A stretch of DNA of 59,650 nt, from positions 1 through 59,650 of IMG/VR virus record IMGVR_UViG_3300043431_000358; one strand, given 5' to 3'. The notes under the pieces are model-generated. The model was not told where the DNA came from. It saw nothing but the letters and a program-made list of their open reading frames with translations, and searched no databases. A program made the translations under genes and the position numbers. This DNA is from a virus. Positions 1 through 59,650 of this stretch are shown in pieces. The number at the start of each line of letters is the position of its first letter. Within the stretch, counting starts at the first letter, position 1.

Positions 1-133
1 ACCTTGTCCACAGGTCCGCGGAATGTAGGGTCGGGGTCAGCGGCGGATCAGGTAAGTTTTACCGGCAGGTCCGTCCGGGTCGGTCGTCAGGCCGGCGCGG
101 CCTGATCAGCACGTCGAAGGTAAGTGGGGATCC
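1..133. other. Leader between window end and terS
   Basis: No gene is visible here. A DnaA-box-like 9-mer, TTGTCCACA, lies at 4-12. A related 9-mer, TTATACACA, lies at 59636-59644. If the ends join, the two are direct repeats 18 bp apart. A small inverted repeat (GGTAA/TTACC) lies at 51-63. Because an HNH gene ends at 59585 and terS begins at 134, this junction is where a cos or pac site would be expected, but I cannot identify the cut site. Confidence 0.45.
87..105. other. Perfect hairpin upstream of terS
   Basis: TCAGGCC and GGCCTGA form a perfect 7-bp stem around a 5-nt loop, about 30 bp before the terS start codon. No T-run follows, so it is not a classical terminator. It could be part of a packaging site or a leader RNA structure. 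Confidence 0.4.
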
Positions 134-739
134 ATGGCCACACGCGGACGCAAGCCCAAGCCGACGAACCTGAAGCTGGTGCAGGGGAACCCCGGGAAAC
201 GGGCGATCAACAAGGGTGAGCCGAAGCCGCCGGCCGGCGATGCACTGACGCCGCCGTCGTTCCTGAACGCCCCCGCCAAAGTCGAATGGGCCCGCGTGCT
301 TGGTGACCTGCAGCGTTGCGGTCTCGTCACCACGATTGACCGGGCGGCGCTGGCCGGGTACTGCCAGGCCTACGGGACGTGGACCGAGTGCGACAAGGCG
401 CTGAAGGCCGCGGCCCGGCTGGACCGGGCCAATGCCAAGGCGGCGCTGGCCATGCTGATGCCGGGCGACAAGGTCGGCCAGGCCGCGGTGGGTGCGCAGC
501 TGGCCTCCGCCGGCCTGCTGGCCACCACGACGAACGGCAACGTGATCCAGTCCGTGCTGCTGGGGGCGCGCAACCGGGCGATGGAGCTGTGCCTCAAGTT
601 CGGTGCCGAGTTCGGCATGACACCCTCAGCGAGGTCCCGCATCGATGTCAGCATTGGCGACAGCGCCCCGGCAGCCGGCCAAGGCCAGGGCCAAGGTAAG
701 CAAGCCGCCGCCGGCGGGCCAGGCTCCTACCTCACCTGA
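134..739 (+). CDS. terS: Terminase small subunit, P27 family
   Basis: This is probably the DNA-recognition subunit of the packaging motor, which binds the packaging site and hands DNA to the large subunit. The N-terminus (RGRKPKPTNLKLVQGNPGKR) is the signature opening of P27-type phage small terminases. It is followed by a helical region that includes 'FLNAPAKVEWARVLGDL'. The length (201 aa) is slightly long because of a Gly/Ala/Gln-rich tail of about 25 residues, which is encoded where the gene overlaps terL by 95 bp. The ATG follows AAGTGGGGA. Its position as the first head gene, directly before the large terminase, supports the call. Confidence 0.9.
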   Translation: MATRGRKPKPTNLKLVQGNPGKRAINKGEPKPPAGDALTPPSFLNAPAKVEWARVLGDLQRCGLVTTIDRAALAGYCQAYGTWTECDKALKAAARLDRANAKAALAMLMPGDKVGQAAVGAQLASAGLLATTTNGNVIQSVLLGARNRAMELCLKFGAEFGMTPSARSRIDVSIGDSAPAAGQGQGQGKQAAAGGPGSYLT

Positions 740-2477
740 TCCGGTCACGGCCTACGCCCAGGACGTGGTGGCGGGGCGGGTGGTGGCGGGGCCCTACGTC
801 CGCGCCGCCTGCCAGCGCCACCTGCGGGACCTGGTGGAGGCGCCGGCGCGGGGCTACCGATTCGACCTGGCGCTGGTGGCGCGCGTCATCGGCTTCTTCC
901 GTGATGTGCTGCGGCTCAACGTGGGCGAGGCCAGCTCGGCCGAGCTTCGACCATTCGTGCTGGAGCCCAGCCAGGCCTTCATCGCGGGCAGCTTGTTCGG
1001 GTGGGTGAGCGCTGCGACCGGCATGCGGCGGTTCCGCACCGCCTACATCGAACAGGGCAAGGGCAACGGCAAGAGCCCGTTCGCCGCCGGCCTGGGCCTG
1101 TACGGTACGGTGGCCGACGACGAGCCTGGCGCCGAGTGCTACGCCGCGGCAGCGAACCTCGACCAGGCGCTGATCATGTTCCGGGACGCGGTGGCCATGC
1201 GCGACCAGTCCCCGGTGCTCAAGGCCGCGCTCGTGAAGCACGGCGGCGCCAAGTGCACGAACCTCAGCTACGCGAAGAGGGGCGCGTTCTTCCGGGCGGT
1301 CACTGCGTCGGACGGCAAGTCGGGCCCGCGGCCGCACTTCAGCCTGGTCGACGAGCTGCACGAGCACCCGAACGCCGACGTTGTGGACATGCTGTCGGCC
1401 GGGCAGAAGGGGCGCCGCCAGCCGTTGCTCGTCGAGATCACGAACAGCGGGTTCGACAAGCAAAGCGTCTGCTACGCCCACCACGAGTACAGCATCCGTG
1501 TCGCCGAGGGGCTGGAGCACGACGACACCTGGTTCGCCTACGTCTGCGCGCTGGACAAGAAGGACGACCCTCTGGTGGACGAAGGCTGCTGGATCAAGGC
1601 GAATCCGCTGCTGGGCGTGACGATCCAGCTGGAGTACCTGCGCAAGCAGGTGCGCGAGGCGATCGGCATGCCGTCCAAGCAGAGCACGGTGAGGCGCCTG
1701 AACTTCTGCCAGTGGGTGGACGCCAAGAATCCATGGATTGACGGCCCAACCTGGCTGGCGGTGGAGCACGAGTGGGACGCGCTGGAGGAGCTGGCGCAGT
1801 GCGACGAGGTGGTGGGCGCGCTTGACCTGTCCGGCACGCTCGACCTGACCGCGCTGGCGCTGGCCGGCCGCCATTCCGAGACGCCCGACCAGTTCATTGC
1901 GCGTGCCGAGTTCTGGACGCCGGCTGACACGCTGCGCGAACGCGCGCGAAAGGACAAGGCCCCGTACGAGCTGTGGCGGGATGCTGGCCACCTCAACGCC
2001 ACGCCCGGCCGCAGCATCGACTATTCGGTCGTGGCCGAGCGCATCCTTGAACTGCAGCAGATGCTGCCGGCCCTCAAGGCCCTGGCGTTCGATCCCTACC
2101 GCATCAAGTACTTGGAAAGGGAGATGGAGCTGCTGGGCGTGGAGATCGAACTGCGGCCCCATCCGCAGGGCTACTTCAAGCCGCAGCCGAAGAAGGATGC
2201 GCAGGGCAATGACCTGCCGGTGCTGTGGATGCCTAGGTCGATCGAGGTGCTCAGCAAGAAGGTGGTCGACAAGAGGATCCGGGTGGAGCGGAACCCCTGT
2301 CTGACCTGGAACGCGGCCTCGGCGGTGCTGGAGGCGGACGGCAAGAACAACTCGATTTTCCAGAAGCGCAAGAGCTACGGCCGCATCGACGGCCTGGTGG
2401 CGGTGGCGATGGCGGTGGGCTTCCTGGACCTGGGTGGCACAATCGCGCCAACGGAGCCGAACATCAGATGGCTGTGA
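645..2477 (+). CDS. terL: Terminase large subunit
   Basis: This is the packaging ATPase-nuclease that pumps DNA into the prohead and cuts it. The N-terminal ATPase domain shows a Walker A-like P-loop at residues 137-144 (QGKGNGKS) and a Walker B with catalytic Glu at 232-237 (FSLVDE). The C-terminal RNase H-like nuclease domain has candidate metal-binding acidic residues at D394 (GALDLSGTLD) and D582 (RIDGLVAVAM). The length of 610 aa fits the HK97-like phage family. The gene starts 95 bp inside terS with AGGT upstream of the ATG, and it overlaps the portal gene by 10 bp, consistent with one late operon. Confidence 0.95.
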   Translation: MSALATAPRQPAKARAKVSKPPPAGQAPTSPDPVTAYAQDVVAGRVVAGPYVRAACQRHLRDLVEAPARGYRFDLALVARVIGFFRDVLRLNVGEASSAELRPFVLEPSQAFIAGSLFGWVSAATGMRRFRTAYIEQGKGNGKSPFAAGLGLYGTVADDEPGAECYAAAANLDQALIMFRDAVAMRDQSPVLKAALVKHGGAKCTNLSYAKRGAFFRAVTASDGKSGPRPHFSLVDELHEHPNADVVDMLSAGQKGRRQPLLVEITNSGFDKQSVCYAHHEYSIRVAEGLEHDDTWFAYVCALDKKDDPLVDEGCWIKANPLLGVTIQLEYLRKQVREAIGMPSKQSTVRRLNFCQWVDAKNPWIDGPTWLAVEHEWDALEELAQCDEVVGALDLSGTLDLTALALAGRHSETPDQFIARAEFWTPADTLRERARKDKAPYELWRDAGHLNATPGRSIDYSVVAERILELQQMLPALKALAFDPYRIKYLEREMELLGVEIELRPHPQGYFKPQPKKDAQGNDLPVLWMPRSIEVLSKKVVDKRIRVERNPCLTWNAASAVLEADGKNNSIFQKRKSYGRIDGLVAVAMAVGFLDLGGTIAPTEPNIRWL

Positions 2478-4111
2478 ACCCTGTCGCGGCGATTCGAAAT
2501 GCATGGCGCGCGATGCGGGCGCCGGCCGCGGCGTCTGCCCAAGCCGCCCTCCAGTCGCAGCCCGCGGACCCGCAGCGCGGCACGATCCTGCAGGTGATCA
2601 CGCGCAACCACGCCGACGTGCGGGTTACCCCTGATGTGGCGCTGATGGTCTCGGCGGTCTGGGCCTGCATCGATGTGATCGCGGGCACCATGTCCGCCAG
2701 CAACTGGGACGTGTACGGCGGCGTGCGCGACGGCGGCAATGAGTACCTATTGCCAGGCGACGCGACACACTTCATTTTGAACACTCGGTGGAACCCAGAG
2801 ATGACGGCCCAGGCCGCCAAGCGGGCGCTGTTTATCAGCGCGGTTGGCATGGGGAACGGCTACGCCGAAATCGAGCGCGACATGGCCGGCCGGGTGGCTT
2901 CGATCTGGCCCATTCGGTCGGACCGAGTAGAGCCGATGCGAGACATGGGCACGGGCCGCCTCTATTACCGCGTGCACAACGACCTGCGTGCGGGATGGGT
3001 GGACCTGGACCCGCGCGACATGCTGCACATCCGTGGGCCTGGTGTGGATGGGCTGCTGGGCGACAACCCTGTGGCGCGAGCGGTTCAGACGATCGCCAAG
3101 GCAATCGCGATCGATCAGTTCACGGCGTCCTACTTCGGGAACAACACGCAGCTTGGCGGTGTGCTCACAGTACCCGGCAAGTTGGACGACGTCACCTACG
3201 ACCGCTTGAAGAGCCAGTTGGAGGAGCGCCACCGCGGCGCCACCAAAGCGTTCCGGGAGGCGATCCTGGAAGGTGGCATGAAGTGGGAGGCGGTCAGCAC
3301 CGAGGCAGAGAAGGCCCAGCTCATCCAGGCTGCACAAAACTCTGTCGAGGAGATCGCGCGCTGGTACCACGTCCCGCCGCACAAGATCGGACACTTGGCG
3401 CGCTCGACGAACAACAACATCGAGCACCAAGGGCTCGAATTTGTGCGCGACTCGATGCGGCCGTGGCGCGTCGAGACCGAGCAGGAGTGCGACTACAAGT
3501 TGTTCCCGGCGCGCGGCGTGCGCCGCTTCGTGTGCGTGGACCTGGACTGGGCCACCGATGGTGATTTCAAGTCCCGCATGGAGGCCTTCCAGATCGCCCG
3601 CGGCATGGGGGTGTTCAGCGCGAACGACATCCTGCGCAAGCTGGGCGAGAACACCATCGGGCCGGAGGGTGACCTGCGCATCGTGAATGGCGCGGCCATC
3701 CCGCTCAAGGACGTTGGCAAAAACTACGCGGTGGCCGCGCCGGCGCCGGCCGCAGCACCTGGTGCCGATGGCGCTGAGCCGGACGGTGCGGAGGAGCCAG
3801 ACGACGGCGACACCTCAACGATCGAGGCCTGGACCCGCAGCGTGCTGGCCCGCGTGGCTGCGCGGCGCGACAACCGGGCCGCGGACCTGCGCCGCGGCGG
3901 CAAGACGGCAGAGGACGCGATGGCGCAGGCCCAGGCCGACACGGTGCGGGCGCTACCCACCATGTCGGCCGACCTGCTTGACATGCTTGACGCCTGCTGG
4001 CCCGGCTCGGCCGCGCGGCTGCAGTTTTTCAATGCGGCGCGCGCGGTCGCTGCCGGGGGCGCCCCGGCCGATGCGGCTGCCGAGTTCATTCGGACGGTGA
4101 GGGCACCATGA
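2468..4111 (+). CDS. Portal protein, HK97 family
   Basis: This is the dodecameric ring at the unique capsid vertex through which DNA enters and leaves. HK97-family portal hallmarks are present: 'VSAVWACIDVIAGTMS' near residue 60, the 'GDNPVARAVQTIAKAIAIDQF' stem region, and 'YHVPPHKIGHLARSTNNNIE' in the crown/clip part. At 547 aa it is longer than many relatives. The excess is an Ala/Pro/Asp-rich linker after about residue 420, followed by a helical C-terminal domain. It overlaps both terL and the protease gene (ATGA), so translation is coupled. Confidence 0.93.
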   Translation: MAVNPVAAIRNAWRAMRAPAAASAQAALQSQPADPQRGTILQVITRNHADVRVTPDVALMVSAVWACIDVIAGTMSASNWDVYGGVRDGGNEYLLPGDATHFILNTRWNPEMTAQAAKRALFISAVGMGNGYAEIERDMAGRVASIWPIRSDRVEPMRDMGTGRLYYRVHNDLRAGWVDLDPRDMLHIRGPGVDGLLGDNPVARAVQTIAKAIAIDQFTASYFGNNTQLGGVLTVPGKLDDVTYDRLKSQLEERHRGATKAFREAILEGGMKWEAVSTEAEKAQLIQAAQNSVEEIARWYHVPPHKIGHLARSTNNNIEHQGLEFVRDSMRPWRVETEQECDYKLFPARGVRRFVCVDLDWATDGDFKSRMEAFQIARGMGVFSANDILRKLGENTIGPEGDLRIVNGAAIPLKDVGKNYAVAAPAPAAAPGADGAEPDGAEEPDDGDTSTIEAWTRSVLARVAARRDNRAADLRRGGKTAEDAMAQAQADTVRALPTMSADLLDMLDACWPGSAARLQFFNAARAVAAGGAPADAAAEFIRTVRAP

Positions 4112-4812
4112 CAATCCTGGCGAAGACGAAGGGCAAGCGCGGCGAGATCTACGTCTACGAGGCAATCGGGGACGGGTGGGTCGGCGGCATCACGGCCAAG
4201 TCTTTTGCCGACACGCTGGCGAAGCTGAGGGACGTGACGGCGCTGGACATCTACATCAACAGCCCGGGGGGCGGGGTGTTCGATGGCATCGCGATTTACA
4301 ACCAGATCCGCCGCTGGGACCGCGGGGAACGCATCGTGCACATCGACGGCATCGCGGCCTCGATCGCCAGCGTGATCGCCATGGCCGGCGACGAGATCCG
4401 CATCGCGGCCAATGGCCAGGTGATGATCCACGAGCCGTGGGGCATGGCCTACGGCACGGCCGACGACATGCGCAAGAGCGCCGAAAGCCTGGACGGTGTG
4501 CACGAGACCATCCTCGACACGTATGTTTCGCGCACGAAGGGTGATCGCAAGGATCTGGACAAGCTCATGCGGGCGGAAACCTGGATGCTGGCCGACGAGG
4601 CGGTGCGCCGCGGCTTCGCCACCAGCAAGACCGAGGAGAAGACGCCCGAGATGGAACCGGCGGCCATGGCGGCCACGATGGCGCTGCTGGACAAGTACCG
4701 CAACACGCCGGCCAACTTGCGCGCCACGTCAGTGGCCGCCAACGCCAAAGTGGCGCGGATGTCAATGCGCGTGCAACAATTGCGCGCGGGGGCCAGCCCC
4801 CGGAACGCGTAA
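4108..4812 (+). CDS. ClpP-like head maturation protease
   Basis: This S14-family serine protease probably processes the capsid precursor during prohead maturation. Ser85 in GIAASIAS and His108 in MIHEPWG occupy the ClpP catalytic positions, and 'IYINSPGGGVFDGIAIYN' is the conserved oxyanion/substrate strand. Its position between portal and capsid is the usual one for HK97-like head operons. The C-terminal 60 residues (Ala/Met-rich) are probably a linker. The start codon overlaps the portal stop (ATGA). Confidence 0.92.
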   Translation: MTILAKTKGKRGEIYVYEAIGDGWVGGITAKSFADTLAKLRDVTALDIYINSPGGGVFDGIAIYNQIRRWDRGERIVHIDGIAASIASVIAMAGDEIRIAANGQVMIHEPWGMAYGTADDMRKSAESLDGVHETILDTYVSRTKGDRKDLDKLMRAETWMLADEAVRRGFATSKTEEKTPEMEPAAMAATMALLDKYRNTPANLRATSVAANAKVARMSMRVQQLRAGASPRNA

Positions 4813-4854
4813 CGGCCAGCCGGACGCCAACCTACCCACCGAAAGGAATCGGCA

Positions 4855-6336
4855 ATGCGTACGAACCTCCACCTGGCCCTAACCGCCACCGCCGTTGCGC
4901 TGTGCCTGGGCTTTCCCATCAACGCCGGCAGGACCGATCAGCGGCTGCCGGTCATCCGCGCCGACGGCGTGCAGATGGAACACCTCCAGGCCCGGCTCGC
5001 CGAACTGGACAGCTCGGCAAAAAACATCATTGCGTTCGCCGAGAGCGAGAAGCGGTCCCTCAACGGCGACGAGGTCAAGGAACTCGACAAGATCTACGCC
5101 GCGTTCGAGGAGGTGGACGCCGAAATCAAGGTCCGCGAGCGCGCCGCCAACATGTCGGCCCGCGCCGCTGGCGGCGGCGGCCGGCAGACCAATCCGGACC
5201 TGACGCCCACGCAAGTGGCTGCTGCTGCCGGTGACGATGTGCCGGCCGCAACCCAGCAAAGCCCGGCCCTGGCCCGGCGCGTGGCCGCCAGCGCGCGGTC
5301 GACCGACACCGGCAAGTGGGGCTTCCGTTCGCCGGGCGAGTTCATCGTCGCGGTGTTCCGCGCCTCGGCCCGCGGCGCCAGCCCCGACCCGCGCCTGATC
5401 GCAAATGCGCCCACCACCTATGGGCAGGAGGGCGTGGGTGCCGATGGCGGCTTCGCGGTGCCGCCCGATTTCCGCGCGACCATCATCAAGAAGGTGGCCG
5501 GCGAAGAGTCGCTGCTGTCGATGACCGACCAGCAGACCACCAGCAGCAACAACATCACGTTCCCCGTCGACGAGACGGAGCCATGGGGCACTTCGGGCGT
5601 GCGCGTCTACTGGGAAAGCGAGGGCGGGCAGAAGACCCAGAGCAAGCCGCGCCTGGCCGAGTCCACCGTCAAGGCGAACAAGCTCATCGCGCTGGTGCCA
5701 ATGACCGACGAGCTGCTGGACGACGCCCCGGCGATGACCTCGTGGCTGAACACCAAGGTGCCCGAGCACATCGACTACGCCGTCAACGCCGCCATCATCC
5801 GCGGCAGCGGCGTGGGCCAGCCGCTGGGCATGCTCAACAGCGCGGGCCTGCTGACGGTGGCGGCTGAGAGCGGCCAGGCCGCTGACACGCTGCGCTTCGA
5901 GAACATCGTGAACCTCTACACCCGCATGCCGGCGAGCAGCAAGCGCCGGGCCGTGTGGCTGATGAACGAGGACAACGAGGCCCAACTGATGAAGATGCAG
6001 TTCCCCGGCACGGGCACGGCCGTCCCGGTGTACCTGCCGCCCGGCGGCTTGTCCGCTGCTCCCTACGGCACGTTGATGGGCCGGCCGGTTATTCCCATGG
6101 AAGCCATGTCCGCCCTCGGCGATGTGGGTGACATCGTCTTCGCCGACATGTCCAAGTACATGACCTTGGTGAAGGGCGGGCTGAAGCAGGACATCTCCAT
6201 CCACCTGTGGTTCGACTACGACATCACGGCCTTCCGCTTCGTGCTGCGAGTCGGCGGAAAGCCCTGGTTCAACAGCGTGATCACCCGCGCGAACGGCCTG
6301 TCGCGTTCGTTCTTCGTCACGCTCGGCGCGCGCTGA
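4855..6336 (+). CDS. Major capsid protein, HK97 fold
   Basis: This is the main shell protein. Residues from about 40 to 110 form a predicted helical scaffold (delta) domain ('LQARLAELDSSAKNIIAFAE'). The mature HK97-like domain begins near residue 175 (GEFIVAVFRA) and contains 'QEGVGADGGFAVPPDF', 'NITFPVDETEPWG' and the late 'LMGRPVIPMEAMSALGDVGD'. The ATG at 4855 has a strong AAAGGA ribosome-binding site. It produces an unusual hydrophobic N-terminus (HLALTATAVALCLGFP) that resembles a signal peptide. An internal ATG at 4975 would remove it but lacks a good ribosome-binding site. The upstream protease probably removes the N-terminal region. Confidence 0.92.
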   Translation: MRTNLHLALTATAVALCLGFPINAGRTDQRLPVIRADGVQMEHLQARLAELDSSAKNIIAFAESEKRSLNGDEVKELDKIYAAFEEVDAEIKVRERAANMSARAAGGGGRQTNPDLTPTQVAAAAGDDVPAATQQSPALARRVAASARSTDTGKWGFRSPGEFIVAVFRASARGASPDPRLIANAPTTYGQEGVGADGGFAVPPDFRATIIKKVAGEESLLSMTDQQTTSSNNITFPVDETEPWGTSGVRVYWESEGGQKTQSKPRLAESTVKANKLIALVPMTDELLDDAPAMTSWLNTKVPEHIDYAVNAAIIRGSGVGQPLGMLNSAGLLTVAAESGQAADTLRFENIVNLYTRMPASSKRRAVWLMNEDNEAQLMKMQFPGTGTAVPVYLPPGGLSAAPYGTLMGRPVIPMEAMSALGDVGDIVFADMSKYMTLVKGGLKQDISIHLWFDYDITAFRFVLRVGGKPWFNSVITRANGLSRSFFVTLGAR

Positions 6337-6393
6337 TCACCCAGTGCCGCGGGGCAGCCCGCGGCCGGCTCACCCTCTTCGAAAGGAACTGAC

Positions 6394-6846
6394 ATGCAAC
6401 CGAACCAAACGCCCAGCGAGCAAAGCGCTGTGCTGGCGTGCATCGACCCGGACGCCTACACGGCGGCCACCTACACCACCGGCTGGGTGGCCCTGGGCGA
6501 GTGGGACTACGTGCAGGCCATCATCATGGCTGGCGCCCTGGGTTCCAGTGCCACGCTCGACGCCAAGCTCACGGCCGCATCGGACAGCAGCGGCACCGGG
6601 CCGACTGACGTGACGGGCGCGGCCATCACCCAGCTTACCCAGGCCGGGACCGACTCTAACAAGCAGGCGCTGATCAACCTGCGCATGGACTCGCTGGCCG
6701 GCCTGGGCTTCACGCACTTGCGGCTGAGCATGACCGTGGGCACGGCCACGTCGGACGCTGGCGCGCTGCTGCTGGGCTTCGGCGCCAAGTACGCACCGGC
6801 CAGCAACAGTGATGCCACCACGGTCGACAGCATCACGACGGTGTGA
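6394..6846 (+). CDS. Probable head accessory or decoration protein
   Basis: A 150-aa, Ala/Thr/Gly-rich, mainly beta-type protein without cysteine pairs or membrane segments. It has its own GAAAGGA ribosome-binding site 57 bp downstream of the capsid gene, the slot where small decoration or cement proteins are found in HK97-like phages. The sequence contains 'YTTGWVALGEWDYVQAIIMAG' and ends 'GAKYAPASNSDATTVDSI'. I do not recognise a named family. The structural role is inferred from position and composition only. Confidence 0.6.
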   Translation: MQPNQTPSEQSAVLACIDPDAYTAATYTTGWVALGEWDYVQAIIMAGALGSSATLDAKLTAASDSSGTGPTDVTGAAITQLTQAGTDSNKQALINLRMDSLAGLGFTHLRLSMTVGTATSDAGALLLGFGAKYAPASNSDATTVDSITTV

Positions 6847-7265
6847 CCATGACGGCGCCGCCCAGCAGCACCAAGACGATCCGCTTCACTGAGGCGGCCG
6901 AAGTGGACTACCTTGACGGCGCCGGCCTGCGCAAGTACGCCGAGGGGTCCACGCACACGATGCGGTCCGACAAGGCGGACCGGTGGATCCGGCGCTCCAA
7001 GGCCGTGGACGTCACGTTGCGGGAGACCGTGGACGTGGCGGGCCCAGCGGTGCTGCGCCAGCCGGGCGACGAGCCGCGCGCACCGGCCGCTCCGGCCGCG
7101 GCACCGGCCGCTCCGGTCACAGCAGGCGGCGCGATGGCGTCGGGAGTACCCCAGCATGGCAACACCGTGGCGAGTGCCCCTGCTGTGGCCGGGGCGGACG
7201 GTGGCGGTGATGGCCAGCGGGCCGTCAATGTCGGCGACCGTGGCCGAGGCGGTTCGCGCGAGTGA
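6843..7265 (+). CDS. Small protein of the head region, unknown
   Basis: A 140-aa protein. The first 60 residues look ordered ('IRFTEAAEVDYLDGAGLRKY', 'MRSDKADRWIRRSKAVDV') and resemble short phage proteins often found after the capsid gene. The remainder is a Pro/Ala/Gly low-complexity tail. The start is GTG 6843, overlapping the previous stop, or ATG 6849. The last 110 bp overlap the next gene, so the true C-terminus may be dispensable. Function is not assigned. Confidence 0.6.
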   Translation: MTMTAPPSSTKTIRFTEAAEVDYLDGAGLRKYAEGSTHTMRSDKADRWIRRSKAVDVTLRETVDVAGPAVLRQPGDEPRAPAAPAAAPAAPVTAGGAMASGVPQHGNTVASAPAVAGADGGGDGQRAVNVGDRGRGGSRE

Positions 7266-7815
7266 CCTGCCGTCGATCGCGGTCAACGACACGCACCGCT
7301 TAGCCCCCTGGGCGGCGGTGCTCTACGCAGCGGATTCATCCTGGTGGGCGCACCACGCAGCCGAAGCGCTGCACTTCCCCGGCATCAAGGCCACGGCCAA
7401 CGACAGCGTGCCGTATCGCGCGGTGCACCTGCTGCGCCCAACCGGCATCGAAGGCTTCGACCCCGACCCAGGCTGCCTGCGCACCGGTGGGAACGGCGGC
7501 TACCAAGCGCTGCACCTGGCCGTGCATGCTGGCGCCACCCGCATCCTCCTGTTCGGATTCGACCTGGACGACAGCGCCGGCCGGCACTGGCACGGCAGCC
7601 ACCCCGAGCCACTCACCAACACCGCCACGGGCGTGTTCGCGATCTGGCGATCCCGCTTCGCCACTCTGGTGGAGCCCCTGCGCGCGCGGGGTGTGCAGGT
7701 GGTCAACTGTGCGCCACAATCGGCGCTCCACTGTTGGCCGCTGGCCGACCCTTTCGAAACTCTCGCAGGAGCGCGAACTTGCCCGACGTCATCAACATCA
7801 CCGCCCGTGGCCTGA
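7156..7815 (+). CDS. MptE/DUF115-like protein, left paralog of cargo block
   Basis: A 219-aa protein with a Rossmann-like pattern: 'TVAVMASGPSM' (16-25), 'IAVNDTHRLAPWAAVLYAAD' (41-60) and 'NGGYQALHLAVHAGATRILLFGFDLD' (113-138). This order (GPS loop, later G-x-S/G-GYQA, then LxGFD) resembles MptE/DUF115 proteins and a family of uncharacterised phage proteins placed near glycosyltransferases. A clear paralog lies at 16224-16838 and shares 'ADSSWWAHH'/'CDARWWDHH' and 'SALHCWPL'/'SALDCWPM'. The ATG at 7156 is chosen because homology to the paralog begins just after it. A sugar- or nucleotide-linked role is inference. Confidence 0.75.
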   Translation: MATPWRVPLLWPGRTVAVMASGPSMSATVAEAVRASDLPSIAVNDTHRLAPWAAVLYAADSSWWAHHAAEALHFPGIKATANDSVPYRAVHLLRPTGIEGFDPDPGCLRTGGNGGYQALHLAVHAGATRILLFGFDLDDSAGRHWHGSHPEPLTNTATGVFAIWRSRFATLVEPLRARGVQVVNCAPQSALHCWPLADPFETLAGARTCPTSSTSPPVA

Positions 7816-8072
7816 GCAAGGCCAGTCACATGGCCAAGGAACTGGCCGAGATCGAATCCGCACTGGACACGCCACCCGAATACCGCAAGGACATTGCCGC
7901 GCTTGTCGGTCTGGACGGCTACAAAGTGTCTGTGCCGTGGTCACTGGTCCAGCAGGAGCTGCAGGAGAAGCGGGCCAAGCTGCACCTGGCGCTGCAGGAG
8001 ATGGGCATCCACCTGCTGCCGCCCGAACCCAAAGAGGCGCCGGCATTGGTCCCAATCTGCCCGTCCCTGTAA
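7779..8072 (+). CDS. Small helical protein, unknown
   Basis: A 97-aa protein starting at TTG with a strong CAGGAG site 8 bp upstream, overlapping the end of the previous gene. It reads 'PDVINITARGLSKASHMAKE', then 'SVPWSLVQQELQEKRAKLHL' and a Pro-rich end. It is probably all-helical and soluble. No family is recognised. It is placed at the head of the glycosyltransferase-like genes. Confidence 0.6.
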   Translation: MPDVINITARGLSKASHMAKELAEIESALDTPPEYRKDIAALVGLDGYKVSVPWSLVQQELQEKRAKLHLALQEMGIHLLPPEPKEAPALVPICPSL

Positions 8073-8077
8073 CGTCT

Positions 8078-8887
8078 ATGCGCGCGCTGTGCGTGCTCCG
8101 CGCCGCCCCGGTCTACCGGCGCGACGCCGTCTTCCAGGGCCTGCGAGCGGCCGGCTACGAGGTGCACACCAAGATGATGCCGCATCTGTGCGCCAGCGAC
8201 ATCATCGTGTCCTGGAACCGGTACGGCGTGCCGGACCAGCAGGCCCACATGATCGAGCGGGCCGGCGGCCGGGCCGTCATCATGGAGAACGGCTACCTCG
8301 GCAAGGAACTGGCCGGGGACAGTTGGTATGCCCTGTCGGTCGGCCACCATGCCGGGCGCGGGTCCTGGCCTGGAAGCGGCGAGCCGGCCGGCCACTGGAG
8401 CATGGCCACCGGTGCCGGTGCGGCTGCGCGGTGGGACGACCTGGCCATCCCGCTGGCCCCCTGGCGCGAGCCTGGCGGGGAGACCATCGTGCTGCACCAG
8501 CGCGGCATCGGCGAGCACGGCATTGCCTCGCCGCACCGGTGGGCCGAGGACCTGACCCCGCGCATCAAGGGCGCGCGCATGCGGGCGCACCCGGGCGCGG
8601 GCAACACCACCGACCTGGAGCACGACGTGCGCAAGGCCTCGGAGGTGATCACCTGGGCCAGCGGGGCCGCGCTGCGCTGCCTGGTGATGGGGATTCCGGT
8701 TTGGTACGCGATGCCAGGGTGGATCGGCGCGCCGGCCTCTCTGCCGCTCCAGGAGCGCGCGCGCGGGGTGCTGCCGCTGCGCGACGATGCCGCCCGACTG
8801 GGCATGCTGCGCCGGCTGGCCTGGGCCCAGTGGCGCCTTTCGGAGATCGAGAGTGGACACGCTTTCCGCACCCTCCTCGGCGTCTGA
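8078..8887 (+). CDS. Glycosyltransferase-like (GT-B type) protein
   Basis: A 269-aa protein. The C-terminal half has the pattern of GT-B or capsule-type transferases: 'MRAHPGAGNTTDLEHDVRKA' followed by 'VITWASGAALRCLVMGIPVW', where a conserved hydrophobic-T-x-x-S-x-A-x-x-A/C-L-x-x-G-I/K-P-V motif precedes the sugar-nucleotide pocket. The N-terminal half has 'DIIVSWNRYG' and 'GGRAVIMENGYLG'. A distant paralog is encoded at 14098-14871. It may glycosylate phage or host material; donor and acceptor are unknown. The next gene starts 35 bp before its stop. Confidence 0.65.
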   Translation: MRALCVLRAAPVYRRDAVFQGLRAAGYEVHTKMMPHLCASDIIVSWNRYGVPDQQAHMIERAGGRAVIMENGYLGKELAGDSWYALSVGHHAGRGSWPGSGEPAGHWSMATGAGAAARWDDLAIPLAPWREPGGETIVLHQRGIGEHGIASPHRWAEDLTPRIKGARMRAHPGAGNTTDLEHDVRKASEVITWASGAALRCLVMGIPVWYAMPGWIGAPASLPLQERARGVLPLRDDAARLGMLRRLAWAQWRLSEIESGHAFRTLLGV

Positions 8888-9395
8888 GGCCTTCGAGGCC
8901 CTGCACGTGCGGCCTGAGCCGGGCCGCGTGCTGATCGTCGGCTCGCGGGTCTACGGCAGCCGAGAGGACCGCCGCACCCGGCACGCGCAGGCGGTGGGCG
9001 TGGACATGTTGCCTGGCCCTGGCGTCGATGCCGTCATCGACATGGAGACGCCCGCGGCGCTGGCGCTGGGAGTGTTCTCGCACATCGAATGCGTCGCGGT
9101 GCTGGAGCACAGCCGGCGCCCGTGGCTGCTGGCCGCCAACCTGGAGCGCATGCTGCTGCCGGGCGGCACCATCCACCTGACGGTGCCATTCGTCTGGCGG
9201 GTGCACGCCTACCCGCATGACTACTGGCGGTTCACGCTGGACGGCGTGCGCCAGCTCCTGCCAGGCGTGGCCTGGGAAGCCCTGGTCTACGCCCACGTCT
9301 TCGAGACCCCCAAGAACCACCTTCCCCGCACGACGGTGGACGGGTTCCCCTACTTCGCCCGCACCGAGGTGTGCGGATTCGGCCGACTGGCCTAA
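8853..9395 (+). CDS. SAM-dependent methyltransferase-like protein
   Basis: A 180-aa class I methyltransferase-like protein starting at GTG with CGGAG upstream. 'GRVLIVGSRVYGS' occupies the glycine-rich motif I position, 'AVGVDMLPGPGVDAVIDMET' fits the acidic motif II, and 'ERMLLPGGTIHLTVPFVWRVHAYPHDYWRFT' fits the post-motif III region common to type-11 methyltransferases of sugar clusters. Motif I is imperfect (GSRVYG rather than GxGxG). The genomic setting suggests methylation of a glycan or a small molecule. The stop lies 16 bp before the type IV CRISPR-like genes. Confidence 0.7.
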   Translation: MDTLSAPSSASEAFEALHVRPEPGRVLIVGSRVYGSREDRRTRHAQAVGVDMLPGPGVDAVIDMETPAALALGVFSHIECVAVLEHSRRPWLLAANLERMLLPGGTIHLTVPFVWRVHAYPHDYWRFTLDGVRQLLPGVAWEALVYAHVFETPKNHLPRTTVDGFPYFARTEVCGFGRLA

Positions 9396-9411
9396 ACATT
9401 GAAAGTGATGC

Positions 9412-10635
9412 ATGAAAGCTACTCTTGATCTAGTTCGTCGCCTGAGGGACACGACGGGAATAAAAGTGAACCGGTCATTCGGAGGATTCTTTGCCGACCG
9501 GCTGGTGCAGGCTCTCAGCAGACCAACGCTGATTGATGCCATTGAGCACCTTGCGCAATCGCTTGATGCCGGCACTGAGTTCATTGGAGGAAAGAAGATT
9601 GCACCGTTCTTGCAGGAAGCAAGCGGGCCCATGGCGCCGGCTATTCTTCACTGGATGCGCGAGCACCCCGCAGTAGTGGCCATGATCGCCAGCCTGAAAG
9701 ACGAAGAAGATTACGCTTCTGCCATCGGCTCGATACCTCTGGACGCGGCAGCGGTTGACGACGACAGCGTAGTCACTGCGCATCCGTCATACGACGTGAC
9801 TTTGGTGGTGAACGTGTTGGGCGGGCTGGCGCACGGGAGCGACAGGAAAGCGGGTAATGCCACTCTGTACAGGCGCCGCAGCGTGATCACAGAGACAGGC
9901 AAGCACATGGCATTGCCAATCTACGCAGGAAACGCCCTGCGCGGACAAATGCGCGACTTGCTCTCTGACCACTTTCTGCGCGCCATCGGTTTGACCGCAA
10001 GCAGGAGTCAACCGGCTGTATCACTTTGGGCATTCCACACGCTGTACGCAGGCGGTGTGCTTGAGGCGAACGCGAAGGTAGACAAGGAGCTTGGCAACGC
10101 TGGCGCAGTCCGGGCTGACGCCATCAGAGACCTGCGGAATTACATCCCAATGCTTTCGCTACTTGGGACTGCGATTGGAAACAGGATCATCTGCGGACGC
10201 ATACAAGTTGGCGACCTTAGACCGCGTTGCGTCGAATGGGGGACAGGAACGGTGCGTGCCGACTCTCTTATTGAATGGACTTTCCTCACAAGGCGCGACG
10301 ACTACGAAGGCCGCCAAGAGGGCGAAGACCATGCAGGCATGATCGCCACCAGCGAGGTCCTCAAAGGCGGAACGGTGCTTGACGGAGGCATCGACATAGA
10401 TGGCCATGCCAATAGCATGGAAAGGTCTTGCCTGGCTCGCGGCCTGTCACTGATGATTGAGCGTGGCATGCTGGGTGCAGAAAACAGGCGAGGCATCGGC
10501 AAGGTGACCATCGAGGTAAAAGGTCTGCCAGACCCAGCGGAGTACGACGAACACCTGTCCACGCATGCCGCCGAGATCACCGATTACCTCCGCCGTCTTG
10601 GAGCACTGAGTGCGCAGCCTCCTATTGCTGGCTGA
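9412..10635 (+). CDS. csf2: Csf2 (Cas7-group) protein with extra N-terminal helical domain
   Basis: This is the likely backbone subunit of a type IV CRISPR-Cas effector, which in known systems polymerises along a guide RNA. From about residue 126 it follows the Csf2/Cas7 RAMP pattern: 'SYDVTLVVNVLGGLAHGSD', 'GNATLYRRRSVI', then the diagnostic 'YAGNALRGQMRDLL' at 171-184 and 'RGLSLMIERGMLGAENRRG' near the end. Residues 1-115 are an additional helix-rich domain not expected in Csf2; a fused Cas11-like small subunit is a possibility. G+C is about 50% over 9421-9480 against 68% over 9001-9060 (hand count). The start is ATG with weak AAAGTGA. The stop overlaps the next gene by 26 bp. Confidence 0.8.
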   Translation: MKATLDLVRRLRDTTGIKVNRSFGGFFADRLVQALSRPTLIDAIEHLAQSLDAGTEFIGGKKIAPFLQEASGPMAPAILHWMREHPAVVAMIASLKDEEDYASAIGSIPLDAAAVDDDSVVTAHPSYDVTLVVNVLGGLAHGSDRKAGNATLYRRRSVITETGKHMALPIYAGNALRGQMRDLLSDHFLRAIGLTASRSQPAVSLWAFHTLYAGGVLEANAKVDKELGNAGAVRADAIRDLRNYIPMLSLLGTAIGNRIICGRIQVGDLRPRCVEWGTGTVRADSLIEWTFLTRRDDYEGRQEGEDHAGMIATSEVLKGGTVLDGGIDIDGHANSMERSCLARGLSLMIERGMLGAENRRGIGKVTIEVKGLPDPAEYDEHLSTHAAEITDYLRRLGALSAQPPIAG

Positions 10636-11395
10636 CGCATTCGAAGCCGGCGTCGAATGGCGCGCTGAGCCTCTCCCGGAAGACCCTCAGCCTGGGGTTT
10701 GCTGCCTGCTTGGAGAGGTTCTACCGACCATCTCCAAGCGGCACCTTCTCACGGCCAGCTTCACAGATTCGAACATGCTTCAGCGGCCCGACAGCGACCG
10801 CGTGAGCGTTGCGGCCTGGACGGCTTTCACGGCTGGAGAGTTGCGCGATGGGAAAAGCCGCAGGTACTGCCCGGAACGGATGAGTAGCTGGCGCTGCACC
10901 GCAAACCGTTTCGAGGCCCTCAGCCGGCAGGGCGTGCGCGATGCGGTGTTCGGAGAACCACCCGGCAGCGCCTGGGCTGGCTACGCCACCACCAGCTACA
11001 AGAAGCATGGGAGCCTCCGCGCGCCTGTCAATGACGGTACGGGGAACGTGTGGCTATGGGAGACACGCCTTGTGGACTGTAGTGACCGGACCGAATTGCG
11101 CGTCATGTGGGAAAAGATGCGCGGCTACCAGGATGCAGGCATTCCACGACCAGTTCTTGAGACCGGAGAATTGGACGCATACCTTGTCGCAAAGATCGGT
11201 ATTCCTACGGCGATGCAGTACCAGAAGTGGTCGGCGCCGCTGGTCTGGTCTGCCGTCTACCAGTTCGTCGTCTACCTATTGCCTTCAAAGGAAGAACTGA
11301 TTGAGCAAAATACAGAGCAACCGCCTGCTGTGGGAACTGCACGCCAAGACCTCCGGGCACCAGCGCAGGGTGAAACACCTGATCTCTTCGATTGA
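10610..11395 (+). CDS. csf1: Csf1-like (Cas8-like) protein, zinc finger degenerate
   Basis: A 261-aa protein starting at GTG with TTGGAG upstream, inside the end of csf2. The order of segments resembles Csf1, the small Cas8-like subunit of type IV effectors: an early 'GVCCLLGE' (30-36) where Csf1 usually has a CxxCG knuckle, 'ASFTDSNML' (49-57), 'AWAGYATTSYKKHGSLRAPV' (121-140), and 'GELDAYLVAKIG' (186-197). The second Cys of the first pair and both of the second pair ('VSVAAW') appear substituted, so zinc binding is probably lost. The assignment rests on remembered family pattern plus gene order; confirmation needs a profile search. Confidence 0.6.
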   Translation: MRSLLLLADAFEAGVEWRAEPLPEDPQPGVCCLLGEVLPTISKRHLLTASFTDSNMLQRPDSDRVSVAAWTAFTAGELRDGKSRRYCPERMSSWRCTANRFEALSRQGVRDAVFGEPPGSAWAGYATTSYKKHGSLRAPVNDGTGNVWLWETRLVDCSDRTELRVMWEKMRGYQDAGIPRPVLETGELDAYLVAKIGIPTAMQYQKWSAPLVWSAVYQFVVYLLPSKEELIEQNTEQPPAVGTARQDLRAPAQGETPDLFD

Positions 11396-12032
11396 GGCCG
11401 TCCCGGCGGACAATGCCTACGTGAGTTTCAGTGCAGGGAAGGACTCCGCGGTCTTGGCGCACGCTGCGAACGTCGTATACCCTGGTATTCAGATATGGAT
11501 GGTTGACCCCGGCATCCCAACGCACTGGACAGAAGAAGAGCAAGACAAGTGGCTTGAGTACGCATCCTCAATGCGGTGGTCGTTGCGGGTGTTCCCGTGG
11601 GACAAGTGGGCGGAAGTCGGAGAAGCTGCCAGCGAGAAGGACCACAGAAAAAAAGCGCATGACTCAATGTTCGAGGAAATGCACAAACAAGCTCACGAAG
11701 AGTCCAGAACGCACGTCCTGATGGGGCTGCGGGCGCAGGAGAGCCACGGCCGGAGGTTCTCCCTCGCGACGCACGGAGAAGCGCACACCAGCCGTAGCGG
11801 CACCACGCGTCACTGCCCATTGGGTCTTTGGACCCATGACGACATTTGGGCGTACACGATCACGCACGGTCTGCCATGGTTGACGATCTATGATCACCTG
11901 GGACCAGAGGCTAGGAACGGCCTCATCGGCAGGAGCGGCGTTCAGCAGGGCCGCATGGCTTACCTTCGTCGCTACTTCCCTGATGCCTACCGGCACGCAC
12001 GCGACGTACTTGGATTGGATTACGCGCAATGA
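11301..12032 (+). CDS. CysH-like ATP-pyrophosphatase of the type IV module
   Basis: A 243-aa adenine nucleotide alpha-hydrolase superfamily protein. The PP-loop is 'SFSAGKDSAV' (43-52). It is followed by 'QIWMVDPGIPTHWTEEEQDK', 'GLRAQESHGRRF' and 'CPLGLWTHDDIWAYTITHGLP', the PAPS-reductase order. The C-terminal Cys motif needed for sulfonucleotide reduction (ECGxH) is absent, so it probably adenylates a substrate rather than reducing PAPS. A cysH-like gene is the known companion of type IV-B loci. The start is TTG with AAGGAAGAA upstream, 95 bp inside csf1. The stop overlaps the csf3 start (ATGA). Confidence 0.85.
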   Translation: MSKIQSNRLLWELHAKTSGHQRRVKHLISSIEAVPADNAYVSFSAGKDSAVLAHAANVVYPGIQIWMVDPGIPTHWTEEEQDKWLEYASSMRWSLRVFPWDKWAEVGEAASEKDHRKKAHDSMFEEMHKQAHEESRTHVLMGLRAQESHGRRFSLATHGEAHTSRSGTTRHCPLGLWTHDDIWAYTITHGLPWLTIYDHLGPEARNGLIGRSGVQQGRMAYLRRYFPDAYRHARDVLGLDYAQ

Positions 12033-12709
12033 GTCACCTCAAGATCACTTTCCACCTGGACGGCAGCGGCGTCTACTTTGACCCAAACGAGCCGACGACG
12101 CTGGACGGGTTGCTTTGCTGGGTGTTGGCGCCAAAGCAGGGATTCCGACACCTCGACCGCAGCGAGGTTCCAGGCAATGTTCAACTCCCGCTCATGCGCA
12201 CAGCTCTTGGTAGCACGTTCATCTGGAACGCATCCGCGCTCTTCCCGGATGGGCCATCTGGAGAGGGGCTGTGGTTCTGGCGGAAACGCATGCGTCAGTC
12301 ACGGATCCACCTCACAACTGGGTCACCAAACACTACCAACGGCACCTACCGTGATTGGCAGACACCGCTGCCACTGACCCTGTGCCTACGCATGGTCGCC
12401 TACGCGAGCGGGAATGGATGTGACGTCAGGCGGCTGCTGAGAGAGGTCAGATACATCGGTAAGAAGGCCGCGCACGGACACGGGAAGGTCATCAAAACAG
12501 AGGTTGAGCACTGCGAGAAAGACAACAGCCTGACCATGGACGGCCTTGCCACCAGGTGGTTGCCGCAAGCGGGTGGCCCCAGGCTGGTACGTCCGCGCCC
12601 GCCATACTGGCACCCGCACGGGCGCATTGAGTGCTGCGATATTGGCAGCGCGTGGCCTCCCACACGCGCACCATCTATTCCAACTGAGGGGCAGGTTTGC
12701 GCATCCTGA
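12029..12709 (+). CDS. csf3: Csf3 (Cas5-group) protein
   Basis: A 226-aa RAMP-type protein. Residues 4-33 ('LKITFHLDGSGVYFD', 'TTLDGLLCWVL') match the opening strand and LDGLL helix of Csf3/Cas5 of type IV systems. 'RYIGKKAAHGHGKV' (141-154) is the glycine-rich RAMP loop. In characterised effectors Cas5 caps the 5' end of the guide RNA. It is coupled to the cysH-like gene by an ATGA overlap, and the following glycosyltransferase-like gene starts 13 bp before its stop. The four CRISPR-like genes are therefore transcriptionally continuous with the surrounding cargo. G+C is about 55% over 12301-12360 (hand count). Confidence 0.78.
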   Translation: MSHLKITFHLDGSGVYFDPNEPTTLDGLLCWVLAPKQGFRHLDRSEVPGNVQLPLMRTALGSTFIWNASALFPDGPSGEGLWFWRKRMRQSRIHLTTGSPNTTNGTYRDWQTPLPLTLCLRMVAYASGNGCDVRRLLREVRYIGKKAAHGHGKVIKTEVEHCEKDNSLTMDGLATRWLPQAGGPRLVRPRPPYWHPHGRIECCDIGSAWPPTRAPSIPTEGQVCAS

Positions 12710-13560
12710 TCACCGGCAAGGGCACCAGCGGCTCCTGGAAGATCCGCGGCGAGCAGTTGGGCGCGGCCATTGGCGCCACGGTGGTGGCCCAGGCCAGCCG
12801 GGCCGTGATCGAAGCGCACGACCTGGTGGTGCTGGTCAAGCGCGGTCCGGAGGACCTGGTGCGCCGGATCCGCGAGTCTGGGAAGCCGCTGGTGTGGGAC
12901 GTGGTGGACGCGTGGCCCCAGCCGGCCGGCAGCCATTGGGCGCGGCCGGCCTGCCTGCAGTGGCTGCGGCAGCGACTCAACGAACTGCGGCCCGCGGCGT
13001 GCGTGGCGGCCACACCGGTGATGGAGGCGGACATTGAGGCCGAGCGGGTGCCAGCGCTGTGCGTTTGGCACCATGCCAAGCCGGGCCAGGCCATCAACCC
13101 CATTCGCGAGTGCCTGGCCACCATCGGCTACGAGGGCAGCGAGGCCCACCTGGGCGGGTGGGTGCAGCACCTGGAGGCCGCCGCACGCCGCGCTGGCATC
13201 CGCTTCGTCATGCTCCCGCCTCGGCTGGCCGACGTGGACATCGTGGTGGCGCTGCGCGACCAGGCCGGCCACGCGGCGCGGCACTGGAAGTCGAACGTGA
13301 AGCTGGCCAATGCCCAGGGCTCCGGCACGCCCATCATCATGGGGGCTGAATCCGCCTACTTGGCGACGGTAAGCGGCGCCGAAGCAATCGTGTCAAGCCG
13401 GGACGACCTGGACGAAGCCATCGAACTGATGCGGCCCGTGGCCGTGCGGCGCGCCGCGGCAGAAGCCATGCTTGCTGCCGCCCCCAGCCTTGCCACCTGC
13501 GCCGCGGCCTACCGCGACTTCCTCACCTCGGTGCTGGCCCAGCGGGCTGGCCGCCGGTAA
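12697..13560 (+). CDS. Glycosyltransferase-like (GT-B) protein
   Basis: A 287-aa protein starting at TTG with GAGGGGCAGG upstream. The N-terminus 'RILITGKGTSGSWKIRGEQL' and 'AHDLVVLVKRGPEDL' look like a GT-B N-domain. The C-terminal 'HWKSNVKLANAQGSGTPIIM' followed by 'AESAYLATVSGAEAIVSS' matches the donor-pocket region of glycosyltransferase group 1-like proteins. It overlaps csf3 by 13 bp, but base composition returns to the high-G+C level of the rest of the phage, so it is not part of the CRISPR-like insertion. Substrate unknown. Confidence 0.65.
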   Translation: MRILITGKGTSGSWKIRGEQLGAAIGATVVAQASRAVIEAHDLVVLVKRGPEDLVRRIRESGKPLVWDVVDAWPQPAGSHWARPACLQWLRQRLNELRPAACVAATPVMEADIEAERVPALCVWHHAKPGQAINPIRECLATIGYEGSEAHLGGWVQHLEAAARRAGIRFVMLPPRLADVDIVVALRDQAGHAARHWKSNVKLANAQGSGTPIIMGAESAYLATVSGAEAIVSSRDDLDEAIELMRPVAVRRAAAEAMLAAAPSLATCAAAYRDFLTSVLAQRAGRR

Positions 13561-13574
13561 CCGGAGCATCACCG

Positions 13575-14096
13575 ATGCGAATCAACGTTGGGTGTGGTCG
13601 CCACGTCCTGGAGGGGTGGGTGAACGTGGACGTGGAGCGCTCGCCCAAGGCAGAGCGGGCGCCCGAGATCCTGGCCAGCGCGGTGGCGATCCCTCTGGCG
13701 GGTGGCTGCGCGGACGAGGTGATGGCCATCCACCTCCTGGAGCACTTCTGCCGGTGGGAGGTGGCGGCCGTGCTGGCCGAGTGGCGCCGGCTGCTGAAGC
13801 CTGGCGGCCTGCTGGTGCTGGAGATGCCGGACATCCTCAAGTGCGCCCGCAACCTGATCAAGCTGGCCGCCGCTGGCGCCGATGCCCACCAGATCGACAG
13901 CCAGGCCATGTGGGGCCTGTACGGCGACCCCGGCACGCGCAACCCGCTCATGTGCCACCGGTGGGGCTGGCACCCGGCGACCCTGCAGGCCGAACTGCAC
14001 GCGGCCGGCTTCACCGACATGGTGTGGACGCCGACGCAGTGGCATGCGGCCGGCCGGGCCCACCGTGACATGCGCGTCGAAGCGCGGAGGCCCTGA
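13575..14096 (+). CDS. SAM-dependent methyltransferase, type 11-like
   Basis: A 173-aa class I methyltransferase. Motif I is 'INVGCGRHVLEGWVNVDVE' (3-21), with the acidic end of motif II in 'NVDVE'. 'DEVMAIHLLEHF' and 'EWRRLLKPGGLLVLEMPD' are the motif II/III strands typical of Methyltransf_11/predicted SAM-methyltransferases near glycan genes. It is compact, lacking a separate substrate domain. It follows the glycosyltransferase-like gene by 14 bp and precedes another by 1 bp. Likely substrate is a sugar or lipid-linked precursor; this is inference from context. Confidence 0.8.
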   Translation: MRINVGCGRHVLEGWVNVDVERSPKAERAPEILASAVAIPLAGGCADEVMAIHLLEHFCRWEVAAVLAEWRRLLKPGGLLVLEMPDILKCARNLIKLAAAGADAHQIDSQAMWGLYGDPGTRNPLMCHRWGWHPATLQAELHAAGFTDMVWTPTQWHAAGRAHRDMRVEARRP

Positions 14097-14097
14097 G

Positions 14098-14871
14098 ATG
14101 CGCGCCGAGATCCTCATCGCCCAGCCGCTGTCGAGCCGCGGCGAGAAGATGCTGCGCGCGCTGGCCCGCACCTCGCCGCCCGGCAGCGTGCTCACCAGCA
14201 GTTATGCCGGCCAGTGCGAGTTGCTGGTGATCTACGGGCCCGGCGCACCGGTGCGACTGCAGCAGGCCGCCCAGCACCGCGCCGGCGGCGGTCGGGTGGT
14301 GATGTGGGACCTGGGCTACTGGGACCGGGAGGCCACCATGCGGCTGTCGGTGGACACGCTGCACCCCACCGCGGCGCAGCTCGAGCTTGCGCCCGAAATC
14401 CACCGCGCCACGTTCGGCCTGCGCGAAGACGCCGACCCGGCCGGGCCCATCATGCTGGTGGGCCTCGGGCCGAAATCGTGCGTTGCCTACGGCTACGCGC
14501 CGATGCAGTGGGAGCAGGGCCGCCTGGATGCGCTGCGCGCGCGCTTCCCGGGCCGGGAGATCCTCTGGCGACCCAAGGGGGACAAGCCAACGCTGCTGCG
14601 CGGCACCACGCTGCGCCACGGCATGCCAATCCACGAGGCGCTGTCCGGCTGCAGCCTGGTGGTCTGCCGGCACAGCAACGTGGCCGTGGACGCCTGCATC
14701 GCCGGGGTGCCAGTCGAGTGCGAGGATGGGGCCGCCCTGGCCCTATATCATGGCAACCCGGAGCCCACGCTGGAGCAGCGCGCACGTTTCCTGCAGCGGC
14801 TGTCGTGGTTCAACTGGGGATTCAATGAGGCTCAGGCATGTTGGAACTGGATCGCTCAGCTGACCAGGTAA
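14098..14871 (+). CDS. Glycosyltransferase-like protein, paralog of 8078-8887
   Basis: A 257-aa protein sharing layout with the one at 8078-8887: 'GGRVVMWDLGYWDREATMRL' matches 'GGRAVIMENGYLG', and 'ALSGCSLVVCRHSNVAVDACIAGVPVECED' matches the GT-B/capsule-type 'VITWASGAALRCLVMGIPVW' segment. The C-terminus 'FLQRLSWFNWGFNEAQACWN' parallels 'MLRRLAWAQWRLSEIESGHA'. It is probably a sugar transferase or a related enzyme. The next gene begins 34 bp before the stop. Confidence 0.62.
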   Translation: MRAEILIAQPLSSRGEKMLRALARTSPPGSVLTSSYAGQCELLVIYGPGAPVRLQQAAQHRAGGGRVVMWDLGYWDREATMRLSVDTLHPTAAQLELAPEIHRATFGLREDADPAGPIMLVGLGPKSCVAYGYAPMQWEQGRLDALRARFPGREILWRPKGDKPTLLRGTTLRHGMPIHEALSGCSLVVCRHSNVAVDACIAGVPVECEDGAALALYHGNPEPTLEQRARFLQRLSWFNWGFNEAQACWNWIAQLTR

Positions 14872-15575
14872 CCCGGGTCTACATCGGCCACGACCCGCGG
14901 TCCCAACTGGCCTACGAAGTGGCCGAGCATTCCCTCCGGCGGCATGCCAGCGGGCCCGTCTCGGTGACCGCCCTGCGCGCCGACGTGCTGGCGGCCCAGG
15001 GCCTGCTGCGCCGGCCCACCGATGCCCGCGGCGGCACGCTCTACGACCTCCCCAGCAACGCGCCCTGCAGCACCGAGTTCGCGATCTCTCGCTTTATGGT
15101 GCCGCTGCTGGCCCAGCACGGATGGGCACTGTTCGTGGACTGCGATGTGGTGTTCATGGCCGACGTGGCCGAGGTGCTGGCCTGCCGCAACCCAGACGTT
15201 GCCGTGCAGGCGGTGCACCACAACCACGTGCCTCGGCTGGCCACCAAGATGTGCGGGGCGGCGCAAACACGCTACCCGCGTAAAAACTGGAGCAGCGTCA
15301 TGCTCTGGAACTGCAACCACCCGGCAAACCGGCGCCTCTCGCTGGACGACATCAACAACCGGCCCGGGCGCGACCTGCACGCCCTGTACTGGCTGGCAGA
15401 CAGCGAGGTCGGCTACCTGCCTCCGGTGTGCAACTGGTTGGTGGGCGAGCAGCCTGCGCCGTCACGCCCGGTGGTGGCCCACTTCACCAATGGCGGGCCC
15501 TGGCTGGACGGCTGGTCGCCCGCTGATCACGACGACATCTGGCACCGCGCCCGCGCGGAGATGGGTACCCCATGA
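14838..15575 (+). CDS. GT-A (family 8-like) glycosyltransferase
   Basis: A 245-aa protein with the GT8-like arrangement 'VTRVYIGHDPRSQLAYEVAE' at the N-terminus, 'PLLAQHGWALFVDCDVVFMADVAEVL' with the DxD metal/nucleotide-sugar motif (DCD), a mid-part 'RKNWSSVMLWNC' typical of glycogenin-like folds, and 'VAHFTNGGPWLDGW' near the end. It would transfer a sugar from a nucleotide donor. It is coupled to the next gene (ATGA), which is a head-tail connector, so the cargo block is translationally welded to structural genes. Confidence 0.75.
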   Translation: MLELDRSADQVTRVYIGHDPRSQLAYEVAEHSLRRHASGPVSVTALRADVLAAQGLLRRPTDARGGTLYDLPSNAPCSTEFAISRFMVPLLAQHGWALFVDCDVVFMADVAEVLACRNPDVAVQAVHHNHVPRLATKMCGAAQTRYPRKNWSSVMLWNCNHPANRRLSLDDINNRPGRDLHALYWLADSEVGYLPPVCNWLVGEQPAPSRPVVAHFTNGGPWLDGWSPADHDDIWHRARAEMGTP

Positions 15576-16219
15576 GCGTCACCGTCATCCGCCCCCCGGC
15601 GTTCGAGCCCATCAGCCTGGAGCAGGCCCGCCAGCACCTGCGTGTTGACGTCTACCCGGGCAGCCCGGGCGGGCACCCCGACGACGACCTGATCATGCGC
15701 GCGATCGTGGCCGCCCGCGAGCGGGCCGAGGAGATCACCCGGCGCGCGCTGGTGGAGCAGGGCCTGCGCATGGTGGCGCCGGATTGGTACGTGGAGGGCT
15801 GGCGGCGGACGGCCCGGCATGGCATCGACCTGCTGCGCCCCCCGCTCATCAGCGTGGATCAGGTCAGCTACTACGACGACGCCAACGTCCTGCAGGTGGT
15901 GGACCCGTCGAACTACTTCGTCGAGGACACTCAGCCCGTTCAGCGTCTGCGCTGGGCCAGCAGCTTCGCCTACCCCTGCGCCTACGTGCGAGCGGACGCG
16001 GTGCGCGTGGACTACACCGCCGGATACGCGGGCCAGGCAAGCCCGGTCATCGACCAGGAGGGGGCCGCCAGCGGCATCCCGGCCAGCATCATCAACGGCA
16101 TGCTGCTCCTCATCGGCGACATGTACGAGCACCGCGAGGCCACGATTGTTGGCTCGATCAGCACGGTGCTGGCCGCGGCCGATGCGCTGTTCGAGAGCAA
16201 GCGAATCCACAACTTCTGA
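15572..16219 (+). CDS. Head-tail connector, HK97 gp6 / phiE125 gp8-like
   Basis: A 215-aa adaptor that docks under the portal. The opening 'PPAFEPISLEQARQHLRVD', the helix 'DDDLIMRAIVAARERAEEIT', 'LRPPLISVDQVSYYDDANVLQVVDPSNYFVE' and the end 'IPASIINGMLLLIGDMYEHRE' are the pattern of gp6-like connectors. In simple HK97-like phages this gene follows the capsid gene directly; here about 9 kb of cargo intervenes. Start overlaps the preceding stop (ATGA). Confidence 0.88.
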   Translation: MSVTVIRPPAFEPISLEQARQHLRVDVYPGSPGGHPDDDLIMRAIVAARERAEEITRRALVEQGLRMVAPDWYVEGWRRTARHGIDLLRPPLISVDQVSYYDDANVLQVVDPSNYFVEDTQPVQRLRWASSFAYPCAYVRADAVRVDYTAGYAGQASPVIDQEGAASGIPASIINGMLLLIGDMYEHREATIVGSISTVLAAADALFESKRIHNF

Positions 16220-16223
16220 GGCC

Positions 16224-16838
16224 ATGCTGCACACCCAGGTGGCGCCGCGGTGGCGCGGCCGGCTGGTGGTGGTGGCGGCCACCGGGGCGGGTCTCACGCC
16301 AGAGGTTGCGGCCGCATGCGCCGGCGTGCCCACCATCGCTGTCTCAGACGCCTACCGACTCATGCCCGCGGCGGAGGTGCTCTACAGTTGCGACGCCCGC
16401 TGGTGGGACCACCACCGGCCCCAGTTCGCCGGAGAGAAGTGGAGCACCCACCAGGTGGGCCGCAACGACAAGCGCGGCGCGGCCGATCGGCACGGCCTTC
16501 ACCTTGTGCCGGGCGCGCCGGGCCAGGTGTTCCGCACCGATGGCACCATCGCCTACGGCTCCAACAGCGGGTTCCAGGCGATCGGCCTGGCAATCCTGTT
16601 CGGCGCGGCGCGCATCGTGCTGGTTGGGTTCAACCTCGGCGGCCCGCACTTCTTCGGCGCCCACCCGCGGCCGCTGGTCAACAGCAACTGCCGCCAGTTC
16701 CTACCGCACTTCCAGGCCGCGGCCAAGCGCATGCCGGCCGGCGTGGAGATCGTGAACGCCACGCCGCGCAGCGCGCTCGACTGCTGGCCCATGGTGCCGC
16801 TGGCTGCCGCGCTGGCGTGGCCGGCGGCGCCGGGTTGA
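16224..16838 (+). CDS. MptE/DUF115-like protein, right paralog of cargo block
   Basis: A 204-aa paralog of the protein at 7156-7815, with the same ordered motifs: 'LVVVAATGAGLT', 'IAVSDAYRLMPAAEVLYSCD', 'SNSGFQAIGLAILFGAARIV', 'VGFNLGG' and 'SALDCWPMVPL'. The first glycine loop has lost the GPS triplet of its partner. It lies between two head-tail connector genes, so it is an insertion within the connector set. Function is unknown; a nucleotide- or sugar-linked role is suggested by the MptE-like pattern and by the neighbouring glycosyltransferases. Confidence 0.72.
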   Translation: MLHTQVAPRWRGRLVVVAATGAGLTPEVAAACAGVPTIAVSDAYRLMPAAEVLYSCDARWWDHHRPQFAGEKWSTHQVGRNDKRGAADRHGLHLVPGAPGQVFRTDGTIAYGSNSGFQAIGLAILFGAARIVLVGFNLGGPHFFGAHPRPLVNSNCRQFLPHFQAAAKRMPAGVEIVNATPRSALDCWPMVPLAAALAWPAAPG

Positions 16839-16849
16839 ACTGCGTCACA

Positions 16850-17029
16850 ATGCCGGCCATGGACCCAGGCAAGAAGCGGCGGCAGTGCAACACCTGCGCG
16901 CAGGTGCGCAAGCGGCTGCCGAAGCCCATCCGGGAAGCCCTGGAACGTGTCGAGGAAAGGATGATCAGTGCGAGCGGGACAACTGCGCCACAGGCTGACC
17001 CTCCAGCGCCGCGCCGACACCAAAAGTAA
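16850..17029 (+). CDS. Small CxxC protein, unknown
   Basis: A possible 59-aa protein with one CNTC knuckle (about residues 13-16) followed by a basic helix 'VRKRLPKPIREALERVEERM'. The start could be ATG 16850 or ATG 16859. It ends 62 bp inside the next gene. It fills an otherwise 129-bp gap and its first 40 residues look protein-like, but no family is recognised. Confidence 0.45.
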   Translation: MPAMDPGKKRRQCNTCAQVRKRLPKPIREALERVEERMISASGTTAPQADPPAPRRHQK

Positions 17030-17336
17030 TTCGGGCGAGGTGCAGGTCGGCTACGAGTCGTTCGACACCGTCTGGGGCAACGTCAAGCCGCTGGTGGGGC
17101 GTGAGTTCTTCGCCGCGCAGCAGGTGCAGGCCGAGGTGACCACCGAGATCCTTATCCGCTGGCGGCCCGGCATCAACTCGACGTTGCGCGTCCGTCACCG
17201 ACCCAATGCCCGCGAGGGCGAGGACGACGCCTACGACATCCTGGCCGTGGCCGAGGACAACGTCAGTGGGATCCGCCAGCTTCGGCTGATGTGCGTGAAG
17301 CGTGATGCAGAGGGGTGGCGCCGTGGCCCAGATTGA
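16968..17336 (+). CDS. Head closure / head-tail joining protein
   Basis: A 122-aa protein of the SPP1 gp16 / phage head-tail joining family: the typical opening 'AGQLRHRLTLQRRADTKSNS', then 'WGNVKPLVGREFFAAQQVQA' and 'TEILIRWRPGI'. It would plug or extend the connector after packaging. The start is GTG with GGAAAGGATGA upstream, and the gene begins inside the previous small gene. Confidence 0.88.
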   Translation: MRAGQLRHRLTLQRRADTKSNSGEVQVGYESFDTVWGNVKPLVGREFFAAQQVQAEVTTEILIRWRPGINSTLRVRHRPNAREGEDDAYDILAVAEDNVSGIRQLRLMCVKRDAEGWRRGPD

Positions 17337-17526
17337 ACAACGTGTGGAACTGCGGGCGAACGACTTGGTGCGGATGAGCATCACGGTCAGAGTCGTTGGC
17401 CTCAAGTGGTGGTGGTTGCGCGCGCGCATCGGGATCGCCATCCTGCGGCTGGCCGCCATCGTTCTGCCAGGGCCCGTCAATGTGGCGATCGACACCGGGA
17501 ATGAGCGTCGTGGCAACAGCGATTGA
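17323..17526 (+). CDS. Small protein with hydrophobic segment
   Basis: A 67-aa protein starting at GTG with AGAGGGGTGG upstream (alternatives ATG 17305, GTG 17302). It has a basic N-terminal half and a hydrophobic stretch 'IGIAILRLAAIVLPGPVNVA' that could be membrane-associated. It overlaps both neighbours. The good ribosome-binding site supports translation. No function is assigned. Confidence 0.5.
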   Translation: MAQIEQRVELRANDLVRMSITVRVVGLKWWWLRARIGIAILRLAAIVLPGPVNVAIDTGNERRGNSD

Positions 17527-17965
17527 AGGCGTGGCCGCGCTGACGCGGCAACTCAAGGAACTTGGCGACCCGAAGGCCCAGGCCGCCACGCTTCGCGCCG
17601 CCGTGCGCACCCCCATGCGCGCGGTGATGGCCAAGGCCAAGGCGAACATCGCCAGCTTCAGCCCGGGTCAAACCGACATCCACCGCACGTACAAGGGCCG
17701 CATGGTCGGCGCCGGGTTCGCGGCCCGCAGCATCCGGATCAAGATCCAGCTTTCCCGGGACAAAGAGGCGGCGTTCGCGTTCCTGGGCGTGGCGCCGGAG
17801 GCGTTCTACGCGGTGCAATTCTTCGAGCTGGGGACGGCCCACATCGCCAAGCAGCCGTGGCTGGTGCCGGCGTTCGAATCCAGCCAGAACGCCATGGTGC
17901 AAGGCATCGCCACCGAGTTGCGCAAGCGCATCGAGCGCATCGCCAAGCAGCGGGGCGGCAAGTGA
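17501..17965 (+). CDS. HK97 gp10-like neck/tail protein
   Basis: A 154-aa protein of the HK97 gp10 family, a head-tail junction or tail terminator-related component. Signature parts are 'IEGVAALTRQLKELGDPKAQ' at the start, 'RTPMRAVMAKAKANI', 'AVQFFELGTAHIAKQPWLVPAFES' near the end, and a basic C-terminal helix. The ATG at 17501 is chosen over upstream in-frame starts because family homology begins there. Its stop overlaps the next start (GTGA). Confidence 0.9.
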   Translation: MSVVATAIEGVAALTRQLKELGDPKAQAATLRAAVRTPMRAVMAKAKANIASFSPGQTDIHRTYKGRMVGAGFAARSIRIKIQLSRDKEAAFAFLGVAPEAFYAVQFFELGTAHIAKQPWLVPAFESSQNAMVQGIATELRKRIERIAKQRGGK

Positions 17966-18372
17966 TCAACGAAGCCGTCTACCAGCACCTGATCGGCACG
18001 GCCGGCGTGGCCGCCATCGTGGGCACCCGGATCCACCCGCTCGTGATCCCCCAGCGCATTGCCGCATCGACGCAGCGGGTGCCGGCCGTCGTCTACTCAA
18101 TCAGCGGGGTGGACCGGGCGATTTCATACTGCGGCACGGACAGGCTGGTGCGCAGCACCTTGGGCATTGACTGCTATGCCGCCGAGTATGATGCGGCTCG
18201 TGCGCTGGCGACCGCGGTGCGCACGGCGCTGGTGGACTTTTCCGGGCCGATGGGCAGCGCCACCGTGGTCCCAGTGCGCACCTGCAACATCGAGACCGAG
18301 TTCGACTTGTTGGACATCGAGCCCGGCCTGTATCGCGTATCCCAGCAGTGGACTATCTGGCACGAGGAGTGA
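17962..18372 (+). CDS. Tail completion protein, DUF3168-like
   Basis: A 136-aa protein beginning 'INEAVYQHLIGTAGVAAIVG' and 'RIHPLVIPQRIAASTQRVPA', the DUF3168 pattern (tail terminator/completion protein, SPP1 gp17-like). 'SISGVDRAISYCGTDRLVRS' is the conserved central strand. It presumably caps the tail tube and joins it to the head. The start is GTG, overlapping the gp10-like stop. Confidence 0.88.
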   Translation: MINEAVYQHLIGTAGVAAIVGTRIHPLVIPQRIAASTQRVPAVVYSISGVDRAISYCGTDRLVRSTLGIDCYAAEYDAARALATAVRTALVDFSGPMGSATVVPVRTCNIETEFDLLDIEPGLYRVSQQWTIWHEE

Positions 18373-18378
18373 CCGATC

Positions 18379-18807
18379 ATGGCGAGCGAAGACACCTTCA
18401 TCGGCAACGATTTTGTTGTCCAGATCGAGAGCCTCACCAGCTCCGGCAACTTCCAGGACATCTGCGCGGCCGTGGACTTCGGCAGCGTCGGCGAGGAGAA
18501 GCCTTTGGTGGACGTGACGGGCTACTGCGACACCGCCCGGACCTACCGCAACGGCCTGGCCGACGGGGTGGAAATCCCGCTCCAGTGCAACTTCATCCCA
18601 GGCGACACCACGCTGGAGAGCATGTATGACAGCTACCAGTCCGACACGGTGCGCAACTTCCGCATCTCGTACAAGGATGGGTCGCCGACCAACTACTTCC
18701 AGTTCGCGGCCACGATCCGGGCCTGGAACATCACCGGCCCAATCGGCGAGAAGTCGGTGATGCAGTTCACCCTCAAGATCTCCGGCGCCGTCACCTGGAA
18801 CCGCTGA
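18379..18807 (+). CDS. Major tail tube protein
   Basis: A 142-aa beta-rich tube protein. 'ASEDTFIGNDFVVQIESLTS' opens the family, 'VDFGSVGEEKPLVDVTGYCD' and 'GDTTLESMYDSYQSDTVRNF' are central, and 'MQFTLKISGAVTW' closes the beta-sandwich. It has its own GAGGAGTGA ribosome-binding site, fitting a highly expressed protein. It is followed directly by the frameshift chaperone pair, as in lambda-like tails. Confidence 0.9.
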   Translation: MASEDTFIGNDFVVQIESLTSSGNFQDICAAVDFGSVGEEKPLVDVTGYCDTARTYRNGLADGVEIPLQCNFIPGDTTLESMYDSYQSDTVRNFRISYKDGSPTNYFQFAATIRAWNITGPIGEKSVMQFTLKISGAVTWNR

Positions 18808-19106
18808 TGAACATGCGCTCGCGCCTGCTGGCGCTCACCGTCCGCCGCATCACCGACATCAGCATCGAGGGCGAAGTGTTCCGCGTCCGCGAGCCCACGG
18901 CCGGCGACGTGCAGGCCTTCGTGAAACAACGTGAAGCGGATGCGCGCTGCGCCATGGCCAGCCTGATGGCCGCGTGCATGGTGGACGAGGACGGAGAACC
19001 GTTCCTGACGGCCGAGGATGCGCTGGCCATCGCGGATGTGCCGCGGCTGGCCACCCCCATCGTGGATGCCCTCACCAACGCGATGGGCGCCCAAAAAAAA
19101 GGCTGA
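18807..19106 (+). CDS. Tail assembly chaperone, G-like (unshifted)
   Basis: A 99-aa lambda G-like chaperone that coats the tape measure during tail assembly. 'ITDISIEGEVFRVREPTAGD' is the usual start region. It ends in GAQKKG just after a run of eight A, where a fraction of ribosomes shift to -1 to make the longer G-T product. The start overlaps the tube gene stop (TGATG). Confidence 0.88.
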   Translation: MNMRSRLLALTVRRITDISIEGEVFRVREPTAGDVQAFVKQREADARCAMASLMAACMVDEDGEPFLTAEDALAIADVPRLATPIVDALTNAMGAQKKG

Positions 19107-19432
19107 GCCCAGCCGAGTTGTTCGACCACCGCCTGGCCGCGCTGCTGGGCCGCACGGTGGGGGAGATGAGGGCCACGCTGCCGTGGGATGAGTACTGCAG
19201 CTGGCTGGCATACTGGCAGGTGGAGCCCTGGGGCCCGTGGAGGGACAACGTGCACGCCGCCATCATCGCCCGCGAGGTGACTCGCGCAAACGCACGGCTA
19301 CGCCGCGGCGCCAAGCTGGAGCTGGCCGGCTACATGGTCATCGACCCCGAGGAGCGCCAGCGCGCTGCCAACGAACGCGTGGTCAGCATGCTGCAGGCTA
19401 TGGCCGTGATGGGAGAGCGCCGTGGCAACTGA
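18807..19432 (+). CDS. Tail assembly chaperone GT fusion by -1 frameshift
   Basis: This is the longer product made when ribosomes slip back one base on the A-run at 19093-19100. The frame-0 codons CAA AAA AAA GGC TGA are replaced by a read-through AGG CTG AGC. About 98 residues of the G part are followed by about 110 residues ('RLSPAELFDHRLAALLGRTV', 'MRATLPWDEYCSWLAYW'). The 'WDEYCSWLAYWQVEPWG' segment is characteristic of T-type tail chaperone domains. The ratio of G to GT sets tail assembly in lambda; here it is inferred by analogy. Confidence 0.88.
19091..19103 (+). promoter_or_regulatory. Programmed -1 frameshift site
   Basis: The sequence CCAAAAAAAAGGC contains the slippery heptamer A AAA AAA in the G reading frame, immediately before a TGA two codons later. 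The downstream frame remains open to 19432. This is the standard geometry of the lambda-like G/GT shift. Confidence 0.88.
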
Positions 19433-21590
19433 CCTCGCAAAGCTCGTAGTCCGGCTGGAGGCGCAGACCGCCCAGTACATGGCTGGCATGCAGGCCGCAG
19501 AGCAGCGCCTGGCAAAGTTCAACAAGCAGGCCGTGGGGTTCGCCGCAGGCGTCGGGGCATCGATTGGGCAGGCCCTGACAGGGTTGGCCAGCCGCTTCGT
19601 TGACATGGGCAAGGCCGCCATCGACAACGCCGACAACCTGAACAAGCTGTCGCAGGCAACCGGGGTGAGCGTCGAGGCGCTGTCGCAACTGCAGTTCGCG
19701 GCGGACCTGTCCGGGCTGTCCACAGAGGAACTGGCGGCATCGCTGTCGAAGCTGGCGCGCGCTGGTACAGAAGCGGCCGCGGGGTCCCGCGCGCAGGTGG
19801 ACGCTTTCGAGCGCCTGGGCGTGTCGGTCAAGAACACGGACGGCAGCCTCAAGAGCACCGAGGAGTTGCTGCTGGACGTGGCGCAGGCCTTCTCGCAGCT
19901 GGAGGACGGCCTGGCCAAGAACGCGCTGGCCCAGGACCTGTTCGGCAAGAGCGGCGCCAAGATGATCCCGTTCCTGAACGCCGGCCGCGAGGGCATCGCG
20001 GCGCTGCGCAAGGAAGCGGACGCGCTGGGCCTGACCATCACCAGCAGCACGGCCCAGTCGGCCGAGCGGTTCAACGACGCGCTGAGCACCGTCTCTGCAG
20101 CGGCCGGGGGCCTGGTGAACAAGTTCGTTCAGGAAGCGCTGCCGGTGTTCGAGAAGATCGCGCAGCGCTTCGTTGACGCGGCGCGTGACGGTGGCGCGCT
20201 GAGCGTGGCCGTGGACGTCCTGTCGGTTGCCTTCAAAGGTCTTTTCACGGCGGGCGTGGTGGTCGTGAGCATCTTCCAGCAGATTGGCCTGTACATCAAC
20301 GGGCTGCTGACCGCGCTGGCGCTGCTGGCTACTGGGAGCGTGAAAGAGGCGGCGGATGTCCTCAAGGACCGCTTCAGCCAGATGCGCCAGAACATCGTCA
20401 AGGACACCGAGACCATCGTGGCCGTATGGCAGGACGCGGCGCCCAAGTTGAAGACCGCGGCCAAGGCGTCCGGGGACGCGCTGCAGGTCATCGACCAGGA
20501 AGCGCGCAAGGCGTCCGATGGCGCGCTCAAGTCCATCACCGCGCTGGCCGACGGATTGCGCCAGCAGGTGGCCACCTTCGGGATGGGTGAAAAGGCAACC
20601 ATCGAATACCGGATCGCGCAGGGCGACCTGGCTGAGCAGTTCGCGAAAGCCGGCGCAGCTGGCAATGCCATGCGCCAGAGAATCGTCGGGCTTACCGAGA
20701 TCCTGGCCGCCCTGGAAAAGCGCACCCAGGCTGCGAAGAAGGCTGAGGAGGAAGCCAATGCAGTGCGGCAGGAGGGCCTCGCGGTGTTCGAGTCCACCCG
20801 CAACCCGGCTGAGCAATACATAGCCACCATCGACCGGCTGGGCAGCCTACTGCAGGCCGGTGCGATCGACTTCCAAACCTACCAGCGCGCGATCGATCAG
20901 GCCCAGGATGCGTTCGACCGGCAGAACGTCGCTCTCCAGCAAGGTATCCGCGTGTTCGAGGAGACGCGCACGCCGGCCGAGGAGTACGAGGCGCGACTCC
21001 AGAAGCTGCAAGAGCTGCTGGCGCAGAACGCCATCAACCAGGACACGTTCAACAGGGCCACGGCCCAGGCCAAGGATGCGTTCGACACGGCCGTGAAGGG
21101 TAGCCAGAAGGGCGCTCAAGAGCTGCAGGGGTTCTTGACCCAGGCACTGACCGGCGGATTCGAGGACGGGGCCCGCGGCATCCTGCGCGGCTTCATCCAG
21201 CTCCTGCTGCAGATGCAGGCCCAGGCGCTGGCCGCCAAGATCACGCAGTCGATCTTCGGCGCTGCAGGTGGTGCTGGCGGCGGCGCAGGTGCGGCCGGCG
21301 CGCTGGTCAGCCTGTTCGGAGGCACGCGCTCTACCGGTGGCGATGCCAGCGCAGGCAAGGAGTACATCGTAGGGGAGCGCGGGCCGGAGCGGTTCGTGCC
21401 CGATGTCAACGGCCGGATAATGAGCAACGACAGCCTTGCGCCGCAGATCACGGTGAACCCCCAGATCATCAACGTGCGGGACCCCAACGAGATCCCCAAC
21501 GCAATCCAGAGCGGCGCGGGCGAGGCGGCCATCATCAACATCATCGGCCGCAACCCCGGGGTGATCAAGCAGCTACTGCAAGGCGGGTGA
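19422..21590 (+). CDS. Tape measure protein
   Basis: A 722-aa, mostly helical protein that sets tail length; by the usual rule of about 0.15 nm per residue it predicts a tail near 110 nm. The N-terminal half has the tape-measure core 'SQATGVSVEALSQLQFAADL' and 'LFGKSGAKMIPFLNAGREGI'. A hydrophobic block follows near residues 265-305 ('LFTAGVVVVSIFQQIGLYIN'), typical of the membrane-active part. Two imperfect internal repeats, 'VFESTRNPAEQY' and 'VFEETRTPAEEY', lie about 60 residues apart. The end carries 'EYIVGERGPERFVPDVNGRI'. The start is GTG with GGGAG upstream, overlapping GT. Confidence 0.95.
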   Translation: MATDLAKLVVRLEAQTAQYMAGMQAAEQRLAKFNKQAVGFAAGVGASIGQALTGLASRFVDMGKAAIDNADNLNKLSQATGVSVEALSQLQFAADLSGLSTEELAASLSKLARAGTEAAAGSRAQVDAFERLGVSVKNTDGSLKSTEELLLDVAQAFSQLEDGLAKNALAQDLFGKSGAKMIPFLNAGREGIAALRKEADALGLTITSSTAQSAERFNDALSTVSAAAGGLVNKFVQEALPVFEKIAQRFVDAARDGGALSVAVDVLSVAFKGLFTAGVVVVSIFQQIGLYINGLLTALALLATGSVKEAADVLKDRFSQMRQNIVKDTETIVAVWQDAAPKLKTAAKASGDALQVIDQEARKASDGALKSITALADGLRQQVATFGMGEKATIEYRIAQGDLAEQFAKAGAAGNAMRQRIVGLTEILAALEKRTQAAKKAEEEANAVRQEGLAVFESTRNPAEQYIATIDRLGSLLQAGAIDFQTYQRAIDQAQDAFDRQNVALQQGIRVFEETRTPAEEYEARLQKLQELLAQNAINQDTFNRATAQAKDAFDTAVKGSQKGAQELQGFLTQALTGGFEDGARGILRGFIQLLLQMQAQALAAKITQSIFGAAGGAGGGAGAAGALVSLFGGTRSTGGDASAGKEYIVGERGPERFVPDVNGRIMSNDSLAPQITVNPQIINVRDPNEIPNAIQSGAGEAAIINIIGRNPGVIKQLLQGG

Positions 21591-21591
21591 C

Positions 21592-22644
21592 ATGGCGTAT
21601 GCGACCGGCACGGCCGAAGATTTCATCGACTTCCTGAGGATGCTGCGCGACTACGCCAGCGGCGCCATCGAGCCTGGCGGGTCGCCCACCAGCGGGCTCA
21701 CGGGCGGGATCCCGGTGCCAGCGGCCGACCAGTGGACCGTGCTGGCCAACGGCGCCGGCATGCCAGCACTGCCCAGCACTGGCTTTGCCACGGACGGCGA
21801 GGTCTACCTGCAGGGCCCAGGCAGTGACCCGGCGGACCAGATCATCGTCGGTCTGAAGACCTACCGATCGGTCGGCGCCAACATCTTCGGATGGGACCTG
21901 CGCGGCTTCACGGCGTTCAACAGCGCGCTGACATTTGACACTCTGCCAGGCGTGTCTCCCGCGGTCTACGCGGCGTTCGACGACGCGGCATTCGACTGCT
22001 GGTTCTGGGTGGACCGCCGGCGCATCATGGCGCTGGCCCGCGTGGGCACCACCGACATCCTGGTGCACCTCGGGTTCATCCAGCAGTTCGGCACGCGCAA
22101 CCAGTACCCCTACCCGCTGCTCATCGGCGGCAGCCAGGACCGAAACACCGCGAGCTTCCAAACCAACAACTTCGGCCAGAGCAGCCTGCCTGATCCGTGC
22201 AATAACGGTGCGCAGTTGCGGTGGGTGGATGGGTCTTGGCAGGAGTACCGAAACTACAGCAGCAACGACTCCACGCGCAGCCAGGCACGCATAGCAACTG
22301 GTAACGTGGTGTGGCCGCACCGAAATTCTTCGACCAATGCTGATGGCGTGGATTCTTCGACGGCAGAGGGCAACGAGGACGCGCTATTCGAGTCTTTCTC
22401 CGTGGGTAGCTCGGTGGCCATCAGCAGCGCCGAGATAGGCGAGTACGCGCTGTTCCCATCGATCCTCACAAACAGCACGCAGCTGGTCGGCAGGATAGAC
22501 GGTCTATACACCGTCTTCGGTTTGGGTTTGGTGAGCGGCGACACCATCACCGACAACAGCGAATCCCCGGCAGTCACATACGACGTTTTCGCCAACACGT
22601 GGCGCACCGAACCCGTGGATTTCATTGCCATTAGAAGGAGCTGA
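21592..22644 (+). CDS. Tail-associated structural protein A
   Basis: A 350-aa soluble, beta-rich protein directly after the tape measure gene. It opens 'TAEDFIDFLRMLRDYASGAI' and contains 'YLQGPGSDPADQIIVGLKTY' and 'CWFWVDRRRIMALARVGTTD'. The next gene product shares this layout (opening helix with FDDLL, later a Cys followed by a beta strand and 'FGNIHKFG'/'GFIQQFG'), so the two appear paralogous. Probably part of the distal tail; exact role unknown. Confidence 0.65.
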   Translation: MAYATGTAEDFIDFLRMLRDYASGAIEPGGSPTSGLTGGIPVPAADQWTVLANGAGMPALPSTGFATDGEVYLQGPGSDPADQIIVGLKTYRSVGANIFGWDLRGFTAFNSALTFDTLPGVSPAVYAAFDDAAFDCWFWVDRRRIMALARVGTTDILVHLGFIQQFGTRNQYPYPLLIGGSQDRNTASFQTNNFGQSSLPDPCNNGAQLRWVDGSWQEYRNYSSNDSTRSQARIATGNVVWPHRNSSTNADGVDSSTAEGNEDALFESFSVGSSVAISSAEIGEYALFPSILTNSTQLVGRIDGLYTVFGLGLVSGDTITDNSESPAVTYDVFANTWRTEPVDFIAIRRS

Positions 22645-22647
22645 ACC

Positions 22648-23649
22648 GTGCCTATAGAACGCCTCACCAACGTGGCCGACTTCGACGACTTGCTTGGCGA
22701 GATCCGGACCTTTCTGAATGCCACTGGGGATTGGACGATCCACCGCGATCTGGACACGCCCGACGAGGGTTCCTCGGCTGGAGGACGCATTCTTGTGGTT
22801 AGTAACGGTGATGTGCTGGCCGGACTTAGGTCCACCACGACGGGACCTGGCGGCGGGCGACTCTACCTGTTCGACGGCATCCCGCCATATACCGGTACGC
22901 CTAACCTGGATGCGCTTCCAAACAACTCCGGCGTGGTGATGTCAGGATCCGATTACACCAGCGGAACGACGCCACCCGCCAAGGCGTTCACAACGACGTT
23001 CGCCGGCCCGTTCCCCACCGCATACCTACTCAGCGACGACCCAAGCACATACTGCCACATTGTCATCGAGGTGACTGCCGGAAAGTACCGCCACATCCTG
23101 TTTGGCAACATCCATAAGTTTGGCTCATGGACGGGTGGCGGCTACTACGCCAGTCACCGGTGGACCACAGGTGCCATCGTCGACGCCCCGAACGGTAACA
23201 CCCATACCGTGCCATTCGACGGTTCGTCAAATGCCGCCACTGGTGGTCAGTGGACGTTGCATTACGAGGGTAGCGGCTTCGCGTGGGTAGCCCCACTGCA
23301 AACCACTTTCAATGGTGTCAGTCGGAGCCTCGTGCGAGGATCTGTGCGCGGTGGGTTCGGCACTCTCTTTCGGTCGATCCAGGAATCAGCGTTCTCTGGC
23401 CTGGTGGCACTCAACCCGGTCACGGTGTGGCCGGTCAACACTACAGACACACCAGTGACGACACGATGCGCCGGCCGAGTGCCAGACGTGGCAGAGATAA
23501 ACCTGGGGAACTTTTCTCCAGGAGATAGCTACTTCATCGGCGCCGATGAGTGGATCGTGTTCCCGGTAGCTACCAAGGGCCTTCCGTCGGCGCGGCTTGG
23601 CGTGGAGAACAGCGGGTACTTCGGCCTGGCCTACCTGGTGCGTCCGTGA
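22648..23649 (+). CDS. Tail-associated structural protein B
   Basis: A 333-aa protein with GTG start and a strong GAAGGAG site 8 bp upstream. Gly/Thr/Ser-rich, beta-type; 'DFDDLLGEIRTFLNATGDWT' and 'CHIVIEVTAGKYRHILFGNI' align by eye with the preceding protein. It ends where the next gene starts (GTGA). Likely a distal tail or tip component, by location. Confidence 0.65.
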   Translation: MPIERLTNVADFDDLLGEIRTFLNATGDWTIHRDLDTPDEGSSAGGRILVVSNGDVLAGLRSTTTGPGGGRLYLFDGIPPYTGTPNLDALPNNSGVVMSGSDYTSGTTPPAKAFTTTFAGPFPTAYLLSDDPSTYCHIVIEVTAGKYRHILFGNIHKFGSWTGGGYYASHRWTTGAIVDAPNGNTHTVPFDGSSNAATGGQWTLHYEGSGFAWVAPLQTTFNGVSRSLVRGSVRGGFGTLFRSIQESAFSGLVALNPVTVWPVNTTDTPVTTRCAGRVPDVAEINLGNFSPGDSYFIGADEWIVFPVATKGLPSARLGVENSGYFGLAYLVRP

Positions 23650-25340
23650 CAGCCTACGATGGCTTTCTGTTCCCACTGCCTGAGTTGTACCAGCAGGAGC
23701 TGAGCAGCAGCCTGGACGACGGCATAGATCAGCCTGGATCCATCGCCATGGTCTTGCTCGACGACGTGGCCACCATCACAGGCACCGTTGGGCAGCGCAC
23801 CTCTACGCCGCGCCAATCGCATGCGCTGGCTGGCCACGTGCACACGGCATGGGACGACCTGCTATTCGGACACATCCTGATCATCCCGTCACGGCTGGAC
23901 CTGGGCAACATTCTGAGCAACCAGACCCGCACGCTTGAGATCGCCAACCTTTACCTGACCGAGCGCGAGTGGCTCAGCGCCGTCACCGGTGTGGCCGGGC
24001 TGACGTTCAACAACCTTCCGGCCTTCGGCTCGCCGCCGTCGCCCTACCTTCTGCCGTCTTTCGGCTCGTTCCTGCTGCAGGTTGGCATCTCGGCTGAAGG
24101 TCCCGCATCCATCGACGGCACCATCACGCTGGACTTCGACGTCGGCCCGCAGGACGTGCCAGTTACCGGCCAGCGCGTGGTGCTGTGGCCGTTCCAGCCG
24201 CAGCCGGATATCTTGGAGACGCTGGAGTGGGCCACCAACGTGATGGAGGCCTACGACGGGACCGAACAGCGGATGAGCATCCGCACCACCCCGCGCCAGC
24301 GCCTGCGTATGAACTTCGTCAAGTTCGCGGCGGTGGAGCGGCGCGCGAAGGCGCTGCTGTTCGACTGGCTGGCGCGCGTGTTCGCGCTGCCGGTGTGGTT
24401 CGAAGCCCGTCGCACCACAGCACCGTCAACGGTGGGCGCCACCAGCATCGCCGTCGACACGGACGCAGGCGACTTCCGTGTGACCGGCCTGGTATTCATC
24501 TACTCCAGCGACACGGCATATGAGGCGGTCGAGATCGAGGCCGTCAACGCCAGCAGCCTGGACCTGGCCAGCGAGCTGACGCTGGCCTACCCATCCGGCA
24601 CGCTGGTCATGCCGGCGCGCACGGTCTACGCCAAGAGCGTTCCCAGCACGCCGCGGCTGCCCGGCGGCGGCAGCGCCTACGCGATGGAGTTCGTCACCAT
24701 CGTCGGCCAGGACCTGGCGTCCACATCCGGCTCCTCTGCATACGATGGCAAGGTGCTGCTGGACGACTGCAACCTGGTCGAGTCAGGCGACGGTGACGCG
24801 TGGGAGCGTCCAGTGATCGTTCTGGACACGGACTCCGGCCGGATCTACCAGACCAGCCGGGTGGATCGCAGCCGCTTCCGAACCCGCAAGGTCTGGGACT
24901 CGACCAGCCTGGCCGAGACGTGGCGCATTCGGCAATTGCTTCATGCGCTGGCCGGCAGCCGGGTGTCATTCTGGTTGCCGTCGTTCCGGTCAGACCTTGT
25001 GCTGGCTGCAACCATCGGTCCGGCGGCTCTGACGTTCCGGGTCGAGGAGTGCGGCTACACATCGCTGATCCAGTCGCGCAGGCCATTCGCTGATGTTCGG
25101 CTGGTGCTGGTCGACGGAACAGCCATCGTGCGCCGCGTGACCGGGTCTGTGGTGGACGGAGCGCAGGAGGTCCTCACGATCGATTCGGCGTTCGATCCGC
25201 TGGCCCCCATCCTCATTGCCGATGTGGAGCGCATCGAGCTGGTGAACCTGGTGCGCATCGCGGACGACAAGGCCGAGATCCAGCACCGCCGCCTGGGCGA
25301 TGCCTCGGTTAGCATCGCGGTCGTGACCTGCAAGGAGTAG
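23646..25340 (+). CDS. Large distal tail protein, unknown family
   Basis: A 564-aa protein; the GTG overlaps the previous stop and is chosen because upstream in-frame codons fall inside protein B. Sequence 'YDGFLFPLPELYQQELSSSL' opens, then 'GQRVVLWPFQPQPDILETLE' and 'KALLFDWLARVFALPVWFEA' mid-protein, and 'RQLLHALAGSRVSFWLPSFR' towards the end. The last motif resembles tail proteins that hold DUF2460/BR0599-type neighbours. With the BR0599 gene directly downstream it is probably a tip or distal tail component. Confidence 0.65.
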   Translation: MTAYDGFLFPLPELYQQELSSSLDDGIDQPGSIAMVLLDDVATITGTVGQRTSTPRQSHALAGHVHTAWDDLLFGHILIIPSRLDLGNILSNQTRTLEIANLYLTEREWLSAVTGVAGLTFNNLPAFGSPPSPYLLPSFGSFLLQVGISAEGPASIDGTITLDFDVGPQDVPVTGQRVVLWPFQPQPDILETLEWATNVMEAYDGTEQRMSIRTTPRQRLRMNFVKFAAVERRAKALLFDWLARVFALPVWFEARRTTAPSTVGATSIAVDTDAGDFRVTGLVFIYSSDTAYEAVEIEAVNASSLDLASELTLAYPSGTLVMPARTVYAKSVPSTPRLPGGGSAYAMEFVTIVGQDLASTSGSSAYDGKVLLDDCNLVESGDGDAWERPVIVLDTDSGRIYQTSRVDRSRFRTRKVWDSTSLAETWRIRQLLHALAGSRVSFWLPSFRSDLVLAATIGPAALTFRVEECGYTSLIQSRRPFADVRLVLVDGTAIVRRVTGSVVDGAQEVLTIDSAFDPLAPILIADVERIELVNLVRIADDKAEIQHRRLGDASVSIAVVTCKE

Positions 25341-25343
25341 GGC

Positions 25344-26165
25344 GTGCCATTCGCAGACAACGAGGAGAGCGTCGAATCCGGGGCTCCGGTGGAGCTGTAC
25401 CTGTTCAGCTACTCGGGCGGGTCGTTCCGCTACACCTCGGCCGATGCGGACATCGACTTCCAGTCCGCCACCTACACCCAGACGGCCCTGTCACGCAGCC
25501 AGGTGGACGACTCGTCCGACGTGCTCAAGTCGTCGATGAACATCACGGTCCCGGAGGACTTCGTGGTGTCGCGCCTGTTCGAGGTGGCACCGCCCAGTGA
25601 CGTGGTGACCGTCACCATCTACCGCATGCACACCACCAACCCGGGAGACTACGCCACCATCTGGATCGGCCGCGTGCTCAATGCGGTGTGGTCGGTTGGG
25701 TCCAGCGTGCTGTCGTGCGAGAGCGTCTTCACGCGCATGCGCACGCCGGGCCTGCGCCGCATCTTCTCGCGCAACTGCCCGCACCTGCTGTACGGACCGG
25801 CGTGCCGCGCGCAAGAAACCCTCTTCCAGGAAGTCGCCGTTCTGAACGGCCTGGAGTCTGCGGGCTTTGATGTGACGTCGCCAACGTTTGACGCTCAGCC
25901 AGACGGATACTTCGCCGGCGGCAAGCTCTCCTTCGAGTCGAGCCCGGGCGTGGTGGAGCGCCGCGGCATCCGCGACCACGTCGGAGACACCATCACCATG
26001 ACGCATCCCATCGCGTCGCTGCTGGCCACCTCGGTGGTCACCGTGGCCCCGGGCTGCGCACGCACCCGCGACGTGTGCGTGGCCACGTTCAACAACGTCG
26101 TCAACTTCGGCGGCTTTCCGTTCATCCCCCCACGCAACCCCTTCGGGGGTGGATCGGTGTTCTGA
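25344..26165 (+). CDS. Tail protein, BR0599 / DUF2163 family
   Basis: A 273-aa protein of the phage BR0599 family, thought to sit at the tail tip next to the central fibre. Diagnostic elements are the cysteine motif 'RNCPHLLYGPACRA' (about 148-161), 'TVAPGCARTRDVCVATFNNV' and the ending 'NFGGFPFIPPRNPFGGGSVF'. In related proteins the cysteines may bind metal or form disulfides. GTG start. The stop overlaps the next start (TGATG). Confidence 0.88.
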   Translation: MPFADNEESVESGAPVELYLFSYSGGSFRYTSADADIDFQSATYTQTALSRSQVDDSSDVLKSSMNITVPEDFVVSRLFEVAPPSDVVTVTIYRMHTTNPGDYATIWIGRVLNAVWSVGSSVLSCESVFTRMRTPGLRRIFSRNCPHLLYGPACRAQETLFQEVAVLNGLESAGFDVTSPTFDAQPDGYFAGGKLSFESSPGVVERRGIRDHVGDTITMTHPIASLLATSVVTVAPGCARTRDVCVATFNNVVNFGGFPFIPPRNPFGGGSVF

Positions 26166-29100
26166 TGGATCCCGCAACCATTCTGTACATCGTCACGCTG
26201 ATCCTCAGCATCGCGCTGGCGCCCAAGCCAAAGGCCCCGAAGTCAGCGAGCATCGAGGACTTCAGCTTCCCCACCGCCGAGGAGGGCCGGGCAATCCCGG
26301 TGGTGTTCGGCGACATCGAGATCACCGGCCCCAATGTGCTGTGGTACGGCGATCTTTCGATCGTCCCAATCAAAAAGCGCGCGGGCTTCAAGAAGGCCAC
26401 GGTCGGCTTCAAGTACCACATCGGGTTCCACCTGGGTCTATGTCACGGTCCAGTGGACGCGGTCACCCGGGTGCGAGTGGACAAGAACATCGCCTGGACC
26501 GGGTCGATCACCAGCAACGACAGCGGCAGCATCGACCTCCCGGATCTCTTCGGCGGAGAGTCGCGTGGTGGCGGACTGTATGGCGAATTCGACATCGAGA
26601 TTGGCGCATCGACCCAGCCGGTGAGCACCTACCTGGACGCCCAGCAGGGCGCGAACGTGCCGGCCTACCGAGGCGTAACGTGCTTCGTCTGGAAGACGGG
26701 AGCCGGCACCTCAGGCGGTCCATTCGGTTTCTCTCGCCGGCTGGGGTACATCGGCAACTCAGAAGCTCTGCGGCCGTTCGGCGTGCGCGTCACGCGGATC
26801 CTGGCCGGCTGGGAGGGCTCGGTCTGGTACCCCGCCGCGGCCACGGTGGACGGCGCGATGAACCCCGCGCACATCATCTACCAGGTGCTCACCGATGGTG
26901 AGTGGGGCATGGGCATCTCCACCGCCCTGATCGATGAGGCCACATTCACCGAGGCCGCTGACACGTTCGTCGCAGAGAGTTTCGGACTGAACCTGATCTG
27001 GAACCAGACCAGCAGCATCGAGCAGTTCCTACAGGTCGTGCTGAACCACGTGAACGGCTCGCTGTCCCTGCGGCTGGATACGGGCAAGTACAGGCTGACA
27101 CTGTTCCGCGGCGGCTACGACGCTTCATCGCTGCCGCTGTTCGATCAGTCCACCGTGATCGACCTGCGCCGCTTCGAGCGCCGCGGCTGGGGCGAGACGG
27201 TCAATGAGGTGACCGTGATCTACACGGACCCGGCCTCGCTGGAGCCCACCGCAATCAGCGCTCAGGACCTGGGCAACGTGGACGCGCAGGGCAGCCGGAT
27301 CCCGGAGATCGTGGAGTTCCCGGGCATCCGCAACCACGACATCGCACGCGCGACCCTGGGCCGCGAGCTGGCCGCACGCTCGATGCCGCTGACCAAGATC
27401 CAGTTCACGATCAACCGCACCGCGTGGGACCTCAGCGTCAAGGACCTGTTCCGCTTCACCTGGCCGGAGCGAGACTGCACCGAGCGCGTGTTCCGCGCGC
27501 TGAAGATCGGCCGCGGGACGCTGCAGGACAACACCATCACGATCGAGGCCATCGAGGACATCTTCCAGTACAGCACCGGGACGGGCCTGTCCATCGTCCC
27601 GGCGCCAGGCGATACGGCCAACTTGGATACGCCTGAGCTTGACGACGACGATACGCCAGCCGTCATCAGCACCACCACCACCACGCCGCCCAGTGGCAGC
27701 CCAGGCCCGCAGAACGGAGACCGCTATTACGTGCCGGTCGGCGCCACTGGAGCATGGTCTGGGCATGCCGGACAGTTGGCTGAGTGGGACGAGGATGGCG
27801 GCGGTTGGGCATTCACAACCCTACCCGTTGGGACCATTTTCCAAGTGCTCGACACATCTCCACCGGACCAGCAACAGGTAGTTGGGTCAGGCCTGTCTTC
27901 CCTTGTTGACCTACTAGTTAGCGAAAAAGGCGACCTGCTAACTCACAACGGCTCGGAGCCGGTTACGTTGCCTGTTGTGGATGATGGTGACGTACTTGTC
28001 GCTAACTCATCTAAGCAAACAGGCCTTCAATGGAAGAGCAGCCGTGACGTATTTACGTCGCTGGTCTACAGCAAGGATATACAGCCATCTACGGACACGG
28101 TAGATAACAGTGTAAGCGAGGTGTCTTTTACCTCTATATCACCAGCGCTGCTCGGATCAGATGCGGCACCGCGTGCCGGCGACGTCATTGTCATCAAGGG
28201 TGCAGGAACATATGGAACAACAGGAACGCCAACGCTAAACCTGAAGGTGAAACTAGGTACAGTTGTACTGGCCTCTACCGGCGCCATAACAATGGGCAGC
28301 AGCATATCCAATAGAGGTTTCTCTTTCGAGGTGAAAGTAACGCTGATGAGCGTTGGCGCAGCCGGTACTGTTGAGGCTCACGGTTGCGTGACGTTCTCAA
28401 CAGCATCGGCTACCTCAGCACTAGTGTCACTATTCAGCACTGCGCCGATTGCGGTAGATACTAATGTAGCATCGTCTGTATCAGTTACTGCTCAGTGGGG
28501 CACAGCTAGCGCATCTAACACAATCACTTTGCGACAGTTGTACATTGAGTACCTTAACATTAGGACAAGTGACGCATCTGTTTTATTCGTTGACGCATCT
28601 GGTACAACGATACAGACATCATCGACAACCGTGTCAGAAACTATCCCATTGACCACGTCAGTAGGAGACCTGTTACTAGCGTTTATTATGCACAGGTCGT
28701 CTGCAACGCCGCCCAGCGGGTGGACCTTGGTAGCTTCTGCGACTTGCACATCACCGTTGACGCAGAGTACATCGGTCTACAAACGAACAGCATCAAGTGG
28801 CGATGCAGGCGCATCAGTAACATGGACACAGTCATCGGCAGGACGGATTATTGCGCACCTTAATTGCTACAGGGGGACGCTGTCTCCTGCCGACGTCGTT
28901 GCATACGCAACTACAAGTCAAAACAGTGTAGATACAAATATCTTGCCGTGGGCAAATGTCGTCGCAACCGCGGATGGACAAATAGGAGTGGCGGCGTCTA
29001 GTTGCATACTTGCACATACTGGCGGTGCTGCCACAACTATGAGCGCATCGTCTGGGACTATGTCATCGCCCGCGAGTGCAATAGACAACAGGATGGCAGT

Positions 29101-29209
29101 AGCAAGGTTGGCGAGGAACAATGGGCAGACGCTTGGAGGCCAGTTCACAGATAACCTAGTAAGCCCAACAGGAAACGCTAATGCATCTGTGTCCGTTGTG
29201 GTAGGGTGA
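26165..29209 (+). CDS. Tail tip / receptor-binding protein, J-like, mosaic
   Basis: A 1014-aa protein. It opens with a hydrophobic segment (LYIVTLILSIALA), then the J-like core: 'SFPTAEEGRAIPVVFGDIEI', 'GLCHGPVDAVTRVRVDKNIA', 'AHIIYQVLTDGEWGMGIS' and 'SIEQFLQVVLNHVNGSLSLR'. Near residue 515 a DUF2793-like module appears ('PQNGDRYYVPVGATGAWSGH', 'AEWDEDGGGWAF'). Beyond it the rest is Ser/Thr-rich beta sequence with a binding-module pattern 'ATPPSGWTLVASATC'. G+C falls in this last third (about 43% over 28561-28620 by hand count), so the receptor-binding part was probably acquired separately. Confidence 0.85.
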   Translation: MDPATILYIVTLILSIALAPKPKAPKSASIEDFSFPTAEEGRAIPVVFGDIEITGPNVLWYGDLSIVPIKKRAGFKKATVGFKYHIGFHLGLCHGPVDAVTRVRVDKNIAWTGSITSNDSGSIDLPDLFGGESRGGGLYGEFDIEIGASTQPVSTYLDAQQGANVPAYRGVTCFVWKTGAGTSGGPFGFSRRLGYIGNSEALRPFGVRVTRILAGWEGSVWYPAAATVDGAMNPAHIIYQVLTDGEWGMGISTALIDEATFTEAADTFVAESFGLNLIWNQTSSIEQFLQVVLNHVNGSLSLRLDTGKYRLTLFRGGYDASSLPLFDQSTVIDLRRFERRGWGETVNEVTVIYTDPASLEPTAISAQDLGNVDAQGSRIPEIVEFPGIRNHDIARATLGRELAARSMPLTKIQFTINRTAWDLSVKDLFRFTWPERDCTERVFRALKIGRGTLQDNTITIEAIEDIFQYSTGTGLSIVPAPGDTANLDTPELDDDDTPAVISTTTTTPPSGSPGPQNGDRYYVPVGATGAWSGHAGQLAEWDEDGGGWAFTTLPVGTIFQVLDTSPPDQQQVVGSGLSSLVDLLVSEKGDLLTHNGSEPVTLPVVDDGDVLVANSSKQTGLQWKSSRDVFTSLVYSKDIQPSTDTVDNSVSEVSFTSISPALLGSDAAPRAGDVIVIKGAGTYGTTGTPTLNLKVKLGTVVLASTGAITMGSSISNRGFSFEVKVTLMSVGAAGTVEAHGCVTFSTASATSALVSLFSTAPIAVDTNVASSVSVTAQWGTASASNTITLRQLYIEYLNIRTSDASVLFVDASGTTIQTSSTTVSETIPLTTSVGDLLLAFIMHRSSATPPSGWTLVASATCTSPLTQSTSVYKRTASSGDAGASVTWTQSSAGRIIAHLNCYRGTLSPADVVAYATTSQNSVDTNILPWANVVATADGQIGVAASSCILAHTGGAATTMSASSGTMSSPASAIDNRMAVARLARNNGQTLGGQFTDNLVSPTGNANASVSVVVG

Positions 29210-29260
29210 CGGTTGTAATGCCGTTTTAGTGAACTACTCTGAAAAGTGAAAGAGGATCGA

Positions 29261-29404
29261 ATGCTGACATCGATACTTACCAACGTGGTAGTGGCGCTGG
29301 TTGCAGGTGCTTGGGTTGCTTACCGTGTGAGGCCTCAAGGCCAGTCTATGGTTGGGACATTCAAGGTCTTGATCATGGGGCCGCAGCCAACCGTCCCAAA
29401 GTGA
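29261..29404 (+). CDS. Single-pass membrane micro-protein
   Basis: A 47-aa protein with AGAGGATCGA just before its ATG. 'SILTNVVVALVAGAWVAYRV' is one membrane helix; the tail is short and basic. Its stop overlaps the next start (GTGA), so it is coupled to a membrane protein in the lysis region. It could be a holin helper or antiholin; unproven. Confidence 0.55.
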   Translation: MLTSILTNVVVALVAGAWVAYRVRPQGQSMVGTFKVLIMGPQPTVPK

Positions 29405-29778
29405 AGGTAGCGCCGCTGTGGCTGCTGCTGGCCGGGATGGCCGCGCAGTTCCTCTGGCAGTGGGCTCCGACGTGGGCCCAGGCGGACGCATGGAACGCTG
29501 CCGGCGCCATCTTCATCGCGCTCCTGCTGGGCGTGCTTGCGGTCGCATACCATCGAGCAAAGGAGATGCTGCTGGTGTGCGGCTACCTGGCGGTGCTCTG
29601 GCTCCTGACGGCCGGCTGCAGCCTGCTGTGGCTCAAAGAACAATGGGAGGTGTCGCCTGGCCAGGACCAGTGCGATGCCCAATTCAAGTTTCCGCTCTCG
29701 GTCATTGGCCTGTTCATTGGGCTCGTGTTGTTGATCCGCATCCGGAGCGCACCTGATGGACAAGGTTCCAAGCATTGA
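29401..29778 (+). CDS. Membrane protein in lysis region, holin candidate
   Basis: A 125-aa protein starting at GTG. Three to four hydrophobic segments are visible ('LWLLLAGMAAQFLWQW', 'AGAIFIALLLGVLAVAY', 'CGYLAVLWLLTAGCSLLWL', 'LSVIGLFIGLVLLIRI'). It lies four genes upstream of endolysin and spanin genes, so a holin role is plausible but cannot be separated from the two following membrane proteins. Confidence 0.6.
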   Translation: MKVAPLWLLLAGMAAQFLWQWAPTWAQADAWNAAGAIFIALLLGVLAVAYHRAKEMLLVCGYLAVLWLLTAGCSLLWLKEQWEVSPGQDQCDAQFKFPLSVIGLFIGLVLLIRIRSAPDGQGSKH

Positions 29779-30154
29779 GAACGTGGCCATTGGCCTCGCG
29801 GTCTGGGCAACCGGAACGGTCATCGGGCCCTACCTCGGGGCCTACATCCTCATCGTGTTCGGCTGGTTCTTCGGCGTGCTGGTGGGGGTTTGGCGGCTGA
29901 AGTTCGAGCCGGCCGACCATTACAGGCGCATCAAGGCGGCCTGGTTCGTGGCGGTGTCGTTCGGGGTCACGGTGGGTGGAGCCAGCCTGGTTGCCAACTG
30001 GCTTGCGCCGCACCTGCACCGCACCCCGTTTGAACTACTCTTCTTCGCGGCATTCGGGATCCCGGCTGTCGGGCACACGTGGATCACAATCGCCAGGTGG
30101 GTCGGTGGCCTGGTGAGACGCCGCTTCGACCAGCGTTTCAGGGAGCCCCAATGA
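29756..30154 (+). CDS. Membrane protein in lysis region, holin candidate
   Basis: A 132-aa protein with three predicted helices ('VAIGLAVWATGTVIGPYLGA YILIVFGWFFGVLVGV', 'WFVAVSFGVTVGGASLVANW', 'LLFFAAFGIPAVGHTWITIA') and a basic C-terminus (VRRRFDQRFR), the layout of class I holins. Overlaps the preceding gene by 23 bp and the next by ATGA. Among the three membrane proteins here it has the most holin-like shape. Confidence 0.6.
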   Translation: MDKVPSIENVAIGLAVWATGTVIGPYLGAYILIVFGWFFGVLVGVWRLKFEPADHYRRIKAAWFVAVSFGVTVGGASLVANWLAPHLHRTPFELLFFAAFGIPAVGHTWITIARWVGGLVRRRFDQRFREPQ

Positions 30155-30501
30155 ACCTTTCCGACTTCATCACCCCGCTGGCGCTGCTGACCATGGTGGT
30201 CGCGGCGGCCGGCATCTGGTCATTGATCTGCAGGATCACGGTCATGCGACCGGGCGAGACCCGCGTGCAGGTGGTCATCCAGCACTTCGTCCTGGCCATC
30301 GGCCTCTTCTCGAACCTGGTCTGGTCCGTGAACTGGGAACTCTTCAGGGAGTTCGGCGCCGGCGGCTGGGTGGTCGACCTGCTGTCGCGACGCGAGGTGG
30401 GCGACCTGGTGCTGGTCACCAGCGTGCTGGTGTTCCTGCTCATGAGCGCGCACAGGTGGCGCTGGCGGGCCCCCGATGGCACGCAGCGGGGCCGGGCATG
30501 A
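30151..30501 (+). CDS. Membrane protein in lysis region
   Basis: A 116-aa protein with three hydrophobic stretches ('FITPLALLTMVVAAAGIWSL', 'HFVLAIGLFSNLVWSV', 'LVLVTSVLVFLLMSAHRW') and a basic end. Start overlaps the previous stop and its stop overlaps the endolysin start (ATGA). Probably a holin, antiholin or pinholin component. Confidence 0.6.
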   Translation: MNLSDFITPLALLTMVVAAAGIWSLICRITVMRPGETRVQVVIQHFVLAIGLFSNLVWSVNWELFREFGAGGWVVDLLSRREVGDLVLVTSVLVFLLMSAHRWRWRAPDGTQRGRA

Positions 30502-30974
30502 GCGAGCCGAGCTGGCTGGCCAACGCCAGGCTGGATCTGGGCCTGAGCGAGGTGCCGGGCGCCGCCAGCGCGCCGGCGATCGTGCGGATGTGGCAGTTGG
30601 TCAAGGCCCCCTTCAGCGACGACGCGACCCCCTGGTGCGGCGGGGCCTGCGGCGCCTGGTTCACCCGGGCCGGGTACGCGCCGCCGGCGGCCTGCTGGCG
30701 GGCCAAGAACTGGCTGGACTGGGGCCGGCCGCTCACCGAGCCCGTGCTGGGCTGCGTGGTGGTCTTCGGTCGGGACGGCGGTGGCCACGTGGCGCTGGCC
30801 GTGGGCCGCAACGAGCGCGGTGGCCTGGTGTGCCTGGGCGGGAACCAGGGAGACTGCGTGTCGATCGCGGCTTTCTCCTTCGACCGCGTGCTGGGATACC
30901 GGGTGCCGGTGGGCGACCGCAAGTACGACCCGCTACCGATGCTCAACGCCGACTTCAGCCGGAGCGAGGCTTGA
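30498..30974 (+). CDS. Endolysin, TIGR02594-type Cys/His peptidase
   Basis: A 158-aa cell-wall hydrolase of the NlpC/P60-CHAP-like TIGR02594 group. It has the likely catalytic Cys47 in 'TPWCGGACGAWFTRAGY' and His97 in 'GGHVALAVGRN', followed by 'CLGGNQGDCVSIAAF'. No signal peptide is visible, so export would depend on a holin. It lies between the membrane proteins and the spanins, the standard lysis order. Confidence 0.88.
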   Translation: MSEPSWLANARLDLGLSEVPGAASAPAIVRMWQLVKAPFSDDATPWCGGACGAWFTRAGYAPPAACWRAKNWLDWGRPLTEPVLGCVVVFGRDGGGHVALAVGRNERGGLVCLGGNQGDCVSIAAFSFDRVLGYRVPVGDRKYDPLPMLNADFSRSEA

Positions 30975-31420
30975 ACGGCCACGCCGTGCTGGGCGGCCTG
31001 CTGGTGGTGCTGGGCGCGGCCGGCCTGGGCGGCTGGGCCGGGTGGGACTGGCGCGATGCCCGCGCCCAGCGCGAGCGCGTGGCCGCGGTGGAAGATTCCC
31101 AGCGAGAAGAGGCGGCCCTGCGCGGCCGCATGGAGGAAAGCCATGAACGAGCGCTTGAAGAGCTGGCGCGCCTGCGCATTGACCGCGCCGCTGCTGATGC
31201 TGCTGGCCGTGACCTGCGGGTGCGGCTCGGCGCCGCCGTTGCCGCTGCCCGTGCCGCCGCTGCCGCCGGAAGCGCGCCAGCCGGCGATCCCATCGGAGTG
31301 CTCGCCGACGTGCTTGTCCGCGCTGACGACCGCGCGGCAGTCCTGGCTGACTTCGCCGACCGATCCCGTGCCGCCGGCCTTGCCTGCGAGCGATCCTTCG
31401 ACGCGTTGAAGCGGCGCTAG
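30971..31420 (+). CDS. Inner-membrane spanin, Rz-like
   Basis: A 149-aa protein starting at TTG overlapping the endolysin stop (TTGA). One N-terminal membrane helix ('AVLGGLLVVLGAAGLGGWAG') is followed by a long charged coiled-coil ('RERVAAVEDSQREEAALRGR', 'EELARLRIDRAAADAAGRDL'), the Rz shape. The o-spanin gene is nested inside it in another frame. It would link inner and outer membranes at the end of lysis. Confidence 0.85.
   Translation: MNGHAVLGGLLVVLGAAGLGGWAGWDWRDARAQRERVAAVEDSQREEAALRGRMEESHERALEELARLRIDRAAADAAGRDLRVRLGAAVAAARAAAAAGSAPAGDPIGVLADVLVRADDRAAVLADFADRSRAAGLACERSFDALKRR
31143..31409 (+). CDS. Outer-membrane spanin lipoprotein, Rz1-like
   Basis: An 88-aa protein fully embedded in the Rz-like gene in a different frame. 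A signal peptide 'LTAPLLMLLAVTC' ends in a lipobox with Cys25 (LAVTC|G). The mature part is Pro-rich ('PPLPLPVPPLPPEA'), as in Rz1. The nested arrangement matches lambda Rz/Rz1 and indicates a Gram-negative host. Confidence 0.85.
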   Translation: MNERLKSWRACALTAPLLMLLAVTCGCGSAPPLPLPVPPLPPEARQPAIPSECSPTCLSALTTARQSWLTSPTDPVPPALPASDPSTR

Positions 31421-31421
31421 G

Positions 31422-32087
31422 TCAGCGCTTTCCGTAGACGGCTTCGCACACGGCCTGGCACTTGTCCAGGCTGAAGCGGTTGTCGTCGTCGCGCACGCCG
31501 GTCTCCATGTCGATCCAGTAGGTGAGGTCGCGCGAGCCGGCGATGGCCTCGACGTGCTGGGCGACGTTGTCGGGACCGAGTCCACCAGCGAACCCGATGC
31601 GGCGGCCGGCTGGCGGGTGGGCCGGCCACGAAGCCGGGACCTTGCCGCGCCCGCCGCTCTTGTCGAACAGCCAGTCAACAGGACCAGCACTTGGCCACCC
31701 TTCGGCGCACTGCATGATCGGCGTGAGGCTCCGGCACATCGCCCACTCATGAACCTTTTTCCATGCGTGCACCGGCGCGCCGTTGATCTGGGCCCGGCCG
31801 AAGCTGTAGATCAGCATCTCGTCCAGTTCGACCACCAGGGCGTGGCCATCGACGACGTGCAGGGCGTGGTCTCCGCACAGGTGGGCGGCCATGCGGTGCC
31901 AATCGCGGATCTTCAGGAGCCGGCGCACGAACGGCATCTCCGGGTAGCGGTTGTCAATGCCTTGGCGCTTGCGGCTGAACAAGATCCCCCACTCGATGGG
32001 GTACAGCTTCTGCAGCTCCAGCATGCGGCCAGTGTCCGTCCATTGATCGACGCCGGTGAAGGTGATGAAGGCTGGTAGGGTGGTCAA
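31422..32087 (-). CDS. TrpF-like TIM-barrel protein
   Basis: A 221-aa protein resembling phosphoribosylanthranilate isomerase. 'WLFDKSGGRGKVPASW' parallels the TrpF phosphate-loop 'DxSGGxGxxFDW'; 'GFAGGLGPDNVAQHVEAI' parallels 'LAGGLxPxNV'; 'YWIDMETGVRDDDNRFSLDK' parallels 'DVSSGVExxxGxKD'. The N-terminus lacks the KICG start of true TrpF. No other Trp gene is present, so the substrate is uncertain. Start is TTG with AAAGGA upstream and overlaps the previous stop (TTGA). It is the last gene of the leftward block, and its stop is 1 bp from the spanin stop. Confidence 0.7.
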   Translation of the reverse strand: MTTLPAFITFTGVDQWTDTGRMLELQKLYPIEWGILFSRKRQGIDNRYPEMPFVRRLLKIRDWHRMAAHLCGDHALHVVDGHALVVELDEMLIYSFGRAQINGAPVHAWKKVHEWAMCRSLTPIMQCAEGWPSAGPVDWLFDKSGGRGKVPASWPAHPPAGRRIGFAGGLGPDNVAQHVEAIAGSRDLTYWIDMETGVRDDDNRFSLDKCQAVCEAVYGKR

Positions 32088-32179
32088 TTACGGTCCTTTC
32101 GTTCGGGCCAGTAGATTTCGATGAGGATCAGCGCCACCAGCACGAGGGCGGCGATGGGGAGCCAGCCGGAGCGCTTCAC
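32084..32179 (-). CDS. 31-aa membrane micro-protein
   Basis: A short reading frame not usually called: a GTG start overlaps the stop of the preceding gene (GTGA) and its stop overlaps the start of the next (TTGA). It encodes a basic N-terminus and one hydrophobic helix ('WLPIAALVLVALILIEIYW'). The double overlap and the clear membrane helix argue that it is translated. Confidence 0.6.
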   Translation of the reverse strand: MKRSGWLPIAALVLVALILIEIYWPERKDRN

Positions 32180-32517
32180 AGCTCACCTGACGCGGCCGCA
32201 TCGACGCGCACACCGACATAGGCCGCAGCGCGCACGATGGCGCGGCACAAGGCCGGCCCGCAGTCTTCGCCGGCAGCGATGTGCTCATCGCACCATGCGA
32301 TGCGGTCCTCAGCCCGCGCCGAAGCGCCGCACGCCGTGATGACGATGCTCATGCGTAGCTCCAGCGCCAGGTCGGTGGCGTCGCCCTTGTCTTCCAGTGG
32401 GCGCCACCGGCGCATCCCCTCACCGCCTTCGTCGATGCACATGCCCAGCCCGATGTACCACTCGGCGCCATTCCTGGCAGCCTTCGAGGCCAGTTCCAGC
32501 AGTTCGCGGTCGGTCAT
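32176..32517 (-). CDS. Small acidic protein, unknown
   Basis: A 113-aa protein: 'MTDRELLELASKAARNGAEW' opens, then 'KGDATDLALELRMSIVITAC', 'AWCDEHIAAGEDCGPALCRAIVRAAA'. Soluble and helix-rich, with scattered Cys. It resembles small phage proteins that begin with TDRELLELAAKAAG and are of unknown role. Start ATG overlaps the upstream gene's stop (ATGA). Confidence 0.65.
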   Translation of the reverse strand: MTDRELLELASKAARNGAEWYIGLGMCIDEGGEGMRRWRPLEDKGDATDLALELRMSIVITACGASARAEDRIAWCDEHIAAGEDCGPALCRAIVRAAAYVGVRVDAAASGEL

Positions 32518-32705
32518 GGTTCTTCTCCTGAAGGTTCGGCCGCCTCGCTGGCGGCCAGCATGTCGTGGATGTCGATCGGCTGCTGCGGCAGGTCGCCCCA
32601 CAGGTACTGCCGGCGCCGCAGCGCGATCTGGCTGGCCTTCTGTTCTGTTGACTCGCGCGCTGCGTCTGCGCGCTCCATGGCGTTGGCTGTTTCGTCTATC
32701 GGCAT
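32514..32705 (-). CDS. Small charged protein, unknown
   Basis: A 63-aa protein read from ATG 32705 with GGGGAGG directly upstream (GTG 32708 is an alternative). Helix-forming, acidic and basic mixed ('ETANAMERADAARESTEQKA', 'LPQQPIDIHDMLAASEAAEP'). It is coupled on both sides by short overlaps in the leftward operon. Confidence 0.55.
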   Translation of the reverse strand: MPIDETANAMERADAARESTEQKASQIALRRRQYLWGDLPQQPIDIHDMLAASEAAEPSGEEP

Positions 32706-34078
32706 CACGCCTCCCCAAGCAGCTTGCGTGCGCTGGCCTCGACGGTGAGCCTGGCACTGCGCGTACCAGATTGCTCACCGTGCCCGTTGAGGTAGTCGCT
32801 TACCAGTTCACCCGAGTAGGACTCCATCAGCAGCATGTGCTCCGCCAGCATGGCGTCGGTGTCGCGCGGGGCTGGTGCATCAACCGGAGCGCCGCACGTC
32901 ACGCACGCGGCCAGGCCGGCTTCGTCTGCGCTGAGATCGCCAGAGAGCCCCGGATCGGCATCGAAGGCTGCGCCCAGGTCGGTCATGAGTGAGCCACCGA
33001 AAACGCTGTCGAACCGGGCCTGTCGCTCCGTGCCGGTCAGGTGCTCCTCGACATCTGCGTTGCGGCCTGTGGCCATCTCGTAGAGCACCTTCATTCGAGA
33101 AACCAGCGTGCCAAGGCGAACGCCTTTCCGCATGGGCCCGTGGCCCACCACAACATCACACGGGAGCGGCCAGTCCATCGGATCCTGAGCATCCGCGGCT
33201 GGCGGCATTGAGGAGGCGGCTGGCGTGGCGGGTGCAGTTGCCGGTGCGACTGGCCCAGGGTTGGCAGCCCTGAACGCCTCGTACTCTGCCACCTCCTTGT
33301 CGAACAGCGCCTGCCCGCCGATGGCAACGTCATCAGCGCCCGGGAGATGGCCTGGACCGGCAAGCGTGTTGACGATCCAATGCATGCCGTGATGCGGGCC
33401 GTGGCGGTGACAGTCGGCCAGTGCAGCCCGCATGGCAAGGATGTTCCGGTGCAGCGCATCTCCGAACGTGAGCGCTCGGCGCTCCGACTTCGCGCCCTCT
33501 GCCTCCAGCGAGGTAATGCGCGCAGTCAGCGCCGCCACCTCTGCGCCCCATTCCTTGCGCATGTCCGCGATGCGGTTGCGCTCTTCCACCAGGTCGGCCT
33601 CCAGCCCGGCGACAAGCGCATCCCGCGCGGCTATGGCGGCCTGGGCGTCGCGCTGGCTGACGAGGCCATCGAACCGCCTGTCCGGCCGGATGCGGCGCTT
33701 GTGTGCAAGTATCTCGTCGTCGCCAAGGTCGACCACTGGCATGCGTACGTCGCCGTCCTCGTCCACCGGCTCGTCAGGCGAGTAGATCGCCACCACCGGC
33801 AGCGCGGCATCGCCAGCGGGCTGCGCGGGCAGGCCCCAGCGCGCCCGCATGTCGGCCGCAAGCTGCGGGTGCGTGGCCGCTACAGCGCCTGCGTACGTGG
33901 CCAGCGCCACGGCGGCGTGCTTGTCGTGCGTCACGTCCAGAACGAAGTAGTCGCAGCCGTGGTGCTTTCCGCCGGGCGCGCTGCTGCCGTCCGTGCGCTC
34001 GATCCTGAACTTGCCGTAGAGGCCATACTGGGCGTTCGTCTTCGTCGGGTCTCGGTCAGGTAGCTGGTCGTTGCTCAT
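32705..34078 (-). CDS. Large accessory protein with coiled coil, unknown
   Basis: A 457-aa protein. The N-terminal 120 residues form a compact module ('AQYGLYGKFRIERTDGSSAP', 'CDYFVLDVTHDKHAAVALAT'). A long coiled coil follows ('ARDALVAGLEADLVEERNRI', 'ALTARITSLEAEGAKSERRA'). Next comes an Ala/Pro linker, and near the end a single CVTC knuckle. No enzyme motif is recognised. The N-terminal module recurs in phage proteins of unknown function that hold the reading 'FxVxRxDG...HxxCxYFVLDxxHD'. Confidence 0.6.
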   Translation of the reverse strand: MSNDQLPDRDPTKTNAQYGLYGKFRIERTDGSSAPGGKHHGCDYFVLDVTHDKHAAVALATYAGAVAATHPQLAADMRARWGLPAQPAGDAALPVVAIYSPDEPVDEDGDVRMPVVDLGDDEILAHKRRIRPDRRFDGLVSQRDAQAAIAARDALVAGLEADLVEERNRIADMRKEWGAEVAALTARITSLEAEGAKSERRALTFGDALHRNILAMRAALADCHRHGPHHGMHWIVNTLAGPGHLPGADDVAIGGQALFDKEVAEYEAFRAANPGPVAPATAPATPAASSMPPAADAQDPMDWPLPCDVVVGHGPMRKGVRLGTLVSRMKVLYEMATGRNADVEEHLTGTERQARFDSVFGGSLMTDLGAAFDADPGLSGDLSADEAGLAACVTCGAPVDAPAPRDTDAMLAEHMLLMESYSGELVSDYLNGHGEQSGTRSARLTVEASARKLLGEA

Positions 34079-34292
34079 ACGGTTCTTTCGTTGGGTTGAT
34101 GCCGGCCAGCTTCTTCTCCAGCGCCACGGCTGCGTCCTCAAGCGCCAGCGCCACGTAGGCATCGCCCAGCCGGACGCGAGGCTTGTCTTTGGAGCGCTTG
34201 CGCACGTCGTGCAACTTGGCGCGCAGGGCCCTTGCAGCCTCGGCCAGGTCGTGCCTGGCCAGCTCGGCCTCGGGTTGGTCCAGACGGATCAT
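34056..34292 (-). CDS. Small helical protein, unknown
   Basis: A 78-aa, strongly helical, charged protein ('EAELARHDLAEAARALRAKL', 'AYVALALEDAAVALEKKLAG'). ATG start overlaps the upstream stop (ATGA) and its end overlaps the next gene by 23 bp. The helix pattern could support DNA or protein binding; no family is recognised. Confidence 0.6.
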   Translation of the reverse strand: MIRLDQPEAELARHDLAEAARALRAKLHDVRKRSKDKPRVRLGDAYVALALEDAAVALEKKLAGINPTKEPYEQRPAT

Positions 34293-34663
34293 GTGGTGTA
34301 GGCGAACTCGATGCGGGTGATGGTGGTCTCGGGCGTGCAGCCGCGGTGCGTGGCGCAGAACATGGCCACGAACTCGGCTGGCGCGTGCTTGGGGTGCGGC
34401 CCCGGGAAACCCTCCAGCGTGGTTTCCTTGAAGCCGTAGACGGGGTCCGTCGCCATCAGCAGCAGCGGCTCGCGCCGCACGTCGATGATGCGGATGGGAC
34501 CACCCAGGCGCACGATCTTCTCGCCCGGCCGAAGGCCCATACCCTTGCGCACCGGCTGCACCAGGTGGCCACGCTGCAGCATGAGCCAGCCCAGACGGCG
34601 CGTCACGCTTTTGGTCTGTTGCAGCACCTGCTGCTCCGTCAGGGCAAAGCTCATGTTGCGCAT
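34289..34663 (-). CDS. ASCH-like domain protein
   Basis: A 124-aa protein with the PUA-like ASCH order used by phages: 'FALTEQQVLQQTKSVTRRLG', 'VRKGMGLRPGEKIVRLGGPI', 'DVRREPLLLMATDPVYG', 'EGFPGPHPKHAPAEFVAMFC' and 'ITRIEFAYTT'. ASCH domains are thought to bind RNA or modified nucleotides. Start choice between ATG 34663 and ATG 34654 is uncertain because neither has a strong ribosome-binding site. Confidence 0.75.
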   Translation of the reverse strand: MRNMSFALTEQQVLQQTKSVTRRLGWLMLQRGHLVQPVRKGMGLRPGEKIVRLGGPIRIIDVRREPLLLMATDPVYGFKETTLEGFPGPHPKHAPAEFVAMFCATHRGCTPETTITRIEFAYTT

Positions 34664-34674
34664 GGCTGGTCCGC

Positions 34675-35010
34675 TCAGCTTTCCAGGGGATCGTTCTCGG
34701 TATCCACCGGCGCGGCAGGTGCCCCAGCCAGCAGCTTCACGAAGGGCCACTTCGTCTTCACGAACACCGCGTTGATGTGGGAGCCCTTCGAGTCCGCCGC
34801 CTCCAGCGCAGCGAAGTGCTCGGGCGTCACGCGCGGGTACTCGTAGGTGTAGTCCCCGGGAACCATGGTGGCGGGGTTCTTGAACCTCACGGCCAGCGTC
34901 TGGGTATCGGGCGCCCAGCCGTAGCCGTGGATCTTGGCTGACAGCGGGGTCAGCGTCAGTGCGATAGCCGAATGCTTCATGGCCTCGGGGTTGGTGGTCG
35001 GTGCGTTCAT
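34675..35010 (-). CDS. KTSC-like domain protein
   Basis: A 111-aa protein. 'IHGYGWAPDTQTLAVRFKNP' and 'YTYEYPRVTPEHFAALEAAD' followed by 'SKGSHINAVFVKTKWPF' follow the KTSC pattern (a short domain near recombination and RNA-related proteins, with a conserved Ser-x-Gly and a late basic/aromatic strand). Start ATG has a strong GCAGGAG site. Role unknown; the position within the recombination operon is consistent with other phages. Confidence 0.65.
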   Translation of the reverse strand: MNAPTTNPEAMKHSAIALTLTPLSAKIHGYGWAPDTQTLAVRFKNPATMVPGDYTYEYPRVTPEHFAALEAADSKGSHINAVFVKTKWPFVKLLAGAPAAPVDTENDPLES

Positions 35011-35069
35011 TGGATCTCCTGCGTGGTGGTGGAAAAGTGCCGCGCTCATGGGCGCGCGGCTTGCCCTGT

Positions 35070-35825
35070 TTACTTGGGGCCGCGGCCCTTGGTCTTGGCG
35101 CGCTCGTTCGCCCGGATGGCCCGGCCGATGCGGCTCTCCAGGTGCTTGTCAAGCGCAGGCGCGTCGCCGGGCTCATCGCTCATCGGCTTCTCGCCGTGGA
35201 CGTCCAGGAAGGCCCCGGTGGGGTCCGCGGGCTTCTCCTCGTCCGCCGGGTCAACGATCAGCGCGCCCTGGGCGCTGTGGACCGGAGCGCCGCTGAGCTT
35301 CTCCTGCGTGTTGTCGGACTGGGGCGAACTCATCAGCGTCATCAGCACGTCATGCTTGACCAGGCAGCCCAGCGCGCCCAACGTCTCCGGGTCGAGGTGC
35401 GACACCTGCGCCCGGAAGTCGATATCCACTGTGCCGCCCTCCTTCGCATCGATCCTGAACGCACCGATGGTGCAGGTGTTCAGGTTGAGGTTGCTGGAAC
35501 CACCCATGCCGTAGTCGATGACGATGTCTCGGCCAACGTACTCGCGGCTCAGGTCGATCGGCATGGCGATGGATGGGCACCGAAGCATGGGCCGCTCTGC
35601 CACGGGCTCAACTCCATCCAGCTCCGGCTCATCTTCATCGCCATCGGCCGCTGGTTTGTAGAGACCGAACAGCAGCCCGCCATCGAACATCGCCAACGCT
35701 CGGTTGCTGCACGTCAGACGGAAACCGATGTCGGCCGCCGGCACCTTCTCCTTGCCGTGCACCTCGGCGCGGATGTTGACCGACTTGACGAGTACGGTGG
35801 TGAACGTGGGAAGAGTGAAACTCAT
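35070..35825 (-). CDS. Accessory protein of recombination operon, unknown
   Basis: A 251-aa protein beginning 'SFTLPTFTTVLVKSVNIRAE' with AAAGGC upstream. The core is beta-rich: 'DIGFRLTCSNRALAMFDGGL', 'YVGRDIVIDYGMGGSSNLNL', 'GTVDIDFRAQVSHLDPETLG'. The C-terminal 70 residues are charged and basic at the end ('RAIRANERAKTKGRGPK'). Proteins of this shape are common in phage recombination modules, but I know no assigned function. Confidence 0.6.
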   Translation of the reverse strand: MSFTLPTFTTVLVKSVNIRAEVHGKEKVPAADIGFRLTCSNRALAMFDGGLLFGLYKPAADGDEDEPELDGVEPVAERPMLRCPSIAMPIDLSREYVGRDIVIDYGMGGSSNLNLNTCTIGAFRIDAKEGGTVDIDFRAQVSHLDPETLGALGCLVKHDVLMTLMSSPQSDNTQEKLSGAPVHSAQGALIVDPADEEKPADPTGAFLDVHGEKPMSDEPGDAPALDKHLESRIGRAIRANERAKTKGRGPK

Positions 35826-35842
35826 GCATGCCTTTCTGTGGA

Positions 35843-36340
35843 TCATCGATCCTTGGGGTTCTGAGGAAGTAGGACGCCGAGTTCCGTTGTGACGTACTCG
35901 GCTACCTGGTCCAGGTACAGCGCCATCTCTGCGGTGTTGAGTTGGCTGGTGCTCATGACCAGCCGGCGCTGCTTTTTCGGAGGCTGAAGGAGCGCTGCCA
36001 TCTTCGGGTTCGGCAGCTCCGGCGGGTAGTACCACTTCTCCTGCCCGCGTGCGTTGATCTCCGGAAGGAAAAGCTCCTTGGCGTGCTCGTGCCACACCTC
36101 TGCCGTGTACCGCTGACCAGCCACGTAGGCCTGCTGCGCAGTCGGTTCTAGGATGCCAGCCCACATGTAGGCATTCGCCTCCGTGCTGCGCGTGGCCTTG
36201 TACTCGGACACCACGGCGCGAAGGTAGCGCTTTGCCTCAGCCATGGGCGCGAGGTTGGCGCCCATGAACGCGACAAAGCGATCCCAGTCGGCGCGCTCGC
36301 GAAAGATGAACTCTCGGGCGAGTGCTTGGTCTTTGCTCAT
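35843..36340 (-). CDS. NinB-like recombination protein
   Basis: A 165-aa protein of the NinB type (lambda NinB/Orf acts as a recombination mediator that binds ssDNA). It has 'YLRAVVSEYKATRSTEANAY' with the T-x-x-x-N-A-Y/x-x-W core, 'WHEHAKELFLPEINARGQEK', and 'VMSTSQLNTAEMALYLDQVA' followed by 'ELGVLLP', the conserved C-terminal helix. It sits with ERF and exonuclease genes, matching a homologous-recombination role. Confidence 0.8.
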   Translation of the reverse strand: MSKDQALAREFIFRERADWDRFVAFMGANLAPMAEAKRYLRAVVSEYKATRSTEANAYMWAGILEPTAQQAYVAGQRYTAEVWHEHAKELFLPEINARGQEKWYYPPELPNPKMAALLQPPKKQRRLVMSTSQLNTAEMALYLDQVAEYVTTELGVLLPQNPKDR

Positions 36341-37221
36341 GCGTCTTCGCTGGAGCGTCTCCACGCGGTGTTGATGTCGGCGCCGAGTTGCTCCGGCAGG
36401 CTGGCGATCAACCGGTCGAAGTTCCACTCGCAGTCACGGAAGCACCGGCCGTCACCATCCCATCCATCACCCAGGTTGCGCAGGATGCTGTTGGCGATCT
36501 CTTTGTCCTCGTTGGTTTCGATCTTGAACCGGTCCATGGCGTTGCTCACCGGATCGGGACCGTCGTTCCAGTCGTGCCGCACGCGCATCATGGCCACCGC
36601 AAGATCGGCGCGCTGGTGCTGGTCGCGCAGCGCATCCAGCACGTCGCGCCAGTCGAACTCACGATCCATGCCGTAGCGCAGGATGATCTCGGCCAGTTCC
36701 ACGTTCGCCAGCTTGGCCTGCTTCTCGCGTTCGGCCGCTGCTGCCCGCTCACGCAGCGCTTGCTCGGCCACCTGTGCGGCCTGGGCCTTGAACGCCTGGT
36801 ACTGGGCAAGCATGCGCTCGTAGCTGCTGGTGGCGCTGGCGAAGCCGTCGTCGGTCTTCACCTCGCGCTGCAGGTCGGCCAGATACCCAGCCGGAAGCGT
36901 GTCGTACTTCGGGTACCGGGCCCGCGACTTGGTGTCTCGCACCCTGTAGCTGCGCGGCATGCCGATCGCCTCCATCAACTGCGTGATGTGCGTCACGATC
37001 AGCTTGTTGTTCTCGATCGCCGGCAGGTTCTTCTCGTGCGTGGCTATGTCCACCTGGCGCGCCGCCTCCAGCTGCGCAAGCGCATGGTCAGCCACCCGGT
37101 CCGTGCTTGGTTCGGTGTAGATGTACTGGCTCTTCAGCGAGCTGGCATACCCGCTCGGGCTGGCTTGGCACGTTCCGACGCGGCCGCATTTCTCCACCGG
37201 CATGATCTTCAAGTCGAACAT
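36337..37221 (-). CDS. Helical protein of recombination operon, unknown
   Basis: A 294-aa protein with a central heptad-rich helix ('YQAFKAQAAQVAEQALRERA', 'AAEREKQAKLANVELAEIIL') and a C-terminal part 'EFDWRDVLDALRDQHQRADL' and 'EWNFDRLIASLPEQLGADIN'. The N-terminus begins 'FDLKIMPVEKCGRVGTCQAS'. No motif is recognised. It overlaps the HNH gene by 13 bp and NinB by ATGA. Confidence 0.6.
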   Translation of the reverse strand: MFDLKIMPVEKCGRVGTCQASPSGYASSLKSQYIYTEPSTDRVADHALAQLEAARQVDIATHEKNLPAIENNKLIVTHITQLMEAIGMPRSYRVRDTKSRARYPKYDTLPAGYLADLQREVKTDDGFASATSSYERMLAQYQAFKAQAAQVAEQALRERAAAAEREKQAKLANVELAEIILRYGMDREFDWRDVLDALRDQHQRADLAVAMMRVRHDWNDGPDPVSNAMDRFKIETNEDKEIANSILRNLGDGWDGDGRCFRDCEWNFDRLIASLPEQLGADINTAWRRSSEDA

Positions 37222-37703
37222 TGGCTTGTCACCCTTCTGATTTCAACGATCACTCCGTCAGCGATGACGGTCTCCCACTCCGGCGGAACCGGGACCGCCG
37301 CCGGCCACAGCCCGGCGCCCACCAGCGCGGCCACCGTGCGCGCGTGCGCCGCTTCCCACATCGCCCGGCGCTCGTCCCCGCTCATGCGCGAGCCCTGGTC
37401 CAGGTTGCTGTGGCAGCGGTGGCACAGAGATGCCACGCGGTTGTCGTCGGCCTTCTGCCGGCCGCCCTTGCCGTGCTCGCCCCAGTTGCTGTGCGCGGCG
37501 CACACCGTGCCGTCCGCCGCGAAGCAGTTCTGGCACGGGATCGCACGGCAGGCCACCAGCAGCGCCGGGCTGCGCACGGCCACGCGCTTCGACACAGCCA
37601 CCACGGCACCGGTGGACAGCGCGTGCACGCCGCGGCCGGTACCAGGCGTGTGCACCGTGCGCTGGCGCACCAGCACCGGCCGCTTGAAGGGTCTGCGCTT
37701 CAC
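37209..37703 (-). CDS. HNH-type zinc protein, recombination nuclease candidate
   Basis: A 164-aa protein resembling the DUF968/DUF1364-type HNH proteins of phage nin-like regions. Zinc ligands: Cys57 and Cys60 (CQNC), Cys68, His71 (CAAHSNWGEHGKGG), and Cys94/Cys97 (SLCHRCHSNLDQG). The His-Asn spacing is compatible with a beta-beta-alpha-metal active site. Basic N-terminus (KRRPFKRPVLVRQR). GTG start with a weak ribosome-binding site, 2 bp after the exonuclease stop. Confidence 0.7.
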   Translation of the reverse strand: MKRRPFKRPVLVRQRTVHTPGTGRGVHALSTGAVVAVSKRVAVRSPALLVACRAIPCQNCFAADGTVCAAHSNWGEHGKGGRQKADDNRVASLCHRCHSNLDQGSRMSGDERRAMWEAAHARTVAALVGAGLWPAAVPVPPEWETVIADGVIVEIRRVTSQCST

Positions 37704-37705
37704 GT

Positions 37706-39469
37706 TCAGAACGGCGCCTGCACGTCCAGCTTGGCCCGAACGTGCTTGATCAAGGCCTCGCCGATAACGCGCATCTGCGATGGGTAGAACAGCACAGCGG
37801 TTCCCTTCGTTCCGGTCGCCTTCGGAACGCGCAGGTCCGATGTGACAAAGGTCTCGGTCATGGTGACGCCGAACTCGGCGCAGACATCGCCCAGCTTCAG
37901 CGTGGGCTGCTCGGTGGGGCGCGCCGCTGGTTGTCCTGCTGGTGCGAAGTCGAACCGGCCGCTGCCGGCCGGACCGGTGCTGTGCAGCGTGCCAAGCACC
38001 GGCAACGCGGCCAGGGTGGCCTGGGCCGGCGCAGCAGCAACGACAGGCGCGGGCGCGGGCGCCTGAACAACTGCCGCAGCCTCCTTCGCCAGACGCAGCG
38101 CTTCGGCCGCGTCGTCGTCGCGCTTCTTCTGCTCCTCGGCCTTCAGGCGCTTCTCTTCCACCGCGGCCTTGTGCGCAGCGATGCGCGCGTCCGCGATGGC
38201 CTTGAAGTCCTCGGCCGGCTTCGTGCCCACGGTGGCGAAGTCGGCGAACAGGAACACCCAGTCGTCCTCGCCGATCTTCAGGGCGGCGCGGTTGTCGGCC
38301 AACTGGTTGGCCACGGCCTGCAGCCGGAGCTTCTGGTTCGCCAGCTCCTGCCCGGCAGCCGCGCGCACGCTCTCCACGGTCCGCTTGCCTTTGATGGCCT
38401 CAGCGAAGCCGCCCACGGCCCGCTGGATCCAATGCGCGCCATGCGTGCCAGAGCGCTTGTTCAGGCCGGCCACGAACTCGTCCAGCTCCTTCTGGTGGGC
38501 CTGGACTACCTCCGTGCGGATGGACGCCTTGCGTGCCGTCACGGCCTTGTCCAGCTCCAGCCGCTTCGAGCGCAGTTGCGCGCTGATGTGGTCGATCGTG
38601 CGGAACAGCTCGTCGATCGTCGTGGTCTGCGCCAGCGCCTGTTCCTTCACCAGCGCCAGCCGGTCCTCGCCGTCCTGGCAAAACTTCACGGTCTGCTCGG
38701 CGTTGGCGAAGTCGCTGTCGGTCTCCAGCTTGGTGTTGATCTTGGCGATGAAGCGGGCCGCGGCCTCGCTGAACACGGCCATGTTCGTGGAGGTGACCTT
38801 TCCTTCGACGCGGATCACCAGCGCCGGCAGGGCCTGGATCACGTCCACCACCGGCGGGGGCGGGGGCGGCGGCGCGGGTTGGTAGGCCTCCAGGTCGGCC
38901 TCGAACTGCTGCCAGCCGGCCGTGATCTTGGCAGCCAGTTCCTTGTTGGACTTGTACCAGCAGTGGCGCTCCTCCACCAGCTTGCCGTCCTCGGTCCACT
39001 CGCTGGCCATGAAGAGCACCTTGCTGCACTTCCCGACCATGCACTGCTGCTCCATCTGCACCTGGTGGTACATCGGAAGGTCCGTGCCCTTGCAGCCCGG
39101 CTGCATGATGTTGCGAAGTTCCTGGTTCAAGCGTTTGTGCTCGGAGCCGATGTCGCCGGCGAGCGTCAGACCGTCGAACGAAGCCGACATGCGACCCTCG
39201 GTCCCAACCACCGGATACAGCTCTTCGCCGATGATTTCCTCGGCAAGCGGCCGGGCCAGCGCTTCCCACTCGTGGCCTTTGTCCAAGATGCGTTCCTGCA
39301 CGTAGTCGCTGTGCTCGCGCGGCGCGCCAGTGTGCATCTCGTGCAGCAACTGCAGGCGGGTCTTGTGCGGCGAGACGCCCAGCATGGTGGGGGCGTCACT
39401 CGCGTTGAAGTGGGTGGCGCGGTGGGCGTGCCACGCGGCGTCGCCCTGGGTCAGGTTGTGGAGTTCCAT
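37706..39469 (-). CDS. YqaJ-type exonuclease with C-terminal extension
   Basis: A 587-aa protein. The N-terminal 200 residues are a lambda-exonuclease/YqaJ-like PD-(D/E)XK nuclease: 'FNASDAPTMLGVSPHKTR' (21-38), 'GHEWEALARPLAEEIIG' (65-81), Asp99 in 'SASFDG' and Glu110-x-Lys112 in 'GSEHKR'. A Pro stretch (about 208-214) leads into long helical parts ('RFIAKINTKLETDSDFANAE', 'HKAAVEEKRLKAEEQKKRDD') and a C-terminal domain resembling DUF1351-type recombination partners. It would resect dsDNA ends for the ERF protein. ATG with GAGGATCC upstream. Confidence 0.8.
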   Translation of the reverse strand: MELHNLTQGDAAWHAHRATHFNASDAPTMLGVSPHKTRLQLLHEMHTGAPREHSDYVQERILDKGHEWEALARPLAEEIIGEELYPVVGTEGRMSASFDGLTLAGDIGSEHKRLNQELRNIMQPGCKGTDLPMYHQVQMEQQCMVGKCSKVLFMASEWTEDGKLVEERHCWYKSNKELAAKITAGWQQFEADLEAYQPAPPPPPPPVVDVIQALPALVIRVEGKVTSTNMAVFSEAAARFIAKINTKLETDSDFANAEQTVKFCQDGEDRLALVKEQALAQTTTIDELFRTIDHISAQLRSKRLELDKAVTARKASIRTEVVQAHQKELDEFVAGLNKRSGTHGAHWIQRAVGGFAEAIKGKRTVESVRAAAGQELANQKLRLQAVANQLADNRAALKIGEDDWVFLFADFATVGTKPAEDFKAIADARIAAHKAAVEEKRLKAEEQKKRDDDAAEALRLAKEAAAVVQAPAPAPVVAAAPAQATLAALPVLGTLHSTGPAGSGRFDFAPAGQPAARPTEQPTLKLGDVCAEFGVTMTETFVTSDLRVPKATGTKGTAVLFYPSQMRVIGEALIKHVRAKLDVQAPF

Positions 39470-39484
39470 GGATCCTCGTGGTGG

Positions 39485-40378
39485 TCAGAACGGCGGCTTG
39501 TAGGAGGTGAGCTTGTCCTTTTGGACCTGCGTGAAGCGCTTGCCCTTGGACTCGACGAAGGCGATCAGCCGCTCAGGAGCGACGCACTTTCCGCTCTTCT
39601 CGTTCGGGATGGTCAACTGGTCCACCCAGGGCGGCAGCTTCTCGGTGAACTCTTCGTCGGTGTACTCCGGCGGGGCGGCTGGCGGCGGGGGCGGCTCTGG
39701 TGGCGCTTCAGGCGGGCCACGCCTACGGTCTTCCGTGCGCATGCGATCAGCACCCGCATCGTCGTCCACCGGATCGTCTTCCTCAGCCAGGCCGGTCACC
39801 GCCTTGAGCGTGTAGCGCTCCAGGTAGGAAAGCGTGCTGGCCCGCGCGTGCATCTTGTTCTTCGCCCCGCCCTCATCCGGCGGACCACCGAACGGCACGG
39901 CCTCGCTGTGGCCCAGCACGTGGCGCACGCGGCACTCCACGCGTATCCAGTCGCGCGCGTCCTCCAGGATCTGCCAACTGAAGCTCAGCCCGTGGCGCGA
40001 CATAGCCTCGGAGATACCGTCCACCCAGGCATACGAGTCGGCGTACTTTTTGCCCTTGAGCGGGCCGTCCTTGATCAGCCGGTTTCGGATGACATGCACG
40101 CCCTCGGCCTTGAAGGCTGCGAAGGCCGCGTTGTAGGCGTTCTCGGCCTCTCGGCGCTGCCAGCGTTCAAACACGTCAATCAGCCCGTTGACGTGCGCCA
40201 GGTCCATGTCCGGGCGCATGGCCGCAGTCTCGATGATGCGCATCAGCATGCTGGCGCCCGTGGCCGGCTGGGCCTGCTGGTGCACCACCTGGCCGGGGGC
40301 CATGGCCACAGCGTGGCGCGCGGTCTCCTGCAGCGGGTCGGACACGATGGTGGCATCCTGCACGGTGGTGGTGTTCAT
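39485..40378 (-). CDS. ERF-family ssDNA annealing protein
   Basis: A 297-aa recombinase of the ERF superfamily: 'AENAYNAAFAAFKAEGVHVI', 'ADSYAWVDGISEAMSRHGLS', 'CRVRHVLGHSEAVPFGGPPD' and 'ASTLSYLERYTLKAVTGLAE' followed by the acidic DDPVDDDAG are its hallmarks. A Pro linker leads to a small C-terminal part. Together with the exonuclease downstream it forms a two-component SynExo-like recombination system. Stop is 15 bp before the exonuclease start; start overlaps the repeat-protein stop (ATGA). Confidence 0.85.
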   Translation of the reverse strand: MNTTTVQDATIVSDPLQETARHAVAMAPGQVVHQQAQPATGASMLMRIIETAAMRPDMDLAHVNGLIDVFERWQRREAENAYNAAFAAFKAEGVHVIRNRLIKDGPLKGKKYADSYAWVDGISEAMSRHGLSFSWQILEDARDWIRVECRVRHVLGHSEAVPFGGPPDEGGAKNKMHARASTLSYLERYTLKAVTGLAEEDDPVDDDAGADRMRTEDRRRGPPEAPPEPPPPPAAPPEYTDEEFTEKLPPWVDQLTIPNEKSGKCVAPERLIAFVESKGKRFTQVQKDKLTSYKPPF

Positions 40379-41199
40379 TCCTCGCCCTCGGCGCCCATCT
40401 CGCGCAGTTCCGCGTTGATCATGTCGGTGAACAGGGTGTGAAGCTGATCGCGCACCGCGGCGCGGTGCTTCTCGAATACGGCATCAGCCTTCGCCCGCGC
40501 TTCTTCGTACGTCGAACAGCCTTTCGCCGCTTCGAACGCGGCCGTCAAGGCAGCGTTTGAAGTGGCGTCCCAGGCGTCCCAGGCGTCCCAGGCGTCCCAG
40601 GCGTCCCTGGCGTCCCTGGCGGCCCTGGCGTCCCAGGCGTCCCTGGCGTCCCTGGCGGCCCTGGCGGCCCTGGCGGCCCTGGCGGCCCTGGCGTCCCTGG
40701 CGGCCCTGGCGGCCCAGGCGTCCCTGGCGGCCCTGGCGGCCCTGGCGGCCTCACCCACCAAAGCAATGGCGGCAGTGCGATCAGCTTCGCCAAGCTCTGC
40801 CGTGATCGGGGCCAGCGCACGCAGCGCAGCCGCGTGCTCGGCAAGCTCTGGCACCTCCGCGAACCAAAGCGGCGCATGGACACGCCACATCCAATCCAGC
40901 GCCATGAACGATCTCTTGGCGCTCAGTGCCGGACCGCGGTTCGTGCCGGCCAGCTTGCCGGTGTAGCGAGCCTTCAACTCCTGGCGGTCAGCGGTCGGCA
41001 ACAAGTCGTTCCACGCGCGCCCGAAGGCGGCCAGCACCGGGTCAACGCAGGCCGGTGAGTCGCTGAAAGGCTCGCCGGAAAACATGCTCTCCAGTTCCAG
41101 CAGGCACGGGTCAGGCGCGCCCGGCTCGTGTTTCCCTGAGCCGAGTTGTAGCGCCTCGATCTGTTCGGGCGTGAGGTGGGGGGTGATGGGTTCGTTCAT
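40375..41199 (-). CDS. Protein with A-[RW]-[AD] tripeptide repeats
   Basis: A 274-aa protein. Residues 1-165 look ordered ('PITPHLTPEQIEALQLGSGK', 'FMALDWMWRVHAPLWFAEVP'). Then follows a 20-unit repeat of three residues (Ala-Arg/Trp-Ala/Asp) encoded by a 9-bp tandem repeat, and an ordered C-terminus ('FEKHRAAVRDQLHTLFTDMI'). The repeat should form one long, charged helix. Similar Ala-Arg-Asp runs occur in phage and bacterial proteins of unknown role. Start ATG 41199 overlaps the micro-gene upstream. Confidence 0.65.
   Translation of the reverse strand: MNEPITPHLTPEQIEALQLGSGKHEPGAPDPCLLELESMFSGEPFSDSPACVDPVLAAFGRAWNDLLPTADRQELKARYTGKLAGTNRGPALSAKRSFMALDWMWRVHAPLWFAEVPELAEHAAALRALAPITAELGEADRTAAIALVGEAARAARAARDAWAARAARDARAARAARAARAARDARDAWDARAARDARDAWDAWDAWDAWDATSNAALTAAFEAAKGCSTYEEARAKADAVFEKHRAAVRDQLHTLFTDMINAELREMGAEGEE
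40564..40752. repeat. 9-bp tandem repeat, 20 units plus a partial
   Basis: Twenty consecutive 9-bp units of GGCGTCCCA, GGCGTCCCT or GGCGGCCCT, and a variant final unit. The unit length keeps the reading frame of the leftward gene. Variation is at two positions of each unit and looks like ongoing expansion, contraction or homogenisation. Confidence 0.95.
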
Positions 41200-41312
41200 G
41201 GTCTTCCGAGGTGGATGTGGTGCCGCACGGCCTTGGCCAGCGCGGAGAGGATGGAGTGCCCGCTGGCGCGCAGGCCGAGGAATGTAAGCACGAATGGCTT
41301 GGCGATTCTCAT
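41196..41312 (-). CDS. 38-aa micro-protein
   Basis: A short gene with ATGA overlaps at both its start and its stop. It encodes 'RIAKPFVLTFLGLRASGHSI' and a basic C-terminus rich in His. The double coupling in the middle of a compact leftward operon supports translation; function unknown. Confidence 0.55.
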   Translation of the reverse strand: MRIAKPFVLTFLGLRASGHSILSALAKAVRHHIHLGRP

Positions 41313-41635
41313 AGCGCGGGCTCAGGCGGCACGTCGTCTGCAAACCAGCAGTTGGCCATGCGCTCGACGGTGGGCCAGCAACCAGGCGTCTGCAGGCAGG
41401 CGAACTGCTTGTCGTCGCTGTATCCGATGATCTGCCGCCACATGAACGACCGGTGCTGGTCGCTCTCTACGTCGCAGTGCGCGCCGGACACGAGAACCAG
41501 CGAGCGCACTTCCGGCATCTTGTCGCCGTCTCGGTACGGGCGCTTGGCTAGCCGGCCTATGACGGCCTCACGCGCTTTCGCGCCGGTTGCTTGTGCTGTC
41601 GCGCCCTGCGGCGCATTGGTCGGGTGTTCAGACAC
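41309..41635 (-). CDS. First protein of leftward operon, unknown
   Basis: A 108-aa protein starting at GTG with CCAAGGA upstream. 'GATAQATGAKAREAVIGRLA' then 'DGDKMPEVRSLVLVSGAHCD' and 'CWPTVERMANCWFADDVPPE'. As the first gene after the operator-controlled leftward promoter it is likely to be expressed early. No family is recognised. Confidence 0.6.
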   Translation of the reverse strand: MSEHPTNAPQGATAQATGAKAREAVIGRLAKRPYRDGDKMPEVRSLVLVSGAHCDVESDQHRSFMWRQIIGYSDDKQFACLQTPGCWPTVERMANCWFADDVPPEPAL

Positions 41636-41688
41636 TTCGGTCCTTGGAATCTCGTTGGTCTCGCACGAAATGCAGCGAGAGAGCCCGG

Positions 41689-41717
41689 ACTGTGCCTGCC
41701 ACGTGGCGCGGTGTCAA
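41689..41717 (-). promoter_or_regulatory. Leftward early promoter
   Basis: On the minus strand a perfect -35 (TTGACA, 41717 to 41712) is followed by a 17-bp spacer and a weak -10 (CACAGT). Operator copy 1 fills the spacer, so regulator binding would block polymerase. It would drive the genes from 41635 leftwards. Confidence 0.6.
41695..41709. promoter_or_regulatory. Operator-like site 1
   Basis: CCTGCCACGTGGCGC contains the perfect 10-bp palindrome GCCACGTGGC. It is the exact inverted copy of site 2 at 41756-41770 and sits between the -35 and -10 of the leftward promoter. It probably binds the HTH protein encoded at 41782. Confidence 0.7.
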
Positions 41718-41722
41718 CCCCG

Positions 41723-41750
41723 TTGATGGTTGGTGCACGTCCGCTATGAT
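41723..41750 (+). promoter_or_regulatory. Rightward promoter
   Basis: TTGATG and TATGAT are separated by 16 bp. Transcription would start near 41757, inside operator site 2, so the regulator could repress its own operon. Confidence 0.6.
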
Positions 41751-41755
41751 GTATT

Positions 41756-41770
41756 GCGCCACGTGGCAGG
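41756..41770. promoter_or_regulatory. Operator-like site 2
   Basis: GCGCCACGTGGCAGG is the exact reverse complement of site 1, with the same GCCACGTGGC core. It overlaps the expected start of the rightward transcript and also the AGGA that precedes the regulator gene. Confidence 0.7.
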
Positions 41771-41781
41771 AATGACGTAGC

Positions 41782-42054
41782 ATGCGCCGCATGGACAAAT
41801 ACCCGATTGAAGTTGCATCCATCCGGGCCCGCGTGGCTGCGCTACCCAACGTGCAGGCGTTCGCCGACCGCCACGGGCTGGCGCCTCGCACGCTGTACCG
41901 CATCGTGGCCTCGGCCAAACCGGACGCAGGGCGAAGTGCCAAGAAGTACCAGCCCAGCGCGCCGACCCTGCGGGTGCTGGCGCAGGTGTTCGACAAGCTG
42001 GACGCGGCGGCGGCAAAGCGCTCCCGCCGGGCCGACAAGAAGGCCGGCCGATGA
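41782..42054 (+). CDS. Small HTH regulator (Cro/CI-like role)
   Basis: A 90-aa basic protein. Residues 24-45 ('VQAFADRHGLAPRTLYRIVA') form a helix-turn-helix of the lambda-repressor type, and 'SAPTLRVLAQVFDKLDAAAA' adds a helix for dimerisation. The end is lysine/arginine-rich. No cleavable C-terminal domain is present, so it is Cro-like rather than a full CI. It lies directly downstream of two operator-like palindromes and is the first gene of the rightward replication block. Confidence 0.75.
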   Translation: MRRMDKYPIEVASIRARVAALPNVQAFADRHGLAPRTLYRIVASAKPDAGRSAKKYQPSAPTLRVLAQVFDKLDAAAAKRSRRADKKAGR

Positions 42055-42299
42055 GCGCGCGGTTCCTGGTGTGGTGCCACGAACTTGGATCGACCGCAGA
42101 AGACGGGCGAGAGATCCTGGCCGACGACGCTGAGGATGCCGCCCGAACCTGGGCTCGCCGAGAGGACGCCGAGAGCGCGGACTACTGGATCGTCGGCGGG
42201 TCTGGCACCACCGTGGTGGTGCGCAGTCCTGACGGATCGGAATGCCGCATGCGCGTCACCGGTGAGCCAACCATCCGCTACACAGCGAGGACCGAATGA
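42051..42299 (+). CDS. Small acidic protein, unknown
   Basis: An 82-aa protein: 'RFLVWCHELGSTAEDGREIL' followed by 'EDAARTWARREDAESADYWI' and a short beta segment 'TTVVVRSPDGSECRMRVTGE'. Start overlaps the regulator stop (ATGA). The shape resembles small beta-alpha phage proteins that carry 'DAExAA..wA' motifs; function unknown. Confidence 0.65.
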   Translation: MSARFLVWCHELGSTAEDGREILADDAEDAARTWARREDAESADYWIVGGSGTTVVVRSPDGSECRMRVTGEPTIRYTARTE

Positions 42300-42664
42300 C
42301 TGACAACGTGACGGTGTTCCCTGGAGCAGACGGCCTGCCGGAGAACCCGATGAAGATCGCGCCGGGGCGCCCGGGGTACTGCAGCCATACATCCGTCGTG
42401 CTGGACTGTCACGACCGCACGGTCCGGTGCGCGGATCCGAAGTGCGGGGCGGTCCTGGATGCCTTCGACTTCCTGCGCGGGAATGCGCAGACCATCGACA
42501 GCGCCTGGCGCAGGTACCACGAGGTGCTGCGCCAAGCCGGCGAGGTGAATGACCGCGTGCACGCCCTGAAGAAAGAGGAGGCGAGGCTGCGTGCGATGGT
42601 GAAGCGCCTCCAGGACAAGACGGGCTCGGTGCTTGTGGTGCGGCCAGAGAAAGGCACGCTATGA
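42296..42664 (+). CDS. Zinc-ribbon-like protein with coiled coil
   Basis: A 122-aa protein. An early C/H cluster ('CSHTSVVLDCHDRTVRCADPKCGAVLD', split across residues 29-55) could bind zinc, and the C-terminal half is a coiled coil ('VHALKKEEARLRAMVKRLQD'). This layout is common in phage replication regions. It is coupled to both neighbours by ATGA overlaps. Confidence 0.65.
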   Translation: MTDNVTVFPGADGLPENPMKIAPGRPGYCSHTSVVLDCHDRTVRCADPKCGAVLDAFDFLRGNAQTIDSAWRRYHEVLRQAGEVNDRVHALKKEEARLRAMVKRLQDKTGSVLVVRPEKGTL

Positions 42665-42894
42665 GCCGCCACAGTGGAGCCAAGCGGGCCGAGGAGCGGA
42701 AGCTCTGGCCCGACGAGGCTGAGTTCGTGGTGCTGTGGCTGGCGGTCGGCTACTCGCTGGAGCGCGTCGCCACGGTGATGGACATGACCCTGGAGCACGC
42801 CCGCCACTTCCTGCCCGGAAGCCCACAGAAGCCGTCAGCCAGGCTGCGGCTGGAACAGCGCAGCGCGTTCTCCCGGCGCGGGGCCTCGACATGA
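42661..42894 (+). CDS. Small basic HTH-like protein, unknown
   Basis: A 77-aa protein. 'LWPDEAEFVVLWLAVGYSLE' and 'RVATVMDMTLEHARHFLP' suggest a compact helical, possibly helix-turn-helix, fold; both ends are basic. Coupled to its neighbours by ATGA and TGATG overlaps. Possibly DNA-binding; not recognised. Confidence 0.55.
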   Translation: MSRHSGAKRAEERKLWPDEAEFVVLWLAVGYSLERVATVMDMTLEHARHFLPGSPQKPSARLRLEQRSAFSRRGAST

Positions 42895-43439
42895 TGGCCG
42901 ACGTACGCACCCGCGACGCGGCCTGGGTCCTGGCGCAATGCATTGAGGAGGGCGACTGCCTGCTGTGGCAGGGCCGCATGGGGACCGGGAACAACCGGGC
43001 TAACCCTCTCGTGAGCGGCATCCTGGCCAGCGGTCGCAGCGGCCCGCTGCCCGTGCGCCGGATGGTGTGGGAGCACCGGAACGGCCCGCTGAAGCCCGGC
43101 CAGGTGGTCTACCGGACGTGCTGCCAGAACAGGTGCCTGGCTTGCCTTGAGGCCGGCCCGCCGGGATCGCCAATGCGCCAGCGCAAGCGGGAAGGACTGA
43201 CCGGCCACTCGCCAGCCACCAAGGCGGCCCTCACCCGCGCGCGCCGAGGCCGGGCCGGCAACGTCCACACCCCCGAGCAGGTGCAGGAGGTGAAGCGCCT
43301 GGGCGTGCTGGGCGGAACCGATGCCGAGATCGCCCGCCAGACCGGCGTGAGCGAGGCCATGGTCGGGAAGATCCGCACGGGGAAGTGCTGGGCGGACTCG
43401 GTGCAGGGATCCAGCGTGTTCAGCCTGGCGGGCCGGTGA
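42891..43439 (+). CDS. HNH-like protein with degenerate site plus C-terminal HTH
   Basis: A 182-aa protein. 'VRRMVWEHRNGPLKPGQVVYRTCCQNRCLACLEAG' (split, residues 55-89) follows the frame of HNH proteins of the HNH_3 type, but the expected His residues are replaced (VYRTC instead of VxHxC; CLEA instead of HL), so nuclease activity is doubtful. Residues 140-170 ('EQVQEVKRLGVLGGTDAEIA', 'RQTGVSEAMVGKIRTGKCW') form a homing-nuclease-type DNA-binding helix-turn-helix. It may be a domesticated homing endonuclease acting as a DNA-binding protein. Confidence 0.6.
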   Translation: MMADVRTRDAAWVLAQCIEEGDCLLWQGRMGTGNNRANPLVSGILASGRSGPLPVRRMVWEHRNGPLKPGQVVYRTCCQNRCLACLEAGPPGSPMRQRKREGLTGHSPATKAALTRARRGRAGNVHTPEQVQEVKRLGVLGGTDAEIARQTGVSEAMVGKIRTGKCWADSVQGSSVFSLAGR

Positions 43440-43942
43440 TGGGCGCCGCAATTCTGGGGCTTGCGGCGGGCTGCAACTTCGCGCAGAATCCGCCCACCAT
43501 TGCGGCAACAGTGGTGACGCATCGAGCCCTGATTGGGTGGTGTGTTCCCCGGGTGGACCCGGACCGGTGTTGCCGCACCTTGGAACGCATCACCCAACCA
43601 GGGCTTCTGCGTTTCTGGGCCTCCGGTCGGGCAGTGGTTCCGGCCGGCACGCCGCACGCTCAAGCGTTCCATGCAACCCATGCGCGGCCCTGGCGGGTCT
43701 TACCCGTGAGCCAGGTGGGAGGCCGGGCAACCGGTTGGCTGCAACGCCAGGTCACGGGTCGCCTTCTCGGGAGCCTTTCTTCTCTCACGCTGTGGGGGTA
43801 GGGGGGTCTTCGCGAAGCGCTTCGGCCTCACTGAGTACCTGAACCTCCCCAAGAACTTCGAAGGGTGAAGAGTAAAGGACGCCACGGTTTTGGTAGAGAG
43901 AGTGCAGAGAGAGAAACCTTTTAAGTCGAAAGCAGGTTTTGA
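43440..43942. other. 503-bp stretch without a confident gene
   Basis: Reading frames exist (for example 43439-43801), but their composition changes between frames and none shows a protein family. The stretch contains the strongly structured segment 43526-43604. It ends in a purine-rich leader (43870-43942) before the Gp37/Gp68 gene. It may encode a structured RNA or a regulatory leader. Confidence 0.5.
43526..43604. other. Predicted nested three-way-junction RNA structure
   Basis: Outer arms 43526-43539 (GCCCTGATTGGGTG) and 43591-43604 (CACCCAACCAGGGC) pair at 13 of 14 positions. Inside, GTGTTCC (43542-43548) pairs with GGAACGC (43582-43588) including one G-T. The enclosed part holds two hairpins: CCGGG-TGGA-CCCGG (43549-43562) and GGTG-TTGCCG-CACC (43566-43579). 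The nesting was found by eye, with no energy calculation. The strand is not determined. Confidence 0.5.
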
Positions 43943-44992
43943 ATGAGCGAGAAAACGAAGATCGAATGGGCGGACTCGACGTTCAACCCGTGGATGGGAT
44001 GCACCCGAGTCGGCCCAGGATGCGATAACTGCTATGCCGCAGTGAGCACGCCCAGCCGGTCGATGGGCGTCAAGTGGGGTTCAGGCGAGGACCGCAAGCG
44101 CACCAGCGCCAGCACGTGGGCCCAGCCGATGAAGTGGGAGCGCAACGCTTCGGCGTTCCAGGCCGAGCATGGCCGCCGGCAGCGCGTGTTCTGCGCCTCA
44201 CTGGCCGACGTGTTCGACAACGAAGTGCCACCGGCTTGGCGCGCCGAGTTGTTCGCGCTCATCGCCGCGACACCGAGCCTGGACTGGATGCTCCTCACGA
44301 AGCGAATCGGCAACGTCGCGAAGATGATCGAGGCGCCCGGCATGCAGAAGTGCGGATTGCCTCCGAACGTCTGGCTCGGCGCCACCGTGGTCAACCAGCA
44401 GGAGGCCGAGCGCGACGTGCCAAAACTGCAAGACACGCAGGCCACCGTGCGCTTCCTGAGCATTGAGCCGATGCTGGGACCCATCACGCTTGGCAAGGGC
44501 GGGACCGAGAAGCACGGGTACCTGGCGCGCACGGAGCTTGGCGACTGGGTAGAGCGCGGGGAAGGCCGTGGCCACCTGGATCACTGGACCTACGCCGACT
44601 ATCCACTGGATGGTAAGCGCTCTACAAAGCAGGGTCAGTACAGCGTGCCGCGCATCGACTGGGTGATCTGCGGCGGCGAGAGCGGACCAGGCGCGCGGCC
44701 GATGCATCCAGACTGGCCCCGCTCGCTGCGCGACCAATGCGCGGCGGCCGGCGTGCCGTTCTTGTTCAAGCAGTGGGGAGAGTGGAAGCCAGTCACTGCC
44801 GAGATGGTCCTTGAGCGTGGTGACTTAGGCCGCCAGCTGCTGCCGCTGCAGATCATTCGCCACGGCAGTGCCGGGCCAGACCAGCACGTCTGGAAGGTCG
44901 GCAAGAAGGCCGCCGGCCGCCTGCTTGACGGCGTGGAGCACAACGGCTTCCCGCTCGAAGGCGCCGAGATGGCGCACACCCGTTCAATCTGA
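43943..44992 (+). CDS. Phage Gp37/Gp68 family protein (DUF5131)
   Basis: A 349-aa protein with the family opening 'KIEWADSTFNPWMGCTRVGP' and cysteines at 20, 27 and 30 (GC-x6-C-x2-CYA), resembling a radical-SAM iron-sulfur cluster loop. Other landmarks are 'CASLADVFDNEVPPAWRAEL', 'LDWMLLTKRIGNVAKMI', 'WLGATVVNQQEAERDVPKL', 'RFLSIEPMLGPI' and 'DWVICGGESGPGARPMHPDW'. The family is widespread in phages and has been proposed to act on nucleic acids or modified bases; the reaction is unknown to me. It follows a long leader and precedes a zinc-ribbon gene. Confidence 0.88.
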   Translation: MSEKTKIEWADSTFNPWMGCTRVGPGCDNCYAAVSTPSRSMGVKWGSGEDRKRTSASTWAQPMKWERNASAFQAEHGRRQRVFCASLADVFDNEVPPAWRAELFALIAATPSLDWMLLTKRIGNVAKMIEAPGMQKCGLPPNVWLGATVVNQQEAERDVPKLQDTQATVRFLSIEPMLGPITLGKGGTEKHGYLARTELGDWVERGEGRGHLDHWTYADYPLDGKRSTKQGQYSVPRIDWVICGGESGPGARPMHPDWPRSLRDQCAAAGVPFLFKQWGEWKPVTAEMVLERGDLGRQLLPLQIIRHGSAGPDQHVWKVGKKAAGRLLDGVEHNGFPLEGAEMAHTRSI

Positions 44993-45006
44993 CCCAGCAC
45001 CCAGCC

Positions 45007-45216
45007 ATGCCGCAAGACCTGACATCGATCGACCCAAAGGTGCAACGCCCTGACGTTGTGGCCAAGTGCCCGGCCTGCGGGCAGCAGACATTCCGCGTGA
45101 TCATCACTGACGGCGGCCACGGCCACGACGAATGGGGAGTCGTTTATTGGTTCGGCGGGGACGGGCATTGCGATGCGTGCGGGCACGCCGGGTACCACTC
45201 AGACAGCAGCCACTGA
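45007..45216 (+). CDS. Small zinc-ribbon protein
   Basis: A 69-aa protein with two CxxC knuckles, 'CPACG' (residues 21-25) and 'CDACGHAGYH' near the end, the typical four-Cys zinc ribbon. Located 14 bp after the Gp37/Gp68 gene. A nucleic-acid or protein-binding partner role is likely but untested. Confidence 0.7.
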   Translation: MPQDLTSIDPKVQRPDVVAKCPACGQQTFRVIITDGGHGHDEWGVVYWFGGDGHCDACGHAGYHSDSSH

Positions 45217-45221
45217 AGCCG

Positions 45222-47735
45222 ATGACCGACTACACCACGTTCCTGCGCCAGAAGATCAAGCTGGCCAGCTTCAAGGGATTCGAGGTTGCTGCCGAGGAAC
45301 TGAATCCGAAGCTCAAGCCGCACACGAAGGACATCGTCCGCTGGGCGGCGAAGGGTGGCAGCCGCGCCGTCTTTGCGAGCTTCGGCCTGCACAAGACGGT
45401 GACGGCGCTGGAGTGGTTCCGCCTGATGGGCATCTACCGGCCAGGCCTGCGCCTCAACGTGTGCCCGCTCGGCGTGCGGCAGGAGTTCATCCTTCAGGCG
45501 GTCGAGCACTTCCAGGGCGAGTTCGCGCTGGACCTGCGCTTCATTCGCACGGACAGCGAGATCGGCGATGAGCGCACGATCTACCTCACGAACTACGAGA
45601 GCGTGCGCGAGGGCAAGATCACGCCGCGCCTGTTCCGCGCGACCAACCTCGATGAGGCGAGCGTGCTGCGCAGCTACGGTAGCAAGACTTACCAGGAGTT
45701 CCTTCCGGCATTCGAGAGCGTCGAGTTCAAGCTGGTGAACACGGCCACGCCCAGCCCGAACCGGTTCAAGGAACTCATCCACTATGCCGGTTACCTGGGC
45801 GTGATGGACACCGGACAGGCGCTGACGAGGTTCTTCCAGCGTGACAGCGAGAAGGCCGGGAACCTGACGCTGTACCCGCACAAGGAACAAGAGTTCTGGT
45901 TGTGGGTCGCGAGCTGGGCAGTCTTCATCCAGCGGCCGAGCGACCTAGGGCACAGCGACGAAGGCTATGTACTGCCGGCGCTTGACGTGCGGTATCACGA
46001 GGTGCCGAGCGACTACACCAGGGCTGGCCACGAGAAGGACGGGCAGGCGCTCATGTTCACGGATCCAGCGATTGGCCTGAGCGCGGCGGCCACGGAGAAG
46101 CGCGACAGCATGCCGGCGCGCATTGCCAAGGTGGCTGAGATCGTCGCGGCGGATCCTGACGATAACTTCATCGTGTGGCACGACCTGGAAGACGAGCGCC
46201 ACGCCATCCAAGCCGTGCTCCCGGAGGCTGTGAGCGTGTGGGGCTCGCAGGATCTGGATGAGCGCGAAGCGCGCATCGTCGGCTTCGGAGATGGCCAGCA
46301 CCGGATCCTCTCGACCAAGCCGGTGATTGCCGGCAGCGGCTGCAACCTGCAGCGGTACTGCCACCGAGAGATCTTCGCAGGTGTCGGATTCAAGTTCAAC
46401 GACTTCATCCAGTCCATCCACCGCGTGCACCGCTTCGGCCAGAGCCGGCCAGTGCGCATCGACATCGTCCACACCGAGTCGGAGCGCGAGGTGCTGCGCA
46501 GCCTGCTGACGAAGTGGGCCAAGCACGACGAAATGCAAACCACCATGACCGACATCATCCGCAAGTACGGCCTGAACGAACTGGCCATGCAAGAGACACT
46601 GGCGCGCTCCATTGGCGTGAGGCGCATCGAGGTCAAGAGCGACCTTTACTGCGTGGCGAACAACGACTGCGTGGAAGAGGCGAAGCTGCAGCCCGACAAC
46701 TCGGTGGACCTGATAGTGACGTCGATCCCGTTCGCGAACCACTACGAATACTCTCCCTCATACAACGACTTCGGCCACACGGACGACAACGAGCACTTCT
46801 GGGCCCAGATGGAATTCCTCACGCCGGAGCTGTTCAGGATCCTGAAGCCGGGGCGCCTGGCGTGCATCCATGTCAAGAACCGCATCCGCTTTGGCAATGT
46901 CACGGGCCTTGGGTTCCCTACGGAGGACTACTTCCTGGAAGAGACGTCGATGCACTTCCGCAAGCATGGGTTGCCGAAGCTCGGCCTCGTGACGGTCGTG
47001 ACAGACGTCGTGCGGGAGAACAACCATACCTACCGGCTGGGCTACACGGAGATGTGCAAAGACGGCACGACCAAGGGTGTCGGCTGCTCGGAGTACATCG
47101 TCATCGTTCGCAAGCCTCAGACCGACCTGTCGCGCGGCTACGCCGATGTGCCAGTGGTGAAGTCCAAGGGGGACTACAGCCTCGCGCGCTGGCAGGTGGA
47201 TGCGCACGCGCTGTGGCGGTCGAACGGCAACAGGTTCCTGTCCGCCGAAGAGATGGCACTGATGGGCCCGGCGAAGCTGGCGAAGTTCTTCACCGACGAC
47301 AGCTTGCGGCGGATCTACGACTTCGAGCACCACGTCAAGATCGGCGATGAACTGCTGGCGCGTGGCGCGCTGCCATCGACCTTCATGAGTCTGGCGCCCG
47401 GCAGCCACCATAGCGAGGTCTGGCACGACGTGGTGCGCATGATCACGCTCAACAGCGACCAGTCGCGCCGGGCCGTGGAGAAGCACGTCTGCCCGCTGCA
47501 GTTCGACATCGTCGATCGGCTGATCGAGCGCTACAGCAACAAGGGCGAACGCGTCTATGACCCGTTCTCCGGGCTGGGCACCGTGCCGTATCGGGCCATC
47601 CTAAAGGGTCGCACAGGCGGCGGGTCGGAACTGAACGCAGATTACTTCCTTGACCAGGTGCACTACCTCAAGAGCGCCGAACAGCAGGTGTCGATGCCGT
47701 CTCTGTTCGACCTGGAAGATGAGGTTTCACAATGA
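45222..47735 (+). CDS. SNF2-type helicase fused to DNA methyltransferase
   Basis: An 837-aa fusion. The N-terminal half is a superfamily 2 helicase: a weak Walker A 'ASFGLHKT' (52-59), 'NLDEAS' (142-147), and motif VI 'QSIHRVHRFGQSRP' (397-410). The C-terminal half is an N4/N6-type methyltransferase: 'DLIVTSIPF' (496-504) stands where the catalytic (S/D)PPY motif lies, and 'DPFSGLGTV' (about 780-788) is the SAM-binding motif I, giving a beta-type permuted order. 'TSIPF' departs from (D/N/S)PPY, so activity needs testing. Start ATG is chosen at the first helicase homology, 6 bp after the zinc-ribbon gene. Confidence 0.82.
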   Translation: MTDYTTFLRQKIKLASFKGFEVAAEELNPKLKPHTKDIVRWAAKGGSRAVFASFGLHKTVTALEWFRLMGIYRPGLRLNVCPLGVRQEFILQAVEHFQGEFALDLRFIRTDSEIGDERTIYLTNYESVREGKITPRLFRATNLDEASVLRSYGSKTYQEFLPAFESVEFKLVNTATPSPNRFKELIHYAGYLGVMDTGQALTRFFQRDSEKAGNLTLYPHKEQEFWLWVASWAVFIQRPSDLGHSDEGYVLPALDVRYHEVPSDYTRAGHEKDGQALMFTDPAIGLSAAATEKRDSMPARIAKVAEIVAADPDDNFIVWHDLEDERHAIQAVLPEAVSVWGSQDLDEREARIVGFGDGQHRILSTKPVIAGSGCNLQRYCHREIFAGVGFKFNDFIQSIHRVHRFGQSRPVRIDIVHTESEREVLRSLLTKWAKHDEMQTTMTDIIRKYGLNELAMQETLARSIGVRRIEVKSDLYCVANNDCVEEAKLQPDNSVDLIVTSIPFANHYEYSPSYNDFGHTDDNEHFWAQMEFLTPELFRILKPGRLACIHVKNRIRFGNVTGLGFPTEDYFLEETSMHFRKHGLPKLGLVTVVTDVVRENNHTYRLGYTEMCKDGTTKGVGCSEYIVIVRKPQTDLSRGYADVPVVKSKGDYSLARWQVDAHALWRSNGNRFLSAEEMALMGPAKLAKFFTDDSLRRIYDFEHHVKIGDELLARGALPSTFMSLAPGSHHSEVWHDVVRMITLNSDQSRRAVEKHVCPLQFDIVDRLIERYSNKGERVYDPFSGLGTVPYRAILKGRTGGGSELNADYFLDQVHYLKSAEQQVSMPSLFDLEDEVSQ

Positions 47736-47953
47736 AAGTCAAAGGCCACGACGCGCTCGACGCGCAATGCCCGGCCCGCTGGTGCTGGTCGCCGGGGAAC
47801 TACCAGCACCGCGGAGCCTGTGGAGGTGGCGGGAGCCGGAACACTGGCACCGTCACGTCGTGCTGCCTGGAGCGGGCGCACCGCGGGTGCCCGCAGCCGC
47901 TGCCTGAGCCTGGCGATCCGGCGCCCACCGCACCTGGCCCGGCCAGCGCCTGA
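47732..47953 (+). CDS. Small Cys-rich protein, unknown
   Basis: A 73-aa protein; the start overlaps the helicase-methyltransferase stop (ATGA). Six cysteines are spread over the first 54 residues (CPARWCW, GACGG, TSCCLE, GC), with a Pro-rich end. It could bind metal. Coding status is moderately supported by the overlap and by spacing to the next gene. Confidence 0.5.
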   Translation: MKVKGHDALDAQCPARWCWSPGNYQHRGACGGGGSRNTGTVTSCCLERAHRGCPQPLPEPGDPAPTAPGPASA

Positions 47954-47955
47954 CG

Positions 47956-48525
47956 ATGCTGCGGCTCATCGTGGACATCAAGGGCCAGTTGCGGTCGTTC
48001 GACGCGCGGTGCCCAGGGCTGGAGAAGTTCCTTGCGGAGGCTGAGGTGCTGGACCCGGCCGCGGTGAAGGTCAATGCCGTGGAGCTGGTGGGAAAGAAGC
48101 AGCGCAAGGCGAAGCCCAACGCCAAGCCGAAGCCGGCGACCGACATCCCGTGCCCGTGCCAAGCCATCGCGGAGCTGTACGAAGAGAAGCTGCCGGAGCT
48201 GGCGGGCATCCAGTCCTTCGACGGCCCGCTGTGGGAGGAGCGGCAGGAGCACATGCGAGAGATGTGGGGCTGGATCCTCACGAGCGAGAAGCGCGACGGG
48301 ACGCGGCGCGCCACGACAGCCGCAGAGGCCATGGAATGGCTGGGCGAGTTCTTCGGCCGGGTCAACCTGATCGGCTGGATGATGGGGCGTGAGAACCGAG
48401 GTGTCGAACACGCAAAATGGAAGGCCGACCTCGATTACCTCATCCGCGGGCAGAAGGTCTGGGAGAAGGTCATTGCCGAATCGAACGTGGTCATCAAGGC
48501 TCAACGGGCCGGGGGTGGCCGGTGA
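47956..48525 (+). CDS. Probable helicase loader / replication protein
   Basis: A 189-aa protein. The mid-part 'CQAIAELYEEKLPELAGIQS' followed by 'DGPLWEERQEHMREMWGWIL' is the short 'I-x-x-LY-x-x-LP' module found in phage replication initiators and DnaC-like loaders, and 'WLGEFFGRVNLIGWMMGR' fits its C-terminal DNA-binding-like helix. The N-terminus is basic and linker-like. It overlaps the DnaB gene start (TGATG), which supports a helicase-loading role. Confidence 0.65.
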   Translation: MLRLIVDIKGQLRSFDARCPGLEKFLAEAEVLDPAAVKVNAVELVGKKQRKAKPNAKPKPATDIPCPCQAIAELYEEKLPELAGIQSFDGPLWEERQEHMREMWGWILTSEKRDGTRRATTAAEAMEWLGEFFGRVNLIGWMMGRENRGVEHAKWKADLDYLIRGQKVWEKVIAESNVVIKAQRAGGGR

Positions 48526-49985
48526 TGACTGAAGGGCGAAGGATCCGAAAGAGCATCGCTTTGTCTGGCGCCCCCGCAGCGGACCCGCGTGACGATGTGT
48601 CGCGTCTGCGTGTGCCGCCCCATAGCTCTGAAGCGGAGCAGTCGGTGCTGGGCGCGCTGCTGCTGGACAACAGCGCGTGGGATCGCGCCGGTGATCTCCT
48701 GTCCGCAAGCGACTTCTACCGGTACGAGCACAAGCTGATCTACGAGGCGATCTGCGGCCTGATCGCGGCCAGCAAGCCGGCGGATGTGGTCACGGTGCAC
48801 GAGGTGCTGGAGCGGGCCGGGAAGGCCCAGGAAGTCGGCGGCCTGGTCTACCTGAACGACCTGGCGCAGAGCGTGCCCAGCGCCGCCAACATCCGCCGCT
48901 ACAGCGAGATCGTGCGCGAGCGGGCGATCCTGCGCAAGCTGATCGCGGCCAGCGACGAGATCGCGACCAACGCATTCAACCCGCAGGGGAAGAGCGCTGC
49001 CGAGGTGCTCGACGCGGCGCAGAGCCTGGTGATCCAGGTTGCTGAATCCGGCTCCAAGGCGAACGATGACTGGGACGGTATAGGCGGCCTGGCAATCCGC
49101 TTCGCCGACGAGCTGAGCGAGTTCTCGATGGGAACCAAGGCGCCGGACGTAATCCCCACTGGCCTTGACGATCTGGATGAAAAGCTCAACGGCGGCCCGC
49201 GGCCTGGCGAGGTGGTGACCATCGGCATGCGCAGCGGCATGGGAAAGACGGCGCTGGGCCTGACGATACTGGCCACGGCTGCTGGGAAGGGCGAGCCCTG
49301 CGGCATGTTCTCGATGGAGATGCCGAAGCAGCAGGTGAACATGCGCATGGTGTCCATGATGTCCTATGTCCACCTGACCAAGCTCAAGCGCCCCGAGCGA
49401 CTGAACGACATCGACTGGGGAAAGATCAGCGACGCGACGGAGCACATCCAGGCGCTGCCAATCCACATCAACGACCAAAGCGGCCTGACGATCAACCAGA
49501 TCCGCGGCAAGGCCCGCGCGCTGCGGCGCAAGCTGGGCGGCCGGCTGCGGGTGCTGGTGGTCGATCACCTGGCGCTGACGCGCGGCAGTGACCCGAAGAT
49601 GCTGAGGACCTACCAACTGGCCGAGGTGACATCTGGCCTCAAGGCGCTGGCGAAGGAGCTTCACTGCGTGGTGTACCTGCTGGTGCAGATCAACCGGGCG
49701 ACCGATGGGCGGCCCGACTCGATGCCGCAGTTGGCCGATATCCGCGACACGTCGAGCGTGGAAGACGACAGCGACATCGTGGTGTTCGGCCACCGCGAGT
49801 ACAAGAACCACCCGGACCTGGCGGACGAGTGGAAGTACTTCGGCGAGTTGTCTGTCGCCAAACACCGGGACGGCGAGCTGGGCCGCATCTCCGTGATGTT
49901 CGTGGGCGAGAACGTGCGCTGGGCGAACTGGACGAAAGACGTGCCCACGCCGCGCAGCAAGACCATCGTGAAGAAGGATCTTTGA
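48525..49985 (+). CDS. dnaB: Replicative DNA helicase, DnaB-like
   Basis: A 486-aa helicase. The N-terminal domain ('PPHSSEAEQSVLGALLLDNS', 'FYRYEHKLIYEAICGLIAAS') and the RecA-like C-domain are complete: Walker A 'GMRSGMGKT' (234-242), 'MFSMEMPKQQVNMRMVSMMS', Walker B 'LRVLVVDHLAL', and 'LQINRATDGRPD'-type motif H3/H4 ('LLVQINRATDGRPDSMPQLA'). It would unwind phage DNA at the fork for host polymerase, since no phage polymerase is visible. Start is ATG 48525 (GTG 48522 also possible). Confidence 0.93.
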   Translation: MTEGRRIRKSIALSGAPAADPRDDVSRLRVPPHSSEAEQSVLGALLLDNSAWDRAGDLLSASDFYRYEHKLIYEAICGLIAASKPADVVTVHEVLERAGKAQEVGGLVYLNDLAQSVPSAANIRRYSEIVRERAILRKLIAASDEIATNAFNPQGKSAAEVLDAAQSLVIQVAESGSKANDDWDGIGGLAIRFADELSEFSMGTKAPDVIPTGLDDLDEKLNGGPRPGEVVTIGMRSGMGKTALGLTILATAAGKGEPCGMFSMEMPKQQVNMRMVSMMSYVHLTKLKRPERLNDIDWGKISDATEHIQALPIHINDQSGLTINQIRGKARALRRKLGGRLRVLVVDHLALTRGSDPKMLRTYQLAEVTSGLKALAKELHCVVYLLVQINRATDGRPDSMPQLADIRDTSSVEDDSDIVVFGHREYKNHPDLADEWKYFGELSVAKHRDGELGRISVMFVGENVRWANWTKDVPTPRSKTIVKKDL

Positions 49986-50482
49986 TGCGTTTTATCGGAA
50001 TCGACCTGGGGCTGTCAGGCGCGGCAGCAATGATCGACGGCGTGACCCGCGACATGGCGGTGACGGCGCTGCCCACCACCGACTCCGCGGCCGGGCGGCG
50101 CCTGCATGGCCGCGAGCTGCTGTCCATCCTGCGCGGCTGGGTGCCGGCCGGCGAGCCGTGCTTCGTGACCATCGAAGACATCAGGCCTCGCCCGGGTGAT
50201 CGTGGTGGGCACGGCAACACGATGCACAGCCAGGGCAGCCTGATGCGCAGCCGCGGCATCGTCGAGGCCGTGACCGACATCATGCCGGCGCATGTTCTTT
50301 GGGTCTGGCCAGCGAAGTGGAAGAAGCAGTTCGGGCTGATCGGCGCGGACAAGAACGCCAGCCGGGCCACCGCGGCGCGCATGTTCCCTGCGATGGCCCA
50401 CGCCTTCGCCCGGGTGAAGGACGACGGCCTGGCCGAGGCCATGCTGCTGGCCTACTACGGCATGCGGGAGGAGATGGGTTGA
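49985..50482 (+). CDS. RuvC-like Holliday junction resolvase
   Basis: A 165-aa RNase H-fold nuclease. Asp7 in 'FIGIDLGLSGAAAM', Glu64 in 'FVTIEDI' and Asp146/Asp147 in 'VKDDGLAEAMLLAYYG' occupy the catalytic acidic positions of phage RuvC-like proteins. It probably resolves branched DNA before packaging. Start overlaps the DnaB stop (TGATG). Confidence 0.88.
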   Translation: MRFIGIDLGLSGAAAMIDGVTRDMAVTALPTTDSAAGRRLHGRELLSILRGWVPAGEPCFVTIEDIRPRPGDRGGHGNTMHSQGSLMRSRGIVEAVTDIMPAHVLWVWPAKWKKQFGLIGADKNASRATAARMFPAMAHAFARVKDDGLAEAMLLAYYGMREEMG

Positions 50483-50631
50483 CCCTTCACCTACGCCCCG
50501 TGGGCCGCGGCCGCTGGCGCCTGGCGGTCTGGACGATCCAGAGCGACCGGGCCACGCCCTACACCGTGAAGGTAGGCGACAGGATCCCCATGGGCGATAT
50601 CGTCTGGCGGGTGGTGGCCGTTCTTCCATGA
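50479..50631 (+). CDS. 50-aa protein, unknown
   Basis: A small beta-rich protein starting at TTG (TTGA overlap) with a strong GGAGGAG site. 'LHLRPVGRGRWRLAVWTIQS' and 'YTVKVGDRIPMGDIVWRVVA' suggest a compact SH3-like or OB-like barrel. No function is assigned. Confidence 0.55.
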   Translation: MTLHLRPVGRGRWRLAVWTIQSDRATPYTVKVGDRIPMGDIVWRVVAVLP

Positions 50632-50644
50632 CCAAAGGCACTGC

Positions 50645-52108
50645 ATGCTGACCCCCCAGTTCACTCTCGCGCTGGCCACCAAGCTGGTGGTCGATCTGTT
50701 CGCCGGCGGCGGCGGGGCCAGCACCGGCATTGAGCAGGCGATCGGCCGGCCGGTGGACATCGCCATCAACCACGACGCCAGCGCGCTGGCGCTGCACCGG
50801 GCAAACCATCCGCAAACGCTCCACCTGCGCAGCAACGTCTGGGACGTGGACCCGAGAGTGGCCACCGGCGGCCGGCTCGTGGGTCTGCTGTGGGCCAGCC
50901 CGGACTGCAGGCACTTCAGCCCAGCCAAGGGCGCGGCGCCGGTGAGCGACCGTGTGCGGAGCTTGGCGTGGGTGGTCGTGCGCTGGGCCACGCACTGCCG
51001 GCCTGACGTGATTCACCTGGAGAACATCCCGGAGTTCAGGAACTGGGGGCCCGTGGTGGCCGGCAGGCCGTGCCCAGACCGCAAGGGCAAGACGTTCCAG
51101 CGCTTCGTCCGCCAGCTCGAAGTCCTGGGCTACCAGGTGGAGCACCGGGAACTGCGTGCGTGCGACTACGGTGTCCCCACCATCCGCCGGCGCCTGTTCC
51201 TGGTGGCCAAGCTGCGCAGCGCCGGCCCGATCGTCTGGCCGCAGCCCACCCACGGGCCAGGCCTGCAGCCGTACCGCACGGCTGCCGACTGCATCGACTG
51301 GACCATCCCCTGCCCCAGCATCTTCCTGACGGCCGAGGAGGCCAAGGTGCTGGGTGTGCGTCGCCCGCTGGCCGAGGCCACGCTGCGACGGATCGCGCAC
51401 GGTGTGCATCGGTACGTGCTGGGCGAGGCCAAGCCCTTCATCATCCCCATCACCCACCAGGGCGGGGACAACCGGGTTGGGCGGCACCACGACGTGCGCG
51501 CGCCGCTGCCCACCATCACGGCGAACTCCAAGGGCGGCGAGTTCGCGCTGGTGTCGGCCTTCCTCACGAAGTTCTACGGCGGCGACCCGGCGCATGGCCA
51601 TACCGCGGCCGCAGTGAGCGAGCCGCTACCGACCGTCACGGCCCTGGACCACAACGGCCTGGTGGCCGGCACGCTGGTCAAGCTGCGCGGCACCAGCACC
51701 AGCCGGCCGGCGGATGCCCCGCTGGACACCATCAGCGCCGGCGGCGAGCACCACGGGGCGGTGATGGCGTTCCTGCAGGCGTACTACGGGACTGACCAGG
51801 ACCCGGACCTGCGCGAGCCCATGCACACGGTGCCGACGCGCGACCGCTTCGCGCTGGTGACGGTGCGCGGCCAGCGCTACATGCTGGCGGACATTGGGCT
51901 GCGCATGTTGGCTCCACGCGAGTTGTTCAGGGCCCAGGGCTTCGCGGAGAGCTACATCATCGACCGCGGCCTGGACGAGGCCGGCCGGTGGGTGAAGCTC
52001 ACGAAGCGCGACCAGGTGCGGCTGGTTGGAAATTCCGTGTGCCCGCCGCTGGCGCGCGCGCTGGTGGCGGCGAACTACAGCGACGTGGAACAGCGGCAAG
52101 CGGCATGA
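50645..52108 (+). CDS. C5 cytosine DNA methyltransferase
   Basis: A 487-aa Dcm-type enzyme. SAM loop 'DLFAGGGG' (17-24), catalytic loop 'SPDCRHFS' with Cys87 (PDC in place of the usual PCQ), 'LENIPEF' (motif VI, Glu125), and 'TIRRRLFLVAK' (motif VIII-like). The C-terminal target-recognition part is large and includes 'PLPTITANSKGGEFALVSAF' and 'LRMLAPRELFRAQGF', followed by motif X 'QVRLVGNSVCPPLARALVAA'. It probably protects phage DNA from restriction. No partner endonuclease is visible. Confidence 0.9.
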   Translation: MLTPQFTLALATKLVVDLFAGGGGASTGIEQAIGRPVDIAINHDASALALHRANHPQTLHLRSNVWDVDPRVATGGRLVGLLWASPDCRHFSPAKGAAPVSDRVRSLAWVVVRWATHCRPDVIHLENIPEFRNWGPVVAGRPCPDRKGKTFQRFVRQLEVLGYQVEHRELRACDYGVPTIRRRLFLVAKLRSAGPIVWPQPTHGPGLQPYRTAADCIDWTIPCPSIFLTAEEAKVLGVRRPLAEATLRRIAHGVHRYVLGEAKPFIIPITHQGGDNRVGRHHDVRAPLPTITANSKGGEFALVSAFLTKFYGGDPAHGHTAAAVSEPLPTVTALDHNGLVAGTLVKLRGTSTSRPADAPLDTISAGGEHHGAVMAFLQAYYGTDQDPDLREPMHTVPTRDRFALVTVRGQRYMLADIGLRMLAPRELFRAQGFAESYIIDRGLDEAGRWVKLTKRDQVRLVGNSVCPPLARALVAANYSDVEQRQAA

Positions 52109-52563
52109 GCGACCTGTTTGGCGCTCCACCAGCACCAGCCCCTGCGCCGCCACCCGCACGCCGGGCCCGCGCGCCCCGGGCGAAAGCAGCGCCAGCACCT
52201 GCAGCGCCGGCGCAGGTCAGCAGGCCGGCCGAGGAACTGCAGGTGGTGCAGGAGCAGCAGCCAGAGCCGCAAGCCACGAACTTGCCAACTTGCGCAAAAT
52301 CGCAAACTGGCGCCCCAGGGCCTACACCGGCGCCCGAGAAAATCAACATCGCGGGGCGTCAGTACGGCCTGGTGACGCTGCACGACGGCCGCCATGTGGA
52401 CAGCGCCAGCGAGGAATGGCGCCTGGAGACGCTGGCCCGGCACCTGCTGACCCTGGCGCCGCCGGAGCGGGATGACTGGCTGGCCGGCTGGCCCGTGGAT
52501 GCGGCCACAGAGATGCGCCTGCTGATGCGCGCCCTGCGTGCGACGGATCGCGTCGGCGAGTGA
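52105..52563 (+). CDS. Protein with Pro/Ala-rich N-terminus, unknown
   Basis: A 152-aa protein. The first 85 residues are Pro/Ala-rich and disordered. The last 65 ('INIAGRQYGLVTLHDGRHVD', 'SEEWRLETLARHLLTLAPPE') form a compact domain found in proteins beside phage methyltransferases and replication genes. Start overlaps the methyltransferase stop (ATGA). Function unknown. Confidence 0.65.
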   Translation: MSDLFGAPPAPAPAPPPARRARAPRAKAAPAPAAPAQVSRPAEELQVVQEQQPEPQATNLPTCAKSQTGAPGPTPAPEKINIAGRQYGLVTLHDGRHVDSASEEWRLETLARHLLTLAPPERDDWLAGWPVDAATEMRLLMRALRATDRVGE

Positions 52564-52655
52564 CAAACTTTGCCAGCGAACCTGCCGCGTTTCGTCAGTT
52601 CAAGGCCCGTGCCACGGCTTAAACCCCATGGCACGGAACTGGCAACTCAGAAGCC

Positions 52656-52883
52656 ATGACCGAAACCGAACCGATCCCAGCGCCAGCGAGCCCCCAGCAC
52701 CAATGCTACGAGCTGACCTTTGCGCTGCTTTCCAAACTGGCAGCCGGTGCGCTGGTGCAGGTAGACCCGGAGCACGTGCAGGAGTTCCTGGCGGAGATTG
52801 AGCACGCCCACCGGCTGCTGCGTGACGCGCAACTGGACCGGTGGATGTCCGCCCCGCGGCCCGAGGTGTACCCTGAAGGCTGA
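52656..52883 (+). CDS. Small helical protein, unknown
   Basis: A 75-aa, acidic, helix-rich protein ('YELTFALLSKLAAGALVQVD', 'HVQEFLAEIEHAHRLLRDAQ'). No strong ribosome-binding site. The 92 bp before it contain no further gene. No family is recognised. Confidence 0.5.
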   Translation: MTETEPIPAPASPQHQCYELTFALLSKLAAGALVQVDPEHVQEFLAEIEHAHRLLRDAQLDRWMSAPRPEVYPEG

Positions 52884-52901
52884 ACGGACGAAGGAGTTGC
52901 C

Positions 52902-53090
52902 ATGAGCGATCACCCGATGTTCCAGAGGATCACCCGGCGCATGGAGGTGCTGCAGCGGGAGATCGACAAGACGCACAAGGCCGGCGGCGATGCGCCAGCG
53001 CGTCCACCGCCGGCCAGGCCAGCGGCGCCCCGCGGGATCCTCACCCAGGGCGACGGCAAGCCGAAGCCGCAAGAATTCTGTTGCAAGTAG
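52902..53090 (+). CDS. Small protein, end of rightward block
   Basis: A 62-aa protein with AAGGAG upstream of ATG. The N-terminus is helical ('FQRITRRMEVLQREIDKTHK'), then a Pro/Ala linker and a CC-containing end. It is the last gene before the convergent terminator region. Function unknown. Confidence 0.55.
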   Translation: MSDHPMFQRITRRMEVLQREIDKTHKAGGDAPARPPPARPAAPRGILTQGDGKPKPQEFCCK

Positions 53091-53215
53091 CGCGCACTTA
53101 CATCAAAATGCGCGCCACGCGACAGCGCGGCAAACCCAGATACGCGCCGGGAAGCCTGCCAGGTGGGCAGGCGAAGGGTTGACGTCCCGCACCCGCTGAC
53201 GCAGCAACAGGCCAA

Positions 53216-53241
53216 CCGCCCGGGGTTCACCTCCCGGGCGG
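53216..53241. terminator. GC-rich hairpin between converging operons
   Basis: CCGCCCGGG (53216-53224) and CCCGGGCGG (53233-53241) form a perfect 9-bp stem with an 8-nt loop. There is no T-tract on either strand, so termination efficiency is uncertain; placement favours a bidirectional terminator. Confidence 0.5.
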
Positions 53242-53365
53242 GTTGCTCCAGCCGGATGGCCGGCCTGTTCACCTCCCCCACTCTCGCCTATCCTTCGCCC
53301 GTGCTGGCCTAGTCGGGGCCATCACGTCTCCTCGGGTGGATCGAGAGAGCGAGCCCAACCCGTTT

Positions 53366-53394
53366 GCCCCCGGCGCCATCACTGGACCGGGGGC
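53366..53394 (-). terminator. Hairpin after the leftward block
   Basis: GCCCCCGG (53366-53373) and CCGGGGGC (53387-53394) pair perfectly over 8 bp around a 13-nt loop, starting 8 bp downstream of the stop at 53402 when read leftwards. No clear T-tract follows. Confidence 0.5.
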
Positions 53395-53401
53395 TACTTC
53401 A

Positions 53402-53779
53402 TCAGCAGGGCAGCGTGCCGGCGCCGTGGTGTTCGGCGGTGCCGAGGATGCCGATGATGGCGCCCACCTGATCCCTGCGGGCCGCCTCGTGGCCGTCCAG
53501 CGCCAGGCCGATGTCGGTGCTGGTCTCTTCCCAGTCGTGGCCCTGCGTGTGGATCTTGATCAGGTCGCCCGCCTGGATCAGGTCGATCAGCTCGTTCGTT
53601 TCCAGGTGGTTCAGGGGTTCGTGCTCGCCATCGGCCGTGGCCGCGTCGGCGACCTCCTCGGGCAGGCTGCCCGGCGTGGCGCGGTGGAACTGGTACGCCA
53701 GCAGGGCTGCATGGATGGTGGCCACGTCGCGCGGGTCGAGTTCGGTGGTCGCGACGGTCTGGATGGTCGTGGTGCTCAT
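53402..53779 (-). CDS. Acidic protein, unknown
   Basis: A 125-aa acidic protein, 'TTELDPRDVATIHAALLAYQ' to 'LNHLETNELIDLIQAGDLIK', rich in Thr, Glu and Asp. Last gene of the leftward block. Start ATG has an upstream GGAGA (read on the minus strand, CGGAGACCACTCGA). No family is recognised. Confidence 0.55.
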   Translation of the reverse strand: MSTTTIQTVATTELDPRDVATIHAALLAYQFHRATPGSLPEEVADAATADGEHEPLNHLETNELIDLIQAGDLIKIHTQGHDWEETSTDIGLALDGHEAARRDQVGAIIGILGTAEHHGAGTLPC

Positions 53780-53868
53780 TCGAGTGGTCTCCGGGAGAGT
53801 GGCGGCGCCGGCCGTGTGCTGGCGCCGAGTGCGATCGCACTGGCCTGGGCGGACCCAGGCCGCTGCAA

Positions 53869-54102
53869 TCAGGCTGGTGGACTCAGGCCGTCCAGGGCCG
53901 CGATGGCCTCGTGCAGCCTGGTGCGGAGCCTGCTGAGGGTCATGGTGTCGACGGCGCCGGTGGCCAAGCTGCACACAACGCGGTGGCGCGCCTCGTCCAC
54001 AACCTTGTTGGCCTCATGTGCGGCCGCGCTCCCTGCTGGAAGCCTGGCGTGCGTGACCGCCAGCTTGACCAGTTCATCGACGAGTTCGATCGTGGTGGTC
54101 AT
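53869..54102 (-). CDS. Small helical protein, unknown
   Basis: A 77-aa helix-rich protein ('IELVDELVKLAVTHARLPAG', 'LSRLRTRLHEAIAALDGLSP'). It begins 7 bp after the membrane protein gene stop (leftward order). Could be a small regulatory or accessory factor; not recognised. Confidence 0.55.
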   Translation of the reverse strand: MTTTIELVDELVKLAVTHARLPAGSAAAHEANKVVDEARHRVVCSLATGAVDTMTLSRLRTRLHEAIAALDGLSPPA

Positions 54103-54109
54103 GGCCTGG

Positions 54110-54679
54110 TCACTTTTGGTTTGCGGACCAATGCAGGTTGCCGTGGCGGGCCCACATCAGCGCTGCTTGCTGGGCCTCCTTGGAGTTCTCGAACTGGAGC
54201 AGTTCACGCATGGCGTACGGGGCTGGCTGGCACTCGTGAGCCAGCGGAACGCTGGTTGTGGGGCGCGCCACCGGAGTTGCGTGGATGAATGCCGGCTGAC
54301 CGGCCGCGCGGCGCTCGTGCAGGTGGGCGGACACGTCACGGCTGATCAGCCAGCCGATGCCGACCAAGAATGCCGAGATCCACCCGATGCACTGCAGAAT
54401 TGGCGCCGGGGCGCACACGGCCGTGGTGGGCCAGCCGGTGCCGCTGAGAGCGTTCACGGCCACCGGGATCGCCGCTGACACGGCCAGCCAGGCGCCCAGG
54501 CCGACCTGCAGCGTGCGGTGCGCCATTGGGCGCTTGGTGCGGTCGTGCGCGGCGGCTTGGTGGCGGGCGTAGGCCCAGAAGACGAAGATGAGCGCGGCCA
54601 GGGCGGCCAGCGACTCCAGGGCGATGATGGCGTGCACCGGCGAATGGCCGATGGTGGCGCAGGCGAGATAGGCGTTCAT
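54110..54679 (-). CDS. Membrane protein, unknown
   Basis: A 189-aa protein with three predicted membrane helices ('ALESLAALAALIFVFWAYAR', 'LGAWLAVSAAIPVAVNALSG', 'CIGWISAFLVGIGWLISRDV') and a soluble C-terminal tail that contains 'FENSKEAQQAALMWARHGN'. A host-takeover or superinfection role is conceivable for an accessory membrane protein but nothing in the sequence proves it. Confidence 0.6.
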   Translation of the reverse strand: MNAYLACATIGHSPVHAIIALESLAALAALIFVFWAYARHQAAAHDRTKRPMAHRTLQVGLGAWLAVSAAIPVAVNALSGTGWPTTAVCAPAPILQCIGWISAFLVGIGWLISRDVSAHLHERRAAGQPAFIHATPVARPTTSVPLAHECQPAPYAMRELLQFENSKEAQQAALMWARHGNLHWSANQK

Positions 54680-54770
54680 GGCGGGATCCTCAAAAAGCGC
54701 CCCGGGGTCGGGGCGAAGCCTCTACGTTGAAATACTGGGCTGCGGCATTGCCCGGGCCGCTCAGGTCACT

Positions 54771-55022
54771 TCATGGCGAAATCTCCTTCGCGAGTAGAGC
54801 GATGAAAAGAGGGTGGGCATACCCCTTGTTCTGGTTGCAGGGCTTGCAACACCAAAGGGTGTTGCTGTACCTGCGCGTGCCACCGGCAACGCGCGGCACC
54901 CAGTGATCTAAAGTGCCATCCTTCAGAGGTAGCGGCACCCCGCAGTAGCTGCAAAGACCGCGGGCCCGCTGCCTGACCCTTGCGCGCCGGCGCTGCTTCG
55001 GTGTGAGCTTCTTGCGGGCCAT
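54771..55022 (-). CDS. HNH endonuclease
   Basis: An 83-aa compact HNH protein. Zinc Cys24/Cys27 (CSYC), active-site 'LDHWVPRVAGG' with Asp39-His40, Asn54, and a second zinc pair in 'CCKPCNQNKG'. The order CxxC-DH-N-CxxC-NxxK is complete. Basic N-terminus (ARKKLTPKQRRRARVRQRAR). It could be a homing or DNA-processing nuclease. Confidence 0.82.
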   Translation of the reverse strand: MARKKLTPKQRRRARVRQRARGLCSYCGVPLPLKDGTLDHWVPRVAGGTRRYSNTLWCCKPCNQNKGYAHPLFIALLAKEISP

Positions 55023-55025
55023 GGG

Positions 55026-55403
55026 TCACTCTGCAGCCCGGCGCAGCCCCTTGGCCACGACGTCGGCGACTTCCTGCCCATCACCCAGGTGGGCACCCTC
55101 CAGCGTGCGCGCCGCGTTCTTCATCGCCTCCACAAGCGAATCGGCGCGGGCGTGCGCCTTGACCAGTTCTGCGCACAGCAGAGCGACCTTGCCGGCCGAG
55201 GCCATGGCGTCGATGCGGGTGTCACCCAACACCTGGGCGGCGGCGGCATCGGGCTTGGCCAGCCCGCCCAGCGGACGGACTTGCGCCTCGTAGTGGGCGT
55301 GGGCTTCGTCCAGCATCCGGCGCACCGTGGCTTGTGAGTAGGCCCAGTCGCTCAGGTCGGCGCCGTAGCGCTGCAGGACGTCGGTCTTCGGCGGGTGTTC
55401 CAT
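55026..55403 (-). CDS. Helical protein, unknown
   Basis: A 125-aa protein: 'DLSDWAYSQATVRRMLDEAH', 'DTRIDAMASAGKVALLCAEL' and 'DSLVEAMKNAARTLEGAHLG'. Mostly helical, no cysteines of note. Coupled closely (3 bp) to the HNH gene. Not recognised. Confidence 0.55.
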   Translation of the reverse strand: MEHPPKTDVLQRYGADLSDWAYSQATVRRMLDEAHAHYEAQVRPLGGLAKPDAAAAQVLGDTRIDAMASAGKVALLCAELVKAHARADSLVEAMKNAARTLEGAHLGDGQEVADVVAKGLRRAAE

Positions 55404-55470
55404 ATTCGGTCTCCGGTTGATGCTGGTGGAGCGGCGGTCGCCTTGGGTGGCCTGCCGCCTCCGCGTTTGG

Positions 55471-55743
55471 TCAGGCCGTGGCCAGTTCGCCGCGGGAGTA
55501 GTGCTGCACGGACACCGGAGCATCCCAGTTGGCATCGTCCTCGGACTCGGTAGCACCCAGGCTAGCCCACGTCACCATGACGGTGGGGCCCGTCTCTTCG
55601 GCGGGCGTCTCGGTGCTGAGGTACCCGGAGGCGATCCATACGGCATCGCCGACGTTGTTGGTATGGATGCAAGGCTCCTGAGCCAGGACTACGCAGGTGC
55701 CGTCTGCCAGGTTGATGGTGCCGTGGTCTCTGGTGGTGGTCAT
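55471..55743 (-). CDS. Small acidic protein, unknown
   Basis: A 90-aa protein beginning 'TTTRDHGTINLADGTCVVLA' and ending 'DANWDAPVSVQHYSRGELAT'; probably beta-rich. Start ATG has CCGGAGAGC upstream. Similar N-termini with GTInLaDGT occur in small phage proteins of unknown role. Confidence 0.55.
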   Translation of the reverse strand: MTTTRDHGTINLADGTCVVLAQEPCIHTNNVGDAVWIASGYLSTETPAEETGPTVMVTWASLGATESEDDANWDAPVSVQHYSRGELATA

Positions 55744-55871
55744 GGTGCTCTCCGGTTTGGTTGGTGACGCAGGTACAAGTGCATGGGCTGTGCCACCCCG
55801 AAAACAAGCTGATTCGTGCTCTACAGCACGTGGTGTGCGACCAAGCGCGTCACCCCGTGCGACGGTATTGG

Positions 55872-56078
55872 TCAGCGGCCGACCGAACCTGTCAGACCGG
55901 CCAGCATCCAGATGCACCGGCAGTTGGCCGCCGCATCCAGCGATGCATCACGGGCCGCAACGGGGTGGCCGGCCAGGTCGTGCATGCGGGCCTCGATGCT
56001 CAGCCGGATCACGGCCAGCACGTGCGCGCCGATCTGGCGGTGCCGGAGGGCCAGTTCGGCGGTGGTTGGCGGGGTCAT
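55872..56078 (-). CDS. Small helical protein, unknown
   Basis: A 68-aa protein ('LALRHRQIGAHVLAVIRLSI', 'RDASLDAAANCRCIWMLAGL'). Start overlaps the upstream stop (ATGA). Function unknown. Confidence 0.5.
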   Translation of the reverse strand: MTPPTTAELALRHRQIGAHVLAVIRLSIEARMHDLAGHPVAARDASLDAAANCRCIWMLAGLTGSVGR

Positions 56079-56353
56079 GCGATCGGGCCGAAAAACTTGC
56101 TGGGCTTACCGGCCAGCAGCAGCGCAAGGCTGTGCGCCGGCACGGGGATGGACTTGGTAACGCGCGGCACATCGCCGTAGGCGTACCGCGCGCCACCAGC
56201 TCTGTCTGTCCACACCCAAGCCACCATCGCGCCACCGATCAGACCGCGGTAGCAGGGCCGCTCTGACTGGCTGTCCACGCGCACCCAGCCGCGGGCCACC
56301 AGGGCCAGGGCCAGCCGCTCCGTCTGGCTCGCGTGCTGCTCCTTAAACCCCAT
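56075..56353 (-). CDS. Small protein, unknown
   Basis: A 92-aa protein with 'QTERLALALVARGWVRVDSQ' then 'VAWVWTDRAGGARYAYGDVP' and 'SKFFGPIA'. Mixed alpha/beta. It overlaps its upstream neighbour by 11 bp and its downstream neighbour by ATGA. Not recognised. Confidence 0.55.
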   Translation of the reverse strand: MGFKEQHASQTERLALALVARGWVRVDSQSERPCYRGLIGGAMVAWVWTDRAGGARYAYGDVPRVTKSIPVPAHSLALLLAGKPSKFFGPIA

Positions 56354-56627
56354 GATCGTCCCCTGGCAGCACAGGCCACACCTGCCGCACGTCGGCCTCG
56401 CTGAGCGTCTGCGTCCCGGCGTCCCGAACCAGCATGATCCGGCAGCCCCACACCTGCGTGGCCGGCCAGAACTCCAGGCGTCCCGCAGGCATCGGCTGGG
56501 CCGGGTCTGCGCCTCGCAGGCGCCCCAGCTTGGCAAAGGCAAGCGCGCTCGCCGCGGCACGCTCTGCATCCGCCACCGCAGCACGGTGGCGCTGGGCCAG
56601 CGCCGGGCACGCGTTCAATGTCTTCAT
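56343..56627 (-). CDS. Small protein, unknown
   Basis: A 94-aa protein: helical N-terminus ('LAQRHRAAVADAERAAASAL') and a beta C-terminus ('FWPATQVWGCRIMLVRDAGT'). ATG start with AAAGGAGCC upstream on the minus strand. No family is recognised. Confidence 0.55.
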   Translation of the reverse strand: MKTLNACPALAQRHRAAVADAERAAASALAFAKLGRLRGADPAQPMPAGRLEFWPATQVWGCRIMLVRDAGTQTLSEADVRQVWPVLPGDDHGV

Positions 56628-56824
56628 GATTGGCTCCTTTCAGCCGCATTCGCCTGCGCACACCAGATCTGCGCCTGCCGCCAGTCGTAGCGGGCCTGCT
56701 GGCTCACGCCGAGTCCCCATGCGCCACGCGGCAGATCGTTGCATTCCCAGACCCAGCATCCCTGCCGCGCATCCCACCCGCGGCGGATGCGCGGCAGCAT
56801 GGGCCGCCGTTCCTCTTCGTTCAT
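56624..56824 (-). CDS. Small Trp-rich protein, unknown
   Basis: A 66-aa protein: 'RRPMLPRIRRGWDARQGCWV WECNDLPRG' and 'QARYDWRQAQIWCAQANAAE'. Rich in Trp and Arg, with three Cys. Overlaps the next gene by ATGA. Function unknown. Confidence 0.5.
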   Translation of the reverse strand: MNEEERRPMLPRIRRGWDARQGCWVWECNDLPRGAWGLGVSQQARYDWRQAQIWCAQANAAERSQS

Positions 56825-56907
56825 GGACTGCGCTCCAAAAGCGCCGGGGAATCCGCCCCGGCTCGGTGTGTGACAGCACTGGCCAGCCGCCGGGCTGGCC
56901 GCTGGTG

Positions 56908-57138
56908 TCAGCGGTAGCCGTTCGCGCCATCGAGGCGCGGCGTGGCAACTGGCTGCGCGGTGGCTCGCTCGATAGCGCACGCGTGGTGGTAGTCCAGGCT
57001 GGCCACCGAATACGCGGCCCTGGTGGCCTTGGTGGAGTCGGCCACCATCGCATCCCACGCAGCCTGCAGGCGCTGGCGGGCCGCCCAGCCGATCACCGGC
57101 TTGCCAAGGCCATTCAGGGGCGTGTTGCTGGTGTCCAT
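56908..57138 (-). CDS. Small helical protein, unknown
   Basis: A 76-aa protein ('PLNGLGKPVIGWAARQRLQA', 'STKATRAAYSVASLDYHHAC') with a strong AAGGAG site. Not recognised. Confidence 0.55.
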   Translation of the reverse strand: MDTSNTPLNGLGKPVIGWAARQRLQAAWDAMVADSTKATRAAYSVASLDYHHACAIERATAQPVATPRLDGANGYR

Positions 57139-57170
57139 GCTCAATCTCCTTGGTGTCGTGCCGGAGCGGG

Positions 57171-57338
57171 TCAAAACGCGACGGTGCGGAACACCGTGCT
57201 CGTGCGGCCGTCGATGCGCACGAAGCGCACCGTCTTGCCGTTGCCGCTGCGCTCGGCGACCACATGCCGACGCGAGTCACCGGTCAGGCGCACTGACTGG
57301 CCAGGCCGCAGGGCTGCAATCTTTTGGTCTGTGGTCAT
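57171..57338 (-). CDS. First protein of leftward block, unknown
   Basis: A 55-aa basic, beta-rich protein ('KIAALRPGQSVRLTGDSRRH', 'GKTVRFVRIDGRTSTVFRTV') starting at ATG with CGGAGAG upstream. As the first gene leftwards from the repeat-bearing control region it may be an early protein, possibly nucleic-acid-binding given its charge. Confidence 0.55.
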   Translation of the reverse strand: MTTDQKIAALRPGQSVRLTGDSRRHVVAERSGNGKTVRFVRIDGRTSTVFRTVAF

Positions 57339-57614
57339 GTTGCTCTCCGTCTGGTTTCGCAGTCCGCCCATCGCCGACTGCATGCCATCAACGATTGCGA
57401 GATGCGTGCCATGGCCGAAAGGTGCCAAACGCGGCCAAAGTCACGCCCAGGGCGACGAAACGCGGCAGGTGAGCCCAGCCGGACGACCAAACGCGGCGCG
57501 CGGCGTGACGCGGACCGTCACCCGTGAAGCTGGCCCGCGTCTTGCCGCGCCGACCCGATCGGGTGACTTTGTGCGTTATGCTCCGGCCGAAGTAAACGCA
57601 CAACGGGGTGATAC
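57339..57614. promoter_or_regulatory. Divergent control region with repeats
   Basis: No gene is visible. It separates the leftward block (from 57338) and the rightward block (from 57615). It contains three direct 9-bp repeats 31 bp apart, an inverted GTGACTTTG pair, and a 9-bp inverted repeat TTGTGCGTT/AACGCACAA (57569-57577 and 57595-57603) close to the rightward start. I could not fix convincing -35/-10 boxes. Confidence 0.6.
57427..57497. repeat. Three iteron-like direct repeats, 31-bp period
   Basis: AAACGCGGC occurs at 57427-57435, 57458-57466 and 57489-57497, with exact 31-bp spacing (about three helical turns). Flanks are partly conserved (GACCAAACGCGGC / GACGAAACGCGGC). The helical phasing suggests cooperative protein binding, as in operators or replication iterons. 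Confidence 0.75.
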
Positions 57615-57938
57615 ATGGCGACGGTGATGAAGCGGTGCCCGACCTGTCGGGGGCTGCACGCGGTGGGGCAGTGCAAGACCGATGGCGAGGTGGCCGGGCT
57701 GCTGGCCGTGGCCGCGCCGGCCCCAGCACCTGCGGCGCCACCGGCCCCAGCAGCAAAGCGGTCGGCCCGGGTCGCCCAGGCCAAGGCCGTGGAGAAATCA
57801 GCCGCCGCGGTCCGCCAGCAGGCCTACCGGTCGCGCGGCGGCCCGGAGGTGAAGCAGGCGAACACCGAACGCATGCGCGCCGCCAGGGCAGCGAAGAAGG
57901 CGGCCAAGCTGGCCGCGGCGAACGACAAGGAGATGTGA
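57615..57938 (+). CDS. Small basic protein with CxxC, unknown
   Basis: A 107-aa protein with an early 'CPTCRGLHAVGQC' zinc-like cluster, an Ala/Pro linker and a basic C-terminal helix ('ERMRAARAAKKAAKLAAAND'). First gene of the rightward block. Its shape fits a DNA- or RNA-binding early protein, which is inference. Confidence 0.6.
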   Translation: MATVMKRCPTCRGLHAVGQCKTDGEVAGLLAVAAPAPAPAAPPAPAAKRSARVAQAKAVEKSAAAVRQQAYRSRGGPEVKQANTERMRAARAAKKAAKLAAANDKEM

Positions 57939-57941
57939 CCC

Positions 57942-58166
57942 ATGGATTACCCGATCAAGCCGCGCGCCGACACTGCGCGCCTCAAGCCCCGCATGCGTCC
58001 GCTGCGCCCTGGGAGCGACCTGGCCCCGGGCGGCCAGCTCTGGCTGTGCCACCGGCCCGATGTCTTCCTCTGCGGCATCGGCCATACCCAGGTCGAGGCG
58101 TGGGAGGCGGCGCACGATGTGCCGGTGTACCAGCGCACCCCCTTTGCAGTCCGGACCATCTCGTGA
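57942..58166 (+). CDS. Small protein, unknown
   Basis: A 74-aa protein ('KPRADTARLKPRMRPLRPGS', 'WLCHRPDVFLCGIGHTQVEA'). It starts 3 bp after the previous stop with AAGGAGATGT upstream. No family is recognised. Confidence 0.55.
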   Translation: MDYPIKPRADTARLKPRMRPLRPGSDLAPGGQLWLCHRPDVFLCGIGHTQVEAWEAAHDVPVYQRTPFAVRTIS

Positions 58167-58329
58167 ACCGGCCCGATGCGACCAAAGGCGGCACCCAATG
58201 ACGCACCTTGTCACCTGCCCCTGCCAAAACCGACGCATCCAGTCGGACCAGCGGCATGGATGCGCTTGCAACAGCGTGGCATGCTCAATGCACATGTCCT
58301 GTCATCACCCCCACCCACAGGAGAACGAC

Positions 58330-58473
58330 ATGTCAGCTCACACCCTGGTCCGCCACGCCGCCCTGGTCGTCCGCCGCCTGCGCACCGCCGGCCACCACAA
58401 GGCCGCCCGCACCGCCGCCTTCGAGGCTCGGCGCGAGATCGGCGCCTCCCTGCTGCGCCGGAGCGTGGCGTGA
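58330..58473 (+). CDS. Small basic protein, unknown
   Basis: A 47-aa basic helical protein ('HAALVVRRLRTAGHHKAART'). ATG 58330 is chosen because of the strong ACAGGAG site; an in-frame ATG at 58198 would add a Cys/His-rich leader but has no ribosome-binding site. The 163 bp before it contain no other convincing gene. Confidence 0.55.
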   Translation: MSAHTLVRHAALVVRRLRTAGHHKAARTAAFEARREIGASLLRRSVA

Positions 58474-58580
58474 ACGGCTGTGAGGCGTCGCTCGGCTGGC
58501 CGGATGTCGTGCTGGTGATTGCAGGCTTGGTCTTCTTTTGTGCGCTGCCATGGCTCATCAACCGCTGGAGCAAGCTATGA
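58470..58580 (+). CDS. 36-aa membrane micro-protein
   Basis: GTG overlaps the previous stop (GTGA) and the stop overlaps the next start (ATGA). It encodes one hydrophobic helix ('DVVLVIAGLVFFCALPWLIN'). The double coupling supports translation. Confidence 0.55.
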   Translation: MNGCEASLGWPDVVLVIAGLVFFCALPWLINRWSKL

Positions 58581-58831
58581 GCAGCACCCCAACCGCAACG
58601 ACCCGCCTGAGCCTGCGCCTGCAGGACATCGCAGGATCGCTGGAGGACGCGATCTACGAGATCACCGGCGAGCGACATCCGTTCATGCTGTTTGTCGAGA
58701 CTGACGCGGTGGTGCAGTTCGTCAGCAACGGCGCGCAGCCTGCTGGCGGACCGCTCGATACGCTGCTCAAGCGCTTGGACGCTGGCCGCGCCGACATCCC
58801 CGCCCACTACAACCCGGACATCCCGCGATGA
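58577..58831 (+). CDS. Small protein, paralog of the next gene
   Basis: An 84-aa protein: 'SLRLQDIAGSLEDAIYEITG ERHPFMLFVETD', then a variable C-terminus. The helix-strand pattern and the 'R/Q-x-P-F...V-x-TD-x-VVQ' core are shared with the product of the following gene. Function unknown. Confidence 0.55.
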   Translation: MSSTPTATTRLSLRLQDIAGSLEDAIYEITGERHPFMLFVETDAVVQFVSNGAQPAGGPLDTLLKRLDAGRADIPAHYNPDIPR

Positions 58832-59097
58832 CCAGCCAATTCGCCACATCCAAGGTCGTGAACGCACGCATGCAGGAAGTTGCCGCCTCGCTCGGCGAGG
58901 CCCTGCAACAGATCGCTGGGCAGAGGCTGCCATTCCTGCTGCCATTCCTGCTGCTGGTCCAGACTGACCAGGTGGTGCAGGTCCGCGCCGACTGGACCCC
59001 CGTGGACGGTCGCACCCTGATCGATGGAGCGGTCGAGTGGGCGGGGACGAGCCTTGGCGGCACCCTCAACCAGTTCACTGTGGACATCTCGCTGTGA
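58828..59097 (+). CDS. Small protein, paralog of the previous gene
   Basis: An 89-aa protein: 'RMQEVAASLGEALQQIAGQR', 'LLVQTDQVVQVRADWTP', 'GGTLNQFTVDIS'. It carries a 12-bp duplication (CTGCCATTCCTG twice, giving PFLLPFLL) relative to its paralog. Start overlaps the preceding stop (ATGA). Function unknown. Confidence 0.55.
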   Translation: MTSQFATSKVVNARMQEVAASLGEALQQIAGQRLPFLLPFLLLVQTDQVVQVRADWTPVDGRTLIDGAVEWAGTSLGGTLNQFTVDISL

Positions 59098-59177
59098 CCC
59101 TCTCCCTCCTCCCCGCCCTGGCCACCTGCATCGCATGGCTGGCCGCCGTCGCCTGCTGGCTGGGTAGCCTCGCATGA
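59094..59177 (+). CDS. 27-aa membrane micro-protein
   Basis: GTG overlaps the preceding stop (GTGA) and its stop overlaps the next start (ATGA). The product is essentially one hydrophobic helix ('LPALATCIAWLAAVACWLGS'). Coupling is the main evidence; function unknown. Confidence 0.45.
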   Translation: MTLSLLPALATCIAWLAAVACWLGSLA

Positions 59178-59302
59178 GGCGCGCCCTGGCCGCCGCTGCA
59201 CTCACCGCTGCCGCGGTCCTCATGGGCCTGTGGGCAGGTGATGCCAGCGCACAGCCCAGCAGCCCAGCCCACGCACGTACGCACAGGGCCGCCCATGGTT
59301 GA
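59174..59302 (+). CDS. 42-aa secreted peptide candidate
   Basis: ATG overlaps the preceding stop. A classical signal peptide is visible ('RRALAAAALTAAAVLMGLWA' followed by GDASA cleavage-like site), leaving a short Pro/Ala/His peptide. Its stop lies inside the start of the HNH gene. Possibly periplasmic; role unknown. Confidence 0.45.
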   Translation: MRRALAAAALTAAAVLMGLWAGDASAQPSSPAHARTHRAAHG

Positions 59303-59585
59303 CCGCATCCGGGGCCGCGCCCTCCAGCGCATCCGCTCCCGCCACCTCCGCCTGCACCCCCTGTGCGTGACGTGCCAGCAACGCACACCCCCCGTTGTGC
59401 GTGCAGCCACCCAGGTGGACCACATCACCCCCCTGTACAAGGGCGGGCAGGAGGCCGAGGACAACCGCCAAGGCCTGTGCGACGACTGCCACCGTGACAA
59501 GACCGCAACCGACATGGGCACACACCAGCGCGGCTGCGATACTGACGGCATGCCATCCGATCCTCGTCACCACTGGAATAGTTAG
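59295..59585 (+). CDS. HNH endonuclease adjacent to terminase
   Basis: A 96-aa HNH protein. Cys24/Cys27 (CVTC), 'TQVDHITPLYKGGQEAEDN' with Asp42-His43 and Asn57, and 'LCDDCHRDKTA' with Cys62/Cys65 complete the motif. In cos phages of the HK97 type an HNH gene sits just before terS and takes part in packaging-site cleavage. If the window ends join, this gene lies about 200 bp before terS, so it probably has that role. Confidence 0.85.
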   Translation: MVDRIRGRALQRIRSRHLRLHPLCVTCQQRTPPVVRAATQVDHITPLYKGGQEAEDNRQGLCDDCHRDKTATDMGTHQRGCDTDGMPSDPRHHWNS

Positions 59586-59635
59586 CTCATGCTCACACAC
59601 GAAATACCCAGGGGGTGGGTAAAGTCCTCAACAGG

Positions 59636-59644
59636 TTATACACA
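59636..59644 (+). promoter_or_regulatory. DnaA-box-like 9-mer at window end
   Basis: TTATACACA differs by one base from the TTATCCACA consensus. With TTGTCCACA at 4-12 it forms two similar sites 18 bp apart when the ends are joined. They could be DnaA or packaging-related sites; chance occurrence is not excluded. Confidence 0.35.
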
Positions 59645-59650
59645 GGAAAC

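Follow-up and report, generated by a model that had tools for sequence, protein, structure and literature searches.

The 59,650-bp virus record analysed here in full (the window) carries towards its right end a 276-bp non-coding gap between two outward-pointing gene clusters, in which the 9-mer AAACGCGGC occurs three times, exactly, always on the plus strand and with start-to-start distances of 31 and 31 bp. The trio is real and pure chance is an unlikely source for it, though it was picked by eye among many possible patterns. In our reading, to which we give about an even chance, the gap is a divergent promoter/operator region whose repeats and palindrome are putative regulator sites; the array itself is lineage-specific and fast-evolving. 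The original prediction had placed the repeats between divergent operons, which the start codons bear out (leftward ATG at 57338, rightward ATG at 57615). The features of the region are as follows:

57171-57338, minus strand: first gene of the leftward cluster (55 aa; RBS GGAGAG)
57339-57614, no strand: non-coding divergent intergenic region (276 bp, 66% G+C)
57427-57435, plus strand: repeat copy 1, AAACGCGGC
57440-57446, plus strand: GTCACSC site 1
57458-57466, plus strand: repeat copy 2, AAACGCGGC
57489-57497, plus strand: repeat copy 3, AAACGCGGC
57503-57509, minus strand: GTCACSC site 2, left arm of the 17-bp palindrome
57505-57521, no strand: 17-bp imperfect palindrome GTGACGcggacCGTCAC (GTGACG-N5-CGTCAC)
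57517-57523, plus strand: GTCACSC site 3, right arm of the 17-bp palindrome
57553-57564, no strand: perfect 12-bp palindrome ACCCGATCGGGT
57561-57567, minus strand: GTCACSC site 4, which with site 1 gives CAAAGTCAC/GTGACTTTG
57569-57603, no strand: 9-bp inverted repeat TTGTGCGTT-N17-AACGCACAA, 11 bp before the rightward ATG
57615-57938, plus strand: first gene of the rightward cluster (107 aa; RBS GGGGTGA)

The left part of the window encodes the terminase small and large subunits, portal, protease, major head protein, tape measure and tail proteins, while the middle part holds RecE-like and Erf-like recombination genes, an O-like initiator and a DnaB helicase. The rightward cluster runs to an HNH endonuclease and the right genome end, and the terminase and head genes begin at the left end. 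A contig 88% identical to the window (L005) starts at the same base as its left end, and a second relative, G011/L113, has both ends in common with it. As the same ends recur in independent contigs, they are probably physical (cos) ends, and the window is probably a near-complete linear tailed-phage genome, judging from this coincidence of ends. DnaA-box-like sequences, TTGTCCACA at position 4 and TTATACACA at 59636, lie either side of the end junction, and TTGTCCACA is also found near the right end of the G011 relative (58028). Elsewhere in the window, 45132-47735 encodes an 867-aa protein with a phage DNA helicase family match over most of its length and a C-terminal N6/N4 DNA methylase domain.

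The distance of 31 bp corresponds to 2.95 turns at 10.5 bp per turn, so that the earlier claim of a common helix face is approximately right, with an angular drift of about 34 degrees across the three-copy array. Copies 1 and 3 have CCAAACGCGGC (11 nt) in common, and copies 2 and 3 agree at 15/17 nt going upstream. Outside the 9-mer, agreement between the 31-bp units is limited to 5, 6 and 10 of 22 positions, which argues that the three copies are separate short sites and not the product of a recent tandem duplication. To assess the role of chance we took as criterion an exact 9-mer triple at equal spacing of 9-80 bp; such a triple arose in one of 700 order-3 Markov genomes, one of 100 local triplet shuffles and, for the gap on its own, one of 20,000 first-order shuffles. 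Lag 31 is the top self-similarity lag in the window (0.52). Regardless of position, AAACGCGGC is at most weakly over-represented, with 4 matches against 1.06 expected, three of which are the array itself and the fourth an isolated copy at 52584 on the minus strand. Only one other equal-spaced 9-mer array occurs in the window, the 9-bp tandem repeat of 40.56-40.75 kb, comprising about 20 copies of TGGCGTCCC (40563-40747) in or beside the leftward ORF 40375-41343, which adjoins the Erf-like gene.

The trio is accompanied by further short sites. GTCACSC occurs 30 times in the whole genome, four of these inside 130 bp of the gap, and a cluster of this kind appeared in none of 200 simulated genomes, a figure that flatters the motif because it was defined after the gap had been inspected. 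Two of the four sites form the arms of the 17-bp palindrome GTGACGcggacCGTCAC, which is the best operator candidate of the gap; no other match to GTGACG-N5-CGTCAC with fewer than three mismatches occurs in the window. A consensus scan of the gap region found no sigma-70-like promoter or terminator, the sigma-70 consensus being one that may not be that of the host. Both the trio, which exceeds chance, and the presence of four GTCACSC sites within 130 bp support the operator reading.

A comparison with a relative bears most directly on the array. One colinear relative covers the gap, namely G011/L113 (58,042 bp, with aligned blocks mostly 75-90% identical to the window), and it was retrieved by the HNH query only; relatives retrieved via terminase or DnaB lack either the region or the pattern. 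A blastn match joins 57393-57548 to L113 7660-7816 (72%), and the alignment of the gap is 69% identical over 161 columns, without indels from copy 1 to the palindrome. The gene left of the gap differs, encoding a DUF932-like protein of 366 aa in L113, and identity drops to about 40% in the first rightward protein. Beside the gap, cassettes have been exchanged, with several small leftward ORFs at 56640-57338 of the window in the place of the DUF932-like gene at L113 6150-7580. The gap thus remains alignable between replaced genes on its left and a much diverged first gene on its right, which supports the operator reading. We rejected the gap as coding sequence, since its mismatches against L113 have no codon phase, while those of a control gene (57942-58166) do.

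Within this alignment, the 12-nt context of copy 1, GCCAAACGCGGC, is identical in L113 (12/12), copy 2 is lost (3/9 match) and copy 3 reads AAATACGGC (7/9 match). Poor conservation in relatives, the first half of the refuting condition set by the original prediction, is what L113 shows: only copy 1 is exact there, and the trio does not survive as an array. Repeat columns match in 19/27 cases and the remaining columns in 92/134, so that the repeats are not preferentially conserved, and lag-31 self-similarity in L113 is at background (0.304). The 17-bp palindrome is 16/17 identical, which is not significant alone, as column permutation yields an equal 17-column window in 40% of trials; the best-conserved blocks of the gap likewise fall within chance (permutation, p about 0.4). 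The perfect palindrome ACCCGATCGGGT is absent from L113. The intact context of copy 1 and the palindrome, joined without indels and without coding phase, speak for the operator reading, which is in turn weakened by the loss of copy 2, the mutation of copy 3, the background lag-31 signal and the lack of better conservation in the repeat columns. With a single relative compared, weak constraint on the array may nevertheless exist.

These results lend weight to a serious rival, which we consider possible if rather doubtful: a control region exists here, but the exact 31-bp AAACGCGGC trio has no function of its own and is a fortuitous or neutral pattern, picked from the many that a GC-rich phage genome can offer. 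Consistent with this, the trio is not kept in L113 and its columns are no more conserved than the others in the gap, one-mismatch copies of AAACGCGGC are not enriched in the window (19 against 23.9 expected), and a search of 84,980 genomes for the triple pattern at 31 bp gave three matches, which we set aside as tandem repeat arrays in unrelated genomes. Against it stand the low frequency of such a triple, expected by chance anywhere in a genome of this composition at about 0.1-1%, and the location of the trio inside a divergent non-coding gap beside other clustered sites. Should the array be neutral, it would serve as a caution that a striking, statistically unusual spaced repeat can vanish in a relative whose identity is about 80-89% across most of the aligned genome.

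According to the operator reading, the gap would drive both the leftward cluster of small genes and the rightward cluster toward the HNH endonuclease and the right end. One regulator would occupy the three AAACGCGGC copies, its molecules sitting next to each other on roughly the same face of the helix, a second factor may act at the GTGACG-N5-CGTCAC palindrome, and both clusters would be repressed or switched together. The operator array of the original prediction is plausible in its setting: the gap is divergent and non-coding, and it contains an inverted repeat, a palindrome and a cluster of short sites. The loss of the trio as an array in the relative counts against it. No HTH_3 repressor was found in the genome, no PF00589 tyrosine integrase in the window or G011, and no RDF among the proteins scanned; the missing repressor and integrase, together with the missing sigma-70-like promoter, further weaken the reading. 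By position only, the product of 57615-57938 is a candidate regulator. It has a Cys-rich N-terminus and basic C-terminal helices and gave no family match, and its AlphaFold model is poor and too unreliable to use (pTM 0.27). It is conceivable, if unlikely, that the trio and palindrome together serve as operator for a small phage regulator of a new kind, such as this Cys-rich basic protein. Such a regulator would govern both clusters with neither a classical repressor nor an integrase, and the number of its sites would vary among related phages. If the sites bind a phage regulator, they would locate one of two main control regions in an uncultured family of cos-ended tailed phages, to which none of the named phage records searched is closely related, and would offer a defined stretch of 110 bp with which to look for the regulator.

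Phage 186 offers a precedent for a mechanism of this general kind: its Apl protein recognises direct repeats within the early control region, three adjacent sites are needed for efficient binding, and both promoters are repressed (PMC7498355). Like the window array, the operators of 186 Apl and P2 Cox consist of short, helically phased direct repeats within the control region of a phage. However, Apl and RDF repeats lie one turn apart (10-11 bp) whereas those of the trio are three turns apart (31 bp), and the 186 promoters face each other while the clusters of the window point outward; the array is not a member of the Apl family. A binding array for an RDF (Xis/Cox/Apl) was rejected on the basis of the spacing, about three turns instead of one, and because no tyrosine integrase was found.

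The original prediction also proposed a replication origin. This reading, in which a phage initiator would bind the repeats as iterons, found no support, and we consider it highly improbable. Three exact 9-mers at a constant 31-bp spacing are iteron-like in form only; like the lambdoid iterons of ori-lambda, to which the O protein binds, they are short direct repeats, several in number and evenly spaced. A lambdoid origin is located within gene O and has four to six nearly invariant iterons beside an AT-rich tract (PMC7466680), whereas the window array is intergenic and GC-rich and lies 8-9 kb from the O-like gene. An adjacent AT-rich unwinding tract is absent: A+T is 0.23-0.35 across the repeats and at most 0.5 in the flanking 40-bp windows, and the AT-rich peaks of the genome all lie outside the gap. 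The O-like initiator (47956-48525) and the DnaB helicase (48417-49985) are both 8-9 kb off, no initiator gene adjoins the array, and the flanking genes gave no replication family match. In addition, with one exact copy in L113 the array is not conserved, unlike the near-identical lambdoid iterons (PMC7466680).

Also improbable, in our view, is an element acting at the RNA level, in which leader hairpins or a small RNA would arise from the gap and the repeats would be by-products. The segment 57495-57555 folds better than its shuffles (z = -2.5 on the plus and -3.1 on the minus strand), and a hairpin can form from the inverted repeat that precedes the rightward ATG; on the other hand, the L113 counterpart folds no better than shuffles (z = +0.97 and +0.19) and the gap has no Rfam match. 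As the folding signal is missing in L113, a conserved RNA hairpin was rejected.

Similar DNA was not found in named phages and plasmids, and the two-copy pattern gave three matches in viral contigs, all of them in unrelated sequences. Direct queries with the rightward flanking genes gave no close relatives in viral contigs or named phages. For the product of 57171-57338, the only close relatives in the same collections are those of three contigs (L002-L004), 52% identical and not the first of a divergent pair there; none of the three has a divergent gap at the homologue. In one of the unrelated sequences with the two-copy pattern, the phage contig L085 (436-500), GCAGGAAACGCGG occurs three times in non-coding DNA between apparent terminase small- and large-subunit genes, the first spacing being 30 bp and the second 31 bp.

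The same phage has a second divergent control region at 41636-41781, which contains two perfect GCCACGTGGC palindromes (41698 and 41758) with a promoter-like site, TTGATG-16-TATGAT, between them; 41782-42054 encodes a 90-aa weak-HTH product. It resembles the gap at 57.4 kb in being divergent and intergenic with symmetric sites, but differs in that its palindromes are conserved in the relative, a conservation that the 57.4-kb array does not share: both are exact in G011/L113 (39878 and 39937, on the reverse complement of the record), at a spacing of 59 compared with 60 in the window. This region is a stronger operator candidate than the 57.4-kb repeat trio. A third GCCACGTGGC is found at 30784 and is also kept in the relative.
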